NCBI RefSeq assembly: GCF_020164555.1
Contig: NZ_JAIQZB010000001.1
Coordinates: 248,001-312,000 of the forward strand
DNA from: Salegentibacter lacus
GTDB lineage: Bacteria; Bacteroidota; Bacteroidia; Flavobacteriales; Flavobacteriaceae
Direction of reading: 5' to 3'
DNA: 64,000 bases
The position numbers were made by a program, and so were the translations under genes. Shown in pieces: positions 1-64,000 of the stretch. The notes under the pieces are model-generated. The model was not told where the DNA came from. It saw only the letters and a program-made list of their open reading frames with translations, and did not search any database. Each line of letters starts with the position of its first letter. The first letter of the stretch is position 1.

Positions 1-480
1 AAGTTCAGCCTTAAATTTCTCAGCTACATCTTTACCACCTCCAAGAATAGCGGGTAATTGCATATAAAGCTCCACCAAAACGCGACGAGCTTCCGCGTGG
101 TTTTTATCCAATTCAGCAGCTTTATTTAGATAAGTTTTAATATCGCCTATCATTAACGCTGCTTTAAATTTAGAAATTTCCAGGGCTTTCATCCCCATAG
201 CGCCACCAAGCTTAAAATTGTATTTTGGAGAATCAGGTTTGGTTTCCAGCAATTTTTCGTAATAGTTTATCGCATCATCCCACCTTTTTTCAAAACCGGC
301 AATATCACCTAGATATTCTATGGCCTTTATATTATCCTGATGCTCTACAAAAACCTTCTTTGCTTTTTTTATTTGGTTTTCTTTAAGATATTTTTCCCCG
401 GTTTCTATAGAAGATTGCGCACAAACCGGCGTCATAATGGAGAAGAAGATTATACTGAATATTAAGAATTTGTTAGTCAT
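1..480 (-). CDS. TPR-repeat secreted protein, C-terminus cut by window edge
   Basis: The first 160 residues are visible. They start at the ATG complementary to 478-480 with a Sec signal peptide (MTNKFLIFSIIFFS...PVCAQ, cleavage probably after CAQ). Helical repeats with TPR character follow, such as AINYYEKLLETKPDSPKYNFKLG and a later A-E-L-D-K-N-H-A-E-A-R repeat. The stretch LPAILGGGKDVAEKFKAEL near the window edge resembles the conserved part of a common flavobacterial periplasmic TPR family of unknown function. The gene is divergent from the adhesin operon. It is probably a periplasmic or outer-membrane scaffold protein; no enzymatic motif is visible. Confidence 0.75.
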   Translation of the reverse strand, partial: MTNKFLIFSIIFFSIMTPVCAQSSIETGEKYLKENQIKKAKKVFVEHQDNIKAIEYLGDIAGFEKRWDDAINYYEKLLETKPDSPKYNFKLGGAMGMKALEISKFKAALMIGDIKTYLNKAAELDKNHAEARRVLVELYMQLPAILGGGKDVAEKFKAEL

Positions 481-686
481 CCTATTAATTTTTTCATAAA
501 TTTATCGCGAATATCGACCTAAAGCTGCAAGTATCGTTTAACAAAAATATATAGAACCAAAATAAATGGTAAAATTTGTTAAACTACTGCTTAGTTTAAC
601 TCACAATGTTAAAAATTATTTTAATATTTGTGCTGCTAAAATTATTTTAAACCTAATACTAATAATTGAATTTTAACACCTAGCCT

Positions 687-3600
687 ATGCAAAATTTTAC
701 TTTTGGGAGGAAGGGAACAAATTGGTTCCTTTTCGCCTTTGTATTGTTAATTGGAACCTTGCCTTCATTTGGGCAAGATTGCGCTACCGTCGGAGATGAC
801 GACAATGACCCCAATAATGGGAATCAACAATCATTTTGTTACCTACAAACTGTAGAAGACATTGAAAGAACCGGAACGAACACCGCGATCTTTGAAACCG
901 CTAACACTACGAATGACACGCAGCCAATATCTCCAGATGAGTTACTAACCAATGGCACTACCTATTTTGTAGGTAGTACCACCGAAGATTGTGACCGAGT
1001 AGCTGTAGAAGTTACTGTAACCGCCACAGATACTCCAGACAACACATTGTTTCCTGGACAAGATAACTTTACCATATCTCCTTGTATATCTTCCGGTTTT
1101 ACCGCTGATGATTTAGCTGGCATGTTCCCCAACCCTCAAACTGGCTACCTTATTGTAGTTTATACGTCTGAGTTTGGAAACGAAACTGCTGAAGGAGAAT
1201 TAGTGCCGAATGAAAGCTATTACGTAGGCCAAATACCTCTACTAGCAGAAGGACAATGCCCTTCGACTAGAGCCGCTGTAGGATATGATCCTACCGACGC
1301 TCCTGCTCCGATTGCGGAATCGGCTCAGATTTTTTGTGAAGGAGCAACAGTGGCAGATTTAGTTGCTGAAGGAACTGAGGAAAACACTCAAACCATTAGA
1401 TGGTATAGAAGTGCTACTTCAAATAGCCCTCTTGCTGATGATGTGGAATTAATTAACGGGGAAGATTACTTTGCTTCTCAAATAGTAAATGATCGTAACG
1501 ATCCTTTCCCTCCGTGTGAAACGGCTGCAGATGCAAGAGCTCAGGTAGTAGTTACTTTGGATGAGCCAGTAGTAATTAACACAGTAACTGCTGAAGTTTG
1601 CGTTGATGATATAATGGAAAACCCAGACGCTGAAGATTTTGAAGGATTTTTCTTAAATCTAATTGGAAATCCAGGAGCCGGAACTTTCGATCCTATTCCA
1701 GCGGACTTGGTTGCTCAATACGAAACTAATCCTATCGACACTTTCACTACTACATACACAATAGATGGTGAATGTGAAGCGATAACAGCTTCAGTAACTG
1801 TTTTGGACACAGAAACAGCCAACGCGGGAACATTTGACCCTATAACCTTAGATTGTGAAGCTGAGACATTCTATGATCTTACACAATTAAGCAATAACGA
1901 TTTCAATTACACCGAAGGTGGAACCTTCTCGGGTGAAGGGGTTGAAAACAACCAGTTTGACACTTCCAGTGCAGCTGGCGAATACACCATTACTTATACT
2001 GTAGATGATTCAATTGAATGTGTAGAAGGAGATGATTTTACTGAATTTACTATTAACCTAACGGGTGAACCGCAAGAATTTGACCCAATTCTTGTTAACC
2101 TATGTGAAGATGAAGTTGATCCTAACCCAACTCCTTTTGAAGTTAACGCTTACCTAAGAAACCTAATAAGTTCTAGGACAAATTTGGATGACGATGCAGG
2201 AGAATTTAATCCAAGACCCGCCCAAATACGTCAACAGCTTGAAGATCAAAATGGGCTTGGTAATTTAACTACTACATACAGCGTAGCAACAGATTGCGGA
2301 GAAGCAACAGTTGATATAGAGATTGAAATCTCTGAACTACAGCCGGCTAACGCTGGTAGTTTTGATGATATTTCTCTCGAATGCGGGAGCCAAGATATTA
2401 TCGACCTTACATCATTAACAAATAATAATGAAAATGCAACTCCAGGTGGAACTTTCACTGGAGAAGGTGTAACAAACAACCAATTTGATCCTTCAGATTT
2501 AGAGGCTGGAAACTATACCATTACATATTTTGTAGATGATTCAGCTTTTTGCGTAGTAGAAGGAACTAATGATGATATCACTTTCGATATCACTATTGAA
2601 AATACCGGAAGTACCACTGAAGTTTCAAGAACAATTTGTATTTCTGAAGCTGAGGCCTTTATTGGAGACCCATCGTTAGCAATAGCATACTTTGAAGAAA
2701 TTTTAGAGGAAGAAAATAACGGTGAAATCCCTGAAGGAGACTTTGATGAGGATATTTCACAAGTTGGGCTTGCTATTTTAGCCTATGTCAGCAATCCTAC
2801 CGCTCCTGAAGAAACTTTCACAGTAGACTATATCTATGGAAATGAAGAGTGTCAATCTATATATGAGTTGGCAGTAACCATAGAAGATAGAAGTGAAGCA
2901 GAGGCTGGTGATTTTAATGATTTCTCATTAGCTTGTGGAAATACAGAGCCATTTGATCTGGAAACGCTCATTAATAACAATGAAAACGCAACTCCAGGAG
3001 GAACATTCTCCGGAACCGGTGTAACAAATAATCAATTTGATCCATCAGGATTAGAGGCAGATACCTATACCATTACTTATTCTGTAGATGATTCAGCTTT
3101 TTGTGTTATTGAAGGAAGTGATGATGAAACAACAACCTTCGAAATCACTATCGAAACTGAAAGTGGAGAATTTGAACCAATATTTGTTAACCTATGTGAA
3201 GATGAAATTGATCCTAACCCAACTCCTTTTGAAGTTAACGCTTACCTAAGAAACCTAATAAGTTCTAGGACAAATTTGGATGACGATGCAGGAGAATTTA
3301 ATCCAAGACCCGCCCAAATTGCACAACAATTTGAAGATCAGAATGGTCTTGGTATATTCGAAACAGAATATACCGTAGATACTGGAGATTGTGGTATTGC
3401 TTCACTAATGTTAACAGTAGAAGTTACCCCAATAGAACAAGCTGATGCTGGAGAATTTGAGGGCTACACATTATGCACAGTAGATGACAATATAAATCTT
3501 AACGATGAAATTACCGGAACTCAAGGAGGTATTTTTACCATTGAAGGTGATCTATTAGAAAGCGGAATCTTTACACCTTCAAATTTTGAAGCTGGAAGCT

Positions 3601-4700
3601 ACGAGGTTACCTATACAGTGGGAGAAGATATTCCTTGTGTTGAAGGAGAAGCAAGTACGACTTTTACTATTACAGTAGAACAAGGTGCAAACCCGGGTGA
3701 AGATATGCCTGTGACAGTTTGTAGTAACGATGAACTTCAAGATCTTTTCTCATTGATTTCTGCAGATGCAGATATGGATGGTGAATTCACTTTAGATGGT
3801 GACGTTATTACAGACGGAATTATGGATCCTTCAGAATTTGAACCAGGAACCTATGAAGTTATCTACACTGTAATGGTTGGAGATGATGAATGTGGTGAAG
3901 ATGATATGGCTACGATAACTATTACACTTAACGAAGCTCCAGAAGCTCCAACAACCGGCGAAGCTGTTGCATTTTGTGCAATAGACGGTGAAACCGCAAC
4001 AAGACTTGAGGCTGAAGGAACTAACTTAACCTGGTATTCTGATGCCGAACTATCTATGATGGTTAGCGAAGAAGACCTTTTGGTAAATGGTGATTACTAT
4101 GTAACTCAATCATCAGACGAAGGATGTGAATCTGAAGCCGCAGTGCTTACAGTAAATATCGTAGATTCTCCTGCTCCAACTATTAGTTCAAATTATGAAC
4201 TATGTGAGTTTGACAATCCAACAATTGCAGACCTTACCGCCGAAATAAATGAAAGCGGAGAAGTAACCTGGTATGATTCAGCAGATAGTATGACTGCATT
4301 AAGCAACAATGCTATGTTAACTGACGGAACCACTTACTATGCAACGCTTATTTCAGATAACGGTTGCGAAAGTTCTGAAAGATTAGCTGTTACAGTTACT
4401 CTGGATGAATGTCCGCTATTATTCCCGGAAGCGATTACGCCAAATGACGATAATAGAAATGACAGGTTCGTAATTGAAAATATTGAAAGCGAATATCCTA
4501 ACTACAACATTACAATCTTTAACAGATGGGGTAATGCAGTATATAAAGGTAATGCCTCTACTCCTACCTGGGATGGAACTTCTAACCAATCTGGTAGTCT
4601 AGGAGACGATGTACTACCTGTAGGTGTATATTTCTATGTGGTAGACTTTAACGACGGAAGCACAGAGCCACGTCAGGGTAAAGTATACTTGAACAGATAA
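687..4700 (+). CDS. Large repeat adhesin with type-B (gliding-motility) C-terminal secretion domain
   Basis: A 1337-residue secreted protein. An N-terminal signal peptide (about residues 1-29, ending SFGQ) precedes acidic Ig-like/SprB-type repeats rich in GGTFSGEGV-NNQFDPS and YTITY-VDDS motifs. The last ~85 residues (PNDDNRNDRFVIENIE ... FNRWGNAVYKG ... WDGTSN ... GVYFYVV ... GKVYLNR) form the CHU_C / gliding-motility-associated type-B C-terminal domain. In Flavobacterium such domains direct export by the type IX secretion system and need a PorP/SprF partner. That partner is encoded 26 bp downstream and an OmpA protein follows, so this is a three-gene operon. Very low Lys/Arg and many Asp/Glu suggest calcium binding. 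Two internal 136-bp DNA stretches are almost identical. Likely a surface adhesin; the ligand is unknown. Confidence 0.9.
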   Translation: MQNFTFGRKGTNWFLFAFVLLIGTLPSFGQDCATVGDDDNDPNNGNQQSFCYLQTVEDIERTGTNTAIFETANTTNDTQPISPDELLTNGTTYFVGSTTEDCDRVAVEVTVTATDTPDNTLFPGQDNFTISPCISSGFTADDLAGMFPNPQTGYLIVVYTSEFGNETAEGELVPNESYYVGQIPLLAEGQCPSTRAAVGYDPTDAPAPIAESAQIFCEGATVADLVAEGTEENTQTIRWYRSATSNSPLADDVELINGEDYFASQIVNDRNDPFPPCETAADARAQVVVTLDEPVVINTVTAEVCVDDIMENPDAEDFEGFFLNLIGNPGAGTFDPIPADLVAQYETNPIDTFTTTYTIDGECEAITASVTVLDTETANAGTFDPITLDCEAETFYDLTQLSNNDFNYTEGGTFSGEGVENNQFDTSSAAGEYTITYTVDDSIECVEGDDFTEFTINLTGEPQEFDPILVNLCEDEVDPNPTPFEVNAYLRNLISSRTNLDDDAGEFNPRPAQIRQQLEDQNGLGNLTTTYSVATDCGEATVDIEIEISELQPANAGSFDDISLECGSQDIIDLTSLTNNNENATPGGTFTGEGVTNNQFDPSDLEAGNYTITYFVDDSAFCVVEGTNDDITFDITIENTGSTTEVSRTICISEAEAFIGDPSLAIAYFEEILEEENNGEIPEGDFDEDISQVGLAILAYVSNPTAPEETFTVDYIYGNEECQSIYELAVTIEDRSEAEAGDFNDFSLACGNTEPFDLETLINNNENATPGGTFSGTGVTNNQFDPSGLEADTYTITYSVDDSAFCVIEGSDDETTTFEITIETESGEFEPIFVNLCEDEIDPNPTPFEVNAYLRNLISSRTNLDDDAGEFNPRPAQIAQQFEDQNGLGIFETEYTVDTGDCGIASLMLTVEVTPIEQADAGEFEGYTLCTVDDNINLNDEITGTQGGIFTIEGDLLESGIFTPSNFEAGSYEVTYTVGEDIPCVEGEASTTFTITVEQGANPGEDMPVTVCSNDELQDLFSLISADADMDGEFTLDGDVITDGIMDPSEFEPGTYEVIYTVMVGDDECGEDDMATITITLNEAPEAPTTGEAVAFCAIDGETATRLEAEGTNLTWYSDAELSMMVSEEDLLVNGDYYVTQSSDEGCESEAAVLTVNIVDSPAPTISSNYELCEFDNPTIADLTAEINESGEVTWYDSADSMTALSNNAMLTDGTTYYATLISDNGCESSERLAVTVTLDECPLLFPEAITPNDDNRNDRFVIENIESEYPNYNITIFNRWGNAVYKGNASTPTWDGTSNQSGSLGDDVLPVGVYFYVVDFNDGSTEPRQGKVYLNR
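2092..2227 (+). repeat. Adhesin internal repeat, copy 1
   Basis: A 136-bp block inside the adhesin gene that recurs at 3184-3319 with a single base change (GAAGTTGAT versus GAAATTGAT). It encodes the module beginning VNLCEDEVDPNPTPFEVNAY. The offset of 1092 bp keeps the reading frame. Confidence 0.95.
3184..3319 (+). repeat. Adhesin internal repeat, copy 2
   Basis: Second copy of the 136-bp block at 2092-2227, 135/136 identical by eye. The flanking repeat sequence is much more divergent. This points to recent gene conversion or selection-free homogenisation of just this block. Confidence 0.95.
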
Positions 4701-4726
4701 TATAAAAGGATAAACATTAGAAAGAA

Positions 4727-5668
4727 ATGAAAAAAACAATCACAAAATATTTAATATTCGCAGGCATTATCCTTTTCTCTATTAAGGGTATGTCTCAGCA
4801 AGACCCACTGTTCACTCAGTATATGTATAATATGAGTGTAATAAACCCGGCCTATGCTACCGATGATCCTGGTATGCTAAACCTGGGGGGTATTTACAGA
4901 TCTCAATGGCAGAATGTTGACGGTGCTCCAAGCACCGCCAACTTCTTTGCCCACACTCCAATAAGTGAAAGGGTAGAACTTGGTTTAACCGTGGTTCATG
5001 ATGAGATTGGTGGTATTGTAAAAGAAAACAATATAACTGCCGATTTTGCTTATGTAATCCCAACGGGTGGAGAAAGCAAAATCTCTTTCGGTCTTAAAGG
5101 TGGTCTTACTACTTTTGATGCGAACCTTTCAGGTTTAGCGGTAAACGACCCTACAGACCCAGCGCTGGAAAATGTAAATGAAGTTTTCCCCGTATTTGGA
5201 GTTGGTGCTTTTTGGTTTGGAGATAATTACTATTTAGGTGCTTCAGCTCCTAACTTGTTTACTTCAAAGTATATTGAGAACGAACAAGGCCTGGCAGCTT
5301 TGGGAGAAGAAGCAATCCACTACTATTTAACAGGTGGATACGTTTTTCAACTTAACCCAGATCTTAAATTGAAGCCTGCTTTTATGGCAAGAGGTGTTCA
5401 AGGTGCTCCGTTAGCAGTAGATGTAACTGCAAACGTTTTGTTATATGACAGGTTGGAAGCCGGTGTTGGTTACAGGTTTAATGAAACCATCACAGGTTTG
5501 GTAAACTTTAAGATTACTCCATCACTTCGTGTTGGGTATGCTTACGATCACTTTACTTCAGACTTCGCTAACTACAATTTAGGTGGGACTCACGAAGTTA
5601 TGTTGTTGTTTGATCTTGACCTGTTTGGCCTTACAAAAGGATATGACAAATCACCTAGATTCTTCTAA
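4727..5668 (+). CDS. PorP/SprF family type IX secretion outer-membrane protein
   Basis: 313 residues with a signal peptide (ends GMSQQ) followed by the family hallmark QDPLFTQYMYNMSVINPAYA. A beta-barrel-like series then has alternating aromatic residues and ends LFDLDLFGLTKGYDKSPRFF. PorP/SprF proteins sit in the outer membrane and are needed for secretion or attachment of the cognate type-B CTD protein encoded next door. The gene starts 26 bp after the adhesin stop and is 12 bp from the OmpA gene, so the three are almost certainly co-transcribed. The cognate substrate is very likely the upstream 1337-residue adhesin. Confidence 0.92.
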   Translation: MKKTITKYLIFAGIILFSIKGMSQQDPLFTQYMYNMSVINPAYATDDPGMLNLGGIYRSQWQNVDGAPSTANFFAHTPISERVELGLTVVHDEIGGIVKENNITADFAYVIPTGGESKISFGLKGGLTTFDANLSGLAVNDPTDPALENVNEVFPVFGVGAFWFGDNYYLGASAPNLFTSKYIENEQGLAALGEEAIHYYLTGGYVFQLNPDLKLKPAFMARGVQGAPLAVDVTANVLLYDRLEAGVGYRFNETITGLVNFKITPSLRVGYAYDHFTSDFANYNLGGTHEVMLLFDLDLFGLTKGYDKSPRFF

Positions 5669-5680
5669 AAACCGAATAAT

Positions 5681-7339
5681 ATGAAAAATTTATATAGTAC
5701 ACTTTTTATTCTTTTTATAGGTCTTGCCTCATTTGGGCAAAGTGCTGAAATAAAGAAGGCAGAAAAACTGTTTGCTCAAAGAGCTTACGTAGACGCTGCA
5801 GAAGCTTATGAAAAAGTTGTAGATAAAAATCAGGAGGTTTTACAAAACCTTGGAGATGCTTATTTCTACACAAACCAAATGGAAGAAGCTGCGGAAGTTT
5901 ACCGCACACTTTTCCTAAGACACGAAGAGATTGCAACACCGGAATATCAATTTCGCTTTGCACATTCTTTACGTGCAATTGGAGAGCAAGATGAAGCTGA
6001 TGAGTATATGAGTGATTATACTGGAGAAGATATAAACTACGAGGATTTTGCACGTAAATTAGACACTACTGCTCCCCACGTTTATACTACTAACCAGATA
6101 ATGAACAACAGTGCTTCAGCCGATTTTGGTATCGCATTTTATGGGGACCGAATTGCTTTTGCTTCAACAAGAAATCAGGAGCGACCAATTTACCCCTGGA
6201 ACAAGAAACCAACCTTAGATCTTTACACAGCTGAAATGTCTGAAGACGGTGAACTAAGTGATATCGTTTTATTTTCTGAAAAAATTAATACCGATGAACA
6301 CGAAAGTTCTGCTACTTTCAGCGAAGACGGCCAGGTAATGTACTTTGACCGTAACAGCGAAAACAGAGTAAAGAACGAAGAAGGAATTAGAGTTGCCCAT
6401 ATTAAAATCTTCCGTGCAGAAATGGTAGATGGAGAATGGAGCAATATTGAAGCCCTTCCTTTTACAAGCGATGAATTTTCTACTGAACACCCAAGCTTAA
6501 GTGCAGATGGCAGTAAACTTTATTTTGCCAGCGATATGCCAGGTTCTGAAGGTTCTTTTGATATTTACGTTGTAGATATTAATGAAGATGGAACTTATGG
6601 GGAACCAGAAAATCTTGGCACAGGAGTTAATACTCCACATCGTGAGCAATTCCCTTACATCAGTGAAGAAGGAGTACTTTACTTCGCTTCAGATGGTCAC
6701 CAGGGATTTGGTAACTTAGATGTTTATAGAACTGAAGGAGATTTCGCAGAAGCACAAAACCTTGGTAACACTGTAAATAGTGGACACGATGATTTCGCTT
6801 TTGTAATTGATGAAGAAAATCAAAAAGGATATCTTGCTTCTAACAGAAGAGGTTCAGATAACCTTTATGTATTCACTAGAGAAGATTACGTTCCTCCGGT
6901 TGTTGATTATGATGACAGAGAAACAAACCTTGAAACTGGTAGACAACAATTAAGAGATGTTGGAAACATTTACTTCGACTTTGATAAAGCAACTATTAAA
7001 GAAGAGTCTGAACCAACATTAAACAAAGTTGTAAATATCATGAACAAGTATCCTGAACTACAAATTGAAATTGGTTCTCACGCTGATGCAAGAGGTTCTG
7101 ATCAATACAATATGGGACTTTCTGAAAGACGTGCAGCTTCCACTTTAGAGTATCTTGTTGAAAACGGAATAGACCGCAGCAGGTTAACTTCAAAAGGTTA
7201 CGGAGAAACCATGCCACTTAACGACTGTACGCAACCTACAGGTTGTACTGCAGCAGAATATGCTAAAAATAGACGTAGTGAATTCACCATTATGAATGAT
7301 GAAAACGCTATGGATTCTGAAGAAATGGAAGAAGAATAA
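5681..7339 (+). CDS. OmpA-family protein with TPR and PD40 repeats
   Basis: 552 residues. A signal peptide (ends ASFGQ) is followed by a short TPR region (residues ~20-125: EKLFAQRAYVDAAEAYEKV, LGDAYFYTNQMEEAAEVY). Next are PD40/WD40-like beta-propeller repeats (~150-400: SADGSKLYFASDMPGSEGSFDIY, SEEGVLYFASDGHQGFGNLDVY). A C-terminal OmpA peptidoglycan-binding domain (~430-535: IYFDFDKATIKEES, GHADARGS-like SHADARGSDQYNMGLSERRA) ends the protein. OmpA/PD40 proteins typically complete adhesin-PorP modules and probably anchor the complex to peptidoglycan. The tail is acidic. A strong terminator follows, closing the operon. Confidence 0.93.
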   Translation: MKNLYSTLFILFIGLASFGQSAEIKKAEKLFAQRAYVDAAEAYEKVVDKNQEVLQNLGDAYFYTNQMEEAAEVYRTLFLRHEEIATPEYQFRFAHSLRAIGEQDEADEYMSDYTGEDINYEDFARKLDTTAPHVYTTNQIMNNSASADFGIAFYGDRIAFASTRNQERPIYPWNKKPTLDLYTAEMSEDGELSDIVLFSEKINTDEHESSATFSEDGQVMYFDRNSENRVKNEEGIRVAHIKIFRAEMVDGEWSNIEALPFTSDEFSTEHPSLSADGSKLYFASDMPGSEGSFDIYVVDINEDGTYGEPENLGTGVNTPHREQFPYISEEGVLYFASDGHQGFGNLDVYRTEGDFAEAQNLGNTVNSGHDDFAFVIDEENQKGYLASNRRGSDNLYVFTREDYVPPVVDYDDRETNLETGRQQLRDVGNIYFDFDKATIKEESEPTLNKVVNIMNKYPELQIEIGSHADARGSDQYNMGLSERRAASTLEYLVENGIDRSRLTSKGYGETMPLNDCTQPTGCTAAEYAKNRRSEFTIMNDENAMDSEEMEEE

Positions 7340-7380
7340 ATCTTCCATAGGTTAGCTACTAACTAACCAACCAAAATGTG

Positions 7381-7412
7381 AAAAGCCCCGGAAACTTCCG
7401 GGGCTTTTTTTA
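7381..7412 (+). terminator. Rho-independent terminator of adhesin operon
   Basis: Twelve-base stem AAAAGCCCCGGA / TCCGGGGCTTTT with a 4-base loop and a run of T at 7405-7411, 41 bp after the OmpA gene stop. Confidence 0.92.
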
Positions 7413-7478
7413 TTCATAAAATTCTATTAAGCTGGATTACGAAAAGAGATTCGATTAAATTCTATCAATTAAAGAAAC

Positions 7479-8000
7479 TTAAGCCTTGGGAGGATAACCT
7501 TCTAAAGCCTTCTCTACGATCTTATCAAACATGCTCCGCCGTTCTTCGGGAGAAGCATTTGGATTAAACTTCGTTTCTACAATAGCCTGCCAAACTAAAG
7601 AATCATCAGCTACATCTATAAAGTCGATTGTGACTTCAAGAATTACAGAATTATTTTCAATCGGAATCCCGCCAGAAACCCCTACTCCCATATTTCCACC
7701 ACCCCCGCCAATTCCAATACCAACATTGCTTCGGTTTTGATCCATAAATTCACGGGAATAAACGTTAATATAAAGTCCGGGTTCTCCAGAAGTTGAGAAA
7801 CCCTCTTCTTTCATTCCATTCTTTAAACTGGCAATTAACCTGGTTTCGTCTAATTGGGAAAGACCGGACTGGAAATCCGGGAAAAGCTGATAAGTTCCGT
7901 AATTACTAAAACTAATCGTATCATCGTAGTCATAAACCGCTCTTGGAGTATTACAGGATGAAAGTATTGCGCATACAAATAGTAACTTTATTAATTTCAT
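7479..8000 (-). CDS. DUF4136-type lipoprotein
   Basis: About 173 residues. The ATG complementary to 7998-8000 is preferred because it directly begins a lipoprotein signal peptide (MKLIKLLFVCAILSSC, lipobox LSSC). A start 27 bp upstream would add a hydrophilic tail. After Cys come YDYDDTISFSNYGTYQLFPD and a Gly-rich centre (GIGIGGGGGNMGVGVSGG), then VILEVTIDFIDVADDSLVWQAIVETKFNP and a C-terminal PP. This order matches DUF4136 lipoproteins, a periplasm-facing family of unknown function. It stands alone, convergent to the OmpA operon. Confidence 0.85.
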   Translation of the reverse strand: MKLIKLLFVCAILSSCNTPRAVYDYDDTISFSNYGTYQLFPDFQSGLSQLDETRLIASLKNGMKEEGFSTSGEPGLYINVYSREFMDQNRSNVGIGIGGGGGNMGVGVSGGIPIENNSVILEVTIDFIDVADDSLVWQAIVETKFNPNASPEERRSMFDKIVEKALEGYPPKA

Positions 8001-8106
8001 AAGAATAGGATTTTGACTTTTTTCCAAAAAAATGCAGCGTAAAAATTAATCCACGCTGCTTAAATTTAATCAAAAACCGTTCAGAAAATCTAAAGATTAA
8101 CAGGAT

Positions 8107-9114
8107 TTATGAGGTCTCTTTATTTAGCATTTCCCATAACCTGTCTTTAAGTTCGGTTAAACCTTGTTGCGCTACCGAAGAAATAAACAGGTAAGGAGCT
8201 CCTAAGTTTCTATCTAATTCTTGTTTCATTTCCAATTTCAATTCAGCATCCAGCATATCGCTTTTTGAAATCGCGATAAGTCTGTCTTTATCCAACATCT
8301 CAGGATTATACCTTCGCAATTCATCTAATAGAATTTCGTATTGTTCAGAAATATTTGGGGCATCAGCAGGTACTAAAAACAGTAAAGTGGAATTTCGTTC
8401 TATATGACGCAAAAACCTGTGTCCAATTCCTTTACCTTCTGCAGCACCTTCAATTATTCCCGGAATATCAGCAACCACAAAAGTTTTAAAATCCCGATAT
8501 TCTACAATCCCTAAATTGGGTTTAAGGGTAGTAAATTCATAATCGGCAATCTTTGGTTTCGCAGCGGTAATAACCGAAAGTAAAGTAGATTTCCCTGCGT
8601 TTGGAAAACCAACCAGACCAACATCGGCCAGAATTTTTAACTCGAGGGTAATATCTACCTCAGTACCGTCTATTCCCGGTTGAGAATATCTTGGCGTTTG
8701 ATTGGTAGAACTCTTAAAATGCCAGTTTCCACGGCCACCCATTCCGCCTTCGGCAATAAGATATTCCTTTCCGTCTTCGGTGATTTCGTGAATAATTTCT
8801 TGTGTCTCTGTATCGCGAATTACCGTTCCTAAAGGCACTTCAATATATTCATCAGAGCCCTCGGCACCTGTACTTCTTTGCTTACTCCCGTTGCTACCGT
8901 GTTCAGCCCGAATATGCCGTTTAAACTTTAAATGATATAGTGTCCAAAGGTTTTTGTTTCCCTTCACAATTACATGGCCACCACGGCCACCATCACCACC
9001 ATCGGGCCCGCCTTTCGCAACGTATTTTTCACGGTGTAGGTGCGAAGATCCACTTCCTCCTTTTCCGGAAGCCACATGAATCTTTACATAATCAACAAAA
9101 TTCCCTTCAGTCAT
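8107..9114 (-). CDS. obg: Obg family GTPase
   Basis: 335 residues. An N-terminal Obg fold rich in glycine ([33 protein letters not shown]) is followed by a G domain with P-loop GFPNAGKS, switch [11 protein letters not shown], and NKxD-like SKSD plus SSVA. The TGS/OCT extension seen in some Obg proteins is absent. Obg is an essential GTPase in late 50S ribosome assembly and stringent stress control. It lies 80 bp downstream of the Hpt-adenylate kinase gene on the same strand, probably a shared operon. Confidence 0.97.
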
Positions 9115-9194
9115 ATACTTAATATTTAATCAAAAACCAAGACAAGCCCTGGAGTTCAAAATAGCAAATCCGTAATTTAAAACCTCAATGAGAA

Positions 9195-10304
9195 TTACGC
9201 TTGTAGCTTATCAATCACGGCACTTAAACGTTGGGTGATTTCATCTATAGAACCAACCCCATCTACACCGTAATATTTGTCTTGTTTTTTATAGTATTCT
9301 TTTAATATAGCGGTTTCATCATAATAAACCTTGATCCTGTTTCGAATAACCGCTTCATCAGCATCATCCTTTCTTCCAGAAGTTTTTCCTCTTTCTAAAA
9401 GACGTTTAACCAAAACCTCATCATCTACTTCTAAAGCGATCATTGCAGTTACTTCGGTATTCTTTTCCTCTAACAAATCAGCTAAAGCATCTGCCTGTCC
9501 TGCAGTTCTAGGAAATCCATCGAATATAAAGCCGTTGGCGCCTTCATTTTTATCAACTTCAGTATTCAACATTTTAATTGTCACCTCATCCGGAACCAAC
9601 TGTCCTTTATCCATAAAAGATTTAGCATGCAATCCTAATTCGGTTTCGTTCTTAATATTATACCTAAACACATCTCCGGTAGAGATATGAATAAGTTTAT
9701 ATTTTTCCTTCAGAATGTCTGCCTGGGTTCCTTTGCCTGCGCCGGGAGGGCCAAACAAAACTAAATTCGTCATGTTGTTTTCTTTAAGTTTATAGATTTG
9801 CGTAAGATTTCTACCTAAACCATCATAATCCAGGCCATAACCTACAATAAATTTATTCGGGATCTCTAAGCCCTTATATTTAATATTAAAGTCTTTTTTA
9901 TAAGCTTCAGGTTTGTAAAACAAAGTTGCTACTTCATAATTATCAACTTCCTCTTTCAGCAAAATTTTATTGATCTCCTCTAAAGTATTGCCGGTATCAA
10001 CAATATCTTCCAGCAGAATTACTTTTCTACCTTTTAGTGACTGATTTAATCCTATAAGGGTTTTCACATTTCCGGTAGTTCTGGTCCCCTCGTAAGAACC
10101 AAGTTTTACAAAACTCACCTCACAATCTCCATTAAACCTTTTAATAACTTCACTTGCAAACATAAAAGAACCGTTAAGCACTCCCAAAAACACCGGATTT
10201 GCATCCCGGTAATCTTGGTTAAGCTTATTGGCCACTTTATCTATGCCTGCGTTGATTTCTTCTTCTGAAATATAAGGCTCAAATTCTAAATCGTGTAGTT
10301 TCAT
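9195..10304 (-). CDS. Fused hypoxanthine phosphoribosyltransferase - adenylate kinase
   Basis: One 369-residue reading frame with two enzymes. Residues 1-178 are a phosphoribosyltransferase with the PRPP loop VILLEDIVDTGNTL and GYGLDY, typical of Hpt. From residue ~180 a complete adenylate kinase begins with its own Met (NLVLFGPPGAGKGTQ P-loop, STGDVFRYN, DGFPRTAGQ, GRKDDADEAVIRNRI). The kinase is the short form without a zinc LID insert. The Hpt part makes IMP/GMP from bases and PRPP; the Adk part balances AMP, ADP and ATP. I start at the ATG complementary to 10302-10304. A TTG one codon upstream is possible. Such fusions occur in flavobacteria as I recall. It is divergent from purK, so purine genes cluster here. 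Confidence 0.95.
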   Translation of the reverse strand: MKLHDLEFEPYISEEEINAGIDKVANKLNQDYRDANPVFLGVLNGSFMFASEVIKRFNGDCEVSFVKLGSYEGTRTTGNVKTLIGLNQSLKGRKVILLEDIVDTGNTLEEINKILLKEEVDNYEVATLFYKPEAYKKDFNIKYKGLEIPNKFIVGYGLDYDGLGRNLTQIYKLKENNMTNLVLFGPPGAGKGTQADILKEKYKLIHISTGDVFRYNIKNETELGLHAKSFMDKGQLVPDEVTIKMLNTEVDKNEGANGFIFDGFPRTAGQADALADLLEEKNTEVTAMIALEVDDEVLVKRLLERGKTSGRKDDADEAVIRNRIKVYYDETAILKEYYKKQDKYYGVDGVGSIDEITQRLSAVIDKLQA

Positions 10305-10401
10305 CAAATCTGAAAAATTTTAAAGAGCAAAGATAAGGATTCTTAATAACCCAAACTGCCAGATTTCCATAAGAATAATAGCACAGCTTGCCCTAAAAAA
10401 T

Positions 10402-10409
10402 TATTTTTG
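10402..10409 (+). promoter_or_regulatory. -7 promoter element of purK
   Basis: TATTTTTG fits the Bacteroidetes -7 consensus TAnnTTTG, 16 bp before the purK start. No well-spaced -33 TTTG is visible. Confidence 0.4.
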
Positions 10410-10425
10410 CTGAAATATTTACGGT

Positions 10426-11586
10426 ATGATCAATTATTTTTCTTCAGATTTTAAATTGGGAATTCTCGGTGGGGGGCAGTTAGGCAAAATGATGCTTTAC
10501 GAAACCCGAAAATACGACATCCAAACAAATGTTCTAGACCCTAATCCTGAAGCGCCCTGTAAAATAGCCTGTGATTATTTTGAAACCGGCGATCTTATGG
10601 ATTTTGATACCGTGATTAACTTCGGAAGAAAAGTGGATATGCTCACTTTTGAAATTGAAGGCGTAAATATTGAAGCTTTAAAACAATTGCAAAAGGAAGG
10701 TATAAAAACCTATCCTTCAGCTGAAACTTTAGAAAAAATCCAGAACAAAGGAATTCAAAAGAATTTCTATAAAAAACATCAAATCCCTACTGCTGATTTT
10801 GAAGTTTTTTCAAACAAAAAAGAATTGATTTCTGCGCTTGAAAATGGGAAAATCAACCTGCCTTTTGTTTGGAAAAGCACTACCGGTGGCTATGACGGGA
10901 AAGGAGTTTCAGTTATAAAAAACAAGGAAGCTATAAACGATCTTCCCGATACTGAATGTATTGCTGAAACGCTTGTTCCTTTTAAAAATGAGCTGGCGGT
11001 GATAGTAGCAAGATCGGCTTCAGGGGAAGTAAAAACCTTTCCTGTGGTAGAAATGGAATTTCACCCTACTGCAAACCAGGTAGAATATGTAATTTGTCCT
11101 GCCAGGATTGAAAATTCGGTAGCGCAAAAAGCCAGAGAACTTGCGGTTAAGGTTTCAGAAGCATTTGAACACGTTGGTTTACTAGCAGTAGAAATGTTTC
11201 AGACAGAAAATGACCAAATTCTGGTCAACGAAGTTGCGCCACGACCACATAATAGCGGGCATTACAGTATTGAAGCAAGTTACACCAATCAGTTTGAACA
11301 ACATATTCGTGCGATTTTGGATCTACCTTTAGGAAATACGGATAGTAAAGTCGGCGGAATTATGGTAAATTTAGTGGGCGATGCAGATCACGAAGGTGAG
11401 GTAGTTTACGAGAATATCGAAAAGATTATGAAAATGCCAGGGGTAACACCCCATATTTACGGAAAAAAAATTACACGCCCATTTCGAAAAATGGGCCACG
11501 TAACCATCGTAAACAAAGACCTGGCCGAAGCTAGAAAGATAGCTGAAAAGGTCAAAAATTCAATTAAAGTTATTTCTAAACAATAA
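10426..11586 (+). CDS. purK: 5-(carboxyamino)imidazole ribonucleotide synthase
   Basis: 386 residues, ATP-grasp fold. The N-terminal nucleotide fold reads LGILGGGQLGKMM. The central ATP-grasp part has WKSTTGGYDGKGV and ETLVPFKNELAVIVAR, and the metal/phosphate site is NEVAPRPHNSGHYSIEA. PurK uses ATP and bicarbonate to convert AIR to N5-CAIR in de novo purine synthesis. Its product is passed to PurE, encoded 30 bp downstream. The ATG at 10426 leaves a usual short N-terminal extension before the Gly-rich loop. Confidence 0.97.
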   Translation: MINYFSSDFKLGILGGGQLGKMMLYETRKYDIQTNVLDPNPEAPCKIACDYFETGDLMDFDTVINFGRKVDMLTFEIEGVNIEALKQLQKEGIKTYPSAETLEKIQNKGIQKNFYKKHQIPTADFEVFSNKKELISALENGKINLPFVWKSTTGGYDGKGVSVIKNKEAINDLPDTECIAETLVPFKNELAVIVARSASGEVKTFPVVEMEFHPTANQVEYVICPARIENSVAQKARELAVKVSEAFEHVGLLAVEMFQTENDQILVNEVAPRPHNSGHYSIEASYTNQFEQHIRAILDLPLGNTDSKVGGIMVNLVGDADHEGEVVYENIEKIMKMPGVTPHIYGKKITRPFRKMGHVTIVNKDLAEARKIAEKVKNSIKVISKQ

Positions 11587-11616
11587 GAATTTCACGAAGT
11601 TTTTGAACATAAAATT

Positions 11617-12102
11617 ATGAGCAAAGTAGCAGTAATAATGGGTAGTACCAGCGATTTACCGGTAATGCAGGATGCCATTGACATCCTGGAAGGTTTTGAC
11701 CTGGAGGTAGAAGTAGATATCGTTTCTGCCCATCGCACCCCCGAAAAATTATTTGAATACGGAAAAACCGCCCACGAACGAGGAATAAAAGTGATTATTG
11801 CCGGTGCCGGTGGCGCAGCTCATCTACCCGGAATGATTGCCTCCCTCTCCCCACTTCCGGTAATTGGTGTGCCGGTAAAATCCAGCAACTCTATAGATGG
11901 CTGGGACTCGGTTTTGTCTATTTTACAAATGCCCGGCGGAGTTCCGGTAGCAACAGTTGCTCTAAACGGAGCTAAAAATGCAGGTATTCTTGCGGCGCAA
12001 ATTATAGGCGCTTCAGATAAATGTACTTTAGATAAAATTTTGGTCTACAAAGAAGGACTCAAAGAAAAGGTGATAGAAGGTGCAAAAAAGGTTAAGCGAT
12101 AA
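11617..12102 (+). CDS. purE: N5-CAIR mutase
   Basis: 161 residues, class I PurE. It shows MGSTSDLP at the N-terminus, SAHRTPE with the catalytic His, AGAGGAAHLPGM and NAGILAAQI. It shifts the carboxyl group of N5-CAIR to give CAIR. It sits directly after purK and is followed by a hairpin terminator. Length and motifs are those of a full single-domain enzyme. Confidence 0.97.
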   Translation: MSKVAVIMGSTSDLPVMQDAIDILEGFDLEVEVDIVSAHRTPEKLFEYGKTAHERGIKVIIAGAGGAAHLPGMIASLSPLPVIGVPVKSSNSIDGWDSVLSILQMPGGVPVATVALNGAKNAGILAAQIIGASDKCTLDKILVYKEGLKEKVIEGAKKVKR

Positions 12103-12107
12103 AAAAC

Positions 12108-12134
12108 AAAAGCCACGTCTTGCGACGTGGCTTT
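12108..12134 (+). terminator. Hairpin terminator after purE
   Basis: Stem AAAGCCACGTC / GACGTGGCTTT with loop TTGC directly after the purE stop. The T tract is short (CTTTCTATG). Nothing further is seen in the AT-rich 260 bp up to the next gene. Confidence 0.7.
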
Positions 12135-12398
12135 CTATGTAGTAAACTTACCTAAATCTGTACAAATTATTTATTAACCATTCTAAATATTTAAACCAGA
12201 AAACTTTACAAGCTACTACAATTTTAAAACGTTCAATATTTTAAAGGTGAAATATACAGTTTTTCCAAGAAAAACCATGTTTTACGTTAAAAAAACTTAC
12301 TAAAAACGTCAAATTTAGGTTAATTACATTGCCAAAATCGATTAAGGAATGATTAATGGACGATTGTGACGAGCAAAATTAAAACAGAAATAGAGATA

Positions 12399-14432
12399 AT
12401 GACCACTCAAAATAATCCACTTTTACAGGAATTTAATCACGCACCGTTTTCAAAAATTAAAAACGAGCATTTTAAACCGGCGATAATAAAAGCCATAGAA
12501 ATGGCCCGGGAAGAAATCAATGCGATTTCAACAAATACTAAAGAACCAAGTTTTTATAATACTATTGAAACTTTAGAATTTTCAGGAGAAAAATTAGATA
12601 GAGTAACCAGTATATTTTTCAATCTGAATTCTGCTGAAACCAATGAAGAAATTCAGCAAATTGCCCAGGAAGTTTCCCCGATTTTATCCGAATTCAGGAA
12701 CGATATCATTCTTAACAAAGCACTTTTCGAAAGGGTAAAATCGGTTTTCGATAAAAAAGATGAACTTGATTTAAATACTGAACAAAAGACCCTCTTAGAT
12801 AGAAAATACAAAGCTTTCTCCCGAAATGGAGCCAATCTACCGATTGAGAAACAAAACGAACTTAGAGATATTGATAAAAAGCTTTCAAAATTAAGCCTGG
12901 ATTTTGGCCAGAATGTGCTTGCCGAAACTAATAAATTTGAATTACACCTTACCGATGAAAACGATTTAAAAGGGCTTCCCGAAAGCTTTAAAGAAGAAGC
13001 CGCACAAGTGGCCGCTTCCAAAGAAAAAGAAGGCTGGATCTTCACTCTTGAGTATCCTAGCTACCTTCCTTTTATGAAATATGCGGAGAACAGGGAATTG
13101 CGAAAGAAAATGGCGCTTGCTTTTGGCTCCAAAGCCTTTCACGGCGATGAGCTAGACAACCAGGAAAATGTATTGCAGATCGCTAAATTAAGATATGAAC
13201 GCGCACAACTCTTAGGTTACAAAACACACGCCCACTTTGTACTGGAAGAGCGTATGGCTGAAACGCCCGAAAAAGTAAACAGCTTTTTAGAGGAAATTCT
13301 TGGAAAAGCAAAGCCGGCTGCAGAACGCGAGTTTGCCGAATTAGAAAACTTCGCTAAAGATTTGGATGGAATAGATAAGCTGCAAAAATGGGATGCGGCT
13401 TTTTACAGCGAGAAATTAAAACAAAAATTATTCAATCTCGATGACGAAAAACTGAAGCCTTATTTTAAACTCGAGAATGTCATAGATGGCGTTTTTACGG
13501 TATCGAATAAACTTTACGATTTAAAATTCAAGGAAGTTTTTGACGTAGATAAATATCACGAAGACGTTAAGACCTACCAGGTCATTGATGAAAATAATAA
13601 GGAAATCGCCCTGTTTTACGCCGATTTTCACCCACGGCCCGGAAAACGAGATGGCGCCTGGATGACAGGTTATAAATCGCAATACAAAAAAGACGGGCAG
13701 GAAGAACGCCCGCATATTTCTATTGTGTGCAATTTCACCAAACCTTCTAAAAAACAACCTTCGCTACTTACTTTTAACGAAGTCACAACCCTTTTCCATG
13801 AATTTGGCCATGCCTTGCACGGAATGTTGGGCGATACGCAATACCCAAGCCTTTCTGGCGCCAATGTGTATTGGGATTTTGTAGAACTTCCAAGTCAGCT
13901 GTTGGAAAACTGGTGCTACGAAAAAGAAGCGTTGCAATTGTTCGCCAAACATTATGAAACTGGTGAAGTGATTCCTATGGAACTAGTTCAAAAAATTAAA
14001 GAATCGGCTAATTTTCAGGAAGGAATGGCCACGGTAAGACAATTGAGCTTCGGGATGCTGGATCTTAGCTGGCACGGTATAGATCCTTCCAAAATCACTG
14101 ATATTAAGACAAACGAAGACAAAGCTTTTCAACGCACAAAATTATTCCCGAATGTTGCAAAAAATTGTATGAGCACCGCCTTCTCCCATATTTTTCAGGG
14201 CGGATATTCTGCCGGTTATTATTCCTATAAATGGGCAGAAGTATTAGATGCCGACACCTTTGAATATTTTCAGCAGAATGGAATCTTTAGCAGGGAAGTT
14301 GCTAATAAGTTTAAGACGAATATTCTTTCACAAGGCGGAACCGATCACCCAATGACGCTTTATAAAAAATTCCGTGGGAAAGAACCAAAACCCGATGCTC
14401 TACTAAAACGCGCCGGATTAATTGAAAAATAA
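12399..14432 (+). CDS. M3 family metallopeptidase (peptidyl-dipeptidase Dcp / oligopeptidase A type)
   Basis: 677 residues from the ATG at 12399 (MTTQNNPLLQEFNHAPFSKI). A GTG start 33 bp upstream is possible but adds only a charged tail. The zinc site is LFHEFGHALHGML, the HExxH of family M3, with the downstream Glu in the following helix (DFVELPSQLLENW). The C-terminal QGGYSAGYYSYKWAEVL and DHPMTLYKKFRGKEP are typical of Dcp-like enzymes. There is no signal peptide, so it is cytoplasmic and breaks down short peptides. It stands as a single gene. Confidence 0.93.
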   Translation: MTTQNNPLLQEFNHAPFSKIKNEHFKPAIIKAIEMAREEINAISTNTKEPSFYNTIETLEFSGEKLDRVTSIFFNLNSAETNEEIQQIAQEVSPILSEFRNDIILNKALFERVKSVFDKKDELDLNTEQKTLLDRKYKAFSRNGANLPIEKQNELRDIDKKLSKLSLDFGQNVLAETNKFELHLTDENDLKGLPESFKEEAAQVAASKEKEGWIFTLEYPSYLPFMKYAENRELRKKMALAFGSKAFHGDELDNQENVLQIAKLRYERAQLLGYKTHAHFVLEERMAETPEKVNSFLEEILGKAKPAAEREFAELENFAKDLDGIDKLQKWDAAFYSEKLKQKLFNLDDEKLKPYFKLENVIDGVFTVSNKLYDLKFKEVFDVDKYHEDVKTYQVIDENNKEIALFYADFHPRPGKRDGAWMTGYKSQYKKDGQEERPHISIVCNFTKPSKKQPSLLTFNEVTTLFHEFGHALHGMLGDTQYPSLSGANVYWDFVELPSQLLENWCYEKEALQLFAKHYETGEVIPMELVQKIKESANFQEGMATVRQLSFGMLDLSWHGIDPSKITDIKTNEDKAFQRTKLFPNVAKNCMSTAFSHIFQGGYSAGYYSYKWAEVLDADTFEYFQQNGIFSREVANKFKTNILSQGGTDHPMTLYKKFRGKEPKPDALLKRAGLIEK

Positions 14433-14443
14433 TTAGCCTAAAT

Positions 14444-14531
14444 AGGCTGTCTGAAAAAAATTTAAAATCCTCATCCTGAACTTGTTTCAGGATGAGGAAA
14501 TTAGACTTTTTCTAACAGCCTCTTTTTTTCC
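14444..14531 (+). repeat. Nested palindromic element / terminator
   Basis: An outer inverted repeat AGGCTGT (14444-14450) / ACAGCCT (14515-14521) is extended by A- and T-rich arms. It encloses a perfect inner hairpin CCTCATCCTGAA (14469-14480) / TTCAGGATGAGG (14486-14497). A T run (14522-14529) follows. It closes the peptidase gene. The tidy inner palindrome looks like a dispersed REP-type repeat that also terminates transcription. Confidence 0.6.
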
Positions 14532-14581
14532 TTTTATAATCAATATTTAACCTTATAAGATCTATAACTTATAAATTCAAA

Positions 14582-14589
14582 TACTTTTG
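14582..14589 (+). promoter_or_regulatory. -7 promoter element of the ECF sigma gene
   Basis: TACTTTTG matches TAnnTTTG, 30 bp upstream of the sigma factor start. The -33 element is not clear. Confidence 0.4.
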
Positions 14590-14619
14590 TTAGTTTTGAA
14601 GTGACCTTGAAGCCAGCCT

Positions 14620-15171
14620 ATGCCAACTCATAAACTCGATCCTACAAAATGGGTGGATAAATATTCAGATTACCTGTTTAACTATGCAATTGTTAGGGTA
14701 AACGATCGCGAGGTGGCTAACGATTTAATTTCTGAAACCTTTCTTGCAGGCCTGAATTCTAAAGATAATTTTGAAGGCAGAGCTACAGAGCGCACCTGGC
14801 TTATTTCAATTTTAAAGCGAAAAATTATAGATCATTACCGAAAGATAAATTCGCAAAAAGGTCAGGCAGAAGTTCGCATTAATTATTCAGATTCTGAAAA
14901 TACTGGTGACTGGCTGGAGGAACAGGTAGCCGATACTTTTGATCGTACTGCCGAGGATGAGATGGAAAACACCGAGCTGGGATTGGCTATTTTAGAATGC
15001 CTGGATCAAATAAACGAGAAACACGCCGCAATATTTAAGATGAAAACCATTGATGAGGCTGACACTGAAGCCGTATGTAAAGAATTCAATATTAGTCCGT
15101 CTAACCTTTGGGTAATCATTCATAGGGCACGTACCGCATTGGCAGCCTGCCTTGAAAAAAACTGGTTATAA
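14620..15171 (+). CDS. ECF-type RNA polymerase sigma factor
   Basis: 183 residues. Region 2 (about 14-85) has WVDKYSDYLFNYAIVRV-DREVANDLISETFLAGL and TWLISILKRKIIDHYRK. Region 4 (about 120-180) has LGLAILECLDQINEKHAAIFKMKTI, CKEFNISPSNLWVIIHRARTALAACL. The linker is acidic. It directs core RNA polymerase to a special promoter set. A small Cys-rich protein gene begins 3 bp after its stop, the usual place for an anti-sigma factor. The regulon cannot be told from the sequence. Confidence 0.92.
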   Translation: MPTHKLDPTKWVDKYSDYLFNYAIVRVNDREVANDLISETFLAGLNSKDNFEGRATERTWLISILKRKIIDHYRKINSQKGQAEVRINYSDSENTGDWLEEQVADTFDRTAEDEMENTELGLAILECLDQINEKHAAIFKMKTIDEADTEAVCKEFNISPSNLWVIIHRARTALAACLEKNWL

Positions 15172-15174
15172 GTT

Positions 15175-15432
15175 ATGCCGAAACGAAAATTTTTCATTTT
15201 TGACTGTTCAAAAGCTGAAAACTGCTGCGACAAAAGCCAGTACAACGAAGCAGGAACACGTGAAAAGATCTCCATGCTCATGCATTTACTCTTATGCAGA
15301 CCCTGCCGTAAGTACACTTCAAAAAACACCAAACTTACCAGCTTAATCAAAAAGTCTAAGCTTAAAACCTGTTCTGAGGAAGAGAAAAAGGCCTGGAAAA
15401 ACCGCATTGAAAAAGAAATGGCTAAAAAATAA
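15175..15432 (+). CDS. Small zinc-finger anti-sigma-like protein
   Basis: 85 residues beginning 3 bp after the sigma factor. It has C-C-DKSQYNEAGTREK and MHLLLCRPCRKYTSKN, that is the H-x3-C-x2-C pattern of zinc-binding anti-sigma (ZAS/zf-HC2) domains plus an upstream Cys pair. The rest is basic (IEKEMAKK end). No membrane segment is visible, so it would be a soluble sensor. By position and motif it probably binds and restrains the upstream ECF factor; this is inference. Its 3' end overlaps the convergent UbiA-like gene by 11 bp. Confidence 0.8.
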   Translation: MPKRKFFIFDCSKAENCCDKSQYNEAGTREKISMLMHLLLCRPCRKYTSKNTKLTSLIKKSKLKTCSEEEKKAWKNRIEKEMAKK

Positions 15433-16240
15433 TCTTAGTCACCATCCAACACAACAACCAAAATACAGGAATTCCCTCTACCCAAAATGCAGAATAGTAG
15501 GATCCCTGATCTACTTTTGCCGCTTTAATAAAATATGCCGAAATCAATAAAGCAAAACCTAAAGCTATAAAGTTTATTGCTGAAGAGTAAAGTTTTAAAA
15601 ACTCCAGCAAAAGCATAATTCCCAATAAAACATAACCGATTTTCTTAGTATTGGCTATTCCAATTTGCTGCGGAATAGTATTTAAATTCCCAGAATCGTA
15701 CTTTAGGTCCCTTATCTCAAAGGGAAGTGTTATAGCGATCACAAAGAAAAACCGCTGCAAAAAACTTAAGCTAATTTCCTTTAAAGAAACCTGATCTATC
15801 AACGGTAAAATCACCACTACTCCAGCCCAAACTACAGCGATTACAAAAATCTTTATACCGCCAATATTTCGAAGATTATGCCTATTTCTACCGAATGGAA
15901 TGGCATAAAGCAAAGTAAAAACACCCAAAATCCCCGAAACTAAAAGGATTCTAAATTCCTGTTGAAAAGTAAAATACAACAAACCCAGAAAGCAAAAAAA
16001 CGAGAAAATCTGGATCATTTTTAGGTTTCGGGCGAGACTGGCGTGATGAAGTTTCGCAATGCCGGCATACTTTACAAAATTATAGCCGGTAATGCTTCCG
16101 AAGAAAATAAAGAAAAGCAGGTTTTTATCAATTTCAATATTGAATTCCAGGAAGCTTAATAAGCTTAGCGAAACCACGGCCAAAGCCACGTGCAGACTGC
16201 TATTTATATAAAAGTCCAGAATGTTTTTTAAACCCTGCAT
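15422..16240 (-). CDS. UbiA prenyltransferase-like integral membrane protein
   Basis: 272 residues with about eight or nine hydrophobic helices. The best family clue is the loop LPFEIRDLKYDSGNLNTIPQQIG, which resembles the second Asp motif (DxxxD) and following TLPQ-IG of UbiA-type prenyltransferases. The first Asp-rich motif (NDxxDxxxD) is absent: the equivalent loop reads GYNFVKYAGIAKLHH. It may act on an unusual substrate or be inactive. It is a lone gene, convergent with the sigma/anti-sigma pair. Confidence 0.65.
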   Translation of the reverse strand: MQGLKNILDFYINSSLHVALAVVSLSLLSFLEFNIEIDKNLLFFIFFGSITGYNFVKYAGIAKLHHASLARNLKMIQIFSFFCFLGLLYFTFQQEFRILLVSGILGVFTLLYAIPFGRNRHNLRNIGGIKIFVIAVVWAGVVVILPLIDQVSLKEISLSFLQRFFFVIAITLPFEIRDLKYDSGNLNTIPQQIGIANTKKIGYVLLGIMLLLEFLKLYSSAINFIALGFALLISAYFIKAAKVDQGSYYSAFWVEGIPVFWLLCWMVTKIIF

Positions 16241-16371
16241 TCTGCTAAATTAATCATTCTACCCTGGATCAAAATCACCGTCTCAAATCTTAACAAGTGT
16301 ATACACCTAAACACTAAAAATTTACGTTAAAAATATGTACTTTCGCAGCACAAAACCACAACTTTATTTTA

Positions 16372-19218
16372 ATGAGAACAGATTCTTTTGCCCTACGCCA
16401 TATTGGCCCTAGAGAAAGCAATCTACAGGCTATGTTAGACACCATTGGTGTTGATTCTTTAGAGCAACTAATATACGAAACCATCCCGGACGATATTCGT
16501 TTAAAATCACCTTTAAATTTACCTGCTGCACTTAGTGAAAATCAATATGCCGAGCATATTGGAAAACTTGCTGCTAAAAACAAGGTTTTTAAGAGCTATA
16601 TAGGTCTTGGTTATCACCAGGGAATTTTACCGGCAGTTATCCAAAGAAATATTCTGGAAAACCCGGGTTGGTATACGGCTTATACTCCATACCAGGCAGA
16701 AATTGCCCAGGGAAGACTTGAGGCTCTATTGAATTTCCAAACCATGGTAAGCGATCTTACAGGAATGGAAATAGCCAATGCCTCGCTTTTAGATGAGTCT
16801 ACCGCTGCGGCTGAAGCTATGGGACTTTTATTCGCAGTTCGCGATCGTAAGCAGAAGAAAAACGAAGTAAATAAATTCTTTGTTTCTGAACAGGCTTTAC
16901 CACAAACCATAGATCTTATTAAAACCCGTGCCGATTTTATGGGCATTGAGTTAGTTGTTGGCAATCATGAAGAATTTGATTTTAGTGATAAGTTCTTTGG
17001 AGTTTTAGTGCAATATCCCGGAAAATACGGACAGGTTTTTAACTATGCTGATTTTGTATCTAAATGTAAAGATGCTGAAATAAAAGTAGCCGTTGCTGCC
17101 GATATTTTGAGTTTGGTAAAATTACAGGCACCCGGGGAACTTGGTGTAGATGTGGTTGTTGGGACCACCCAACGTTTTGGAATCCCGTTAGGATATGGCG
17201 GGCCTCATGCGGCTTACTTCGCAACCAAAGAAGAATATAAAAGAAACCTTCCCGGAAGGATTATTGGCGTAACCAAAGATATTGATGGCAATCACGCTTT
17301 AAGGATGGCGCTTCAAACCAGGGAACAACATATTAAGCGCGATAAAGCGACTTCAAATATTTGTACCGCACAGGTTTTACTAGCGGTGATGGCAGGAATG
17401 TACGCAGTTTACCACGGACCTGATGGCTTAAAATATATTGCTGATACCGTACATTTCTCTACAGTTACTTTAGCTAAAGAACTTGAAAAAATGGGTGTTA
17501 AGCAGTTGAATTCTGCTTATTTTGATACACTTCAGGTTAAAGCTGATGCACAAAAAATTAAAGCCGAAGCCGAAAAGAACGAAATCAATTTTTATTATCC
17601 TGATGCCGAAACAGTTTGTATTTCTTTAAATGAAACCACAACCCGGGAAGACATCAATAATATTCTAAAGGTTTTTGCTTCAGTTTCGGGTAAAGATTCT
17701 GCTGAAATTGAAAGTTTAAAAGAGGAAGAAACAATTCCTTCTGCATTACAGAGAAAAACAGATTTCCTAACACATAAAGTTTTCAATCTTTATCATTCGG
17801 AAACTGAACTGATGCGTTATATCAAGAAACTGGAACGCAAAGATCTTTCTTTGAACCAGTCTATGATTTCTTTAGGAAGTTGTACTATGAAATTAAATGC
17901 AGCTTCAGAAATGCTTCCTTTAAGCAATCCGCAGTGGGGGAATATTCACCCATTCGTACCGGTAGAACAAGCTGAAGGCTACCAGATCGTATTAAAAAGA
18001 CTGGAAGACCAGTTAACCGAGATTACAGGATTTTCAGCTACCTCGCTTCAGCCAAATTCAGGCGCACAGGGAGAATATGCCGGCTTGATGACGATTAGGG
18101 CTTACCACGAATCTAAAGATGAAGGTCATCGAAATATATGTTTGATTCCGTCTTCAGCGCACGGAACCAATCCTGCTTCCGCGGTAATGGCGGGAATGAA
18201 GGTAGTTGTGACCAAAGCTTCAGAAAACGGAAACATAGATGTAGACGATCTTCGGGAAAAAGCGATAAAATATAAAGATAATCTTGCCGCTTTAATGGTA
18301 ACTTATCCGTCTACACACGGGGTTTTTGAATCGGCTATTAAAGAAATTACGCAAATTATTCACAACAATGGTGGGCAGGTTTATATGGATGGCGCAAATA
18401 TGAACGCCCAGGTTGGATTGACCAACCCTGGAGTTATTGGCGCCGATGTTTGTCACTTAAACCTACATAAAACCTTTGCAATTCCTCACGGAGGCGGTGG
18501 CCCCGGAGTTGGACCAATTTGCGTTGCAGAACAATTAAAGCCGTTTTTACCCGGAAATCCTGTGATTAAGACTGGTGGAGAAAAGGCTATTGGAGCAATT
18601 TCTTCAGCGCCCTGGGGATCTTCTTTGGTTTGTCTTATTTCTTATGGTTATATAACCATGTTAGGTAGCAGAGGACTTCAGAAAGCTACTGAATATGCTA
18701 TTTTAAACGCTAATTATATAAAAGAACGCTTAAACGAGCACTACAAAACATTATATTCTGGAGAACGAGGTCGTGCCGCGCACGAGATGATCTTAGATTG
18801 TCGCCCCTTTAAAGAAAAAGGAATTGAAGTAGTGGATATCGCCAAACGATTAATAGATTACGGTTTCCACGCGCCAACCGTTTCTTTCCCCGTTGCAGGA
18901 ACTATGATGATAGAGCCTACAGAAAGTGAAAGCAAAGCTGAACTGGACAGGTTCTGCGATGCGCTTATTTCTATTAGGCAGGAAATTCAGGAATTGAATA
19001 GCGAAGAAGATAACGTGCTTAAAAACGCACCGCATACCATTACTATGTTAACCGCAGACGAGTGGAAATTTTCTTACACAAGGGAAAAAGCGGCTTATCC
19101 GTTAAATTATGTTTCAGAAAATAAATTCTGGCCAAGTGTAAGACGCGTAGATGAAGCTTTTGGAGACCGAAACTTAATGTGTACCTGCCCTCCTATTGAG
19201 GAGTATATGGACGCTTAA
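16372..19218 (+). CDS. gcvP: Glycine dehydrogenase (aminomethyl-transferring), P-protein
   Basis: 948 residues, full-length single-chain P-protein. The N-terminal half begins [17 protein letters not shown]. The C-terminal half carries the PLP lysine in [23 protein letters not shown] and the motif [11 protein letters not shown]. The enzyme decarboxylates glycine and loads the aminomethyl group onto lipoyl-GcvH in the glycine cleavage system. The other gcv genes are not in the window. A TACTTTCG box at 16338-16345 may be its -7 element. A long hairpin follows the stop codon. Confidence 0.98.
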
Positions 19219-19222
19219 CTAT

Positions 19223-19280
19223 AAAATTGCCTGAAAATTTTCTGCAGAAAACATTCTCTAAATTATTTTCAGGCAATTTT
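19223..19280 (+). terminator. Long hairpin terminator after gcvP
   Basis: Sixteen-base inverted repeat AAAATTGCCTGAAAAT / ATTTTCAGGCAATTTT with a 26-base loop, ending in T residues. It begins 5 bp after the gcvP stop. Confidence 0.75.
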
Positions 19281-19335
19281 ATTATGTGATTTTCATCACA
19301 TATAAGTTTATTTTTCCGTTTTGTTTAAAGCTCAC

Positions 19336-19343
19336 TATATTTG
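19336..19343 (+). promoter_or_regulatory. -7 promoter element of KAS III-like gene
   Basis: TATATTTG exactly fits TAnnTTTG, 39 bp before the start codon. A TTTG lies upstream but only 12 bp away, so the -33 box is uncertain. Confidence 0.45.
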
Positions 19344-19382
19344 TAATTAGTACATTAGAGTTTAACCTTAATTAAAAGTCAG

Positions 19383-20441
19383 ATGAATATTAAAATTACC
19401 GGCACAGGTAGTTATATCCCCAAAGTTATAACCGCAAATGCTGACTTTGACAATCATGAATTTTTCAATCTTGACGGAACAGGATTTCCGCAAGACAATA
19501 AAACAACCATTGCCAAATTTAAGGCTATCACGGGAATTGAAGAACGGCGATATCTGGAGGAGAATTTAAATACTTCAGATATGGCGGTAATTGCCGCCCA
19601 GCAAGCTTTAGAAACTTCAGGAACAGATCCCGAAACTTTAGATTATATAATTGTTGCCCACAATTATGGCGATGTAAAACACGAAAGTTTTCAAAGTGAT
19701 ACAGTTCCAAGTATAGCTACTCGGGTTAAATATCATTTACGTATTAAAAACCCAAAATGCGTTGGATACGACGTGCTTTTTGGTTGCCCGGGCTGGATTG
19801 AAGGATTGATACAGGCTCAGGCGTTTATTAAAGCCGGAATGGCAAAAAAATGCCTTGTAATTGGAGCTGAAGCTCTGTCTCGCGTTGTAGATAAACACGA
19901 CCGTGATTCTATGATTTTTTCTGATGGTGCCGGTGCCGTAGTTTTAGAAGAAACCGAAGAAGAAGGTGGTATTCTCGCTCACGAATCGGGAACTTATGCT
20001 TTTAACGAAGCGAATTATATTTACTTCGGAAAATCTAACCGAACTGAAGCGCCAGACGATTTACGCTATATTAAAATGAACGGTCGTAAGATCTATGAGT
20101 TTGCATTAATGCACGTTCCTGCAGCGATGAAAACCTGCTTAGAAAATAGCGGTAAAAGTATAAAGGATCTAAAAAAGATCTTTATTCACCAGGCGAACGA
20201 AAAGATGGATGAAGCGATTATAAAACGCTTCTTCAAACTTCAAAATCAGGAGATTCCAGATAAAGTTATGCCTATGACGATTCAGGAATTGGGCAATAGC
20301 AGTGTGGCTACAGTCCCTACCCTTTACGATCTCGTGGTAAGAAATAAAATCGCCGATCAACACCTTAAAAAAGGAGATATAGTGATGTTCGCCAGTGTTG
20401 GAGCAGGAATGAACGTGAATGCGATTGTTTACCAATATTAG
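19383..20441 (+). CDS. 3-oxoacyl-ACP synthase III-like condensing enzyme
   Basis: 352 residues, thiolase fold. The catalytic triad appears as Cys135 (DVLFGCPGW), His269 (IFIHQAN) and Asn305 (ELGNSSVAT). FSDGAGAVVLEE is the conserved phosphopantetheine-side motif. KAS III enzymes start fatty-acid or polyketide chains from acyl-CoA and malonyl-ACP. It is longer than housekeeping FabH and has an N-terminal insertion (residues 20-45), so it may be a specialised paralogue rather than the main fabH. A methyltransferase gene follows after 1 bp, suggesting a joint function. Confidence 0.88.
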   Translation: MNIKITGTGSYIPKVITANADFDNHEFFNLDGTGFPQDNKTTIAKFKAITGIEERRYLEENLNTSDMAVIAAQQALETSGTDPETLDYIIVAHNYGDVKHESFQSDTVPSIATRVKYHLRIKNPKCVGYDVLFGCPGWIEGLIQAQAFIKAGMAKKCLVIGAEALSRVVDKHDRDSMIFSDGAGAVVLEETEEEGGILAHESGTYAFNEANYIYFGKSNRTEAPDDLRYIKMNGRKIYEFALMHVPAAMKTCLENSGKSIKDLKKIFIHQANEKMDEAIIKRFFKLQNQEIPDKVMPMTIQELGNSSVATVPTLYDLVVRNKIADQHLKKGDIVMFASVGAGMNVNAIVYQY

Positions 20442-20442
20442 A

Positions 20443-20964
20443 ATGTACGAAAAAACATTTCCTAACAAACGCTATAAAGAAACTTTAGAATTTTTAGAAT
20501 CCAACGTTCCGGCCCCTGCCAAAATTCTTGATCTGGGAGTAAAAAATCCTTTTTCAGAAATTATGGAAGCGCACAATTACGAGGTACAAAACACCAAAGG
20601 AGAAGACTTAGACTTAAATACTGAAGCCGTAGAAATTTCAGAATTTAATGTGGTCACAGCTTTCGAGATTTTTGAACATTTAGTGTCCCCTTATAATGTC
20701 TTAGCAAATATAAAAGCTGACAAACTAGTTGCTACAGTTCCCCTTAAATTATGGTTTTCCAGTGCTTACAGAAGTAAAACTGATATGCGCGATCGTCATT
20801 TCCACGAGTTTGAAGACTGGCAATTCGACTGGCTTTTGGAAAAAGCAGGATGGAAAATTATTAGCAGAAAAAAATGGACCAATCCAGTGAATAAATTGGG
20901 AATTAGACCAATTTTAAGATGTTTTACTCCAAGATATTACGCGGTTTATGCGGAACGGATTTAA
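20443..20964 (+). CDS. SAM-dependent methyltransferase-like protein
   Basis: 173 residues from the ATG at 20443, 1 bp after the KAS III stop. An earlier start would run back into that gene. The glycine-poor motif I is AKILDLGVKNPFSEIM, followed by FNVVTAFEIFEHLVSPYNVL, where the EHL block is typical of class I (type 11/12) methyltransferases. RDRHFHEFEDWQFDWLLEKAGW follows. The substrate is unknown. Tight coupling to the KAS III-like gene suggests a lipid or secondary-metabolite acceptor. Confidence 0.75.
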   Translation: MYEKTFPNKRYKETLEFLESNVPAPAKILDLGVKNPFSEIMEAHNYEVQNTKGEDLDLNTEAVEISEFNVVTAFEIFEHLVSPYNVLANIKADKLVATVPLKLWFSSAYRSKTDMRDRHFHEFEDWQFDWLLEKAGWKIISRKKWTNPVNKLGIRPILRCFTPRYYAVYAERI

Positions 20965-21014
20965 GCGAATTTATTTTTCTAAATTGAATCGCAGTAACTT
21001 CTAAATTTCGCCAT

Positions 21015-21863
21015 TTGAAAATCTATATCATTATTCCCGCTTATAACGAAGCTGAATTTATTGGCGAAACGCTTCACTCTTTAATAAATCAAAGTTTTCC
21101 GGCTAATAAAATTGTGGTGGTAGATGATGGATCTACTGATGCTACTCCAGATATTGTTACTGAATATGCTGCAAAACATCCTAAAATTTCGCTGGTTAAA
21201 AATACGTCAGAAGATCTTCATTTACCCGGTAGCAAGGTTATAAATGCCTTTAATGCGGGTTTAGAAAGCCTGGATAATTCTTTTGATATTGTTTGTAAAT
21301 TTGATGCCGACTTAATTTTTCCGAAGGATTATTTGGAGAAAATCAGCATTCATTTTAAGCAAAATCCCAAAGTAGGAATGGCCGGAGGATTTTGTGAAAT
21401 TCAGAAGGATCGAGATTGGATGCTGGAAAACCTAACCGGGAAAGATCATATTCGCGGAGCTTTAAAAGCTTACCGCAAAGACTGTTTTAAAGACATTGGC
21501 GGCCTTAAACCGGCAATGGGATGGGATACGGTAGATGAGCTTCTAGCGCAGTACCACGGCTGGGAAATAAAAACAGATATAACCCTGCGGGTAAAGCACC
21601 TTAAACCCACCGGAAACAACTACAATAAAAATTCAAAATATAAGCAGGGCGCAGCTTTTTACCGGCTAAGATATGGCTTTGTTATTTCTGTAATCGCTTC
21701 AGCTAAACTCGCATTTAAGAAGAAAAATTTAGGCTTTTTCTGGGACTGTATTATTGGTTTCTTAAGGGCTAAAAATGAAAAACGACCTTTTCTTGTAGAT
21801 CAAGAGGAAGGCCGTTTTATTAGAAATTTACGTTGGAAAAAAATGCAACAAAAACTATTCTAA
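21015..21863 (+). CDS. Family 2 glycosyltransferase
   Basis: 282 residues, GT-A fold. It has MKIYIIIPAYNEAEFIGETLHSLINQSFPANKIVVVDDGSTD and the metal-binding CKFDADLIFPKDYL (DxD). GWDTVDELLAQYHGW is the acceptor-side region. The start is a TTG at 21015, because the N-terminal beta strand begins at the next codon and no ATG lies nearby. It transfers a sugar from a nucleotide sugar to an unknown acceptor. The 3' end overlaps the convergent phosphatase gene by 9 bp. Confidence 0.92.
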   Translation: MKIYIIIPAYNEAEFIGETLHSLINQSFPANKIVVVDDGSTDATPDIVTEYAAKHPKISLVKNTSEDLHLPGSKVINAFNAGLESLDNSFDIVCKFDADLIFPKDYLEKISIHFKQNPKVGMAGGFCEIQKDRDWMLENLTGKDHIRGALKAYRKDCFKDIGGLKPAMGWDTVDELLAQYHGWEIKTDITLRVKHLKPTGNNYNKNSKYKQGAAFYRLRYGFVISVIASAKLAFKKKNLGFFWDCIIGFLRAKNEKRPFLVDQEEGRFIRNLRWKKMQQKLF

Positions 21864-23510
21864 TATTTCTGTTTCTTCTGCATCCAACATCATAAATAAT
21901 GGTTTTCCGGTAGTTCCATTTGGAAAAGATATTCCCAAAATGGATGAAACTGTTGGCGCGATGTCTACTATCTCTGTTCTTTGTGTGGTGCTGCCTTTTT
22001 TCACTCCGTTTCCGTAGAAAATTAACGGAGCATGGGTATCGTACATCAACCCGCTACCGTGGGTAGAACCCGTTCTGGAATAAACAATAGTTGCGGGATC
22101 TAAGACATATACTATATCTCCACTCCTTTTTTGATTAAATCCATTTTGGATGGCTGCACCTGCTCCGGTCACAAAACTCCCGCTGCTAAGCTGATCCCTG
22201 GTAAAAACTTTATCTATTTGATCTAGTTGAAGAATATAATGTGCCAATTTAGATTGTAGTTCTGAAGAACTAATTTCAGCTTCTTCCATCACTTCGTAAT
22301 TAAAGAAAATCTGGCTGTTATAAACACTTTCTATAAGTTCCTCTTCATCAAATTCTTCAGAAGTGAATTCTTTCAATTCTTCTGTAAATTCATCAGATTC
22401 AAAATATCCCGCAGGAATATTCACCGATTCTAAGTAAGCCGGCACATCCACCCCACCGTGATCTGCAGTTAAGAAAATAGTATAATTCCCTTCACCAACC
22501 TTTTCATCTAAATGAGTTAATAGATCGGCTATATTTTGGTCTAACCTTAAATAAGCATCCTGAACTTCTTTAGAGTTAACTCCGAAATTATGCCCAATAT
22601 AATCGGTGCTGGAATAGCTTAAAGTAAGTACATCGGTATCTTCATCCTGCCCTAATTCTTCGGCATCAATAGCTGCTAAAGCGAAATCTGTTGTGATATC
22701 GTTACCATAAGCACTGGCTTTTAAAATTTCAAATTTACGATCGGTATCCCCCAGTTCGGTGAGGTCGTAAGGAAAAGAGGCCGTTTCTTTTCCTCTATAC
22801 CCGCCTTCAAATTCATTTACATCGCTTCCGCTCTCTTTATAGGTTTCGATATCATATAATGTATTCCAGGTTTTTAAATAAGCCTCAACTTTATCTGAAT
22901 CATTAAAATCTTTCACCCATTGTGGTAATTCGTCCATATAAAATGAACTTGTTATCCATTTCCCTTCATCTGCTCCGTGAAACCAGTAAGCTGCATTTGC
23001 AGTATGCCCAGCCGGGAGAATAGACCCGCGATCCTTTAATGCTACTCCAATGGTTTTTCCCCGCATTTGAGTATGCAGACGATTTTCATCGGCGAAACTT
23101 GTGGTTTTCATTCTGTGTGGAGACATTTTCCCAGCATCATCTTGTGTACCAACAGACTCTACAGAATCATCTCCTGCGCAATACACCGATTCATGGATAA
23201 ATTTATCGTACCAGCCATTTCCTATAATTCCGTGGTTCATCGGGCTGGTTCCGGTATACACTGAAGCGTGACCAGGACCTGTATAGGTTGGCACATAATT
23301 AAAATGATTGTTCTTGAAATTATAACCTTCATTTATTAATTTTTTAAAGCCATCCTCACCAAATCTATCCCAAAATCTTGTAAGGTAATCGTAACGCATT
23401 TGGTCTACCACAATTCCCACCACGAGTTTGGGTTTCTCCTGCTTTTTCTCTTGAGAAAAAGATTGAAAAGTCAATAAACCGGTCAATAATAAAAATGTAA
23501 ATCGCTTCAT
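21855..23510 (-). CDS. PafA-like alkaline phosphatase / nucleotide pyrophosphatase family protein
   Basis: 551 residues with a signal peptide (ends QSFSQ). Metal and nucleophile sites of the alkaline phosphatase superfamily are visible. These are VVGIVVDQMRYDYL (Asp), TYTGPGHASVYTG (Thr nucleophile), SSTDYIGHNFG (Asp, His), TADHGGVDVP (Asp-His) and MYDTHAPLIFYG (His). This layout matches Bacteroidetes PafA, a periplasmic phosphatase that frees phosphate from organic esters. No PHO-box-like regulation could be recognised. It is a single gene. Confidence 0.92.
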   Translation of the reverse strand: MKRFTFLLLTGLLTFQSFSQEKKQEKPKLVVGIVVDQMRYDYLTRFWDRFGEDGFKKLINEGYNFKNNHFNYVPTYTGPGHASVYTGTSPMNHGIIGNGWYDKFIHESVYCAGDDSVESVGTQDDAGKMSPHRMKTTSFADENRLHTQMRGKTIGVALKDRGSILPAGHTANAAYWFHGADEGKWITSSFYMDELPQWVKDFNDSDKVEAYLKTWNTLYDIETYKESGSDVNEFEGGYRGKETASFPYDLTELGDTDRKFEILKASAYGNDITTDFALAAIDAEELGQDEDTDVLTLSYSSTDYIGHNFGVNSKEVQDAYLRLDQNIADLLTHLDEKVGEGNYTIFLTADHGGVDVPAYLESVNIPAGYFESDEFTEELKEFTSEEFDEEELIESVYNSQIFFNYEVMEEAEISSSELQSKLAHYILQLDQIDKVFTRDQLSSGSFVTGAGAAIQNGFNQKRSGDIVYVLDPATIVYSRTGSTHGSGLMYDTHAPLIFYGNGVKKGSTTQRTEIVDIAPTVSSILGISFPNGTTGKPLFMMLDAEETEILE

Positions 23511-23627
23511 TATATTTTGTTTTAAAGAAGTAGCTCAAAAATACTAAACTTATGAGGCTAAAGATTAATTCTACGTTAAATACTTTGGAGTAATTTTTTA
23601 GTATTTTAGCTTTACAAAAATTGCTTA

Positions 23628-24365
23628 ATGAACTATCTACACTCCATTGGGGAATATTTTTTAATGCTGAAGGGAACATTTCACCGAATGACAAAAGGTT
23701 CGGTTTTAAGAGGTTTAATCCTTAAAGAATTAGATGATTTGATAATTGGCTCCATGGGAATTGTGGCTTTTCTGTCATTTTTTATTGGAGCTGTAGTGGC
23801 TTTACAAACGGCCTTAAATTTAAATAATCCATTAATTCCCAAAACACTTATCGCCTATGCGGCCAGGCAATCTATAATCCTGGAATTTGCTCCCACCTTT
23901 ATTTCTATAATTATGGCGGGTAAAGTGGGCTCCTATATAACCTCCAGTATAGGTTCTATGAACGTAACCGAGCAAATTGATGCGCTGGAAGTAATGGGTA
24001 TTAATTCTTTGAATTACCTTATTTTTCCAAAGATTATCGCAATGTTATTCTATCCCTTTGTAATCGCCATTGCAATGTTTTTGGGTGTTTTTGGAGCTTA
24101 CGCAGCAGCAGTTTTTGGAGGTTTTGTTCCACCAGATCTTTTTGTACAAGGGCTTCAGGAAGATTTTATTCCTTTTCATCTTGTCTATGCCTTTATAAAA
24201 ACATTTTTATTTGCCTTTATTCTGGCAACAATTCCCGCATATCACGGTTATTATATGAAAGGTGGGGCGTTGGAAGTTGGTGAAGCCAGTACCACATCTT
24301 TTGTATGGACCAGTGTGGTTATTATTATCACAAATTACGCAGTAACCCAATTATTACTAAGCTAA
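23628..24365 (+). CDS. mlaE: MlaE-family ABC transporter permease
   Basis: 245 residues, about five membrane helices. The conserved family region is FAPTFISIIMAGKVGSYITSSIGSMNVTEQIDALEVMGI, with ATIPAYHGYYMKGGALEVGEASTTSFVW near the end. MlaE/YrbE proteins form the inner-membrane channel for phospholipid movement between the membranes. The ATPase gene overlaps its stop codon by one base (TAATG), so the two are translationally coupled. The MCE substrate-binding subunit is not adjacent. Confidence 0.95.
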   Translation: MNYLHSIGEYFLMLKGTFHRMTKGSVLRGLILKELDDLIIGSMGIVAFLSFFIGAVVALQTALNLNNPLIPKTLIAYAARQSIILEFAPTFISIIMAGKVGSYITSSIGSMNVTEQIDALEVMGINSLNYLIFPKIIAMLFYPFVIAIAMFLGVFGAYAAAVFGGFVPPDLFVQGLQEDFIPFHLVYAFIKTFLFAFILATIPAYHGYYMKGGALEVGEASTTSFVWTSVVIIITNYAVTQLLLS

Positions 24366-25132
24366 TGATAGAAGTAGAGAATTTACATAAAGGATTTGAT
24401 GGTGAGGAAATCTTAAAAGGTATTAATTATACGTTTGAAAAAAGTAAAACGAACCTTATTATTGGAGGATCTGGTTCCGGTAAAAGTGTACTTTTAAAAT
24501 GTATGCTTGGATTATTAACACCGGAAAAAGGTATTATAAAATATGACGGAAAACCTTATTCTGAATTTACCGAAGACGAAAAGAAAGACCTTAGTAAGCA
24601 AATAGGGATGATTTTTCAAGGTGGCGCCCTTTTTGATTCTATGACGGTTGAAGAGAACGTTATGTTCCCTTTAAGAATGTTTACTCACAGAAAGAAAAAA
24701 AAGCAAAATCTGGAGCGAGTAAAAGAAGTCTTAAAACGAGTAAACCTGGAAGGCTCTGAGAAAAAACTTCCTGCAGAAATTAGTGGAGGTATGCAAAAAA
24801 GGGTTTCTATCGCCCGTGCTATTGTGAACCGACCTAAATATCTGTTTTGTGATGAACCGAACTCCGGTTTGGATCCTAAAACTGCCACGGTAATAGATCA
24901 ACTTATCCAGGAAATTACACATGAATATGATATTACTACTATTATCATTACCCACGATATGAACTCGGTTTTAGAAATTGGTGAAAAAATCGCCTTTTTA
25001 AAAGATGGGGTTTTAGCCTGGAAGGGAGATAAATCACAAATTTTTAAGACCGATGATGAAACGGTAGTTGATTTTGTTTATTCTTCTAATCTATTCCAAA
25101 AAGTAAGGGAAGCCCAGCAAAAAGGCCTCTAA
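24365..25132 (+). CDS. mlaF: MlaF-family ABC transporter ATP-binding protein
   Basis: 255 residues from the ATG at 24365 that overlaps the mlaE stop. A longer frame starting in mlaE is not needed. It has Walker A IIGGSGSGKSVLLK, Q-loop IGMIFQGGALFDSMTVEENV, signature EISGGMQKRVSIARA, Walker B KYLFCDEPNSGLDP and H-loop IIITHDMNSVL. It powers the MlaE permease in lipid transport for outer-membrane asymmetry. It is convergent with the DUF389 gene, overlapping by 4 bp. Confidence 0.96.
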   Translation: MIEVENLHKGFDGEEILKGINYTFEKSKTNLIIGGSGSGKSVLLKCMLGLLTPEKGIIKYDGKPYSEFTEDEKKDLSKQIGMIFQGGALFDSMTVEENVMFPLRMFTHRKKKKQNLERVKEVLKRVNLEGSEKKLPAEISGGMQKRVSIARAIVNRPKYLFCDEPNSGLDPKTATVIDQLIQEITHEYDITTIIITHDMNSVLEIGEKIAFLKDGVLAWKGDKSQIFKTDDETVVDFVYSSNLFQKVREAQQKGL

Positions 25133-26571
25133 TTAACCGATTTTACCTGAAGCGTATCCAATTTTAAACGAACTTTTAACCACTTTTCAAAGCGTTGTTT
25201 TTCTTGATTGATCTGGCGGGCATTTAAATTCTCCTTCCAGCCAACGGTAAAAGTTGGAATTGTATCGGTTTTTGAGAAATTAGTAGTAATAAGATTAGAA
25301 TATCCTAATTCGTCTATCCCTTCATAGTTTATTTTCGCTTCCTGACTTAAATCGCTGAACGAAAATCCATCACCACGATATTTAGAAATTTCATTTTCTA
25401 AAAGAGCTATTTTTTCATCTTTATCCTCAATAAGCTCCTGATTTTTCATGTAAAGGTCTTCAAGAATACCACTCCTAACTCGTGTAGAAAGCTGATCTAA
25501 ATCTCCCGTAGGATCTGCGCCCTGGTGTATTATTAATTCAGTTTCCTTTAGAGCCTCTACATCGTCTATTTGCCGCTGCCAGGTTGCAATTGTGGCTTGA
25601 GGTACGCGCTTACCAATTAGATAAACTTCAATGCTTTTCTCATTATAATCATAGGAAGATTTTATGGTTTCAGTGCCTTCGTATCGCATCACAGTCGATA
25701 TAAATTCCTTGGCTTTAGATTCAAATAACTGTTCCTGAAGCAAGAAAACAAATAAAATCACACTGGGAATCATTACAATTACAGCGATGGTTGAAGCTAT
25801 TTGAGCCGTTCTTCTCCGTTTTTTACTATTCACATACTTTACTAAAGGAAAGTCAAGTACTTTGGTTACTACAAAAGTAGAAAGTGCGATAAATACCGCA
25901 TTAATAGAAAAAAGGTACAAAGCACCTCCCGCATAAGACCAGTTACCAATGGCCAAACCATAACCCACCGTACAAAGTGGCGGCATAAGAGCAGTTGCAA
26001 TTGCCACACCCAGAATTACACTGGCTATTGTTCCTTTTTTCGTTTTAGCGACAATTAGTGCCAAACCACCAAAAATAGCTACAAAAACATCTAAAATGGT
26101 TGGATAAGTTCTGGCTAAAAGTTCTGGAGTTTCTTCTTTAACCGGAGAAACAAGAAAATAAATATAAGCGGTAAGCACACTCAACCCAACCATTAAACCG
26201 AGGTTAATGAACGATTTTCTAAGGGTGAGCACATCGTTTATAGCCACAGACATTCCTACACCTACTATTGGTCCCATTAGGGGAGAAATAAGCATTGCCC
26301 CAATAACAACCGCCGTACTGCTCACATTAAGCCCTACAGAAGCTACAAATATGGAGAAAATAAGAATCCAGGCGTTATGCCCTTTAAAAGAAATATCTTT
26401 CTTTACCGCCTCTACGGTAGACTCTCTATCGGTATCATGTCTAATTTCTAAAAGCTCTCTAATAAGTGCTTTTATATTCTCCCAAATCCCTTTAGCACTT
26501 GCACCTAAATCTTCCGATTTTTGCTGGGAAGCGGGAGTTTGGTTATTTTCAGGTTTTTGATTATTATCCAT
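25129..26571 (-). CDS. DUF389 membrane protein
   Basis: 480 residues. A charged N-terminus is followed by a membrane domain with MLISPLMGPIVGVGMSVAINDV and IASVILGVAIATALMPPLCTVGYGLAIG, the hallmarks of DUF389 (TIGR00341 type). The C-terminal 200 residues are soluble, with a coiled coil (NQELIEDKDEKIALLENEISKY). The function of this family is not established. It lies 6 bp downstream of manC on the same strand, so the two are probably co-transcribed. Confidence 0.9.
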   Translation of the reverse strand: MDNNQKPENNQTPASQQKSEDLGASAKGIWENIKALIRELLEIRHDTDRESTVEAVKKDISFKGHNAWILIFSIFVASVGLNVSSTAVVIGAMLISPLMGPIVGVGMSVAINDVLTLRKSFINLGLMVGLSVLTAYIYFLVSPVKEETPELLARTYPTILDVFVAIFGGLALIVAKTKKGTIASVILGVAIATALMPPLCTVGYGLAIGNWSYAGGALYLFSINAVFIALSTFVVTKVLDFPLVKYVNSKKRRRTAQIASTIAVIVMIPSVILFVFLLQEQLFESKAKEFISTVMRYEGTETIKSSYDYNEKSIEVYLIGKRVPQATIATWQRQIDDVEALKETELIIHQGADPTGDLDQLSTRVRSGILEDLYMKNQELIEDKDEKIALLENEISKYRGDGFSFSDLSQEAKINYEGIDELGYSNLITTNFSKTDTIPTFTVGWKENLNARQINQEKQRFEKWLKVRLKLDTLQVKSVN

Positions 26572-26577
26572 ATAGTT

Positions 26578-27660
26578 TTAACCTAGATCGTCTCCAAATT
26601 TCTCAATAGCTTTTTCCCGCAATCCTTTTATTTCTTGTATTTTTTCTTTTGGAAAAACTAATAATACATCATCATTTTCTACTACCACAAAGTCTTTTAG
26701 TCCTTCTAAGACCACCACTTTATTATTTTGAGTTTTTATAATATTTCCGGTAGCATCAAAAGGAAGGAGACGTCCGTTTACAATAGTATTATTATGTTCG
26801 TCCTGAGGTAGTTCATCCTCGATGGATTTCCAGGTTCCTAAATCGTTCCATTTAAATTTTGCAAGAATCACAAACACGCTATCAGACTTTTCCATAATAG
26901 CGTAGTCTATGGAAACATTCTGCGTTTTATGGTAATTTTCATCTAAAAACTCCTGTTCTTTATCAGTATTATAAACATCATTTCCTGCTTCAAAAAGTCT
27001 GTAAGTTTCCGGTTGATGTTTTTTAAAGCTATCCAGAATAAAATTGGCACTCCAAATAAAAATACCTGCATTCCAAACATAATTCCCTTCTTTTAAAAAA
27101 GTTTCAGCCTTTTTAAAAGAAGGTTTTTCAGTAAATTTCAAGACCGGTTTTGCGTCTTCCCCTTCTTCATCTTTATATTTAATATAACCATACCCGGTAT
27201 TAGGAAAAGTTGGTTTAATTCCCAGGGTGATTAATTTATCTTCTTCGGAAACAATTTTAAAAGCTGCTTCTATATTTTCCTGAAATTCGATATCGCCCTG
27301 AATCCAGTGATCACTCGGCGCAACCAGTATTAGCGCATCTTTATTCTTCTTTTTAATTTTTAAAGCGCCAAGTAATATACTGGGAGCTGTATTTCTCATT
27401 TCTGGCTCCAGTACAATCTGTTCATCCTTAACCTGCGGCAGTTGTTCCTTTACGGCAGCTTTATATTCTTTGTGAGTGAGAATTATAATATTCTCTTTAG
27501 GCATTAGCTTCGCTAGACGATGAAAAGTGGTTTGAATAAGAGTTGAACCTGCACCCAAAATATCCTGAAATTGCTTAGGATATTTAGAAGTGCTTATAGG
27601 CCAAAAGCGGGAACCAATCCCACCGGCCATTAAAATCGCGTAATGATTTGTGTTTTTCAT
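26578..27660 (-). CDS. manC: Mannose-1-phosphate guanylyltransferase
   Basis: 360 residues. The nucleotidyltransferase signature is AILMAGGIGSRFWPISTSKYPKQF, with VAPSDHWI, FTEKPSFKKAETFL and NAGIFIWSANFIL. KWNDLGTWKSIEDEL closes the core. It makes GDP-mannose from GTP and mannose-1-phosphate for surface glycans. The isomerase domain found in bifunctional ManC/AlgA is missing, as is usual in this phylum. Only 10 bp separate it from the upstream sprT-like gene. The run manC-sprT-SDR-M28 looks like one operon. Confidence 0.95.
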   Translation of the reverse strand: MKNTNHYAILMAGGIGSRFWPISTSKYPKQFQDILGAGSTLIQTTFHRLAKLMPKENIIILTHKEYKAAVKEQLPQVKDEQIVLEPEMRNTAPSILLGALKIKKKNKDALILVAPSDHWIQGDIEFQENIEAAFKIVSEEDKLITLGIKPTFPNTGYGYIKYKDEEGEDAKPVLKFTEKPSFKKAETFLKEGNYVWNAGIFIWSANFILDSFKKHQPETYRLFEAGNDVYNTDKEQEFLDENYHKTQNVSIDYAIMEKSDSVFVILAKFKWNDLGTWKSIEDELPQDEHNNTIVNGRLLPFDATGNIIKTQNNKVVVLEGLKDFVVVENDDVLLVFPKEKIQEIKGLREKAIEKFGDDLG

Positions 27661-27670
27661 AAAAAAGGAA

Positions 27671-28270
27671 TTAATTTTTAAGCAACTCTACTTCTGCATT
27701 GGGCTGAAACAAATAAACCTTTCCCGTATCTACTTCCAGACATTCGTAGCGTTTTATTCTTCTTTCCCCTTTTTTAAACGTCTTACCGTTATAGATTCTG
27801 AAAATTCCTCCAATAGGAATTTCAAAAATATAGTTTTTATCGTTCTCCGGATCAAAACTTTTAAGCGCCACCGATAGTTTTGCATCGGTATCGCTACTGG
27901 CTTTAGGATTTCTAAAATGTTGGGCAATTACCGGAAGCAATCCTGACGGAAAAATTTCCGGTCTTATAAATGGTAACATTAACTCCCTGAAAGTAAATTT
28001 CCATTCTTGACCATGTGGCTTTATTTGTCTTCCAAATTTTTCGAAAGCTAGTAAATGCGCTATTTCGTGCACCAAAGTAATTAAAAAACGGTATTTATTT
28101 AGATTAGCATTCACCGTAATTTGCTGTGCCCCATTAGGCATTCTTCGGTAATCACCGTGCCTGGTTTTACGCTCGTTTACAATTTTTAAATGAACATTAT
28201 TGGCTTTAATCATTTCAAAAACCGGAGGAACTGCTCGTTCAGGAATATATCTTTCAAGGATTTCTCTCAT
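27671..28270 (-). CDS. SprT-like zinc metalloprotease domain protein
   Basis: 199 residues. TLVHEIAHLLAFEKFGRQIKPHGQEW gives the HExxH plus distal His of SprT-like enzymes. The N-terminus has the family helix LERYIPERAVPPVFEMI. The usual C-terminal zinc ribbon is replaced by RIYNGKTFKKGERRIKRYECLEV, with a single Cys. Members resemble eukaryotic Spartan, a DNA-protein crosslink protease, but the bacterial role is unproven. It lies 3 bp from the upstream SDR gene. Confidence 0.9.
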   Translation of the reverse strand: MREILERYIPERAVPPVFEMIKANNVHLKIVNERKTRHGDYRRMPNGAQQITVNANLNKYRFLITLVHEIAHLLAFEKFGRQIKPHGQEWKFTFRELMLPFIRPEIFPSGLLPVIAQHFRNPKASSDTDAKLSVALKSFDPENDKNYIFEIPIGGIFRIYNGKTFKKGERRIKRYECLEVDTGKVYLFQPNAEVELLKN

Positions 28271-28273
28271 TGG

Positions 28274-28954
28274 CTACGGCGTACTATTAGATACCTGAAG
28301 CAATTTACCATTATAATATTTATGCCCGGTAAGGCTAAAATTGGCAATATATTCCGCCATTTCTTTTGCTGAAAGCGGCACTTCCAGCCCGGGAAATGCT
28401 TCTTCAAGCATTTCGGTTTGTACCGCACCTAAAGCCAAAACATTAAAAGAAGGTCCGTTTTCTTTATATTCTTCGGCTAAAAGCTCGGTCAAAGTGATCA
28501 CCGCAGCTTTGCTGGAACTATAAGCCGAAAGCCCTGGGAATTTAACACTTCCCTGCACTCCGCCCATCGTACTAATATTCACAACGTGCGAATCTTTATT
28601 CATAAATAGCAATAATTTTTGAGTTAAACCGATTACCCCAAAAACATTGGTACTATATATTTTCTGAAATTCTTCTTTGGAAATTTCTTCAAAAGGTTTA
28701 TTTATAAGTGCACCTGCATTATTGATCAAAACATCTACTTTTCCCCATTTAGCTTCTATAAATGCTGAAACCTTTTCAAGATCTTCCGTCTTTGAAATAT
28801 CACAGGAAAAAGTAGTTACGTTGTCTAATCTCAGCTCAGAAACCGGTTTGTCGTTGCGGGAAAGCGCCAGTACTTTATATCCTTTTTCGGCAAAAAGTTT
28901 CACCATTTCAAAGCCAATTCCCCGGCTCGTTCCTGTTATGACAATATGTTTCAT
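28274..28954 (-). CDS. Short-chain dehydrogenase/reductase
   Basis: 226 residues, Rossmann fold. It has the cofactor motif ITGTSRGIGFEMV, NNAG in VLINNAGALINK, and the catalytic Ser and YxxxK in SAYSSSKAAVITL. NAD(P)-dependent; the substrate is unknown. Its start codon overlaps the stop of the upstream peptidase gene by one base, which indicates translational coupling. Confidence 0.93.
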   Translation of the reverse strand: MKHIVITGTSRGIGFEMVKLFAEKGYKVLALSRNDKPVSELRLDNVTTFSCDISKTEDLEKVSAFIEAKWGKVDVLINNAGALINKPFEEISKEEFQKIYSTNVFGVIGLTQKLLLFMNKDSHVVNISTMGGVQGSVKFPGLSAYSSSKAAVITLTELLAEEYKENGPSFNVLALGAVQTEMLEEAFPGLEVPLSAKEMAEYIANFSLTGHKYYNGKLLQVSNSTP

Positions 28955-29934
28955 TATTTATTCAATTTTATTTCCTTTTCAGGTGTATTAGCCATCTTTA
29001 AAATTCCCGGGATTACGCTTTCAATCACATTAGTCATATGTCCTACATCAAGTTTTTCAGCTTCATCGGCTACGTGATGATAGTAATCGTAATTGGTAAA
29101 ATCGAAAGTTGAAATTGTTTGCGCCGGAACATTGAATTCCTCAAAAAACGGATAATTATCGCTTCGTTTAAATAGATTGTATTCTTTGGCTTGTGGTAAA
29201 AATCCAAGTACTTTTTCACCTGAGTATTCATTGAATTTCTCAGCGAAATTAGAGTTCTCATAACCGGTGAGATAACCAATATAATCTTTATCATTCATAG
29301 GAATTCCAATCATCTCAAAATTGAACAAAGTGTAAAGATCAAGCTTATCTTGCTTAAGCCTTTGTGCAATTTTCTTTGCTCCTACCAGTCCCATTTCTTC
29401 CGCTGAAAATAATACGAACATAATGCTTCGTTTATTATCATCAATTTCAGCGAATTTCTTGGCAAGCTCTACTACAGCTACAGTTCCCGCAGCATTATCG
29501 TTGGCACCATTAGCAATAGAATCGCCTTCTACCGGATCCTGGATTCCTATATGATCGTAATGCGCTCCCAGAATAATAAATTCATCCTTAAGCTCGGGGT
29601 CATTCCCTTCCAGCATTCCAACTACATTGAATCCTTCTATCCCATCAATTTCAAAATTATGACGGTAAGTATCAAAATATTTCTGAAGATTATTTTCTTC
29701 AAAAATGCTTTCTATTTTTTGCGCGGCAAGTTCGATGCCTTCCATACCAGTTTGCCTTCCTTCTAATTCGTTTGAAGACAAATAATTCAGCAATTCTTCA
29801 ACTTCAGCTTGCTGAACATTTGTATTTAAACTGGTTTTCACTTCTTCGGAAGTTTGAACCGCTTGTGTATTTCCACAATAAGAAAACAACAGAAGCGCGG
29901 CCAATAAGGTGAAATTAAGTGTGATTTTTCTCAT
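28954..29934 (-). CDS. M28 family metallopeptidase lipoprotein
   Basis: About 326 residues from the ATG complementary to 29932-29934. That ATG starts a lipoprotein signal (MRKITLNFTLLAALLLFSYC); a start 27 bp further up adds hydrophilic residues. Zinc ligands of family M28 are seen in ILGAHYDHIG (His), ANGANDNAAGTVAVVELA (Asp), FSAEEMGLVGA (Glu-Glu) and FEMIG. It is probably an aminopeptidase held at the cell envelope. It leads the run to the SDR, sprT and manC genes. Confidence 0.92.
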   Translation of the reverse strand: MRKITLNFTLLAALLLFSYCGNTQAVQTSEEVKTSLNTNVQQAEVEELLNYLSSNELEGRQTGMEGIELAAQKIESIFEENNLQKYFDTYRHNFEIDGIEGFNVVGMLEGNDPELKDEFIILGAHYDHIGIQDPVEGDSIANGANDNAAGTVAVVELAKKFAEIDDNKRSIMFVLFSAEEMGLVGAKKIAQRLKQDKLDLYTLFNFEMIGIPMNDKDYIGYLTGYENSNFAEKFNEYSGEKVLGFLPQAKEYNLFKRSDNYPFFEEFNVPAQTISTFDFTNYDYYHHVADEAEKLDVGHMTNVIESVIPGILKMANTPEKEIKLNK

Positions 29935-29944
29935 ACCGTTAAAG

Positions 29945-29975
29945 ATAAAAAAATCCCGCAAAGCTGCGGGATTTT
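29945..29975 (-). terminator. Rho-independent terminator of pdhC
   Basis: Stem AAAATCCCGCA / TGCGGGATTTT with a 4-base loop (29950-29975). On the minus strand it is followed by a T run, 28 bp after the pdhC stop. Confidence 0.9.
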
Positions 29976-30003
29976 AATAATTAGTTATTTCTATAAACCA
30001 GGT

Positions 30004-31656
30004 TTATGCCAACATAGTTACCGGGTTTTCCATGTAAGTTTTAAGTGTTTTCAAGAAAGCAGCACCGGTTGCACCGTCTACTGTTCTGTGATCGCAGGCA
30101 AGGGTCAATTTCATTGTATTTCCTACCACGATTTGTCCGTTTTTCACTACTGGTTTTTCAACAATAGTTCCTACAGACAGGATTGCAGAGTTTGGCTGGT
30201 TAATGATACTGGTGAACTCAACAATACCAAACATACCAAGGTTAGAAACAGTAAAAGTACTTCCTTCCATCTCATTCGGCTGCAATTTCTTGTTTCTGGC
30301 TTTAACGGCAACGTCTTTTACATTGTTCCCGATTTGGGTCATAGACATTTGATCGGCAAATTTCAAAACAGGAACCACAAGGCCTTCTTCTACCGCTACC
30401 GCAACACCCATATGAATGTGTTTAGCGATTTTCATAGACTCGCCGGTCCACTGGCTGTTTACCTGTGGGTGTTTACGAAGTGCCATTGCACTGGCCTTAA
30501 TTACCATATCGTTAAAGGAAACCTTTACGTCTGGCATTTCATTAATTTGTTTACGAGAAGCCATTGCGTTTGCCATATCTACCTCGATAGTAAGATAGTA
30601 ATGCGGCGCGTTAAACTTAGATTCACCAAGTCTTTTCGCGATGGTTTTACGCATTTGAGAGTTTTTAATCTCTTCAAAGCTTTCTTCTCCTGCAGGTACA
30701 TAAGGTTGTGGTGCTGCAGCAGCTTCCCCTTTACTTTCTTTTACTTCCGCAGATTTTTCTGAAGGTTTATAATCTTCGATATCTTTTTTCACGATACGAC
30801 CATTCCCTCCGCTACCTTCAACATCTGAAAGATCTATACCTTTATCTTCTGCCATTTTCTTGGCAAGTGGGGAAGCGAAAATTCTTCCACCGTCTTTTGT
30901 AGCATCTGAAGATTTCTTTTCTGAAGATTTACTTTCTTCTTTTCCTTCAGATTTATCGTCTTTCTTTTCAGATTTTCCTGAAGATTTCTTTTTAGACTTC
31001 CCGTCTAATGAAACATTAGACACATCTGTTCCTTCAGGTCCAATAATAGCAAGAAGACTATCTACTTTTGCCGTTTCGTCTTCTTCAAGACCAATTTTAA
31101 GCAAAGTACCTTCGTAAAAAGATTCGAATTCCATTGTAGCCTTATCGGTTTCGATCTCGGCAAGAATATCTCCTTCTTCTACTTTGTCACCTTCCTTTTT
31201 CAACCAGGATGCAACGGTACCTTCTTCCATGGTATCGCTTAGACGTGGCATAGTGATAATTTCTACGCCTTCAGGAATCCCTCCATCGTCGCTATCGCCA
31301 TCACTTTCAGCTTCGTCTTCGCCCTCGTCTTCATCTTCATCATCAGAATCTGACTTATCTTCTTTTTTATCTTTCTTAGAATCTCCGTCACCTTTCAGCA
31401 ATTCAGAAATATCTTCGCCTTCCTCACCAATAATAGCAAGTAAAGTATCTACAGGGGCGGTTTCGCCTTCTTCGATACCAATATGAAGTAAAGTTCCTTC
31501 GTAAAAAGACTCGAATTCCATTGTAGCTTTATCGGTTTCAATCTCGGCAAGGATATCTCCTTCTTCAACTTTATCACCTTTTTGCTTTAGCCACTTTGCA
31601 ACAACACCTTCTTCCATGGTGTCGCTCAAACGCGGCATATTAATTACTTCTGCCAT
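30004..31656 (-). CDS. pdhC: Pyruvate dehydrogenase E2, dihydrolipoamide acetyltransferase
   Basis: 550 residues. Two N-terminal lipoyl domains each carry ETDKATMEFESF (lipoyl Lys near residues 44 and 178). They are joined by acidic or Lys/Ser-rich linkers (KKDKKEDKSDSDDEDEDEGEDE). A peripheral-subunit-binding domain follows (ASPLAKKMAEDKGIDLSDV-GSGGNGRIVKKDI). The catalytic core ends with the active-site DHRTVDGATGAAFL. E2 moves acetyl groups to CoA. E1 alpha is encoded 3 bp upstream; E1 beta and E3 are elsewhere. The two lipoyl coding regions are very similar at DNA level. Confidence 0.97.
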   Translation of the reverse strand: MAEVINMPRLSDTMEEGVVAKWLKQKGDKVEEGDILAEIETDKATMEFESFYEGTLLHIGIEEGETAPVDTLLAIIGEEGEDISELLKGDGDSKKDKKEDKSDSDDEDEDEGEDEAESDGDSDDGGIPEGVEIITMPRLSDTMEEGTVASWLKKEGDKVEEGDILAEIETDKATMEFESFYEGTLLKIGLEEDETAKVDSLLAIIGPEGTDVSNVSLDGKSKKKSSGKSEKKDDKSEGKEESKSSEKKSSDATKDGGRIFASPLAKKMAEDKGIDLSDVEGSGGNGRIVKKDIEDYKPSEKSAEVKESKGEAAAAPQPYVPAGEESFEEIKNSQMRKTIAKRLGESKFNAPHYYLTIEVDMANAMASRKQINEMPDVKVSFNDMVIKASAMALRKHPQVNSQWTGESMKIAKHIHMGVAVAVEEGLVVPVLKFADQMSMTQIGNNVKDVAVKARNKKLQPNEMEGSTFTVSNLGMFGIVEFTSIINQPNSAILSVGTIVEKPVVKNGQIVVGNTMKLTLACDHRTVDGATGAAFLKTLKTYMENPVTMLA

Positions 31657-31659
31657 AAT

Positions 31660-32661
31660 TTACTGAGGTTTATGTGCTAAAAACGGATAATCTTCCTGTT
31701 CGTAAACAACATCATACATCACGTTCTTTTCTGGGAAATCTGACTCTTCGGCAAATTTCTCACATTCAGATACTTTATCCTTAACGCGTTTGTTGATCTC
31801 TTTTATTTCATCTTCTGAAGCATACTTTTTATCCTTAATTATCTTCAACACCTTAGTGATTGGATCTAATTCCTGATATTCTGCAACTTCTTCTTTTGTC
31901 CTATATTTTTGAGCATCACTCATGGAGTGACCACGGTAACGATAGGTTTTCATTTCTAAAAATGTTGGCCCGTCACCTTTTCTAGCTCTTTTAATCGCCT
32001 CATCTAAAGCTTCTGCCACTTTAATAGGATCCATAGCATCTACAGGCCCACAAGGCATTTCGTAACCATTCCCAAGTTTCCAGATATCTGTTCCCTTAGA
32101 AGTTCTGGCTACCGAAGTTCCCATGGCATACCCATTATTCTCTACACAAAATACCACCGGTAAATTCCATTTCACGGCCATATTTAAAGTTTCATGAAGA
32201 GAACCCTGTCTAGCAGCACCATCTCCTAAAAAGGTAAGTGTAACCGCTTCGCGTTTAAAGTATTTATCTGCAAAAGCAAGACCGGCACCAAGTGGAATTT
32301 GGCCCCCTACGATACCATGACCTCCGTAAAAACGGTGTTCTTTTGAGAAAATATGCATAGAACCACCAAGACCTTGCGATGTACCAGACCCTTTTCCGAA
32401 AAGCTCTGCCATTACTCGTTTAGGATCTACTCCCATACCAATTGGCTGCACGTGGTTACGATAGGCGGTGATCATTTTATCCTTTTCCAGGTCCATTACA
32501 TGAAGGGCACCAGCCAGGATAGCTTCCTGCCCATTATACAAATGCAAAAAACCTCTTACTTTCTGCTGAATGTAAACTTGCGCAAGTTTATCTTCAAATT
32601 TACGCCAAAACAGCATATCCTCGTACCACTTTAAATACGTGGCTTTTGTTACTTTCTTCAT
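31660..32661 (-). CDS. pdhA: Pyruvate dehydrogenase E1 component, alpha subunit
   Basis: 333 residues. The thiamine diphosphate motif is GDGAARQGSLHETLNMAVKWNLPVVFCVENNGYAMG. The conserved active-site loop is YRYRGHSMSDAQKYRTKEE. It decarboxylates pyruvate with E1 beta, which is not in the window. pdhC follows after 3 bp, so this is a pdhA-pdhC operon. A TATTTTTG box on the minus strand (32710-32717) lies about 50 bp upstream and may be its -7 promoter element. Confidence 0.97.
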   Translation of the reverse strand: MKKVTKATYLKWYEDMLFWRKFEDKLAQVYIQQKVRGFLHLYNGQEAILAGALHVMDLEKDKMITAYRNHVQPIGMGVDPKRVMAELFGKGSGTSQGLGGSMHIFSKEHRFYGGHGIVGGQIPLGAGLAFADKYFKREAVTLTFLGDGAARQGSLHETLNMAVKWNLPVVFCVENNGYAMGTSVARTSKGTDIWKLGNGYEMPCGPVDAMDPIKVAEALDEAIKRARKGDGPTFLEMKTYRYRGHSMSDAQKYRTKEEVAEYQELDPITKVLKIIKDKKYASEDEIKEINKRVKDKVSECEKFAEESDFPEKNVMYDVVYEQEDYPFLAHKPQ

Positions 32662-32768
32662 TTAACTTATTAATTTTAAGCCAGACAGATGGGTTTGCCA
32701 AGCGGATAACAAAAATACTATTTTCAATAAGAATGGAAAACAGTTTTTAAGCAAAAATAACGAAAACG

Positions 32769-33251
32769 TTATAAAGCCGAATTATCAAAGATTAAAGGTA
32801 GTAAATCTTTGATAGAATTTGCCTTCATCACTTTGCCACTCTCACCCATAAAATAAACGGCAATATCGGCTTTCTGTTTAACCTCATATTCCACTAACGC
32901 CTGCCTGCAGGCACCGCAAGGCGGCACTGGAGCTTCAACCAAATGCTTCATTGATTTTGCTGAAATTGCAATATTTTGAATTTGAGCATCGGGAAAAGCG
33001 GCACCGGCATAGTAAATCGCGGTACGTTCTGCACATAAACCCGAGGGATAAGATGCATTTTCCTGATTGCTACCGGTTACAATTTCATTATTATCTAGCG
33101 CTAAAGCAGCCCCAACTTTAAATTGCGAATAAGGCGCATAGGCCTTATCACGAACCACAACGGCTTTTTTCATCAAATCCTGAATAGCAGGCGGAAGTTC
33201 TTCTACAGAATCATAAACCTCAAAATTTGAGGTGACTTTTAATGGCTTCAT
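32769..33251 (-). CDS. cdd: Cytidine deaminase
   Basis: 160 residues from the ATG complementary to 33249-33251 (MKPLKVTSNFEVY). An upstream start would add residues of no family character. Zinc site: CAERTAIYYAG (Cys and catalytic Glu) and PPCGACRQALVEY (two Cys). It deaminates cytidine and deoxycytidine for pyrimidine salvage. It lies between porV and pdhA on the same strand, the flavobacterial neighbour order as I recall it. Confidence 0.95.
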   Translation of the reverse strand: MKPLKVTSNFEVYDSVEELPPAIQDLMKKAVVVRDKAYAPYSQFKVGAALALDNNEIVTGSNQENASYPSGLCAERTAIYYAGAAFPDAQIQNIAISAKSMKHLVEAPVPPCGACRQALVEYEVKQKADIAVYFMGESGKVMKANSIKDLLPLIFDNSAL

Positions 33252-33320
33252 ATAAAAATTATTGGAAGGGAAAGATAACAGAAACCTGTAAAGCAGCAAA
33301 TATTAAATGATCTGAAATAA

Positions 33321-34478
33321 TTAATAGATTGCAAATTGATCTCCAAAGTTAAAAGTTAGTCCAAAACGCAAGGTTCCTTCCAAAGGACTTGGTACCGGCG
33401 AAGTAGAAAATAAATAGGAAATATCTATGTTTACCTGCTCATATTTAAAACCTGCTCCAAAAGAAGCAAATCTCCTGGAACCTTTAGTAAGGCTTTCGCT
33501 AAAATAACCAGCGCGAAATGCAAAGGCTTCGCGATACATATATTCGGCTCCCAGCGCCCAGGTTACTTCTCGAAGTTCTTCTCCAAAACCACCCGGAGCA
33601 TCACCCCAGGAAGTAAAAATTCCTTCTATTGCTCCTATATCATTATATTCGGCATCGTCTTCTGCATCAATTTCACCATCATTATTAAAATCTCTTGGTG
33701 TAGGAACTAAAAGTTTATTGAATTCAACATAAGCCCCTAAACGATTTTCTATATCAAAAATAAAATCGAAACCGGTTCCTACTTTAAAGTTTGTTGGAAT
33801 AAAATTTTCCTGCCCTGCATCTTCATATTTCATCTTAGGACCAATATTTGAAATATTCGCTCCCGCTTTCCAAACTCCGTTAAAGTTTGAAAAAACCATT
33901 TGATTACTCTGATAGTATGCAGCCACATCTACCCCAAAACTATTAGCCGCTCCCAAATCTTCTTCGTCCTGCAACCCAAGATCTGAGTGTAAGTAACGCC
34001 CTGCAACTGCCATAGAAAGATTATCACTTAAACGTAAAGAATAAGAAACATCAAAGGTGAGTTCGTTGGGATTCACTACTAATGGAGCTTGTTCAAAACT
34101 GGCTCTTCGCTCTATACTCCCAAGGCTAAAATATCTTAAACTGGAAGCAACAGCACTCCTGCCATTAATTCTATGGTAATAACTAATATTTCCGAGAAAG
34201 ATATCACTTACAATATCACTCAGGTAAGGAGTGTAAGACACACCTATCCCGTGCTCACTGGCTGCAAAAGCATATTTCGCGGGATTCCATTGTTGTGAAA
34301 AAACATCGGCCGATGTGGCTACTCCCTGGTCTCCCATTCCGGCCGCTCGTGCATCTGCTGCAACAAGTAAGAAAGGAACTGCGGTAGTTATAACTCTATC
34401 CCTCTCTTCCTGGGCGGTCATTTTAAATTGAGAACTTAAAATTAACCCGAGCAATAAGATTGTAATTTTTTTCATCAT
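33321..34478 (-). CDS. porV: Type IX secretion outer-membrane protein PorV
   Basis: 385 residues. A signal peptide (ends MTAQE) is followed by the strongly conserved PorV opening ITTAVPFLLVAADARAAGMGDQGVATSADVFSQQWNPAKYAF and an outer-membrane beta barrel of the FadL-like type ending FGLTFNFGDQF. PorV shuttles substrates from the SprA translocon to the sortase PorU. porU is usually the neighbour of porV in flavobacteria but is not next to it here. A consensus -7 box lies 16 bp upstream. Confidence 0.95.
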   Translation of the reverse strand: MMKKITILLLGLILSSQFKMTAQEERDRVITTAVPFLLVAADARAAGMGDQGVATSADVFSQQWNPAKYAFAASEHGIGVSYTPYLSDIVSDIFLGNISYYHRINGRSAVASSLRYFSLGSIERRASFEQAPLVVNPNELTFDVSYSLRLSDNLSMAVAGRYLHSDLGLQDEEDLGAANSFGVDVAAYYQSNQMVFSNFNGVWKAGANISNIGPKMKYEDAGQENFIPTNFKVGTGFDFIFDIENRLGAYVEFNKLLVPTPRDFNNDGEIDAEDDAEYNDIGAIEGIFTSWGDAPGGFGEELREVTWALGAEYMYREAFAFRAGYFSESLTKGSRRFASFGAGFKYEQVNIDISYLFSTSPVPSPLEGTLRFGLTFNFGDQFAIY

Positions 34479-34860
34479 ATTAATTAATGATTAACAAATA
34501 TATACTAATAATCTTGTTAAGAAAAGACCTTAAGTTTAAATAATTAAAGACAGATCTAAAATCATCTTGCTTCCTAAAAGTTTTAAATGTAATTAGAGTA
34601 GGTCTATTACAACTTCAAAAAGGCTAAAATATTGCATGTTTCTTATTTTAGCTACTTTTTTAAGTGCGGCAACCTTCAATTAAATAAAAAACATTTAATT
34701 TTGCTGCTTTCCTGTGTACCAAGAGTAAGCATTAGCAGTACATAGGAAACAACAAAGAGCTTTGTCTATCCTAAGCCCCAAGACCATCAGGGTTTTAAAG
34801 AAAATCAAAGCCTTTTAGACAACATAAAATAAACTTGTACTTTTAGCGTTAATTACTATA
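34479..34860. other. Intergenic region between divergent porV and gldJ, no porU
   Basis: 382 AT-rich bases separate porV and gldJ, with promoter-like boxes for both directions: TATATTTG on minus at 34495-34502 and TACTTTTA on plus at 34838-34845. I see no open frame and no recognisable porU fragment. Confidence 0.6.
34495..34502 (-). promoter_or_regulatory. -7 promoter element of porV
   Basis: CAAATATA on plus is TATATTTG on minus, a full TAnnTTTG match 16 bp before the porV start. Confidence 0.55.
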
Positions 34861-34890
34861 TTGCAAAGCCTAATATTTCTACCAAAAGAG

Positions 34891-36588
34891 ATGATGAATA
34901 TGAGAATCAATATTGCTTCCAGAACCTTTTTAACCCTCGTTCTTAGCGTTGGTTTACTAAGCTGTAATAATTCCCGGGACTATGAAGATAATTCCAGAGC
35001 AACTGGATGGGACATTAATTCAGATGAAGGTGGATTTCAATACAACACAGATTATAAGGAACAGGAAGCCGGCCCCGGATTAGTTTTCGTTGAAGGGGGA
35101 ACCTTTACTATGGGACAGGTGCAAGACGATGTAATGCACGACTGGAACAACACTCCTACCCAACAACATGTACAGTCCTTTTATATGGACGAGACAGAGG
35201 TTACCAATATGATGTATATGGAATACCTGGATTGGTTGAAAAATGTTTTCCCTCCTACCCAGGAAAATTTTCGGAATATTTATAATGGCGCCATACCAGA
35301 TACCCTTGTTTGGAGAAACAGACTTGGCTTTAACGAAACCATGGTAAACAACTATTTACGCCACCCTGCTTATGGAAATTATCCTGTAGTTGGTGTGAGC
35401 TGGATACAAGCCGTAGAATTTAGTAAATGGAGAACCGATAGGGTAAACGAATTATTATTAGAGGAAGGAGGCTACACTAAAGAAGGAGCTCGCTATACAG
35501 ATGTTGAAGCGGGAACCACTTTTAATACTGAAACTTATTTAAATGCCCCTAGCCAGGCATACGGTGGAAATACTGAAATCAGCCAGGGAGGAGATGAATC
35601 TCAGGATATGATAGATAATCAAAATACTGATGCAGAAGGAAATGCCCTTGGCGGACAAACTTATGTTCAGCGTAAAGATGGAATTTTACTACCTGAGTAT
35701 CGTTTACCAACTGAAGTTGAATGGGAATATGCCGCATCTGCTTTAGTAGGAATCAGAGATTACAATGTTTACAGAGGAAGAAAAAAATATCCGTGGGATG
35801 GGCAATATACGCGTTCCGGTGATGTAAAAAGACAGGGCGATCAATTAGCTAACTTTAAGCAAGGTGCCGGAGATTATGGTGGAATTGCAGGTTGGAGTGA
35901 TGATGGGGCCGATATTACTGCTGAAGTAAAATCTTATGAGCCTAACGATTTTGGTCTTTACGATATGGCTGGAAACGTAGCTGAATGGGTAGCCGATGTT
36001 TACCGCCCAATAGTTGATGATGAGTTTAACGATTTCAACTATTACAGAGGAAATGTTTATACTAAACACGCTATTAACGAAGATGGTTCTGTAAAAGTAG
36101 TTGGTATAGATGAAATTGAATTTGACACTCTCGCTACCGGAAGACTGGTTGCCAGATCTTACCCGGGAGATATTGCACAAATACCGGTAACCGAAGAAGA
36201 TACCTATATGCGTACAAACTATACCAATAGTGATCAACGTAATTTCAGGGATGGTGATAAAAGCTCAAGCCGATATTATCAATCATTTCAAGAGGCAGAA
36301 GATGATTCTCAACGCATGTATAATTCCCCAACTTATAATGTAGCAAGCACTACAGATACTACTGGAACACAAAGACGTGGATATGACACGGCAGATAGAA
36401 CCACCCTTATTAGTGACGAAGTTAGAGTTTACAAAGGAGGTTCATGGAGAGATCGCGCATACTGGTTAGACCCGGCACAACGCAGATATTTCCCACAAGA
36501 TATGGCAACCGACTATATTGGATTTAGAAATGCAATGTCTAGAGTTGGTTCAAAATCTTTAGATGACAATAAAAAAGCACGAAATTAG
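34891..36588 (+). CDS. gldJ: Gliding motility lipoprotein GldJ (formylglycine-generating-enzyme-like fold)
   Basis: About 565 residues. A lipoprotein signal ends in VGLLSC. ATGs at 34891, 34894 and 34900 are all possible; AAAAGAG at 34884-34890 fits the third best. The FGE-sulfatase fold is seen in FVEGGTFTMGQ, YMDETEVTNMMYMEYLDWL, YPVVGVSWIQAVEFSKWR, LPTEVEWEYAA, YDMAGNVAEWVADVYRP and VYKGGSWRDRAYWLDPAQRRYF. GldJ is an outer-membrane lipoprotein that, with GldK, is essential to gliding and to type IX secretion in Flavobacterium. A strong terminator follows. Confidence 0.95.
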   Translation: MMNMRINIASRTFLTLVLSVGLLSCNNSRDYEDNSRATGWDINSDEGGFQYNTDYKEQEAGPGLVFVEGGTFTMGQVQDDVMHDWNNTPTQQHVQSFYMDETEVTNMMYMEYLDWLKNVFPPTQENFRNIYNGAIPDTLVWRNRLGFNETMVNNYLRHPAYGNYPVVGVSWIQAVEFSKWRTDRVNELLLEEGGYTKEGARYTDVEAGTTFNTETYLNAPSQAYGGNTEISQGGDESQDMIDNQNTDAEGNALGGQTYVQRKDGILLPEYRLPTEVEWEYAASALVGIRDYNVYRGRKKYPWDGQYTRSGDVKRQGDQLANFKQGAGDYGGIAGWSDDGADITAEVKSYEPNDFGLYDMAGNVAEWVADVYRPIVDDEFNDFNYYRGNVYTKHAINEDGSVKVVGIDEIEFDTLATGRLVARSYPGDIAQIPVTEEDTYMRTNYTNSDQRNFRDGDKSSSRYYQSFQEAEDDSQRMYNSPTYNVASTTDTTGTQRRGYDTADRTTLISDEVRVYKGGSWRDRAYWLDPAQRRYFPQDMATDYIGFRNAMSRVGSKSLDDNKKARN

Positions 36589-36615
36589 AAATTCTTATCT
36601 TCTAAAAATTATGAT

Positions 36616-36644
36616 AAAAGCCCTATTTGTTTAGGGCTTTTTTT
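36616..36644 (+). terminator. Rho-independent terminator of gldJ
   Basis: Stem AAAAGCCCTA / TAGGGCTTTT with a 6-base loop and a T run, 28 bp after the gldJ stop. Confidence 0.92.
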
Positions 36645-36651
36645 ATAGCTT

Positions 36652-36659
36652 TAATTTTG
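36652..36659 (+). promoter_or_regulatory. -7 promoter element of murF
   Basis: TAATTTTG matches TAnnTTTG, 39 bp before the murF ATG and just after the gldJ terminator. The terminator hairpin occupies the upstream side, so the -33 element is unclear. Confidence 0.45.
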
Positions 36660-36698
36660 ACCTCGGAATAACTTAAAAATAGCTTAGAAAACGCGTAT

Positions 36699-37997
36699 AT
36701 GAAAACAGCTTTAATTCATCAAAGATTCCTGGTAAGCACAGGAATTTCTACCGATACCCGAAATATTGAACCCGGAAGCGTTTTCTTCGCTTTAAAAGGA
36801 GCAAACTTTAATGGTAACGAATTTGCAGCCAAGGCTATTGCAAAAGGAGCTATTTGTGCCATAGTAGATAACAAAGAGGCTGCCCTGAATGATAAAGAAT
36901 ATATTGTAGTAAAAAACACCCTGGAGGCTCTTCAAAAACTGGCTAAATTTCACAGAAAATTCTTAGGAATCCCGGTTATTGGTATTACAGGAAGCAATGG
37001 TAAAACCACCACCAAAGAACTTATTTACAACGTGCTTTCTAAAAAATATACTGTAACTGCAACTCAGGGCAACCTCAATAACCATATTGGTGTACCGCTT
37101 AGTTTATTGGCAATGGATGATGAAACCGAAATTGGATTGATTGAAATGGGAGCCAACCATCCCGGTGAGATTGAATTTCTTTCTAATATTGCTATGCCAG
37201 ATTATGGCCTTATCACCAACTTCGGAAAAGCCCACCTGGAAGGGTTTGGAAGTTTAGATGGTGTTATACAGGCAAAAACCGAATTATACCGATATTTAAA
37301 AGATAACAAAAAGCTCATTTTTCTGAATCTGGATGATGAAGTTCAAAGACTTGAAATTAATTATAAGCATAATTTCACCTTCGGAAGCAATAGAAAAGCC
37401 CAGGTAAAAGTCACCTATCCTGAAACTACTGATTCAGCTGAGTTGATTTTTAACGATACGAAATTTAAAAGTCAATTGAGTGGGGCTTACAATGCTAAAA
37501 ATATGGCTGCTGCACTCTGTATAGGGTTATATTTCAAAGTTCCTTTTAACGAAATAAAAGAAGCTATAGAAAGCTACATTCCTTCCAACAACCGTTCTCA
37601 ATTAATGGAACGAGGTTCAAATAAAATTTATTTGGATGCTTATAATGCAAATCCTACCAGTATGATGGCCGCATTACAACACTTTAATAACGCTAAAACC
37701 GGCAATACCAAAATTGTGGTTTTAGGAGATATGGGAGAACTTGGTGCTGCTTCAGAAACCGAGCACCAGGTAGTCGTGAACTTCCTTGAAAATGCTAATA
37801 TTTCTGAAATTTACCTTGTAGGAAAACAGTTCAAGAAAACCACGACCAATAAGCCAAATATTATAAAGTTTGAAAATACTGAAAACATTAAAAAGCATTT
37901 ACAACTGGCTGAATTAAAAAACTGCAGCATACTAATAAAAGGCTCCAGAGCTATGGCTTTAGAAGAAATTCTTGAAGTTTTTGAACCTAAAGCTTAA
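36699..37997 (+). CDS. murF: UDP-MurNAc-tripeptide - D-Ala-D-Ala ligase
   Basis: 432 residues. The N-terminal domain has STDTRNIEPGSVFFALKG; the ATP site is VIGITGSNGKTTTKELI. ATQGNLNNHIGVPLSLL and EMGANHPGEIEFLSNIA follow, and the C-terminal domain has LDAYNANPTSMMAALQ and VLGDMGELG. It adds D-Ala-D-Ala to the peptidoglycan precursor in the cytoplasm. The 3' end overlaps the convergent downstream gene by 11 bp. Confidence 0.97.
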   Translation: MKTALIHQRFLVSTGISTDTRNIEPGSVFFALKGANFNGNEFAAKAIAKGAICAIVDNKEAALNDKEYIVVKNTLEALQKLAKFHRKFLGIPVIGITGSNGKTTTKELIYNVLSKKYTVTATQGNLNNHIGVPLSLLAMDDETEIGLIEMGANHPGEIEFLSNIAMPDYGLITNFGKAHLEGFGSLDGVIQAKTELYRYLKDNKKLIFLNLDDEVQRLEINYKHNFTFGSNRKAQVKVTYPETTDSAELIFNDTKFKSQLSGAYNAKNMAAALCIGLYFKVPFNEIKEAIESYIPSNNRSQLMERGSNKIYLDAYNANPTSMMAALQHFNNAKTGNTKIVVLGDMGELGAASETEHQVVVNFLENANISEIYLVGKQFKKTTTNKPNIIKFENTENIKKHLQLAELKNCSILIKGSRAMALEEILEVFEPKA

Positions 37998-38607
37998 TCT
38001 CTTTTACATTGATGAATCCGTAAGCACTAATTTCCAGAAGAATTAATAATAAGGTATCCCCGGGGATTATTTCAGCTACTTTTAGTGTATTCACATTTCC
38101 TGAAAGAAAGACTCCCGGGGCGGCTTCCATTTCGCTTCCCAATTTTTGATTTGCTTTCCCCAGCTGTTCATTTATATGCGGCTTAAGATCCAGTTTCATT
38201 TTATTTTTAATCTTTTTATAGATTAACGTATTAGCAAGAGTTTCAAGGGAATTATCCATAAGCCAACTTTTACTCTGGCCTTCCAGTTCATACTCCTCCA
38301 CATCTATCACTTGCTCCACCTCATCGAAGCCAAGTTTTATATGAACCAATAAGGTAACTTCTTTATTTTTAAAAAGAGTTGTGAGGGTCTTCAACTTTAA
38401 ATCGAGGGTAAGATCAAAATTTTGCATCTGACTTTTACCAAGATTTGCCCTAAGCACTTGAGCATAATTTTTTACGGTGCCTTTAGAATCTTCTAATCCT
38501 ATTTGCTCTCCTACTAGTTTTTTTTGAAGCACTTCTTCCAAAACCCGGTAACTGATTTTAACCGGTAAATTCAATTTAATATTATCGTCGTCTAAAAGAT
38601 TATCCAT
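37987..38607 (-). CDS. Hypothetical protein, possibly DUF4403-like
   Basis: 206 residues from the ATG complementary to 38605-38607 (MDNLLDDDNIKLNLPVKISY). There is no signal peptide. Alternating hydrophobic strands (VKISYRVLEEVLQKKLVG, FDLTLDLKLKTLTTLFKNKEVTLLVHIKLGFD) and an amphipathic helix (ETLANTLIYKKIKNKMKLDLKPHI) suggest a lipid-binding or BPI-like fold, as in DUF4403. I do not recognise it with certainty. It stands alone, convergent with murF. Confidence 0.65.
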   Translation of the reverse strand: MDNLLDDDNIKLNLPVKISYRVLEEVLQKKLVGEQIGLEDSKGTVKNYAQVLRANLGKSQMQNFDLTLDLKLKTLTTLFKNKEVTLLVHIKLGFDEVEQVIDVEEYELEGQSKSWLMDNSLETLANTLIYKKIKNKMKLDLKPHINEQLGKANQKLGSEMEAAPGVFLSGNVNTLKVAEIIPGDTLLLILLEISAYGFINVKEIKL

Positions 38608-38890
38608 AAGTAAATATTCAGTTTGGTTAGTATAGCATTTGCCTAAATACAACTTAAGTTTTTTCTACTGAAATATTCTGAAAACGCAGTTAAATAAATT
38701 TAATCTTATTGAAGATTGATCATTTTATAAAACCATAAAAAAAAGAAGCTACCTTAAAGGATCGATCTCAATAAAGGATTGAAGCTCTTAATATTTTACT
38801 TCAAAACCCTTTTCAAAGCAAAGTCTGGGATGATCCACCCAACTACTCGAGAAATCCTTTAACCACCTATTTTTTAGGTAAAAATAAATT

Positions 38891-39421
38891 TTAGTCCAAT
38901 TCAGAAGCTACCCTAAAATTAAAATTACCGTTCCTGATTAGCTTTATAGAATTATTTGACTGATTATGAGCTTCAAATTCAAAATTCCCCTTAACATAAT
39001 CCCCACTATCTTCAAGAATTTCAATAAAAGGAAACGTAGTTTGTAAAAGTTTGCTTTCGGTGGCTGCATACCAGTCTCCCAGTGGGTCTGTCATTCCGTA
39101 TCTCATCCAGCTTCTATTAAAAACATTATTTCCGAAAATATAATTTCTGGCGCCCACATAATCAGTAATATAAAATTCCATAAATTCTCCAGTAGTGGTC
39201 TCTACATTTACCAGAAGATCTATTCCCCCATAATCGTTCAAATATTTCTGGCAAGAAATTAATCCCTTCGAACGATCTACCATAAAATCTTCCCCGTCAA
39301 TCTGGGCGCTTAAGAACTCTTCTTCCTGCAACTGATCTACGGAATCGTCATCACTACACCCTCCTAAAAGGGAAATTAGCACTACACAGGGGGCTACGAT
39401 GGTTTTAAAAAAACTTTTCAT
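38891..39421 (-). CDS. Hypothetical lipoprotein
   Basis: 176 residues from the ATG complementary to 39419-39421. The signal peptide MKSFFKTIVAPCVVLISLLGGC has a lipobox before the acidic SDDDSVDQLQEEE linker. The core is a small beta-rich domain (FLSAQIDGEDFMVDRSKGLISC..., KGNFEFEAHNQSNNSIKLIRNGNFNFRV), like many single-domain Bacteroidetes lipoproteins (DUF6252-type is possible). Surface or periplasmic; function unknown. Confidence 0.7.
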   Translation of the reverse strand: MKSFFKTIVAPCVVLISLLGGCSDDDSVDQLQEEEFLSAQIDGEDFMVDRSKGLISCQKYLNDYGGIDLLVNVETTTGEFMEFYITDYVGARNYIFGNNVFNRSWMRYGMTDPLGDWYAATESKLLQTTFPFIEILEDSGDYVKGNFEFEAHNQSNNSIKLIRNGNFNFRVASELD

Positions 39422-39653
39422 AACAAAAACATTTAATGGTTTCAATATCAATTAGTTAAAATTACGAAACCATACCTTATTCAGGCTGGGTATTTCCACC
39501 CTAATTTGCTGATAAACAAAACTTTAACTTATAAAATAAGAAACATATAGGTTTACTACTCAAGGTGGTCCATAGGTTATTAGAAATATTTATAATTTAT
39601 TTCAAAAAAAATAACCTGTCAATCATATGGAAGGCAAAGGAATACAACTATCC

Positions 39654-39669
39654 TTACGGAAAACCGTAA
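39654..39669. promoter_or_regulatory. TTACGG-AAAA-CCGTAA palindrome
   Basis: Perfect 6+4+6 palindrome in the otherwise featureless 370-bp gap 39452-39820. Near-identical sites lie at 43619-43634 and 61505-61520. The size and symmetry suit a LuxR/NarL-type regulator site; this is inference. Confidence 0.45.
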
Positions 39670-39820
39670 AATTGAAAGTAACAAAAGCTCTAAATTTGAT
39701 ACACATAAGTACAAATAGATCTGTATTCGTACTTATTTAATTTGGCAATTAAACAATGTCGGTTGCAAAAGCGTAAACTGAGTAGGGTCTGTTTGAGCTT
39801 TATGTAGCCGGCATTTTTAT

Positions 39821-40708
39821 TTAAGCCTTCTCGTTTTTCTCTTTTCCAAAGTAATGTTTTAGAATCCACCCTCCCAGAAAAGTTGTAATTAGCGAAAAAC
39901 TACCATACAGAATGGCCACGAGACTAATATTGTTATCCTTTAATAACTGATTGGCAACAAATAAAGCCAGCACACTATTTTGCAATCCCATTTCCACAGC
40001 AATAGTATAAGCAGACCTATGCAGTAGCTTCATGCGCCTGGCAGCATAATAGCCAGCAATTATTGTAGTAAAATTAAAAATAATTAGGGGTATAAAAAGA
40101 TTTAAGTGTTTTAAATATTCTACTTCTTTTTGATTTTCATCAAAAAAAATAACCACAATAAAAGCAAGCAACATGATGCCCGGTAAAATATATCGTAAAG
40201 ATGTATGCAATCTATCACCAAACTTATGTCCGAATAATTCGTTTAATAAAATTCCGCTCATCACGGGTAGAACCACAGTTAATAAAACATCTCCAGTTGT
40301 TTGTCTAAAATTCAGTTCTACTGCTGCCCCATTAAATCCAAAAACAGCAAAACTAAACTGAATAACCAGTGGAATACTAAATAAAATAATTAAACTATTA
40401 AAGGCCGTAAGCGAGACCGAAAGCGCAACCCTTCCCTTAAGCATTTTGGTAACAAGATTTGAAGCAGTGCCACCGGGACAGCCGGCAAGCAGCATAATTC
40501 CAATTTTGTATACCGGGTCTATAGGCCAGAAAAAGATCAATAAAAAAGCGATTAGAGGCAATAAAAATAATTGAGATGCCAGGCCAGTAATTATTGCTCG
40601 TGGATGAGCAAAGACCATTCTAAAATTTTTTAAATTTAGTTCCAATCCTATCCCAAACATTATTAGAGCGATAGATAGAGGCATAAAAACATTGGCAAAT
40701 TCCTGCAT
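39821..40708 (-). CDS. Bile acid:sodium symporter (BASS) family transporter
   Basis: 295 residues, about nine or ten membrane helices. Family signs are IALIMFGIGLELNLKNFRMVFAHPRA, the motif LLAGCPGGTASNLVTKMLKGRVALSVSLTAFNSL and GLQNSVLALFVANQLL. It is a secondary transporter, probably for an organic anion with sodium; the substrate cannot be read from sequence. It is divergent from galK, with AT-rich sequence between. Confidence 0.9.
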   Translation of the reverse strand: MQEFANVFMPLSIALIMFGIGLELNLKNFRMVFAHPRAIITGLASQLFLLPLIAFLLIFFWPIDPVYKIGIMLLAGCPGGTASNLVTKMLKGRVALSVSLTAFNSLIILFSIPLVIQFSFAVFGFNGAAVELNFRQTTGDVLLTVVLPVMSGILLNELFGHKFGDRLHTSLRYILPGIMLLAFIVVIFFDENQKEVEYLKHLNLFIPLIIFNFTTIIAGYYAARRMKLLHRSAYTIAVEMGLQNSVLALFVANQLLKDNNISLVAILYGSFSLITTFLGGWILKHYFGKEKNEKA

Positions 40709-40891
40709 ATTCTTTCAAAAAAATATTCAATTTAATGTTTTCGCAAATAAGGCCAAAAAAATAAAATTCAATGTCAATTCAATAGGTTTTAATAAACTTC
40801 CTCCGTTAAAATTCTGAGATTTCTAATTGAATAGAATTAAATTAAAGTGAAAGAATTTCTATAAATTAATGAACGTAATTTTTACATTTAT

Positions 40892-40899
40892 TATATTTG
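40892..40899 (+). promoter_or_regulatory. -7 promoter element of galK-galT
   Basis: TATATTTG is a full TAnnTTTG match 17 bp before the galK start. The -33 region is T-rich but has no clean TTTG. Confidence 0.5.
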
Positions 40900-40916
40900 A
40901 ATTCTATAAAAAGTAA

Positions 40917-42086
40917 TTGTATTTGAAACCAACGGAAAATTATACCAACATCCCTGAAGATTTTAAAAATTTCAAAGCTGAAGTGAAGGTAGCCTCACCG
41001 GGAAGGATCAATCTCATTGGCGAGCATACCGATTATAACCAGGGTTTTGTAATGCCCTCGGCCATTGACAAGAAAATTCATTTTAAATTTAGGAAAAACG
41101 ATAGTGATAATTCAGCCCGAATTTATAGCGAAACCTTTGAAATTTATGTAGAATTTGATCTAAATAAGATTTCGAAAAGCAATAATTCCTGGGAGAATTA
41201 TTTACTGGGGGTCATAGACGAAATTCAGAAATCCGGTAAGACCCTTACTGGTTTTGATTGTATTATAAATAGTGAATTGCCTATTGGAGCAGGGATTAGT
41301 TCTTCGGCAGCGCTAGAATGTGGTTTTGCAGGTGGTTTAAATTCGTTATTCAGTTTAAACCTTTCTCAAATGGACATCGTAAAACTTTCGCAGCGGGCAG
41401 AAAATAACTTCGTGGGTAATAACTGCGGAATTATGGACCAGTTTGCTTCCGTAATGAGCAGAAAAGAACATTTTATAAAGTTGGATTGCGAGTCGCTGGA
41501 AGCAGAATTTATTCCGGCTGAAATTCAGAATTGTAAATTATTACTTTTAAACACGAATGTTTCCCATAACCTGGCCGATAGCGAATACAATACCCGAAGA
41601 CAGGAATGCGAAAATGCGGTAGCCATTATTCAGCAAAAATATACAGAAGTAAAATCCTTAAGGCAGGTGACTTTTGAGATGTTGGAAGAATTCAAAGAAA
41701 AAATTGGAGCTACAGGTTTAAAACGCTGCCGATATGTGTTAGAAGAAAATAACCGCGTACAGGAAAGCGAAAAAGCCTTAAGAAGCGGCGATCTAAAAGC
41801 CTTAGGAAAATTAATGTACGCTTCACACCGCGGTTTGCAACATCAATATGAAGTAAGCTGCAATGAACTGGATTTTCTGGTAGATTTTTCTGAAGACGAA
41901 AGTTTTATTTACGGTTCCCGAATGATGGGCGGTGGTTTTGGCGGTTGTACCATCAATTTAATTGAAACCAATAAAATTGATGATTATGTTGAGAAAGTAA
42001 AAAAAGCCTATCAGGAAAAATTTAATATAATCCCAACGGCAATAACAGTAGTTCCCGACGAAGGAACTCAAATTACTAAAGTTTAA
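40917..42086 (+). CDS. galK: Galactokinase
   Basis: 389 residues, GHMP kinase. It has the galactose-binding GRINLIGEHTDYNQGFVMPSAI, phosphate loop LPIGAGISSSAALECG, NNCGIMDQFASVM and MMGGGFGGCTINL. It phosphorylates galactose at C1. A TTG at 40917 is taken as start because no ATG lies before the conserved N-terminus; a second in-frame TTG lies at 40923. galT starts 11 bp downstream, forming a Leloir operon. Confidence 0.96.
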   Translation: MYLKPTENYTNIPEDFKNFKAEVKVASPGRINLIGEHTDYNQGFVMPSAIDKKIHFKFRKNDSDNSARIYSETFEIYVEFDLNKISKSNNSWENYLLGVIDEIQKSGKTLTGFDCIINSELPIGAGISSSAALECGFAGGLNSLFSLNLSQMDIVKLSQRAENNFVGNNCGIMDQFASVMSRKEHFIKLDCESLEAEFIPAEIQNCKLLLLNTNVSHNLADSEYNTRRQECENAVAIIQQKYTEVKSLRQVTFEMLEEFKEKIGATGLKRCRYVLEENNRVQESEKALRSGDLKALGKLMYASHRGLQHQYEVSCNELDFLVDFSEDESFIYGSRMMGGGFGGCTINLIETNKIDDYVEKVKKAYQEKFNIIPTAITVVPDEGTQITKV

Positions 42087-42097
42087 AAGAGGAACAT

Positions 42098-43138
42098 ATG
42101 AACACGGAATTGAACAAGCACCCACATAGAAGATACAATATTTTAACCGGCGAATGGATTTTGGTTTCACCTCACCGCACCAAACGTCCGTGGCAGGGAA
42201 AAACCGAAAAGAACAACCAGGAAAAACGGGAAACCTACGATCCTTCCTGCTATTTATGTCCCGGAAACTCAAGAATGGGTGGAGAAACCAATCCCGATTA
42301 CAAAGGTGTTCACTCTTTTGAAAACGACTTCCCTTCCCTCCTTCCCGATGGGACTACTGAAGATTTTGTAAACGGACTTCTAAAAGCCGAAAGTGAAACG
42401 GGTATTTGCAAAGTAGTGTGCTTTTCACCAGATCATTCCCTGACCCTCCCTTTAATGGAAGTGGAAGATATTACTAAAGTTGTGGGTCTTTGGAAAAAGG
42501 AATATGACGAACTGGGCAGCAAAGAAAATATAAATTACGTTCAAATCTTCGAAAATAAAGGTGCGATGATGGGTTGCAGTAATCCGCATCCTCACGGACA
42601 AATATGGTCGCAGAAATCAATTCCTACAGAAGTTTTAAAAAAATCCAGGCATTTTAAAGATCACTGGGAGAAAAATAAGAGCAGTTTGTTAAGCGATTAT
42701 TTAAAACAGGAACTGGAACTTAACGAGCGCATTTTAGCTAAAAACGAACATTTTGTAGCCCTAATTCCTTACTGGGCAGTTTGGCCTTACGAAGCGATGA
42801 TTGTGCCCAGAAAACACTATCAGCATATTGGGCAGTTAAATGCTGAAGAAGAAAAAGCTTTTGCTGAAATTATTAAAAAGCTTACCATAAAATACGATAA
42901 CCTTTTTGAAACCTCCTTCCCGTATTCTTCAGGAATTCACCAGGCTCCAACTAACGGCAAAGAATATCCGGAGTGGCATTTTCATATGAGTTTTTATCCG
43001 CCGCTATTGAGATCGGCCACGGTAAAGAAATTTATGGTAGGTTACGAAATGTTTGCCGGCCCACAGCGAGACATTACCGCCGAGCAGGCAGCCGATAATT
43101 TAAAAGAACTACCTGAAATTCATCATTTAAAGCAATAG
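42098..43138 (+). CDS. galT: Galactose-1-phosphate uridylyltransferase
   Basis: 346 residues. It has a zinc pair in SCYLCPGN and the catalytic triplet in GCSNPHPHGQIW (HPH), with SGIHQAPTNG and EWHFHMSFYPPLLRS following. It exchanges UMP between UDP-glucose and galactose-1-phosphate. It completes the galK-galT pair; galE is not in the window. Right after it the sequence becomes gene-poor and carries an integrase fragment. Confidence 0.96.
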   Translation: MNTELNKHPHRRYNILTGEWILVSPHRTKRPWQGKTEKNNQEKRETYDPSCYLCPGNSRMGGETNPDYKGVHSFENDFPSLLPDGTTEDFVNGLLKAESETGICKVVCFSPDHSLTLPLMEVEDITKVVGLWKKEYDELGSKENINYVQIFENKGAMMGCSNPHPHGQIWSQKSIPTEVLKKSRHFKDHWEKNKSSLLSDYLKQELELNERILAKNEHFVALIPYWAVWPYEAMIVPRKHYQHIGQLNAEEEKAFAEIIKKLTIKYDNLFETSFPYSSGIHQAPTNGKEYPEWHFHMSFYPPLLRSATVKKFMVGYEMFAGPQRDITAEQAADNLKELPEIHHLKQ

Positions 43139-43307
43139 GAAACTATAGTTTGGAACTATACAGATAAAGGGCTTCGCAGAAATGTGGAGCCTTTCTTTCT
43201 CAGAGAATTATTTTTTACTTTTCAAAGAAATAGCTTTAAAATCCAATACTCCTGTGAATAAACATTTTATAATTAAAATCTGTTATTTATAAGTCTACAT
43301 TAGGAGC

Positions 43308-43458
43308 AAAAATGAGAAAGCCTTAAGTCTTAAAGTTCCTGATAAGGCTGAAAAAATTTTATCGCCATAGTGATTTAAAAACCAACTCAAATTATCAAGC
43401 GAATTTTATCCATAAATAGGCTGATGACGTACTTGACAGGGTTATTAATTTTGATTGA
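43308..43458 (+). pseudogene. Remnant of a tyrosine recombinase gene (C-terminal pieces)
   Basis: Two short pieces in different frames match the intact integrase at 55823-57160. Frame 1 from 43308 reads KNEKALSLKVPDKAEKI (intact: KNEKPLSFKVPDKAKTI). From 43363, one base out of frame, comes RHSDLKTNSNYQANFIHK, a stop, then ADDVLDRVINFD (intact: RHSDLKTTLNYQANFIHRDADDALDSVINF). The ~85 residues between, with the H-x-x-R box, are deleted. The rest of the 43139-43714 gap holds only a palindrome. Confidence 0.85.
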
Positions 43459-43618
43459 TATTTAAGCTCAAGTTGACTTCCCATCGGAAATTTCGGTCTA
43501 ATTTTTTACTTAATTTTTATTAAAGAAGGATTATAAGATCTGAAAGAATTTCCAAAAAATGATTACTATCCTCAGGACTAGAGTTTCTCATAGAGTCACA
43601 TCTAAAATTCCAATGGCC

Positions 43619-43634
43619 TTACGGAAACCCGTAA
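43619..43634. promoter_or_regulatory. TTACGG-AAAC-CCGTAA palindrome
   Basis: Perfect 6-base arms, 80 bp upstream of the 169-residue ORF. Same motif as at 39654-39669 and 61505-61520. Confidence 0.45.
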
Positions 43635-43714
43635 CTATATCCCATTTAAGTCTGGTAAATTAGCTGCAACTAAATTCATTTTCCGCCCATAACGCGTAGC
43701 TAAGTTTATAGACA

Positions 43715-44224
43715 ATGAACGATTCCCTCGATATAACAAATCTCACCTACAAGGTCTTTCTAGAAGTTCACAACCTTAATTTACCAAAAGAAATGAAATT
43801 TGAAGATGTAAAATCTAAAATTGAAAAGATTTCCGCCAATATAATTCAGTCAGAAGAAAGACACCTAAACGACATCGAACTGCAGGAAAGCATTATGAGA
43901 GAATTAATTTTCGATTACTGTATTAGCAAAAATTATGAACTTGATGGATTTCCTTTTAAGCAATTAGAAAAAATCAAAAATAAAGAGCCCGGTTATGATA
44001 AAGATTACTTTACCCGGGAAAAGACCGAATATTTTCTGAACAGGTTATCCTTAAAAAACAAAGATATTTTAAACTTGCGCTCAGTTTCTTTACAAAAATA
44101 TTATCCAGATTGCACCGCTGAAGAATTTAAGGAAAAAATTAAACTATATATCAATCTGGCTGAAGCAGAGAATTTCAGTTTTGATCTAACTGAGAAAGAA
44201 ATCGAAGAGGCAAACAGAGAGTAA
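43715..44224 (+). CDS. Hypothetical cytoplasmic protein
   Basis: 169 residues, charged and helical (EDVKSKIEKISANIIQSEERHLNDIEL, EEFKEKIKLYINLAEAENF). There is no signal peptide or membrane segment and no motif I recognise. An Arg/Glu-rich C-terminus (EKEIEEANRE) ends it. A TTACGG palindrome lies 80 bp upstream. It sits in the decayed region after galT, so it may be an accessory gene. Confidence 0.5.
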   Translation: MNDSLDITNLTYKVFLEVHNLNLPKEMKFEDVKSKIEKISANIIQSEERHLNDIELQESIMRELIFDYCISKNYELDGFPFKQLEKIKNKEPGYDKDYFTREKTEYFLNRLSLKNKDILNLRSVSLQKYYPDCTAEEFKEKIKLYINLAEAENFSFDLTEKEIEEANRE

Positions 44225-44569
44225 CAGGTTTTTTACTTTTTTCCCACAATTACCGAATAGCTCTTTCAAAGCTTTAAGAAAATATTTAGATTTACAGGTA
44301 CATAGAATTTCCATTGTCCCTACACACTACACACTGGATCAGGATCTCGTTTATCATTTTAGAGAATTTTTAATTATTCACTCTTATGACTATAAATAAC
44401 TCCTTTCATACCGCTAACCTTTTGGTTTCCAATTGGAATTCTACCTTAAATATGCAACTGAAGGCAAAGAAGATCTAAATGATCCTTCAGATTATCCATT
44501 AGGTGACGGCAATGAATTTAATAAGCATAGCGGCTATTTTTAGCTTCTTTTTTTATTTATTTTCGCTTT
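44225..44569. other. Gene-poor stretch with a possible coding remnant
   Basis: 345 bp without a complete gene. A stop-free piece at 44418-44543 reads PFGFQLEFYLKYATEGKED and goes on LNDPSDYPLGDGNEF to a stop. Its composition is protein-like but it has no start codon or identifiable family. It may be a gene fragment. Confidence 0.3.
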
Positions 44570-46495
44570 ATGAACATACGCCCCCTGCTTCATATTTCTA
44601 GCATCTTATATTTTTTATTTCTTTGCTCCTGCACCAATGAAAAGAAATCTTCTGAACCTTATGACCAAGCCAGGACAGATTCTTCATTTACATATTTTGA
44701 AAAGGGAAAAAATTCCAAAGAAATCAGGGAAAAAATCTGTAATTTCAATAAGGCTTTTCAAAGTATCGCGGATAAAAACGACACCCTCTACCCTCTCCTT
44801 TTAGACTATAAAATATATTACCATAAGCGCTTAAAGGAATATGATAGCGCGCTTATTTTTGCAGATAGTCTTGAGCGATTGGCAACTTTTAAAAATGAAA
44901 CAGAGTGGCTCGCTCTTGCTCTTTACCGAAAAGCAGTTATTAACCGTTATTTAGATGATCAGGAAAAAGTTTTCCTATATGCTTTTGAAGCACGTAAACG
45001 CTATCTTCAATTAGGGGATAGTACAAAAGCGGCTCGTAGAAGCCTGGAAATGGCAATAGCCCAAAGCAGGATGCAGGATTATACTGGAAGCCAGGAATCA
45101 GCTACTGAAGCTTTACGCCATCTTAATAAGCATAAAGATCTTCAGTATTTAAGCAGTGCGCATAATATTATAGCTATTGCATATCGAAATCAGGGCTTTT
45201 ATAAAGATGCCCTTAAGGAATATAAAAATGCACTTCGTTACGCTTCTAATTTAGATGATAGTTTAACCTATAAAAACAACATTGGATTAGTATATCGAGA
45301 CTTGAAAAATTACGAGGAAGCAGTTTCAATTTTTGATGAAACCTATTCCAAGGTTTCTGCGAATGATTACAGTTCTAGAGCAAGATATTTAAACAATCTG
45401 GAATTTTCGAAATGGCTAACAGATAACGATAAAGAGGTTTCCTCAGGATTACTAAAAGCTCTTCAATGGAGAAAATCTTCAAATGATCATACTGGAATTA
45501 TATCAAGCTATGAGAATTTAGCGAAGTATTACGAAAAGACTAATAAAAATTTAGCTCTTGAATATTCTGAAAAATGGTTGAATGCCGGTAAGGAAAATAA
45601 CAATCTCCAGGCTCAAATAGATGCATTAAAACAACTTCTCGTAATTACTCCTGGCGACAAGGATTATATTTCAGACTATATTCAGCTTAGCGATAGTTTA
45701 AAAAAGATAAACTTACGGGTCAAAAATACCTTTGCCAAAATAAAATTTGATGAAGAACGCAAGCAACAGCAGATTTCCAGTTTAGAGGCTTCGGCAGCAC
45801 TACAGGCCTTAGAAAACCAGAAGATTAGAACCCGGAATTACATCTTGATATTTATCGCAATTCTTGCAATTACATTAGCAATTTTCATCGTTTATTATCT
45901 AAGAGAAAAACACAAAAAAGAGAAGATTCTCGAGACCCATAAGACAGAAACCAGGATCTCCAAAAAGATCCATGATGAGCTGGCCAATGATGTTTATAAT
46001 GTGATGAGTAGCCTGGAAGCAATCGCACCTGCAGCAACGATGGACAGAATTGAACATATTTATAACCGCACCCGAAATATTTCCAGGGAAAACAATGAAA
46101 TTAATATCGGGCAGGGATACCTCGATCAGCTAGTGTCCTCGCTATCTTCTAATTGTCCCAGAGATGCCAGACTTATTTTAAGCGGGGAAAAAACCATTAC
46201 CTGGAATGATCTAAATACCGAAAAGAAACTTGTTATTTATAGGGTGTTGCAGGAGATCATGATCAATATGAATAAACACAGCAAAGCAAGTTTGGTGGCA
46301 ATTATTTTTTCTTCTGGAAAGAATCTATTAAAAATTCAATATTCCGATAACGGGATTGGTGTTAAAAAAGAAAGCCTAACATCGGGAAATGGGGTTCAAA
46401 ATATGGAAAACCGTATTTTTTCTATAAATGGAAAACTTAAATTTGAGATCGAACAGGATAAAGGTTTGAAGATATTGATCCAGATCCCATTATAG
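44570..46495 (+). CDS. TPR-containing sensor histidine kinase lipoprotein
   Basis: 641 residues. A lipoprotein-like signal (LYFLFLCSC) is followed by TPR repeats over about 60-390 (SAHNIIAIAYRNQGFYKDALKEYKNALRYA). Then come a coiled coil, one membrane helix (YILIFIAILAITLAIFIVYYL) and a HisKA_3-like box with the phospho-His in RISKKIHDELANDVYNVMSSLE. The ATPase domain has NMNKHSKASLVAIIF (N box) and YSDNGIGVKKE. Such kinases normally sit beside a NarL/LuxR response regulator, but none follows here. It is probably an orphan or a partner of the LuxR-type protein at 49722. Confidence 0.9.
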   Translation: MNIRPLLHISSILYFLFLCSCTNEKKSSEPYDQARTDSSFTYFEKGKNSKEIREKICNFNKAFQSIADKNDTLYPLLLDYKIYYHKRLKEYDSALIFADSLERLATFKNETEWLALALYRKAVINRYLDDQEKVFLYAFEARKRYLQLGDSTKAARRSLEMAIAQSRMQDYTGSQESATEALRHLNKHKDLQYLSSAHNIIAIAYRNQGFYKDALKEYKNALRYASNLDDSLTYKNNIGLVYRDLKNYEEAVSIFDETYSKVSANDYSSRARYLNNLEFSKWLTDNDKEVSSGLLKALQWRKSSNDHTGIISSYENLAKYYEKTNKNLALEYSEKWLNAGKENNNLQAQIDALKQLLVITPGDKDYISDYIQLSDSLKKINLRVKNTFAKIKFDEERKQQQISSLEASAALQALENQKIRTRNYILIFIAILAITLAIFIVYYLREKHKKEKILETHKTETRISKKIHDELANDVYNVMSSLEAIAPAATMDRIEHIYNRTRNISRENNEINIGQGYLDQLVSSLSSNCPRDARLILSGEKTITWNDLNTEKKLVIYRVLQEIMINMNKHSKASLVAIIFSSGKNLLKIQYSDNGIGVKKESLTSGNGVQNMENRIFSINGKLKFEIEQDKGLKILIQIPL

Positions 46496-46756
46496 TTTTT
46501 CAACGCACATTCACCACTTTATCCTCCACTTCGCAAAAGCTTTGTTTCAGCCAAAGAGGTTCATTACAAATTGTCTTGGACACGAGCCAATAAGCTATGA
46601 ACATAAATTAGTGAATGAGATAATATAAAAAAGCTTTTAGGCTCAAGTCCGCTGAGTAGAAATTAAATTCAAGAGGTTTCTAAAATTCTAAGCATAAGCG
46701 ACTAATTTTCTATTTGGTAAGCTTCTACAAAAACAATACTACTCTATCTCAAATAC

Positions 46757-46780
46757 TGATATTCCGCAACCGGAATATCA
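46757..46780. promoter_or_regulatory. Perfect palindrome upstream of histidine kinase
   Basis: TGATATTCCG-CAAC-CGGAATATCA, 10-base arms with a 4-base centre, 94 bp before the kinase start at 46874. It could be an operator or an RNA hairpin. No T run follows, so it is not a terminator. Confidence 0.45.
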
Positions 46781-46873
46781 AAAAAAAGCTGACTCATTTT
46801 ATAATCTACTGCATTTCAATACTTTTCCATATATTTATACATCTCCAGGTCATCATTAATTGCTTAAAAACAT

Positions 46874-49018
46874 ATGAAAAAGCTGCTGACACTGGTTATC
46901 TTTTCCCTGGCTATTTCCTCCGGCTTTTCTCAAAGTGCCCAGGTCAAAAATAGTACCCCGAAAGCTGCACTCGAAATGAGCACCAAATATTCCGAAAAAG
47001 CCTTATGGTTTAGGAGCAAGGATCATTATAATGCGGACAGTTCTCTTTATTACACAGATAAAGCTCTTGAAGTATTGGATGACAAGGAGCCTCTTCATCA
47101 AACAGCCCTTAAAAGTTTACAATTAAAAAAAATGAGTGTTGGACAAGACCTTTCACCTGATCAAGTTTCTGCTTTGAGTAAAGCCTACCAGAACAAGGCA
47201 TTGTGGTTTAAAGAAATGCCTCATTTTAATCGAGATAGTACTGTTTTTTATTTTGATATGGCTGCGCTACTACTCCAAAAAGTTAAGCCCTTACCATATG
47301 AAAGATTGGCTAATTTGTATCTGGATATAACTGATAGAGCGAATAGGTCTCATAACTTTAATGTGGTGGATTCGCTAGCACCCATAGGTTGGGCCTATTA
47401 CGAGAAAATCCCGGAAAGCAAGAGGGATAAAGTTTTAGGATATGATTTATTGATCAATTGGGCTTTGATAAAAATTATTAGAGGAGAACCAAAACCCGGC
47501 CTGGAGCTTTTTGTAAAAGCATTGGATTTGCTTAAAGATGATCTCCGACCTGAAATTCAGCTTAAGATATTGAAAGATAAGGGAAGGTTTTATTATCAGT
47601 ATGGTTTGCCTGAAGAAGAAGAAATAGGCGTTCAGTATTTAAAGGAGAGTATGATTGGCTACCAAAAATCGGATTATCCGGAAAAGAATGAGTCCCTTGC
47701 AATGGCCTACAAGTTATTATCTTATCATTTTGGAGCTTCAAACCCCGATTCGACTGACTATTATATGAATAAATTTAAGGAGCTCTTGCCTCAACTCACA
47801 AATCCCTTTCACCATACCTGGTACTACTACTCGATGGGCAGTAATCTCATTAATAGGGAGAAATATGAAGAAGCAAAATCCTATCTGATAAAAACCATAC
47901 AACTATTAGAGGAATATAACCTCACTACTATTGATACTTATCAATTTGCACATTCCCGCCTAGGGGACATTGCCAAAGCAGAAGGCAGGTACGATGAAGC
48001 AATCGCCTATTATGAAAAGGCCAGGAATTCCTCAATTGTAATTAATACCAAAGCAAATACGGTATATTTTATCAATAAATTATTTAGTGTTTATGAACTC
48101 ATAGGAGATTACAAAAAAGCTCTTGAATACTATATTGAATGGTCAGAGGCTAACAATATTATCGAAGTAGAAAGAAACGAAAGAAGCCTTCGTGAAAGTG
48201 AATTACAGGTGGACTTGCTCAAACAAGATAAAAAACTCGCTGCTAACCGACAACGACAAACCGTTTATATTGTGGCCTTGATTATTGGTGCTTTATTGCT
48301 CGGATTACTATATCGTAATTATAGACTTAAACAAAGGAATAATCATAAACTAAAGATATTAAATGAGGAGTTAGCTCATAAAAATATATTGCTTGATAAG
48401 CACAATGCTGAAAACGAACTGCTTCTCAAAGAAATTCATCATCGGGTCAAAAACAATCTGGAGTTGGTTAAAAGTTTGATCTCGCTGCAATCTGCACAAA
48501 TGGAAGACTCTGCCTCAAAAGACGCTATGATGGCCAGTCAAAACAGGGTACAATCCATGGGCATTATCCATCAAAAATTATATCAGGGGGAAAATTTAGG
48601 AAGTATAGAGATGAAGGATTATTTCCTGAATTTAGGCGAAGGCATACTGGACACCTTTGATGCTGAAGATAAAGTTAAAATTGAATGTGCCATGGACACC
48701 CTGGAACTGGATGTGGACACGGCGGTACCCATTGGATTAATTGTCAACGAACTGCTTACAAACGCCTTAAAATATGCATTTCCTGAAAACAGAAATGGAA
48801 CTATTCAAATAAGTTTATCACAAGCAACCCCTAAAACCTTATCGTTAAAAGTAACTGACAATGGTGTAGGCAAAGATGCCAGTGCTGCCCCCAAAGGAAC
48901 CGGTTTTGGCTCTCAATTAATTCAGTTATTGACACAACAACTCAATGGCACGATGACCGAAAACAACGAAAACGGCACTATGGTGAGCTTTAACTTTAAA
49001 ATAGAAACCGCAGCCTGA
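46874..49018 (+). CDS. TPR sensor histidine kinase, HisKA_2 type
   Basis: 714 residues. A signal peptide (ISSGFSQ) leads to TPR repeats (~25-440: YEEAKSYLIKTIQLLEEYN, EGRYDEAIAYYEKARN). A membrane helix (TVYIVALIIGALLLGLLY) is followed by a coiled coil. The HisKA_2 box ELLLKEIHHRVKNNLELVKSLISLQS carries the phospho-His, and the ATPase domain has VPIGLIVNELLTNALKYAFP (N box) and LKVTDNGVGKD. Partners are normally LytTR response regulators. A 26-codon ORF overlapping the stop codon looks like the left-over start of one. Confidence 0.93.
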   Translation: MKKLLTLVIFSLAISSGFSQSAQVKNSTPKAALEMSTKYSEKALWFRSKDHYNADSSLYYTDKALEVLDDKEPLHQTALKSLQLKKMSVGQDLSPDQVSALSKAYQNKALWFKEMPHFNRDSTVFYFDMAALLLQKVKPLPYERLANLYLDITDRANRSHNFNVVDSLAPIGWAYYEKIPESKRDKVLGYDLLINWALIKIIRGEPKPGLELFVKALDLLKDDLRPEIQLKILKDKGRFYYQYGLPEEEEIGVQYLKESMIGYQKSDYPEKNESLAMAYKLLSYHFGASNPDSTDYYMNKFKELLPQLTNPFHHTWYYYSMGSNLINREKYEEAKSYLIKTIQLLEEYNLTTIDTYQFAHSRLGDIAKAEGRYDEAIAYYEKARNSSIVINTKANTVYFINKLFSVYELIGDYKKALEYYIEWSEANNIIEVERNERSLRESELQVDLLKQDKKLAANRQRQTVYIVALIIGALLLGLLYRNYRLKQRNNHKLKILNEELAHKNILLDKHNAENELLLKEIHHRVKNNLELVKSLISLQSAQMEDSASKDAMMASQNRVQSMGIIHQKLYQGENLGSIEMKDYFLNLGEGILDTFDAEDKVKIECAMDTLELDVDTAVPIGLIVNELLTNALKYAFPENRNGTIQISLSQATPKTLSLKVTDNGVGKDASAAPKGTGFGSQLIQLLTQQLNGTMTENNENGTMVSFNFKIETAA

Positions 49019-49098
49019 TGGAACATCCCGTGAAAACCCTGATGATGGAAGGTGAAATGATAATTGGCGCCGATGAAGGTGCATTAAACAGCAAATAA
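49018..49098 (+). pseudogene. Truncated response regulator (first 26 codons)
   Basis: The ATG overlaps the kinase stop (TGATG), as expected for a coupled response regulator. The peptide MEHPVKTLMMEGEMIIGAD resembles a receiver-domain start (VKxLIVEDExIIGAD), but the acidic pair is altered and the frame stops after 26 codons. I infer a regulator lost by deletion. The remaining ~180 bp to 49281 shows nothing. Confidence 0.55.
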
Positions 49099-49281
49099 GT
49101 AATTTCTATAACGGGATATGATTTTTATAATCTCGCTTTCTTTTTAAAGAATTCTCACGTATTCATCTATTCTATAGTTGACTTCAAAGATTTTATTTTC
49201 AAATCACAAAATATAGGATTCCGTTTTTAACCATTTATTGCTATATTTAACTATTCAAAAACAGATACTGATGACCAAGAG

Positions 49282-49497
49282 GTGATTTCAAACACCGAGA
49301 ATTTGACCAAATATATTGCAAAAGAAAACTGTACAACGTATAGTAAACCAGATATTGAATCGACCGCCGAAAGAAACCTTGAAACCGGTAAAAATTATTT
49401 TGTAGAGGATAGTAATAAATACAATTATTTCTATGAGATCACTTTTCAAAACGGTGAAAATTTATTCGTAAAGAAAGAATGCTTAGAAAGAAAATAA
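49282..49497 (+). CDS. Short hypothetical protein or 5'-truncated fragment
   Basis: 71 residues from a GTG. The frame is open back to 49231 without an ATG, so the true 5' part may be lost. The sequence (CTTYSKPDIESTAERNLETGKNYFVEDSN, ITFQNGENLFVKKECLERK) looks like an SH3-type beta domain. No function can be given. It lies in the decayed region and overlaps the next fragment's start codon. Confidence 0.35.
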   Translation: MISNTENLTKYIAKENCTTYSKPDIESTAERNLETGKNYFVEDSNKYNYFYEITFQNGENLFVKKECLERK

Positions 49498-49595
49498 TGA
49501 TGAGAAATCCGTATCGTTTTGAAGCGGCCAACGAACTAAGAGGTGTCGTTTCTGAAAACAACTATAAAAAATACATTCCTTTCCTGGTATTCTGA
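49497..49595 (+). pseudogene. Possible N-terminal fragment of a type I methylase (HsdM-like)
   Basis: A 32-codon ORF. FEAANELRGVVSENNYKKY followed by IPFLVF resembles the HsdM N-terminus (AN-LRG-V-YK-...-L-F-KY). It stops there and nothing methylase-like follows. Short, so the match is tentative. Confidence 0.35.
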
Positions 49596-49721
49596 TTAAG
49601 ACTTAAATTATTGAGAATATTTTTAATTTCTTTATATTTAAACTGAATCTGATTCTTTTGCTAGGCTTTAGGTCCTATTCTTCGGAACTTTTTTTGGTAA
49701 AAGTCTACGTTTGTAATAATT

Positions 49722-50276
49722 ATGGAGTTTAGAGTTGATCCCGATACCTGGTTTGTTTTTAGCATTTTTTTTATTAGCGGATTGGGCCTGTTCATAGTAG
49801 GCTTTATAGCTATTCCTTATATCCTGCGGAAAAAACAAATCGAGCGTCTACAATTCAAATTTGATAGAAAGAGTGATCGCTTTGAAAAAGTAGAAAAGAA
49901 AATTTCACACCGCAGGGAAACTCAATTGGAAAAGAACAATCAGAAGTTAAAATCTGATTTAAAGGTATCTCTCAGAGAAATAGTAAAAAACAACCGACAC
50001 CAATTTGAGACACTTACTTTCTTTTCGGACTTCGAAAAAATATATCCTAATTTCACTTTATCTCTTCAGAAAATTATTCCAAATATCACATCGAATGAAC
50101 TAAAGTTATGCGCTCTTTTAAGAATGAATTTGAGTGCAAAAGAAGTGAGTGAGCTTTTAAACATCACTCCGGATAGTGTGAATAAGGCACGTTATAGATT
50201 AAGGAAAAAAATAGGCTTACAAGCTAAAGATGATTTAGATCTTTTCCTTTTAAACATATCAAATTCAAGCCATTAA
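49722..50276 (+). CDS. LuxR-type HTH regulator with one membrane helix
   Basis: 184 residues. An N-terminal helix FVFSIFFISGLGLFIVGFIAI spans the membrane. A basic coiled coil follows (KKQIERLQFKFDRKSDRFEKVEKK). The C-terminal HTH has ELKLCALLRMNLSAKEVSELLNITPDSVNKARYRLRKKIGL, the LuxR-like domain common at the end of Bacteroidetes TPR regulators. The TPR/periplasmic part of those proteins is missing here. It is probably a membrane-tethered regulator, perhaps controlled by a separate sensor. Confidence 0.85.
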   Translation: MEFRVDPDTWFVFSIFFISGLGLFIVGFIAIPYILRKKQIERLQFKFDRKSDRFEKVEKKISHRRETQLEKNNQKLKSDLKVSLREIVKNNRHQFETLTFFSDFEKIYPNFTLSLQKIIPNITSNELKLCALLRMNLSAKEVSELLNITPDSVNKARYRLRKKIGLQAKDDLDLFLLNISNSSH

Positions 50277-50355
50277 AATACTGTCCATTATTTGTCCATT
50301 ACCATTTGTATGAAATAAGGAGAACTCCTCAGTATGTTTGTTCAAAACAAAAACG

Positions 50356-51804
50356 ATGAGATTTTTCGAAATTATTTTACTGGTAATTGCTACCACTTTC
50401 CCAATTCTATTTTTATTTAAGTTCAGGATTCCAAAGAGGAAAGCTTTTGCCATATTAATAGGAATTATTTTCGTTTTACATTTAGTATTAGAAGGAGTCA
50501 GGTGGCAAATGTCTCCGGGATATGTAATGATTCTTGGAGTTCTTTTTCTGCTTTGGAAACAACCGATAAAGGTAAATATGAATTTATTGGTGAAGATATT
50601 TATTGCCACCGGCTTTGGAATTATTTTAATGCTGGGTTGGTTCTTACCTATTATTTTACCGGTTTTTAAATTACCAACGCCCACCGGCAACCTTGAGATT
50701 GGCTCAAAGTATATTCATATAAAAACCGATAGACCCGAATTAATTACCCTGGATAAAGATGATAAAAGGGAATTAATGATTAAAGCCTGGTATCCAGCCC
50801 AGATTGCTGATGAAAATTTGGAAAATTACCTTGATAAAGGAAGCAGACTTGGTTTTGCAGACAAATATGGTTTACCCGGATGGTCTATGAATTATTTAGA
50901 CCTTATTGAAACCAATACTTATAAAAGTCCGAAAGTTGCAGATGGTAAATTTCCGGTATTAATTTTTTCACACGGCCATTATTCTAAAGCCTTTGGTTAT
51001 TATGCACTTATTGAAGAAATAGTGAGCCAGGGCTATATTGTTTTAAACATCAATCACACTTATGAAAGTACAGGCTCTATATTTCCAGACGGAGATTTAA
51101 GGCTTTATAATACCACTTATGACAGCTTAAATAATAACCAGGAAATGGCAGAAATGGCCTGGAATGCCACCCAGGAATTTAAGCGAGCTGAAAGTGCTAA
51201 AGAAGAATTTAAAGCAATTAAAGACTTAATGGAGAATTACATTGCCACTGAAAGTATTAAAAGATGGAGTAAGGATATTTCCTCGGTAATAGATCATTTA
51301 GAAAATGAAGAGAATTTCTCATTTTTAACTAGTCATATTATTAAATCCAAAATTGGTGTTTTCGGACACTCACACGGAGGAGCTGCAGCAGGTCAGGTTT
51401 TACTTGAAGACAAACGAGTTAAAGCGGCATTAAATATTGATGGCACTCAATGGGGAACTATGGTGAATAGCACACTAGATAAACCTTTTGCTTATATATC
51501 TTCAGACTGGCCCGAGGAGCAACCAAATTTTAATAAACATGCATTTCGGAATAAAAGTAAAACCGACTTTTATAATATTGAAATTGAAAATTCCGGACAT
51601 TCTAATTTTATGGATATTCCATTAATGGTCAATTTTGCTGCAGTTAATGAAGCAGGAAGTATTGATCCACTCAAAGCTTATAAAGTTGCAAACTCACTTA
51701 TAATTCAGTTTTTCGATAAATACCTTTTGAATAAGTCGATAGACATCTTAGAGATGGAAAACGAGTACGAGTTTACTGGAATTAAAATCGAATCGGGATT
51801 TTAA
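50356..51804 (+). CDS. Membrane-anchored alpha/beta hydrolase, PAF-acetylhydrolase-like
   Basis: 482 residues from the ATG at 50356 (a TTG at 50338 is possible). Four hydrophobic segments fill residues 1-110. The hydrolase domain then has GKFPVLIFSHGHYSKAFGYYAL (oxyanion region), nucleophile elbow IGVFGHSHGGAAAGQVL (Ser in GHSHGG), DGTQWG (Asp), and a His near NSGHSNFMD. This layout fits the platelet-activating-factor acetylhydrolase/dienelactone hydrolase group. It probably cleaves a lipid or ester outside or at the membrane. Confidence 0.82.
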   Translation: MRFFEIILLVIATTFPILFLFKFRIPKRKAFAILIGIIFVLHLVLEGVRWQMSPGYVMILGVLFLLWKQPIKVNMNLLVKIFIATGFGIILMLGWFLPIILPVFKLPTPTGNLEIGSKYIHIKTDRPELITLDKDDKRELMIKAWYPAQIADENLENYLDKGSRLGFADKYGLPGWSMNYLDLIETNTYKSPKVADGKFPVLIFSHGHYSKAFGYYALIEEIVSQGYIVLNINHTYESTGSIFPDGDLRLYNTTYDSLNNNQEMAEMAWNATQEFKRAESAKEEFKAIKDLMENYIATESIKRWSKDISSVIDHLENEENFSFLTSHIIKSKIGVFGHSHGGAAAGQVLLEDKRVKAALNIDGTQWGTMVNSTLDKPFAYISSDWPEEQPNFNKHAFRNKSKTDFYNIEIENSGHSNFMDIPLMVNFAAVNEAGSIDPLKAYKVANSLIIQFFDKYLLNKSIDILEMENEYEFTGIKIESGF

Positions 51805-51880
51805 ATTCAGTATTTCCAGAATCACTAATTGCGAGTGTTTAGAAATAAGAAGTGGATATCTGATTCTTATTACATTCAAA

Positions 51881-51915
51881 AAAACCTGCAACTTTTAAGG
51901 TTGCAGGTTTTTTTA
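51881..51915 (+). terminator. Rho-independent terminator
   Basis: Stem AAAACCTGCAAC / GTTGCAGGTTTT with a 7-base loop and a T run. The A run on the other side lets it serve both the hydrolase (plus) and the DJ-1-like gene ending at 51933 (minus). Confidence 0.92.
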
Positions 51916-51932
51916 AACTAAGAGAGCTCAAT

Positions 51933-52610
51933 TTACTTCAGCATCTCGTATAATTTTTCTGAAGCTTTCTCGGAAGATGCAGGATTTTGTCCTGTAATTA
52001 AATTTCCATCTTCAAGCACATAAACTTCCCAGTCGCCAGACTTAGAATAAATGCCTCCATTTTCTTTCAGCATATCTTCAACTAAAAATGGAACAACATC
52101 GGTTAACTGCACAGCCTCCTCTTCAGTATTGGTGAAGCCGGTTACTTTTTTTCCTTTCACTAAGGGTTCCCCATTTTCATTTTTTACATTTTTAAGGGCT
52201 GCTGGGGCATGGCATACCAACCCGATTGGTTTTTTTTGCCTGTTAAACGACTCTATCAAAGCTATAGAAGTTTTATCTTCTGCAAGATCCCATAGCGGGC
52301 CGTGACCTCCGGGGTAGAATACGGCGTCAAATTCTTCCGCCTTAATTGTATCTAACTTTAAGGTGTTTTCAATCACTTTTTGAGTTTCAGCATCTTTATA
52401 GTAGCGTTTGGTATCCTCGGTTTGTGCATCTTCACTTTCGCTATTTGGATCAATAGGGGCTTTACCTCCTTTAGGTGTCGCTACCGTAATGTCAACTCCT
52501 TTATCCACCAGGTTGTAATAAGGTGCTGCGAATTCTTCGATCCAAAATCCTGTTTTTTCTCCTGTATCCCCCAATTTATCGTGAGAGGTTAATACAAATA
52601 GTACTTTCAT
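51933..52610 (-). CDS. DJ-1/PfpI family protein (Hsp31-like)
   Basis: 225 residues. It has KVLFVLTSHDKLGDTGEKTGFWIEEFAAPYY, typical of the Hsp31/DJ-1 group, and catalytic Cys in GLVCHAPAALKNVKNE. FYPGGHGPLWDL supplies the Glu/His side. These proteins act as glyoxalases or deglycases in carbonyl stress. It is the last gene of the run DoxX-OhrR-MDR-SDR-DJ-1, which fits a detoxification role. Confidence 0.92.
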   Translation of the reverse strand: MKVLFVLTSHDKLGDTGEKTGFWIEEFAAPYYNLVDKGVDITVATPKGGKAPIDPNSESEDAQTEDTKRYYKDAETQKVIENTLKLDTIKAEEFDAVFYPGGHGPLWDLAEDKTSIALIESFNRQKKPIGLVCHAPAALKNVKNENGEPLVKGKKVTGFTNTEEEAVQLTDVVPFLVEDMLKENGGIYSKSGDWEVYVLEDGNLITGQNPASSEKASEKLYEMLK

Positions 52611-52640
52611 ATCTTCCTTAATTTTTAATTATAAAATTTA

Positions 52641-53279
52641 TTAGTCACGGACTGCTTTTTCAATCGGAGTCTCACCATCCAGAATTTCAAAAATCCGATT
52701 TTGCTTTACATCATCGTCCAGAACTTCAACAAGCGTACGAGCCACATTTGCCCTGGAGATACTTTCTTGTTTATCTAATTTTTCCTTTAGCTGAATTTTT
52801 CCGGAACCATCTTCATCTGTAAGCGCACCAGGTCTAACAATAGTAAAATCTAATCCGCTATTTTTTAGATAATCATCTGCATTTCCTTTTGCTCTTAGAT
52901 AATCTCCAAGCTCTTCACTAATTCCGGGATTATCAGCGCCCATTGAGCTAAGCATAACAAACTTCTTAACTTCTGCATTCTTAGCTGCGTCAGTGAATCT
53001 TTTTGCTCCTTCCTGATCTACTTCAACCACTTTTTTCCCACCAGAACCGGCAGCAAAAATCACTTTATCGGCGCCTTTTACAGCCTGATTTAAATCTTCT
53101 TCTAAATCGCCCAAAACGGCGGTTACATTTTCTTTTTCAAAATGATCTTTTTGCTCTGGTTTTCTTACCATAGCAATGGGTTGATATTTTTCGGATTTCT
53201 TTAATAAATCGATAATGATTCTTCCCGTGCTGCCGTTTGCACCGGCAACTAATACATGCTTCTTTTTACTCATAATCAT
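52641..53279 (-). CDS. NAD(P)-binding atypical SDR (YwnB/YhfK-like)
   Basis: 212 residues. It has the Rossmann motif VLVAGANGSTGRIIIDLL, with MLSSMGADNP and FTIVRPGALTDEDGSGKI. It lacks a clear YxxxK, as in NmrA-like atypical SDRs. The start may be two codons later (MSKKK). It is the fourth gene in the OhrR-linked operon, 50 bp from the MDR gene. It probably reduces quinones or reports redox state. Confidence 0.88.
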   Translation of the reverse strand: MIMSKKKHVLVAGANGSTGRIIIDLLKKSEKYQPIAMVRKPEQKDHFEKENVTAVLGDLEEDLNQAVKGADKVIFAAGSGGKKVVEVDQEGAKRFTDAAKNAEVKKFVMLSSMGADNPGISEELGDYLRAKGNADDYLKNSGLDFTIVRPGALTDEDGSGKIQLKEKLDKQESISRANVARTLVEVLDDDVKQNRIFEILDGETPIEKAVRD

Positions 53280-53329
53280 TTTCTTTTTTTAGTTATAATA
53301 TATAATCTATTGACCAGCTCTAAGAAGGT

Positions 53330-54313
53330 TTAGGATAAGCTTATGATTACTTTTCCTTGTGCTCTCCCGGTCGCCAGATACTCGTAAGCATCAACTCCAT
53401 CTTCAAATGAATAAATAAGGTCTACAATTGGTTTGATATCTCCATCTTCTACCATTTTTTTGATCTCCTTCAACTGGGCAGCATTAGGCTGCATCCAGGT
53501 GTGTTTATAGGCTACCGATTTCTCTTCAATAAGATTAGATAATTGTTCGGGTAATTTATAATCTTTGATCCCCATTATTTTGGCAGATTCTTCGTCTGGT
53601 GGACCTACAATTGAAGTTACCGTTCCACCTTCTTTAATGATTTCAAAGGCATCAAAAGTATAGTCATCCCCCAAGGTGTCAAAAACAATATCCAGGTTAT
53701 TGGCAACTTCCTTGTAATCTTCTTTTTTATAATCTATTACGCGGTCAGCTCCTAAAGCTTTTACCCAATCTACATTTTTAGTGCTGGTGGTGGTATAAAC
53801 AATAGCTCCATTAGCTTTTGCATACTGAATAGCAAAACTACCTACACCCCCGGACCCGGCGTGAATAAGGATTCTGTCGTCTTTTTTTAAACCGGCTTTT
53901 TCTAAAGCCTGGATTGCGGTGATTCCTGTTAAAGGCAATCCTGAAGCTTCTTCAAAAGATATATTTTCCGGTTTTTTAGCAACCTTATCAGCATTAATGA
54001 TAACAAACTCCGCCACGGTACCCATTTGTTCATGGGGTACCCTGGAATATATTTCATCACCAATTTCAAAATCACTAACATCAGCTCCTTTTTCCACAAC
54101 CACCCCGCTTACATCAAAGCCTATGGTAGCCGACAACTTTAAAGAGACTAATTCTTTTAGGTGCCCTTCTGCCATTTTATAATCTATAGGATTTAATGAA
54201 GCAGCCTTCACTTCAACTAAAATTTCATTTGGCTTTACCGATGGTTTATCAATCTCATTGATAGATAAACTATCCTTAATTTCACCGTATTTTACTATCT
54301 GTAGTGCTTTCAT
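53330..54313 (-). CDS. Zinc-free MDR oxidoreductase (quinone reductase-like)
   Basis: 327 residues. It has the GroES-like N-terminus MKALQIVKYGEIKDSLSINEIDKPSVKPNEILVEVKAASLNPIDYKMAEG, NADPH motif ILIHAGSGGVGSFAIQYAKANGA, and FDTLGDD. Zinc-ligand Cys/His are missing, as in quinone oxidoreductases. It uses NADPH to reduce quinones or enals. It is in the OhrR operon, 49 bp downstream of the regulator. Confidence 0.93.
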   Translation of the reverse strand: MKALQIVKYGEIKDSLSINEIDKPSVKPNEILVEVKAASLNPIDYKMAEGHLKELVSLKLSATIGFDVSGVVVEKGADVSDFEIGDEIYSRVPHEQMGTVAEFVIINADKVAKKPENISFEEASGLPLTGITAIQALEKAGLKKDDRILIHAGSGGVGSFAIQYAKANGAIVYTTTSTKNVDWVKALGADRVIDYKKEDYKEVANNLDIVFDTLGDDYTFDAFEIIKEGGTVTSIVGPPDEESAKIMGIKDYKLPEQLSNLIEEKSVAYKHTWMQPNAAQLKEIKKMVEDGDIKPIVDLIYSFEDGVDAYEYLATGRAQGKVIISLS

Positions 54314-54362
54314 ATCTATTGTTTTTTTTAATTAAAAATTTATTAATCAGTAAGTTAAGGTA

Positions 54363-54818
54363 TTATTGGTCATTTTTCCTGTCTGAAAGAATATCGATCC
54401 ATTTATTCAGTGTATCCTTTAAGAGCATTACTTCTGTCAGTGTTACATCTTCCCTTAGCAAAGTATTTAGCAACTTCTCTGGAATTGGGAGCGCAGTGTT
54501 TCTTAGGGCCTTTCCTTTTTCCGTAAGTTGGATAAAGACACTTCTCTCATCTTTTTCAGAGCGGGTACGCCGCAGTAACTCCATTTTCTCCATTCGTTTA
54601 ATAAGCGGAGATAAAGTATTGGTGTTTAATAATAATTTTTCACCAATCTGATTAACCGATAATTTATCATTTTCCCATAGTACCAATAAAACAAGGTATT
54701 GAGGATAAGTTAGACCCATCTCTTCCAGGAATGGTTTATAGGCTTTCGTAATTAGCCTGGAAACCGAATAAATAGGAAAGCAGATTTGATTGTTCAATTT
54801 TAATTGCTGATCGTCCAT
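54363..54818 (-). CDS. MarR family regulator, OhrR type
   Basis: 151 residues from the ATG complementary to 54816-54818, 5 bp after the DoxX gene. The longer frame would reach into that gene. NNQICFPIYSVSRLITKAYKPFLEEMGLTYPQYLVLLVLWE carries the peroxide-sensing Cys at position 13 of OhrR proteins. The winged helix has LLLNTNTLSPLIKRMEKMELLRRTRSEKDERSVFIQLTEKG. It represses detoxification genes until the Cys is oxidised by organic hydroperoxides. It very likely controls its own operon through the operator at 55277. Confidence 0.93.
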   Translation of the reverse strand: MDDQQLKLNNQICFPIYSVSRLITKAYKPFLEEMGLTYPQYLVLLVLWENDKLSVNQIGEKLLLNTNTLSPLIKRMEKMELLRRTRSEKDERSVFIQLTEKGKALRNTALPIPEKLLNTLLREDVTLTEVMLLKDTLNKWIDILSDRKNDQ

Positions 54819-54823
54819 ATTAT

Positions 54824-55249
54824 TTATTTTTTTGAATTTCTCCAGGCTTCCCAAGAACCGGAAGACCACAGCGCCCATGCTATAAGTACTGGTTGAAAGA
54901 AAAGCCTTATTAATCTTGCTCTATCTGAATCTAAAGCTCCGAAGGCATCTTTTCCGTCTAAATACTGGGCGACATTACCGGGAAAAACAAGTATAAAGAA
55001 AATAGCTAGCGCCCAACCTATTACAACACGTTGCTTTTTCCAAAATAATAAAGCCAGTCCTAATGCCATTTCGACTATTCCAGACAAAACAACTACTAAA
55101 TCTTTGCTTAAGGGAACCCAATCTGGAAACTGGGCCTGGAAGTCTACTCTATTAAAAGTTAAGTGACTGAAACCGGCATAAATCATGAATAGCGCCAGCA
55201 GAATTCTAAAGATGTTTTGTGCTAATGAAGTTTCAACCTCTCTTTTCAT
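54824..55249 (-). CDS. DoxX-like membrane protein
   Basis: 141 residues, four membrane helices (NIFRILLALFMIYAGFSHL, LVVVLSGIVEMALGLALLF, IGWALAIFFILVFPGNVAQYL, LIRLFFQPVLIAWALW). The DoxX-like fold is seen in many redox operons; its exact role is unknown. It is the first gene of the operon, directly behind the promoter and operator. Confidence 0.88.
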   Translation of the reverse strand: MKREVETSLAQNIFRILLALFMIYAGFSHLTFNRVDFQAQFPDWVPLSKDLVVVLSGIVEMALGLALLFWKKQRVVIGWALAIFFILVFPGNVAQYLDGKDAFGALDSDRARLIRLFFQPVLIAWALWSSGSWEAWRNSKK

Positions 55250-55276
55250 TACTTTTATTTATATCGTGCAAATTTA

Positions 55277-55290
55277 TATCGTGTGCGATA
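55277..55290. promoter_or_regulatory. Operator TATCG-TGTG-CGATA
   Basis: Inverted arms of 5 bases with a 4-base centre. It lies immediately downstream of the -7 box, where bound repressor would block RNA polymerase. A second half-site ATATCGTGC lies at 55261-55269. The expected ligand is the OhrR-type protein of the operon. Confidence 0.7.
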
Positions 55291-55320
55291 CAAATATAAA
55301 TAATTTAATACTCTTACAAA
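55291..55320 (-). promoter_or_regulatory. Promoter of OhrR redox operon
   Basis: On minus, TTTG (55317-55320) and TATATTTG (55291-55298) are separated by 18 bp, a full Bacteroidetes -33/-7 promoter. It is 42 bp before the DoxX gene start. Confidence 0.8.
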
Positions 55321-55566
55321 TGTTATTTGCAATAGTTTTAACTTATTGGTAATAGACTTATATATCCTACTAGAATTGATTTTAAGAGTTTAACGAACAA
55401 AAATGCAGGGAAATTGAGTTAGACTGGGACGAGCCCGATATTTCAATGTATATGAATCAAATTATGGAATCCAGGAAAAAATATTGCGGAATCTTTAGGA
55501 ATTATTTTCAAACGGCACTTAAGGATAGTGATAGATTCACCTCGAATAACTGCAAGAAAAAATTGT

Positions 55567-55600
55567 AAAAAAAAAAGGCTTCACATTTCTGTGAAGCCTT
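55567..55600 (-). terminator. Terminator of the tRNA-Met locus
   Basis: On minus: AAGGCTTCAC / GTGAAGCCTT with a 6-base loop, then about ten T residues. It lies 12 bp past the tRNA 3' end. To its left, a stop-free piece (about 55417-55568, ELDWDEPDISMYMNQIMESRK...) has no start codon and is probably not a gene. Confidence 0.9.
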
Positions 55601-55611
55601 GTCTTTGCTAG

Positions 55612-55653
55612 TAGCGGGAACTGGACTCGAACCAGTGACCTTCGGGTTATGAG
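55612..55653 (-). other. attachment site: 3' half of a tRNA-Met gene
   Basis: On minus this reads anticodon loop CTCATAA (anticodon CAT), CCCGA, variable bases, T stem-loop ACTGG-TTCGAGT-CCAGT and acceptor strand TCCCGCT plus A. The 5' half is missing: the expected AGCGGGA acceptor strand and D arm are not found upstream. A partial tRNA beside an integrase gene is the classical mark of an island inserted at a tRNA 3' end. Confidence 0.85.
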
Positions 55654-55822
55654 CTGGAATTAGAGGAACAGCAAAATCCACCAAACACCGATAAATACTA
55701 TGTTTTACAGTACTTTACATTTTTGTTGATATCAAAAAATAGCAGGTAAAATGGAATTATTCTGTACCTATTCTGTACCCTTTTTGAAAAAATAACCCTA
55801 TATTTAAAACATTAAAAATTAG

Positions 55823-57160
55823 ATGGTTATGACAAATATTCAAGTAGTCTTACGCCCCAACAAAATAAAGAAAAATGGCACTATTCCTCTTGCCTTAAGA
55901 ATAAGTGAAAATTACAAGACCAATTATTATTTTTTGGGCCATTCGATTTTAGAGAAAGATTGGGATGAAACTTTGAAAAAAGTAAAAAAGACCCATCCAA
56001 ACCATAAAAAGCTAAACTATTTTCTCAACAAGAAAATCACCGAAGCACAAGATTTGTATTTTCATTCAGAAGATGATTTGACGCCCAGACAGATTAAAAA
56101 CAAACTCAAAGGGCCGGGTGGTTCTCAATCTTTCTTTGCAGTAGCGGCTGAACGTGTAAAGCAAAAATATGATAAAGGAACTTTTTCTGTCGCGAAATCT
56201 GAGCTGTCTATTCTCTATAATCTGGAAGAGTTTCTGAACCTCAAAACCAATCAAAAGAAAGATGCGGTTATTAAATCAATAAAAGAGCGAAGACGAATAA
56301 GAGTGAGTAAGACCAGAAAAGGTGAATATTCTTTTGAAGATGCCATTACCTATTTTAAGAGAAATACCCGACTGGAGTTTCGGGAAATGAATGAATCATT
56401 TCTAAATAAGTACAAAGCCTTCTGCTCCACTTACCTGGGACAAAAGACCCGAACCATCACAAACCAACTAATTTTTATTAGAACCCTCTTTAATGTTGCT
56501 ATAAAAGACGGGATTGTTTCTCAAAAGTATTATCCTTTCGGGGGCGAAAAAGAAAAAATCAGAATTGGCTCAGGAAATAAAATTGGACTGACTGCTGAGG
56601 AAGTTACCAAAATAGAAAATCTTGCAGTGGAAAGTCATTCTTCGATATGGCACACCAGAAATATTTGGCTTGTTTCCTTCTACTTTGCAGGTATAAGAAT
56701 TTCAGATGTTGTAGCCTTGAAGTGGACAGATGTAAAAGATGGTCGTCTGTACTATGTGATGAATAAGAATGAAAAACCATTGAGCTTTAAAGTCCCGGAC
56801 AAAGCCAAAACTATCTTTAATCTCTACCTGATGGATAAGACGGAAAACAATGGCTATATTTTTCCATTTTTAAAAGATGCAGATCGACGGGATCCAAAAA
56901 GCGTATTTCTTAAAATGAGGAACGCTACCAAGGTTTTAAATAAATTTCTGAAACGAATAGCTGACGAGTGCGAAATAGACAAGAACCTCTCAAACCACAT
57001 AGCCCGTCATACTTTTGGAAACATAGCCGGGGACAAAATTCACCCTCTCATGCTACAAAAGCTTTACCGACATAGTGACCTAAAAACCACGCTAAATTAC
57101 CAAGCCAACTTTATTCATAGAGATGCAGATGATGCACTGGACAGTGTAATCAATTTTTGA
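55823..57160 (+). CDS. Tyrosine recombinase / integrase
   Basis: 445 residues. The N-terminal arm-binding region (MTNIQVVLRPNKIKKNGTIPLALRI...YYFLGHSILEKDWD) is typical of Bacteroidetes mobile-element integrases. A SAM-like core-binding domain (~170-235) follows. Catalytic residues are visible: Arg292 (AGIRISDVVALKW), His392 and Arg395 (HIARHTFG), His417 (YRHSDLK) and Tyr426 (LNYQANF). It starts 170 bp from the tRNA-Met fragment, so it probably inserted this island. A decayed relative lies at 43308. Confidence 0.95.
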   Translation: MVMTNIQVVLRPNKIKKNGTIPLALRISENYKTNYYFLGHSILEKDWDETLKKVKKTHPNHKKLNYFLNKKITEAQDLYFHSEDDLTPRQIKNKLKGPGGSQSFFAVAAERVKQKYDKGTFSVAKSELSILYNLEEFLNLKTNQKKDAVIKSIKERRRIRVSKTRKGEYSFEDAITYFKRNTRLEFREMNESFLNKYKAFCSTYLGQKTRTITNQLIFIRTLFNVAIKDGIVSQKYYPFGGEKEKIRIGSGNKIGLTAEEVTKIENLAVESHSSIWHTRNIWLVSFYFAGIRISDVVALKWTDVKDGRLYYVMNKNEKPLSFKVPDKAKTIFNLYLMDKTENNGYIFPFLKDADRRDPKSVFLKMRNATKVLNKFLKRIADECEIDKNLSNHIARHTFGNIAGDKIHPLMLQKLYRHSDLKTTLNYQANFIHRDADDALDSVINF

Positions 57161-57250
57161 ATTCAAGATCTTTTAAGGGAAACTTACAAATTCTTTCTAC
57201 AGGTGCCGTCTATTGGCAATTAACTGTTATTGCTTTTTATAGGATATGCT

Positions 57251-57265
57251 GTTGTGCATCGTTAT
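57251..57265 (+). repeat. Inverted repeat flanking HEPN-like gene, left
   Basis: GTTGTGCATCGTTAT. It matches in inverted form, 14/15, the sequence at 58485-58499 on the other side of the gene. Confidence 0.7.
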
Positions 57266-58467
57266 TCTTCACCGACTTCATTACTATAGTCCAATAAATT
57301 CTCAAATCTTCTTAATAGAAATTTGTCCGTTAATTTACGAGAGATTTGTCTTTTCTTTCTTAATTTCTCAAGTGTTTCATTAGCTTTTGATCCTTCATTC
57401 TCTACAATTCTTGTGATGATTGGCGCAGCACCATTACTAAAAAAGACAGGTCTGTGAGCACTCCATTGTCCATAACTTCGTTCTCCGAGGTAAATCCTAA
57501 CCAATTCACTCAAAATATCTTCGTAATAGTCCGAGGGGCAATAAGTTAGCCCTCCAATATCTTCGATTTTTGCACAAACTTTCTTTTGTGTGTTCCAATC
57601 ACTACCCGTATCACTTAACTCCACTTTTAAATTACCAAAGAAGTCTTTTAATCTTACTTTTTTGAAGTAACCAAGAGCACCACAAGCGTGACTTATTTTT
57701 GCTGTCTTCACATCAATCCCCGACCTATCTAGCTTACTTTCTAAAATAGAAGCTATTTCTATAGTAACTGTTTTGTCGGTAATTGATTGGATATGCCTTA
57801 AAAGTTCTATACTATTCTCCCTGACTATATCGGGTTTCTCTTCATCTCTGGCGAAAGAAATCAATAATTCAGTAATTTCTTTTTTTCGTCCTTTTGGCGC
57901 ACTTGTATAATCCGTTAGAAATTCTTCACTAACCGAAATGTTAGTATCACTTTCTACAAGTTCTCTTGCATCTGTAACTTTTAATAATTCTATAGGATCT
58001 TTCGAAAGAACTACATCGATTGATGTTTTAAAAATGTAAAAGCAATCCTCAAGTACTGCTTCGTATTCATCATCTTCGTGCTCTAGATCGCGTCTTATTT
58101 CATAACACCTGTGTATTCTTCTCCATTCCGGTCGCTTTAATATTCCCATACGATAAGCTAAATCTATCGTTTTAGAAACATTGTATTCTAATATATCTTC
58201 TTCCTTTTTGATTGAAGGAAGTTTATAATTAATTGCAGTCTCATTTGCTATATCAACACCCACTATTAAAATTTTCTCTTTCAAATCGTGTATTGCTGCA
58301 TTAAATAATCTCTGACAGGCACTACTCGGGTCAATCGGCAAAAGTCTATTTACTCTCTGGATTAAATTTTTTCCTTTCCAGACGGGTCGAATTCCGTCAA
58401 GTAAATTTTGAATTCCACTTTTGCTTATTGGTTCTCCTGCAGGTATAATTTCATAATTTTCGCTCAT
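57262..58467 (-). CDS. HEPN-like defence-type protein
   Basis: 401 residues, all cytoplasmic. Helical residues 90-160 contain YEIRRDLEHEDDEYEAVLEDCF. Its R125-x4-H130 is the RNase motif of HEPN domains, which often act as toxins or phage-triggered RNases. The C-terminal half (about 200-380) is helical, with repeats such as ITELLISFARDEEKPDIVRENSIELLRHIQ, perhaps a HEAT-like sensor. The family is not certain. It belongs to the cassette row between integrase and OLD nuclease and has inverted repeats at both ends. Confidence 0.7.
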   Translation of the reverse strand: MSENYEIIPAGEPISKSGIQNLLDGIRPVWKGKNLIQRVNRLLPIDPSSACQRLFNAAIHDLKEKILIVGVDIANETAINYKLPSIKKEEDILEYNVSKTIDLAYRMGILKRPEWRRIHRCYEIRRDLEHEDDEYEAVLEDCFYIFKTSIDVVLSKDPIELLKVTDARELVESDTNISVSEEFLTDYTSAPKGRKKEITELLISFARDEEKPDIVRENSIELLRHIQSITDKTVTIEIASILESKLDRSGIDVKTAKISHACGALGYFKKVRLKDFFGNLKVELSDTGSDWNTQKKVCAKIEDIGGLTYCPSDYYEDILSELVRIYLGERSYGQWSAHRPVFFSNGAAPIITRIVENEGSKANETLEKLRKKRQISRKLTDKFLLRRFENLLDYSNEVGEE

Positions 58468-58484
58468 AAGTTTTGTATTTTTCG

Positions 58485-58499
58485 ATAATGATGCACAAC
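58485..58499 (-). repeat. Inverted repeat flanking HEPN-like gene, right
   Basis: ATAATGATGCACAAC, the reverse complement (14/15) of 57251-57265. Confidence 0.7.
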
Positions 58500-58609
58500 G
58501 GTCCCGGTTACCGCAAGTTGCGGGAGTAAAAATCTGGATTTGTCGGATTAGCTAATTCAATAATTGGTATCTAAATAACCATTTTCAGCAAACTAGGTGA
58601 ACCGTTGTT
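58495..58609. repeat. attC-like imperfect palindrome between cassettes
   Basis: Outer arms ACAACGGT (58495-58502) and ACCGTTGT (58602-58609) enclose 99 bp that hold a smaller hairpin CCGCAA-G-TTGCGG. Size and layout recall integron attC sites, but the AAC/GTT ends do not give the full consensus. Confidence 0.4.
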
Positions 58610-58619
58610 ACCTTCTGGC

Positions 58620-59393
58620 TCATTTCGGTTGATTTCCATATTCTTCAAGTTTTAAATGTGGTAAATTCCCTAATTTATATTTAGGTGACATTAATTGTCC
58701 GATTACTTCCTCACGTTCAATGTTGAATAAATTAGAAATGTAATGATAATGTGGTTGGTTTTTTCCGAGCCATACTTCTTCTCCATTAAGACTTTTAAAA
58801 TTCGTGAAAAAGCAATGCCAGTATTCACCATTTTCTATAAACTTAACTATTGTTACTACTCTATGCTTTATAGCTTGTTTTAATTGACCATCGCTTAGAT
58901 CAGTTTTTCCAAATTTTCTTATTTCACCATTTTCAAGTAATTGATATGCGAATGGTTTTTCTGAATCCTTAAATCCTTTAGCTTGATGTTCTGAAGTGTA
59001 TTGGCTTAATTTGAAATCATATTTTTCATAAGCTTCTAGAATAAATGACATTAAAATATCCGGTGTTAAAACTAAACCTTTAAGAAGTGCTTTTTGTTGC
59101 TTTTTCTTATTTGAATTAAGTAATTCAAATAATTTATTTGGAACTTTTATTCTTTTCCATTTTGCATATTGTCTTATCCAATCTTTATTAGCCTCAAAGA
59201 AGATTTTTTTACTTTTTTCTGATGGTTCTTTTATTCCTTTTAATTCTTCATAAGGAATTCCGCGCATAATCATTCTAGTGGAGATAAAAGAACTTTTATA
59301 ATGTTCTACCGGATCTACATTTTCAAAATCTTCACCTTCTACAGATATAAATTTCTCTCCATTTTTTTTATTTGTTATTTCCGTGATTTTCAT
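58620..59393 (-). CDS. Hypothetical protein of the defence-like cassette row
   Basis: 257 residues, cytoplasmic, of no family I recognise. Recognisable parts are a basic helix KDWIRQYAKWKRIKVPNKLFELL, KKKQQKALLKGLV and a C-terminal GEYWHCFFTNFKSLNGEEVWLGKNQPHYHYISNLF that is rich in aromatic residues and His. It is separated from the OLD gene by a hairpin and from the HEPN-like gene by an attC-like palindrome, so it seems to be its own cassette. Confidence 0.65.
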   Translation of the reverse strand: MKITEITNKKNGEKFISVEGEDFENVDPVEHYKSSFISTRMIMRGIPYEELKGIKEPSEKSKKIFFEANKDWIRQYAKWKRIKVPNKLFELLNSNKKKQQKALLKGLVLTPDILMSFILEAYEKYDFKLSQYTSEHQAKGFKDSEKPFAYQLLENGEIRKFGKTDLSDGQLKQAIKHRVVTIVKFIENGEYWHCFFTNFKSLNGEEVWLGKNQPHYHYISNLFNIEREEVIGQLMSPKYKLGNLPHLKLEEYGNQPK

Positions 59394-59422
59394 ATGAGCT
59401 TGCAGGTAACGGTTTAGCTAGG

Positions 59423-59452
59423 AGCAGTAGCATCCTGGAGGGTGCTATTGCT
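59423..59452. repeat. Hairpin between cassettes
   Basis: AGCAGTAGCA (59423-59432) / TGCTATTGCT (59443-59452), 9 of 10 pairs, 10-base loop, in the 83-bp gap after the OLD-like gene. No T run follows. Confidence 0.5.
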
Positions 59453-59476
59453 TATAGGTTTTGGTAGCCACTTTTT

Positions 59477-61144
59477 TTATTCTATTCCCCATTTAATAAT
59501 TTCATCAAAAGGAGATTCACCTTTTTCCTTGTAATATTCATAAATGTCATAGGCAATTTCAGGTTTTGTTTTCTTGAAAATCTGCTTCTCTAGTGCTTTG
59601 GAAGTTTTAGGTTGACCCTCTTTAATCGCTAAGATTTCTTCTTCTGACATTCCTGTTAAGTTTGCAATATCCTCATTTGGTATCAAGTCCTCTGTTTCTC
59701 CTTCAGATAAAGATCTTACTCCAATATCAATTAATTGCTGACGTAAATCTTCTTTTGGTAATGTTTTGTCAATTCCGTTATCATCACAAATTTTACGGTA
59801 AGACTTTTCCATATCAAAATAATCATCATCAACTATAGCTTTAACTGGTATATTATACTTCTTAAGAATTTCAATATAATTCCCAATGTTATCTTTCCCT
59901 CCAACACTACAAACTGAACAGTTGTTTTTGAAATAGTTTAAGTCCTTACCGTCTTCTGATTTAAGGTTTTCACTCAATTGACTAAATAATATTTTTTCAG
60001 TTTCTCCTTCTACCAAAACTACATTGGATGAAAAGAACATTTCTGCGTTCTCACTATTCAGGGAACGCTTTATTTTATTGTCTTCGTCAATATAATTTGA
60101 CGGTAGTTGATGTATTATTGAACCTTCATTTGATTTTTCAATGCGAACAATACTTCTGGGGTCAAGTCCAGAGATAAAGATGGGCGAATGAGAAGAGACA
60201 ATAACTTGACAGTCTGTTTCGCTAATTATCCTATCAATTAATTGACATAAGAATCTAATGCCTTGAGGGTGTATGAATAACTCAGGCTCTTCAATGCATA
60301 GGAGTTTTGATTTTGTTGCCTTATGTTTTAATGCTAATTCTAGCATCGCAATGATTATCGTGCTTTGTGTTCCAGTTCCCGTGTCCGATATATGGAAAAA
60401 CTTATTATTCTCTTTTACAAAAAGCTCGAGATTTCTAAGTAGTTCACTTGGCTTATTTTCTTTGGTTAGTTGAAACTTGATATCCTCAATAAACGTGATG
60501 ATTTGAGATGAATCTAAAATTTGAGTTTTTTCATTATTCAACATTTCTTCAATTAGAACATTAATCTGGTTCAATTGATTTTGTAATTCTTGATACCTAG
60601 GAGAAGATTCCAATATAGATTTCATTAATGTCCCAAAAGAAGTCCATTTAGATGCCGTCAAATCTTCTTTTGCGCTTCTATTTGGGAGAGCGACAACATT
60701 CTTTGCGAGTGAGCTCCGTAAGTCTGCCACTTTTTGATGAACAGGAAAACCCGCAACCCTAATCAGAAATTTATCAGCTATAGAGCCATCCAATTTTTGA
60801 TTTATAGTTAGAGTAATTTGAGCTGACATTGGGTCTTTTTTAAACTTTCCAGCAAAGATTCCTTTGTTCTTTTTTGTGGTTGGCAAGTCCCAGACTTCAT
60901 TCAGGTCATTAGTTACTAATGTAATCTCTATCAACAGCTCTTGACTTGTGTCAAAGTAGTAAGTTTCATCTAAATTCATATACCTAGGGTCTTTTGAACC
61001 TAGAATAAGATGAATTGCGTTTATGAGACTTGATTTTCCACTGTTATTTCTGCCTATAAGAGCGTACCTGCTTCCGTAAAGATTGAGCACTTGCTCATCC
61101 TTAAAGCTCTTGTAGTTTTTTACTCTTAGTTGATAGATTTTCAT
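59477..61144 (-). CDS. OLD/GajA-like ATPase-TOPRIM nuclease
   Basis: 555 residues. The N-terminal SMC/ABC ATPase has YALIGRNNSGKSSLINAI (Walker A), SDTGTGTQSTIIIAMLEL (signature region), KLLCIEEPELFIHP (Walker B) and QVIVSSHSPIFISGL (H loop). The C-terminal TOPRIM domain (~365-500) has NVVLVEGETEKILF (Glu) and VKAIVDDDYFD (DxD-like). OLD family nucleases cut DNA and protect against phage; GajA of Gabija has this layout. No GajB-type helicase gene is adjacent, so it is a stand-alone OLD system or works with the cassettes beside it. Confidence 0.88.
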   Translation of the reverse strand: MKIYQLRVKNYKSFKDEQVLNLYGSRYALIGRNNSGKSSLINAIHLILGSKDPRYMNLDETYYFDTSQELLIEITLVTNDLNEVWDLPTTKKNKGIFAGKFKKDPMSAQITLTINQKLDGSIADKFLIRVAGFPVHQKVADLRSSLAKNVVALPNRSAKEDLTASKWTSFGTLMKSILESSPRYQELQNQLNQINVLIEEMLNNEKTQILDSSQIITFIEDIKFQLTKENKPSELLRNLELFVKENNKFFHISDTGTGTQSTIIIAMLELALKHKATKSKLLCIEEPELFIHPQGIRFLCQLIDRIISETDCQVIVSSHSPIFISGLDPRSIVRIEKSNEGSIIHQLPSNYIDEDNKIKRSLNSENAEMFFSSNVVLVEGETEKILFSQLSENLKSEDGKDLNYFKNNCSVCSVGGKDNIGNYIEILKKYNIPVKAIVDDDYFDMEKSYRKICDDNGIDKTLPKEDLRQQLIDIGVRSLSEGETEDLIPNEDIANLTGMSEEEILAIKEGQPKTSKALEKQIFKKTKPEIAYDIYEYYKEKGESPFDEIIKWGIE

Positions 61145-61150
61145 TTTACT

Positions 61151-61167
61151 TAATTGTGGCTAATCGT
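61151..61167 (+). repeat. Direct repeat around small ORF, copy 1
   Basis: TAATTGTGGCTAATCGT. It recurs at 61399-61416 with one extra base, flanking the 42-codon gene. Confidence 0.75.
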
Positions 61168-61225
61168 ATAGATACAATTGCATTTATTCGGCATCTAATA
61201 ATAAATCGTCCGTATATTGATTAAC

Positions 61226-61354
61226 TTACTTTTTATTTCGTTTTGGTGGTTTTAAAGATGGTGTATTTCCGGGCGTATCTTTGTTATCTCTTGCTCGTCT
61301 ATCAGGTTTTCCTGTTGATTTAGCAATCCTTTTTGGTCCTGGTTTAAGTGCCAT
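61226..61354 (-). CDS. Small basic protein, 42 residues
   Basis: Starts at the ATG complementary to 61352-61354 and stops at 61226. The peptide begins MALKPGPKRIAKSTGKPDRR and ends PPKRNKK. It is very rich in Lys, Arg and Pro and probably disordered and nucleic-acid-binding. Direct repeats flank it, so it looks like a small cassette. No family recognised; it is too short to be certain that it is translated. Confidence 0.5.
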   Translation of the reverse strand: MALKPGPKRIAKSTGKPDRRARDNKDTPGNTPSLKPPKRNKK

Positions 61355-61398
61355 AATTCTTGTTTTTAATAATTTATATATATTCTATAATCTTTTTC

Positions 61399-61416
61399 TA
61401 ATTGTGGCTAACTCGT
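61399..61416 (+). repeat. Direct repeat around small ORF, copy 2
   Basis: TAATTGTGGCTAACTCGT, second copy of 61151-61167. Confidence 0.75.
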
Positions 61417-61504
61417 TATATCCCGCTTAATATAGCTTTTTTAAAATAAAAATCCTGGGATAAACTCACTTTAGCTAAATATAAAAAAATAAAATAAAAG
61501 GAGA

Positions 61505-61520
61505 TTACGGAAACCCGTAT
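61505..61520. promoter_or_regulatory. TTACGG-AAAC-CCGTAT near-palindrome
   Basis: Third copy of the motif seen at 39654 and 43619, here with one arm mismatch. It lies between the XRE gene and the small ORF. Confidence 0.4.
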
Positions 61521-61557
61521 AGAGTGGAAGTAGCGTTAAAATGTGGTAAGAGCGAAA

Positions 61558-61812
61558 TTACTTTTCTAAATTCTTAAGGGAGAATTTAAAATCAAATAAT
61601 TCTCGAGCTTGAATATCGAGGCCTTTTGCTAACTCAATAATCGTGGTAAGTGTAATATTTCTCTTTCCCTTTTCTATTTTGTTTAGATCAGCATAATCTA
61701 TATCACATTTTTGCGATAAGGATCTAAAACTTAAATTTTTACTCTGCCGAATCTTTCCAAAATTAGCTCCAAATTTAAGTAAAAAGTCTTCTTTATAATC
61801 GTTATTCTGCAT
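61558..61812 (-). CDS. XRE family HTH regulator
   Basis: 84 residues. FGANFGKIRQSKNLSFRSLSQKCDIDYADLNKIEKGKRNITLTTIIELAKGLDI is a complete Cro/CI-type HTH. It is single-domain and a DNA-binding repressor by family. It is divergent from the structured RNA / sigma / dCas12f locus, with about 100 bp of AT-rich sequence between the starts. It may regulate that locus; this is inference. Confidence 0.9.
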   Translation of the reverse strand: MQNNDYKEDFLLKFGANFGKIRQSKNLSFRSLSQKCDIDYADLNKIEKGKRNITLTTIIELAKGLDIQARELFDFKFSLKNLEK

Positions 61813-61911
61813 TGTAGCCCTATCTACAACTAAGGTGACTAAAAAATCTATAAATTATGTTGGAATATATTACAACATTAAATAATTATTTATATATTTA
61901 CCTCATATTAA

Positions 61912-61919
61912 TATATTTG
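61912..61919 (+). promoter_or_regulatory. -7 promoter element of the structured RNA
   Basis: TATATTTG, a full TAnnTTTG match. TTTA at 61889-61892 lies 19 bp upstream in the place of the -33 TTTG. Transcription would start near 61926, about 40 bases before the first stem. Confidence 0.6.
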
Positions 61920-61925
61920 CGAAAC

Positions 61926-62112
61926 TTCTTTAAGTAAAATATTAGAAGCATTCGCTTTGAATCTTGTATCAGAAAACTGGTAATTTTAAGGAACGAGATG
62001 ATAAGTGATAATGCTCACGACCCGGGCGTGGGCTTACTTGTCGTTCCATGGTATACCAGTACCTCTGATACAATAAGTAAAGTCCCATGCCCTCTCTTTT
62101 AGGGACTTCTTT
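61926..62112 (+). ncRNA. Structured non-coding RNA, candidate guide-RNA scaffold for dCas12f
   Basis: Nested stems, all read from sequence. P1 is TTGTATCAGA (61964-61973) / TCTGATACAA (62064-62073). P2 is ACTGGTA (61976-61982) / TACCAGT (62054-62060). P3 is GGAACGA (61990-61996) / TCGTTCC (62041-62047). P4 is TAAGT (62002-62006) / ACTTG (62036-62040). P5 is GCTCACG (62013-62019) / CGTGGGC (62027-62033). A further hairpin AAGTCCC (62080-62086) / GGGACTT (62102-62108), then CTTTTC, resembles a terminator. No ORF is inside. Its place before the sigma-dCas12f pair suggests a guide RNA; a leader or attenuator is the main alternative. The 5' and 3' ends are estimates. Confidence 0.7.
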
Positions 62113-62208
62113 TCAAAGCTACCTTCTCTTCATTCTTTATAGGAATTCGCTTAAGCTAAATCCATTTTAATTCTGGCGGTTTTTACCTCCACTTAAAAGC
62201 GACTGCTT

Positions 62209-62991
62209 ATGTTACAGCGTATTTTTAAATTATTACAACAAGGACATCCTGATGCTTTGGAGTTTATATATAATAAGTACCACCGCAATATCTTCTGGGT
62301 AGGCAGGCAAATTCTGGATGATGATTTTGCTGTGGAAACCCTAGTACAGGATACTTTTCTCATATTATGGGAGAAAAGGGACCGGATAGAACGACCGGAA
62401 CATATTTACTATTTCCTACGAATGGTAATGAAAAGGGAATGCTACACCTACTTCACTACCCCTAAAAATAAGTTTTTTAGAACCGTCAATTCCCTGGAAA
62501 GTTACGAGAACTACCAGGAATATTTGCACGGTTATGATCCTGAAAAAAAAGATCACCACCTACTTAGCCACGAAGCACAACAAAAAGCATTTGATAGGAT
62601 AAGAAGGGTTTTTCCATTGCTAAGCACTGAAAGAAAGCGTCTTATAGAACTCTGTCTGAAGTATAATTTTCGCTATAAAATTATTGGCCAGGTAATGGGC
62701 AGCAGTATTATCCATACCAGCAACGAGGTAAAAAGGGCTATCGAGGATATTAAGAATATTATCCACCAAGGCAGTACGCTTGAAACAAAACCTAAACCAC
62801 TGGTGGCAGTTAAGATTAAAGGTATGATGACCGAGGAACAGGAAAAGGTATTTCAACTGCGCTCGGAGAAGCAGTATTCTTTTGCTTCCATTGCAAAAGA
62901 GCTCAACCTTTCCCAAAAGGAGGTCCACCAGGAATTTATGGCCGCCTATAAACTGATGCAGCTAAAACACGAACAACAACAATCGGCTTAG
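62209..62991 (+). CDS. ECF-like sigma factor linked to dCas12f, with extra C-terminal HTH
   Basis: 260 residues. Region 2 (~14-82): ALEFIYNKYHRNIFWVGRQILDDDFAVETLVQDTFLILWEKRDRI...YYFLRMVMKRECYTYF. Region 4-like HTH (~125-186): FPLLSTERKRLIELCLKYNFRYKIIGQVMGSSIIHTSNEVKRAIEDI. A second HTH-like unit (~206-252), MTEEQEKVFQLRSEKQYSFASIAKELNLSQKEVHQEFMAAY, is beyond the normal ECF length. The first HTH is weakly conserved, which could mean reduced promoter reading. The dCas12f ATG follows the stop by 2 bp, so the two proteins are made together. I infer that dCas12f and a guide RNA recruit this sigma factor to DNA. Confidence 0.88.
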   Translation: MLQRIFKLLQQGHPDALEFIYNKYHRNIFWVGRQILDDDFAVETLVQDTFLILWEKRDRIERPEHIYYFLRMVMKRECYTYFTTPKNKFFRTVNSLESYENYQEYLHGYDPEKKDHHLLSHEAQQKAFDRIRRVFPLLSTERKRLIELCLKYNFRYKIIGQVMGSSIIHTSNEVKRAIEDIKNIIHQGSTLETKPKPLVAVKIKGMMTEEQEKVFQLRSEKQYSFASIAKELNLSQKEVHQEFMAAYKLMQLKHEQQQSA

Positions 62992-62993
62992 TG

Positions 62994-64000
62994 ATGGGAC
63001 AGGATACACTAAAACTCACCCGAAAGATTCAACTATTGATCGATTTGCCTACTAAGGAGGAAAGAAAGGAGGCCCTGGATAAACTCTACCAGTGGCAAAA
63101 TCGTTGCTTTAAAGCAGCAAACCTGATTGTTTCTCATCTCTACGTTCAGGAAATGATCCAGGAGTTCTTTTATTTATCGGAAGGGATAAAATACAAACTG
63201 GCAGATGAGAAGAAAAATGAAGATGGTATCTTGAATCGTTCCCGTATGAATACCACCTACAGGGTAGTATCCGATAGATATAAAGGAGAAATTCCTACCA
63301 ACATTTTAGGCAACTTAAACAATACTATAATTAGTTCCTTTATTAAAAACAGGCAGGAATACTGGAAAGGAGAACGCTCTTTAATGAACTTCAGAAGGGA
63401 TATGGCTTTTCCATTCGATATAGAAGGCATCAAAGGATTAACTTATAACGAAGAGAAAAAAGCCTTTTGCTTTCGCTTCTTTTCAATTCCCCTGAAGACC
63501 TACCTTGGAAAAGATTTTACTGATAAGCACAAATTAATGGAGCGGCTTGCAAAAGGAGAAATCAAGCTATGCGCTTCTCATATTCAATTGAAAAAGGGAA
63601 AAACCTATTTATTAGGTGTATTTGAAATCGAAAAAGAAAGACATACCCTTAAACCTAATGTGATTGCAGAGGCTTCTTTGTCCCTAGAATATCCTATAAT
63701 CGCGAAAACTGGGAAGTCTAAACTAACTATTGGTAACCGGGAAGAGTTCCTATATCGGAGATTAGCCATACAGGCTGCCAGAAAAAGAGCACAGGATGGA
63801 GCGACATTTTCTAAATCGGGCAAAGGGCGCAAGCGAAAAACAAAAGCTGTCCAAAAGTTCTACGATTTGGAAAAGAATTATGTGAGTAATCGGCTGCACC
63901 TGTATAGTCGGAAATTAATTGATTTTTGCATTAAGCACCAGGTTGGCACGCTCATTTTATTAAATCAAGAAGAGAAAATTGAGATTGCTAAAGAGGAAGA
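62994..64000 (+). CDS. Nuclease-dead Cas12f homologue (3' end outside window)
   Basis: 335 residues visible, no stop. The Cas12f pattern is clear: YKGEIPTNILGNLNNTIISSF, then YWKGERSLMNFRRDMAFPFD, FFSIPLKTYLGKDFTDKHKLMERLAKGEIKLCASHIQLKKGKTYLLGVFE, and a basic helix region KSGKGRKRKTKAVQKFYDLEKNYVSNRLHLYSRKLIDFC. Where active Cas12f has GVDLGI (RuvC-I Asp) this protein has ASLSLEYP, putting Ser228 in place of Asp. The RuvC-II Glu position reads GTLILLNQ, with Leu323. It should bind an RNA and its DNA target but not cut. ATG at 62994; a GTG one codon before overlaps the sigma stop. Confidence 0.88.
   Translation, partial: MGQDTLKLTRKIQLLIDLPTKEERKEALDKLYQWQNRCFKAANLIVSHLYVQEMIQEFFYLSEGIKYKLADEKKNEDGILNRSRMNTTYRVVSDRYKGEIPTNILGNLNNTIISSFIKNRQEYWKGERSLMNFRRDMAFPFDIEGIKGLTYNEEKKAFCFRFFSIPLKTYLGKDFTDKHKLMERLAKGEIKLCASHIQLKKGKTYLLGVFEIEKERHTLKPNVIAEASLSLEYPIIAKTGKSKLTIGNREEFLYRRLAIQAARKRAQDGATFSKSGKGRKRKTKAVQKFYDLEKNYVSNRLHLYSRKLIDFCIKHQVGTLILLNQEEKIEIAKEE

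Follow-up and report, generated by a model that had tools for sequence, protein, structure and literature searches.

A dCas12f-sigma factor locus of Salegentibacter lacus with a guide RNA that probably targets its own leader and the leader of a SusC-SusD-M16 peptidase operon

INTRODUCTION

Sigma factors under RNA guidance have been discovered very recently, and the genes that they serve in nature constitute a main open question. A system of this kind, the dCas12f-sigmaE system of Flagellimonas (Allomuricauda) taeanensis, has reportedly been described by Hoffmann, Sternberg and colleagues, and for the dCas12f-sigma family the start of transcription is said to be chosen by the guide RNA and not by a promoter motif. 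TldR proteins resemble dCas12f-sigma systems in that they regulate transcription under RNA guidance without a CRISPR array. Here, we analyse a locus at the end of a stretch of 64,000 nucleotides (the window) from Salegentibacter lacus, a marine bacterium, and compare it with these systems.

RESULTS

An ECF-type sigma factor gene adjoins a nuclease-dead Cas12f gene

The protein-coding genes of the locus are as follows.

61558-61812, minus strand: XRE-type helix-turn-helix gene, 84 aa (Pfam HTH_3, E 1e-8), divergent from the leader
62209-62991, plus strand: ECF-type sigma factor of 260 aa, orthologous to 'RpoE', chain C of PDB 9n9q
62994-64000 in the window, plus strand: predicted nuclease-dead Cas12f, 365 aa, orthologue of PDB 9n9c

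The Cas12f ATG at 62994 lies 2 bp past the stop codon of the sigma factor gene (TAG-TG-ATG). The gene exceeds the window and ends at window-equivalent position 64091 on the same contig (C1); its product has 365 aa from the ATG and 366 aa from an overlapping GTG. The sigma protein matches Pfam Sigma70_r2, Pfam Sigma70_r4 and NCBIfam sigma70-ECF, and scores 306 bits against the 'RpoE' chain of 9n9q, while the Cas12f protein scores 628 bits against 9n9c. In PDB 9n9c, 9n9m, 9n9o and 9n9q the Cas12f chains are deposited as 'Nuclease-deactivated Cas12f', and their 363 residues are identical to the F. taeanensis protein of locus L164, with which pair (9n9c/9n9q) the window pair shares 75% and 55% identity.

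When aligned to the CRISPR-Cas12f nuclease 9nzr, the window protein has Ser in place of the RuvC-I Asp (VDLG versus EASLS) and a gap in place of the RuvC-II Glu, two residues with an established catalytic role in Cas12f, and it terminates ahead of the zinc (TNB)/RuvC-III part. With its catalytic residues and C-terminal domain gone, the protein is nuclease-dead as far as its sequence tells. No direct repeats of at least 20 bp were found in 13.5 kb around the locus (L004), and Cas1 (PF01867) had no match in the whole genome, in a search that was positive in 9 of 14 control genomes; by these searches, the array of a CRISPR-Cas type V-F system was not found around the locus, nor Cas1, representing its adaptation genes, in the genome. 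The original prediction had described a sigma factor gene followed after 2 bp by a dead Cas12f homologue, free of CRISPR array and adaptation genes and belonging to the dCas12f-sigma systems, and all of this was borne out; the end of Cas12f was out of sight for that prediction, and the complete protein agrees with 'dead'.

The pair lies ∼5 kb from a tyrosine integrase gene and adjoins an OLD-like gene. Divergent XRE-like ORFs comparable with the one listed above adjoin the leaders of contig C52 (L006) and of L113, L118, L120, L128, L130, L131 and others. Of 81 relatives, 78 have the sigma factor gene next to dCas12f; in two of the three exceptions the locus is cut near a contig end. Viral contigs contained one distant relative (36%), and plasmids three matches of <30% identity that are named TnpB or transposase. 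By orthology, the locus is an additional dCas12f-sigma system of an already known type, here in Salegentibacter.

A structured leader with two alternative pairings precedes the sigma factor gene

The region between the divergent XRE-type gene and the sigma factor gene contains the following elements.

61912-61919, plus strand: putative leader promoter, TATATTTG, which fits the TAnnTTTG -7 box
61920-62150, plus strand: structured leader RNA (element A), from CM R2, covariation and alignment, its end placed by eye
61964-61973, plus strand: 5' arm of the hypervariable helix P1, pairing with 62064-62073
62000-62019, plus strand: upstream arm GATAAG...GCTCACG, pairing with the centre (P4, P5) in the fold of the window copy
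62025-62041, plus strand: leader centre, GGCGTGGGCTTACTTGT, putative guide target in the DNA, with a G at 62024 as its 5' neighbour
62064-62073, plus strand: 3' arm of the hypervariable helix P1, pairing with 61964-61973
62073-62091, plus strand: tail arm, alternative partner of the centre in a terminator-like hairpin, followed by CTCTCTTTT at 62092-62100

TAnnTTTG is given as the -7 box consensus of the Bacteroidetes housekeeping sigma factor in the available part of PMC9723704, and TAnnTTTGC was found at the corresponding place in 35 of 41 leaders. Covariation was counted directly in 100 distinct leader copies from the fetched loci, the control being the same arms re-dealt among copies. P1 was located in 99 copies with 79 distinct arm pairs, and 638 of its 711 cells were paired versus 408 ± 12 after re-dealing; the structured RNA that had been proposed upstream of the sigma factor gene is therefore real. 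P1 had also been considered as a second guide; this candidate was set aside, the helix showing no constraint on its sequence. For the other helices the margins were smaller, sequence variation being limited for the counts of P5 (located in 96 copies; 101 of 105 cells paired, 97.2 when re-dealt, reached in 4 of 2000 re-deals), of the inner terminator helix (92 copies; 123 of 126, 119.6 when re-dealt, reached in 8 of 2000) and of the outer terminator helix, which is weak (76 copies; 107 of 120, reached in 40 of 2000). Also weak are P2, nearly invariant with five distinct arm pairs, and P3, with 72 of 120 cells paired versus 55.8 re-dealt; for P4, paired cells did not exceed the re-dealing control. 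The RNAalifold consensus of the leader differs from these helices, which were the ones tested by direct counting. The leader is structured and under constraint.

In 41 copies, the terminator-like fold had a mean energy of -29.8 kcal/mol versus -15.9 with shuffled tails, and in 40 of them none of 40 shuffled tails was equally stable, the exception being L112 with one such tail. The nine bases after the tail arm hold 6.5 T's on average and 6 in the window copy. Both alternative pairings were predicted in all 41 copies when the segments were folded separately. The long hairpin, which uses the same strand, is the more stable of the two, by ∼15 kcal/mol on average. The leader hence has the marks of an attenuator (mutually exclusive helices, one of them followed by T's, and covariation), with termination itself predicted. 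When 61000-64000 was scanned permissively against Rfam, no match fell over the leader; the sole match in this interval was mir-21 on the opposite strand (62935-63001, E 2.6), far under the gathering score. The available portions of two flavobacterial papers (PMC6414381, PMC9723704) do not mention the leader.

A guide RNA scaffold lies directly 3' of dCas12f

Beyond the window, a scaffold scoring 89.5 bits is found directly 3' of dCas12f, at C1:312103-312171 (window-equivalent 64103-64171). Among 397 genomes of the family, it occurs in exactly the same 22 as dCas12f, which is full-length in 17 and present as fragments in 5. Scaffold and then guide follow dCas12f in all 80 named loci and in one viral contig, and 6 of the 17 scaffold base pairs are preserved through two-sided changes. 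The locus carries a guide RNA scaffold without a CRISPR array, and the scaffold is a putative ligand of dCas12f. The guide of this locus is of the commonest class (A-type), which makes up 63 of 108 guides across the 80 loci.

The guide copies the centre of the leader

The guide copies the leader centre (62025) in the same sense. Its own leader matches it at 14 of the first 16 nt and carries the 5' G, which we take to be the motif of the F. taeanensis-type system. A second leader copy in the same genome, on contig C52 ahead of a SusC-SusD-M16 peptidase operon, matches at 15 of 16 positions and has A, not G, as its 5' base. Both matches are oriented toward the downstream operon. The 17-base pattern occurs at 6 places in this genome (two leaders, three guides and one coding gene) versus 8 for the reversed control, so the own-genome match rests on place and conservation and not on count.

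Among 39 guides taken from genomes that have a leader, 15 reach the threshold of at least 13 matches to a leader in 16 positions (14 in the same sense and 1 antisense), and 24 fall below it. For each of these 15, none of 300 shuffles was equally good, and the 5' G is present in 12. In the 80 named loci, which partly overlap the genomes of this set, 24 combine an A-type guide with a leader of their own; 21 of these match at 13/16 or better and 23 have the 5' G. Self-targeting is not general: of the 55 named loci that carry an A-type guide, 31 lack an upstream leader, and of the 25 that carry no such guide, 18 possess an upstream leader.

The leader also occurs without dCas12f

CM R2 detected the leader in 67 of the 397 family genomes. 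It is present in 17 of 17 genomes with full-length dCas12f and also in 48 of 375 that have neither dCas12f nor scaffold, where the best score is >90 bits in 36 genomes and 34-75 bits in the other 12. Because of these 48 genomes, the guide is not the explanation of leader conservation, and the idea that the leader is a mere target site maintained by the guide was ruled out. The leader centre is conserved in genomes without dCas12f as well. In 18 such genomes, 31 copies of the centre were located, 30 of them, as judged by eye, within leaders and the remaining one in a coding gene, amylase-like by eye; no other dCas12f type was found in those 18 genomes, in a search without a positive control. 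Of the 41 leaders, 17 stand ahead of a sigma-dCas12f cassette, 20 ahead of susC and 1 ahead of a lone sigma factor gene, in each of these cases on the strand of the gene that follows. Third genes were scanned in 13 of the 20 SusCD operons, and nine encode peptidases.

DISCUSSION

We consider it about 75% probable that the locus encodes an RNA-guided transcription system of the dCas12f-sigmaE type, the guide of which targets its own leader and that of the SusC-SusD-M16 operon. Dead Cas12f would take up the guide RNA encoded directly 3' of its own gene and, with the neighbouring sigma factor, bring RNA polymerase to guide-matching DNA; we infer that dCas12f binds at the leaders and that the operons are thereby activated. 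Since the guide matches both leaders in the direction of the operon, the circuit would probably both feed back positively on the sigma-dCas12f operon and activate peptide uptake at the outer membrane. Transcription that begins downstream of the centre would give an RNA devoid of the 5' half of the terminator-like hairpin, and for this reason RNA-guided starts would bypass the leader terminator. At the distance reported for the published system, ∼46 bp, such a start would fall near 62071. Two concrete targets can be tested in one genome: the promoter region of the locus itself and a single SusC-SusD-M16 peptidase operon.

In another reading, dCas12f and its guide would form a roadblock in the leader, repressing the TAnnTTTG promoter, and the sigma factor would act elsewhere. 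The target does lie ∼105 bp downstream of the box, within the presumed transcript, and RNA-guided regulators encoded by phages, the TldR, are known to silence a flagellin gene (PMC13418256, in the part available). However, the company of the sigma factor gene (78/81 relatives), the sigma chain included in the solved orthologue and the same-sense guides directed toward the downstream operon make repression unlikely. We give still less credit to a guide that acts in trans on the leader RNA, not on DNA, and tips the switch. The guide is complementary to the upstream arm and to the tail, as it copies the centre that pairs with both; however, pairing within the leader should prevail, no leader match was seen for guides of the other classes, and Cas12f proteins are established DNA binders.

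The original prediction took the structured RNA ahead of the sigma factor gene for the guide. This RNA is structured and adjoins that gene, but in all 80 named loci dCas12f is followed by a conserved scaffold and guide, and the leader persists in dCas12f-less genomes (48/375), which leaves this assignment very improbable; of the original interpretation, the pairing of sigma factor and dead Cas12f stands and the guide assignment falls. From sequence comparison, the upstream RNA looks like a target of the switch rather than its guide. This leader family has no Rfam match here and two possible folds, and the commonest guides copy its conserved centre. That the locus is a non-functional relic of a CRISPR or TnpB system is scarcely credible, for despite the lost nuclease residues and the fragments in 5 of 22 genomes, ORFs in 15 aligned relatives are 66-82% identical to the window protein, the scaffold is conserved and 215 stretches in species genomes encode relatives.

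Beyond the proposed targeting of two leaders by one guide, a broader role can be put forward tentatively, at less than even odds. Pre-existing two-state leaders before SusCD-peptidase operons may have provided a shared address; a single dCas12f-sigma complex could serve many of them because one guide copies the conserved centre. It would start transcription inside these leaders, past the terminator-forming point, and among them would be the leaders that precede its own genes and those that precede further dCas12f-sigma cassettes with different guides, in a cascade.

Compared with known systems, the leader resembles transcription attenuators in that one segment has two alternative partners, an upstream arm and a T-trailed tail, whereas the absence of an Rfam match over the region and the hypervariable P1 set it apart. 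TldR are phage-encoded and silence a flagellin gene (PMC13418256, in the text of which the term 'sigma factor' has 0 occurrences), whereas the window locus has a sigma partner. CRISPR-Cas12f nucleases (PDB 9nzr) are related in sequence over residues 84-362 (143 bits); unlike them, the window locus is devoid of nearby repeats, Cas1, catalytic residues and the C-terminal domain. In the F. taeanensis system the guide, TTGTGGGATATACGCTAACA, and the leader centre, GGCGTGAGCTTACTTATTGTC, belong to different classes, whereas the window guide is of the commonest class, and the window pair is set in Salegentibacter near a tyrosine integrase and an OLD-like gene, unlike its F. taeanensis counterpart. 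The two systems have in common orthologous proteins, the gene order, the C-terminal truncation and a scaffold 3' of dCas12f, and the F. taeanensis sigma factor gene (L164), too, is preceded by a leader of this family.

The dCas12f and sigma factor genes

Features of the locus and of the guide RNA gene behind it (C1, C52 and C118 are contigs of the same genome)
55823-57160: tyrosine integrase, upstream of the locus
59477-61144: OLD-like ATPase/TOPRIM gene, just upstream of the locus
61912 to about 62150: element A (the leader), about 240 bp, starting with TATATTTG, which fits a TAnnTTTG -7 box
62209-62991, + strand: ECF-type sigma factor, 260 aa, with sigma-70 regions 2 and 4 (Pfam, NCBIfam)
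62994 (ATG) to the window end, which cuts it, + strand: Cas12f homologue, 365 aa on the contig
C1:312103-312171, just outside the window: guide RNA scaffold behind dCas12f, with guide GGCGTGGGCTTTCTTATATT

As proposed in the original prediction, a Cas12f homologue starts 2 bp after the sigma factor gene (ATG at 62994, sigma end at 62991). On the contig the protein ends in ...AEKAGIELITD. It is weakly TnpB/Cas12f-like (guided_TnpB, 58.7 bits, under the cut-off of 100; Pfam/NCBIfam), and its best PDB match by phmmer is 'Nuclease-deactivated Cas12f' (628 bits, for 9n9c and three more entries), the match ranked after these reaching 143 bits. The 'RpoE' of 9n9q is the only phmmer match of the sigma factor in PDB up to E 0.01 (306 bits). 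The protein of locus L164 (fetched loci carry L-numbers), from Allomuricauda (Flagellimonas) taeanensis, is identical to the PDB dCas12f over 363 aligned residues and 75% identical to the window protein. Aligned with Cas12f 9nzr, the full window protein has a serine for the RuvC-I aspartate, a gap at the RuvC-II glutamate and no zinc-binding and RuvC-III part; the nuclease site is thus not intact, as expected of a dead Cas12f. No Cas1 was found in the genome (4.05 Mb, 128 contigs) and no CRISPR-like repeats around the locus, in agreement with the predicted lack of array and adaptation genes. Judged from sequence, orthology to the solved pair, the lost RuvC residues and the absence of Cas1 and of CRISPR-like repeats place the locus among the dCas12f-sigmaE systems as a new member. 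The family protein search gave two matches within Salegentibacter (genomes G031 and G257).

Pfam gave no match for two ORFs upstream of the locus (window 55823-61144), and ARAGORN no tRNA in the window. The genome has a second cassette, with two scaffolds, on C118 (L005); a MobA-type relaxase gene and a RhuM/Fic gene are close to it (L005 1114-1986 and 3016-4011), and it is therefore possibly on a mobilisable region.

The guide RNA lies behind dCas12f

Comparison of the DNA 3' of dCas12f in 29 loci, including the window's own (L024/L035 and L027/L036 are the same places), revealed a conserved stretch of ∼68 nt, as a rule ending in GCATATACAAC and followed by a variable guide. A covariance model built from 31 sequences detected this scaffold at 43 places in 22/22 dCas12f genomes, which are, among 397 family genomes, exactly those found by the dCas12f protein search; 17 have a full-length dCas12f and 5 fragments only (G021, G266, G364, G376 and G378). 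A same-strand scaffold stands behind dCas12f in 80/80 named loci and in one distant viral contig. The original prediction was thus right in its core reading and wrong in taking the upstream structured RNA for the guide RNA.

Up to four guide RNA genes with different guides can follow one dCas12f in a row (L131 5367-5889 in G144; L132; L005), and a lone, weaker scaffold lies at C118:172670. The viral relative, IMGVR_UViG_3300031998_005371 (L229), has 36% identity and a scaffold-like match 179 bp downstream; tblastn found no sigma gene on this contig.

The guide copies the centre of the leader

The element A model matched 43 places in 19/22 dCas12f genomes, comprising 17/17 with full-length dCas12f and 2/5 with fragments; Rfam had no match over the region. 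We analysed the 41 copies above 90 bits, leaving out L125 (28 bits), a 14-bit reverse-strand partial match in L105 and the L126 place G309:C1:1941519 (33 bits, not recovered by nhmmer). According to PMC9723704, the housekeeping sigma factor of Bacteroidetes has TAnnTTTG as its -7 box, and TAnnTTTGC opens 35/41 copies. Seventeen copies precede sigma-dCas12f cassettes, 20 susC-susD operons and one a lone sigma gene (L103), the remaining three being elsewhere (L105; L106, at a contig end; L124). Element A lies ∼1 kb before sigma in L127, and an overlapping ORF pair separates it from susC in L122. The second copy of the window's genome (C52) stands upstream of a susC-susD-M16 peptidase operon, at a distance of 430 bp. 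Among the third genes scanned in 13 of the 20 operons, 9 encode peptidases (M16, zincin or S9), 2 amidohydrolase-like and 2 redoxin-like proteins.

The window guide is a same-sense copy of the centre of element A, matching its own leader at 14/16 positions with a 5' G at 62024 and the C52 copy at 15/16 with a 5' A. We parsed 42 guides, 39 of them from genomes that have element A; 15/39 match it at at least 13 of 16 positions (14 in the same sense, 12 with G on the 5' side), and 0/300 shuffles were as good for any of the 15. In the 80 named loci, a set that overlaps in part with these genomes, 24 combine an A-type guide (the class copying the leader centre) with their own element A; 21/24 match at at least 13/16, and 23/24 have the 5' G. 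A pattern rule divided 108 guides into 63 A-type, 14 CCTTCCC, 4 TTGTGGGAT (F. taeanensis) and 27 other. In the full genome, a 17-base pattern of the guide match occurs at 6 places when at most 2 mismatches are allowed, versus 8 for the reversed control, so that the counts by themselves are no proof; the six are three guides, two elements A and one site inside a gene that by eye resembles KDPG aldolase.

Folding of the leader

In 41/41 copies the centre can pair either with the upstream arm, in a long hairpin P1-P5 (predicted mean, -44.3 kcal/mol), or with the tail, in a terminator-like hairpin (predicted mean, -29.8; shuffled tails, -15.9) followed by 6.5 T on average in 9 bases. Each hairpin was folded on its own segment, and the long one is predicted to be the more stable; therefore the terminator would need something opening it. 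Over 100 distinct copies, 638/711 cells of P1 are paired, versus 408 ± 12 after re-dealing (0/2000 re-deals reach the observed number), and a single position shows as many as six pair types. The corresponding counts are 101/105 cells for P5 (reached in 4/2000 re-deals), 123/126 for the inner terminator helix (8/2000) and 107/120 for the outer one (40/2000). The centre variant GGTGTGG occurs with both arms changed (GCTCACA and CCACACC) in two distinct copies, with the upstream arm alone changed in one and with neither in one. If the guided complex began a transcript downstream of the centre, this RNA would be without the 5' half of the terminator; we find this inferred step the most attractive.

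The leader in genomes without dCas12f

Element A is present in 67/397 family genomes, 19/22 with and 48/375 without dCas12f (Fisher odds ratio 43, p 2e-13); the latter argue against the leader as a simple guide target. In 18 dCas12f-less genomes the centre occurs at 31 places (at most 1 mismatch), 30 of them inside element A, with 0 in the reversed control. Therefore, the centre is conserved for its own reason, and the best reading is that of a guide adapted to the centre.

In 20 fetched regions of dCas12f-less genomes, 12/21 elements have a same-strand susC behind them, and the other 9 (G297, G019 and G248) have no susC behind. Behind one of these nine, in L243, stands a short sigma-like ORF. 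Such genomes hold up to 7 leader copies. Some of the susC-less copies (L250-L254 in G248; L241-L244 in G297 and G019) have a divergent XRE gene and, over the 0.8-2.3 kb downstream, no ORF >160 aa, which would fit a leader that may also exist as a free-standing RNA gene.

No upstream element A was found in 31/55 named loci with an A-type guide, and 18/25 without such a guide have one; self-activation by the guide is therefore not general. Cross-activation between cassettes is possible. On Allomuricauda abyssi contig20, two cassettes lie ∼10 kb apart in opposite orientation (L156 and L170). In one the guide is of the leader type and no leader was found, and the second combines a leader with a different guide; this suggests that one may activate the other.

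Other candidate targets

Of the susC upstream regions searched, 7/22 contain a second hairpin, GCCTTCCC...GGGAAGGC, at 77-82 bp from the susC start (C52, L006, about 80 bp before susC; L102, L109, L112, L114, L117 and L118); it also stands 174-176 bp before sigma in 2/19 (L133 and L134), both cassettes without element A. One G100 guide agrees at 15/16 with the copy of this hairpin upstream of susC in L112, and another agrees at 13/16 with a site located ∼196 bp upstream of its own sigma gene. CCTTCCC-class guides (14/108) may target this hairpin; for the one from G329, the fetched loci gave no match of this kind. The guide of a weak, lone scaffold of G329 (L098 8699-8759) matches the antisense strand of a leader tail at 14/16 (L118 7907-8069), an arrangement in which the complex would face the opposite direction.

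Comparison with the known system

In dCas12f-sigmaE systems, transcription reportedly starts away from the R-loop and needs no promoter motif; the adjacent motif is said to be a 5' G. The F. taeanensis system and the present one both pair a nuclease-deactivated Cas12f with an RpoE-type sigma factor, whereas the F. taeanensis guide belongs to the TTGTGGGAT class and the window guide to the A-type class. The system described here is ordinary in kind, a close orthologue of the solved one, and it is its wiring that is of interest.
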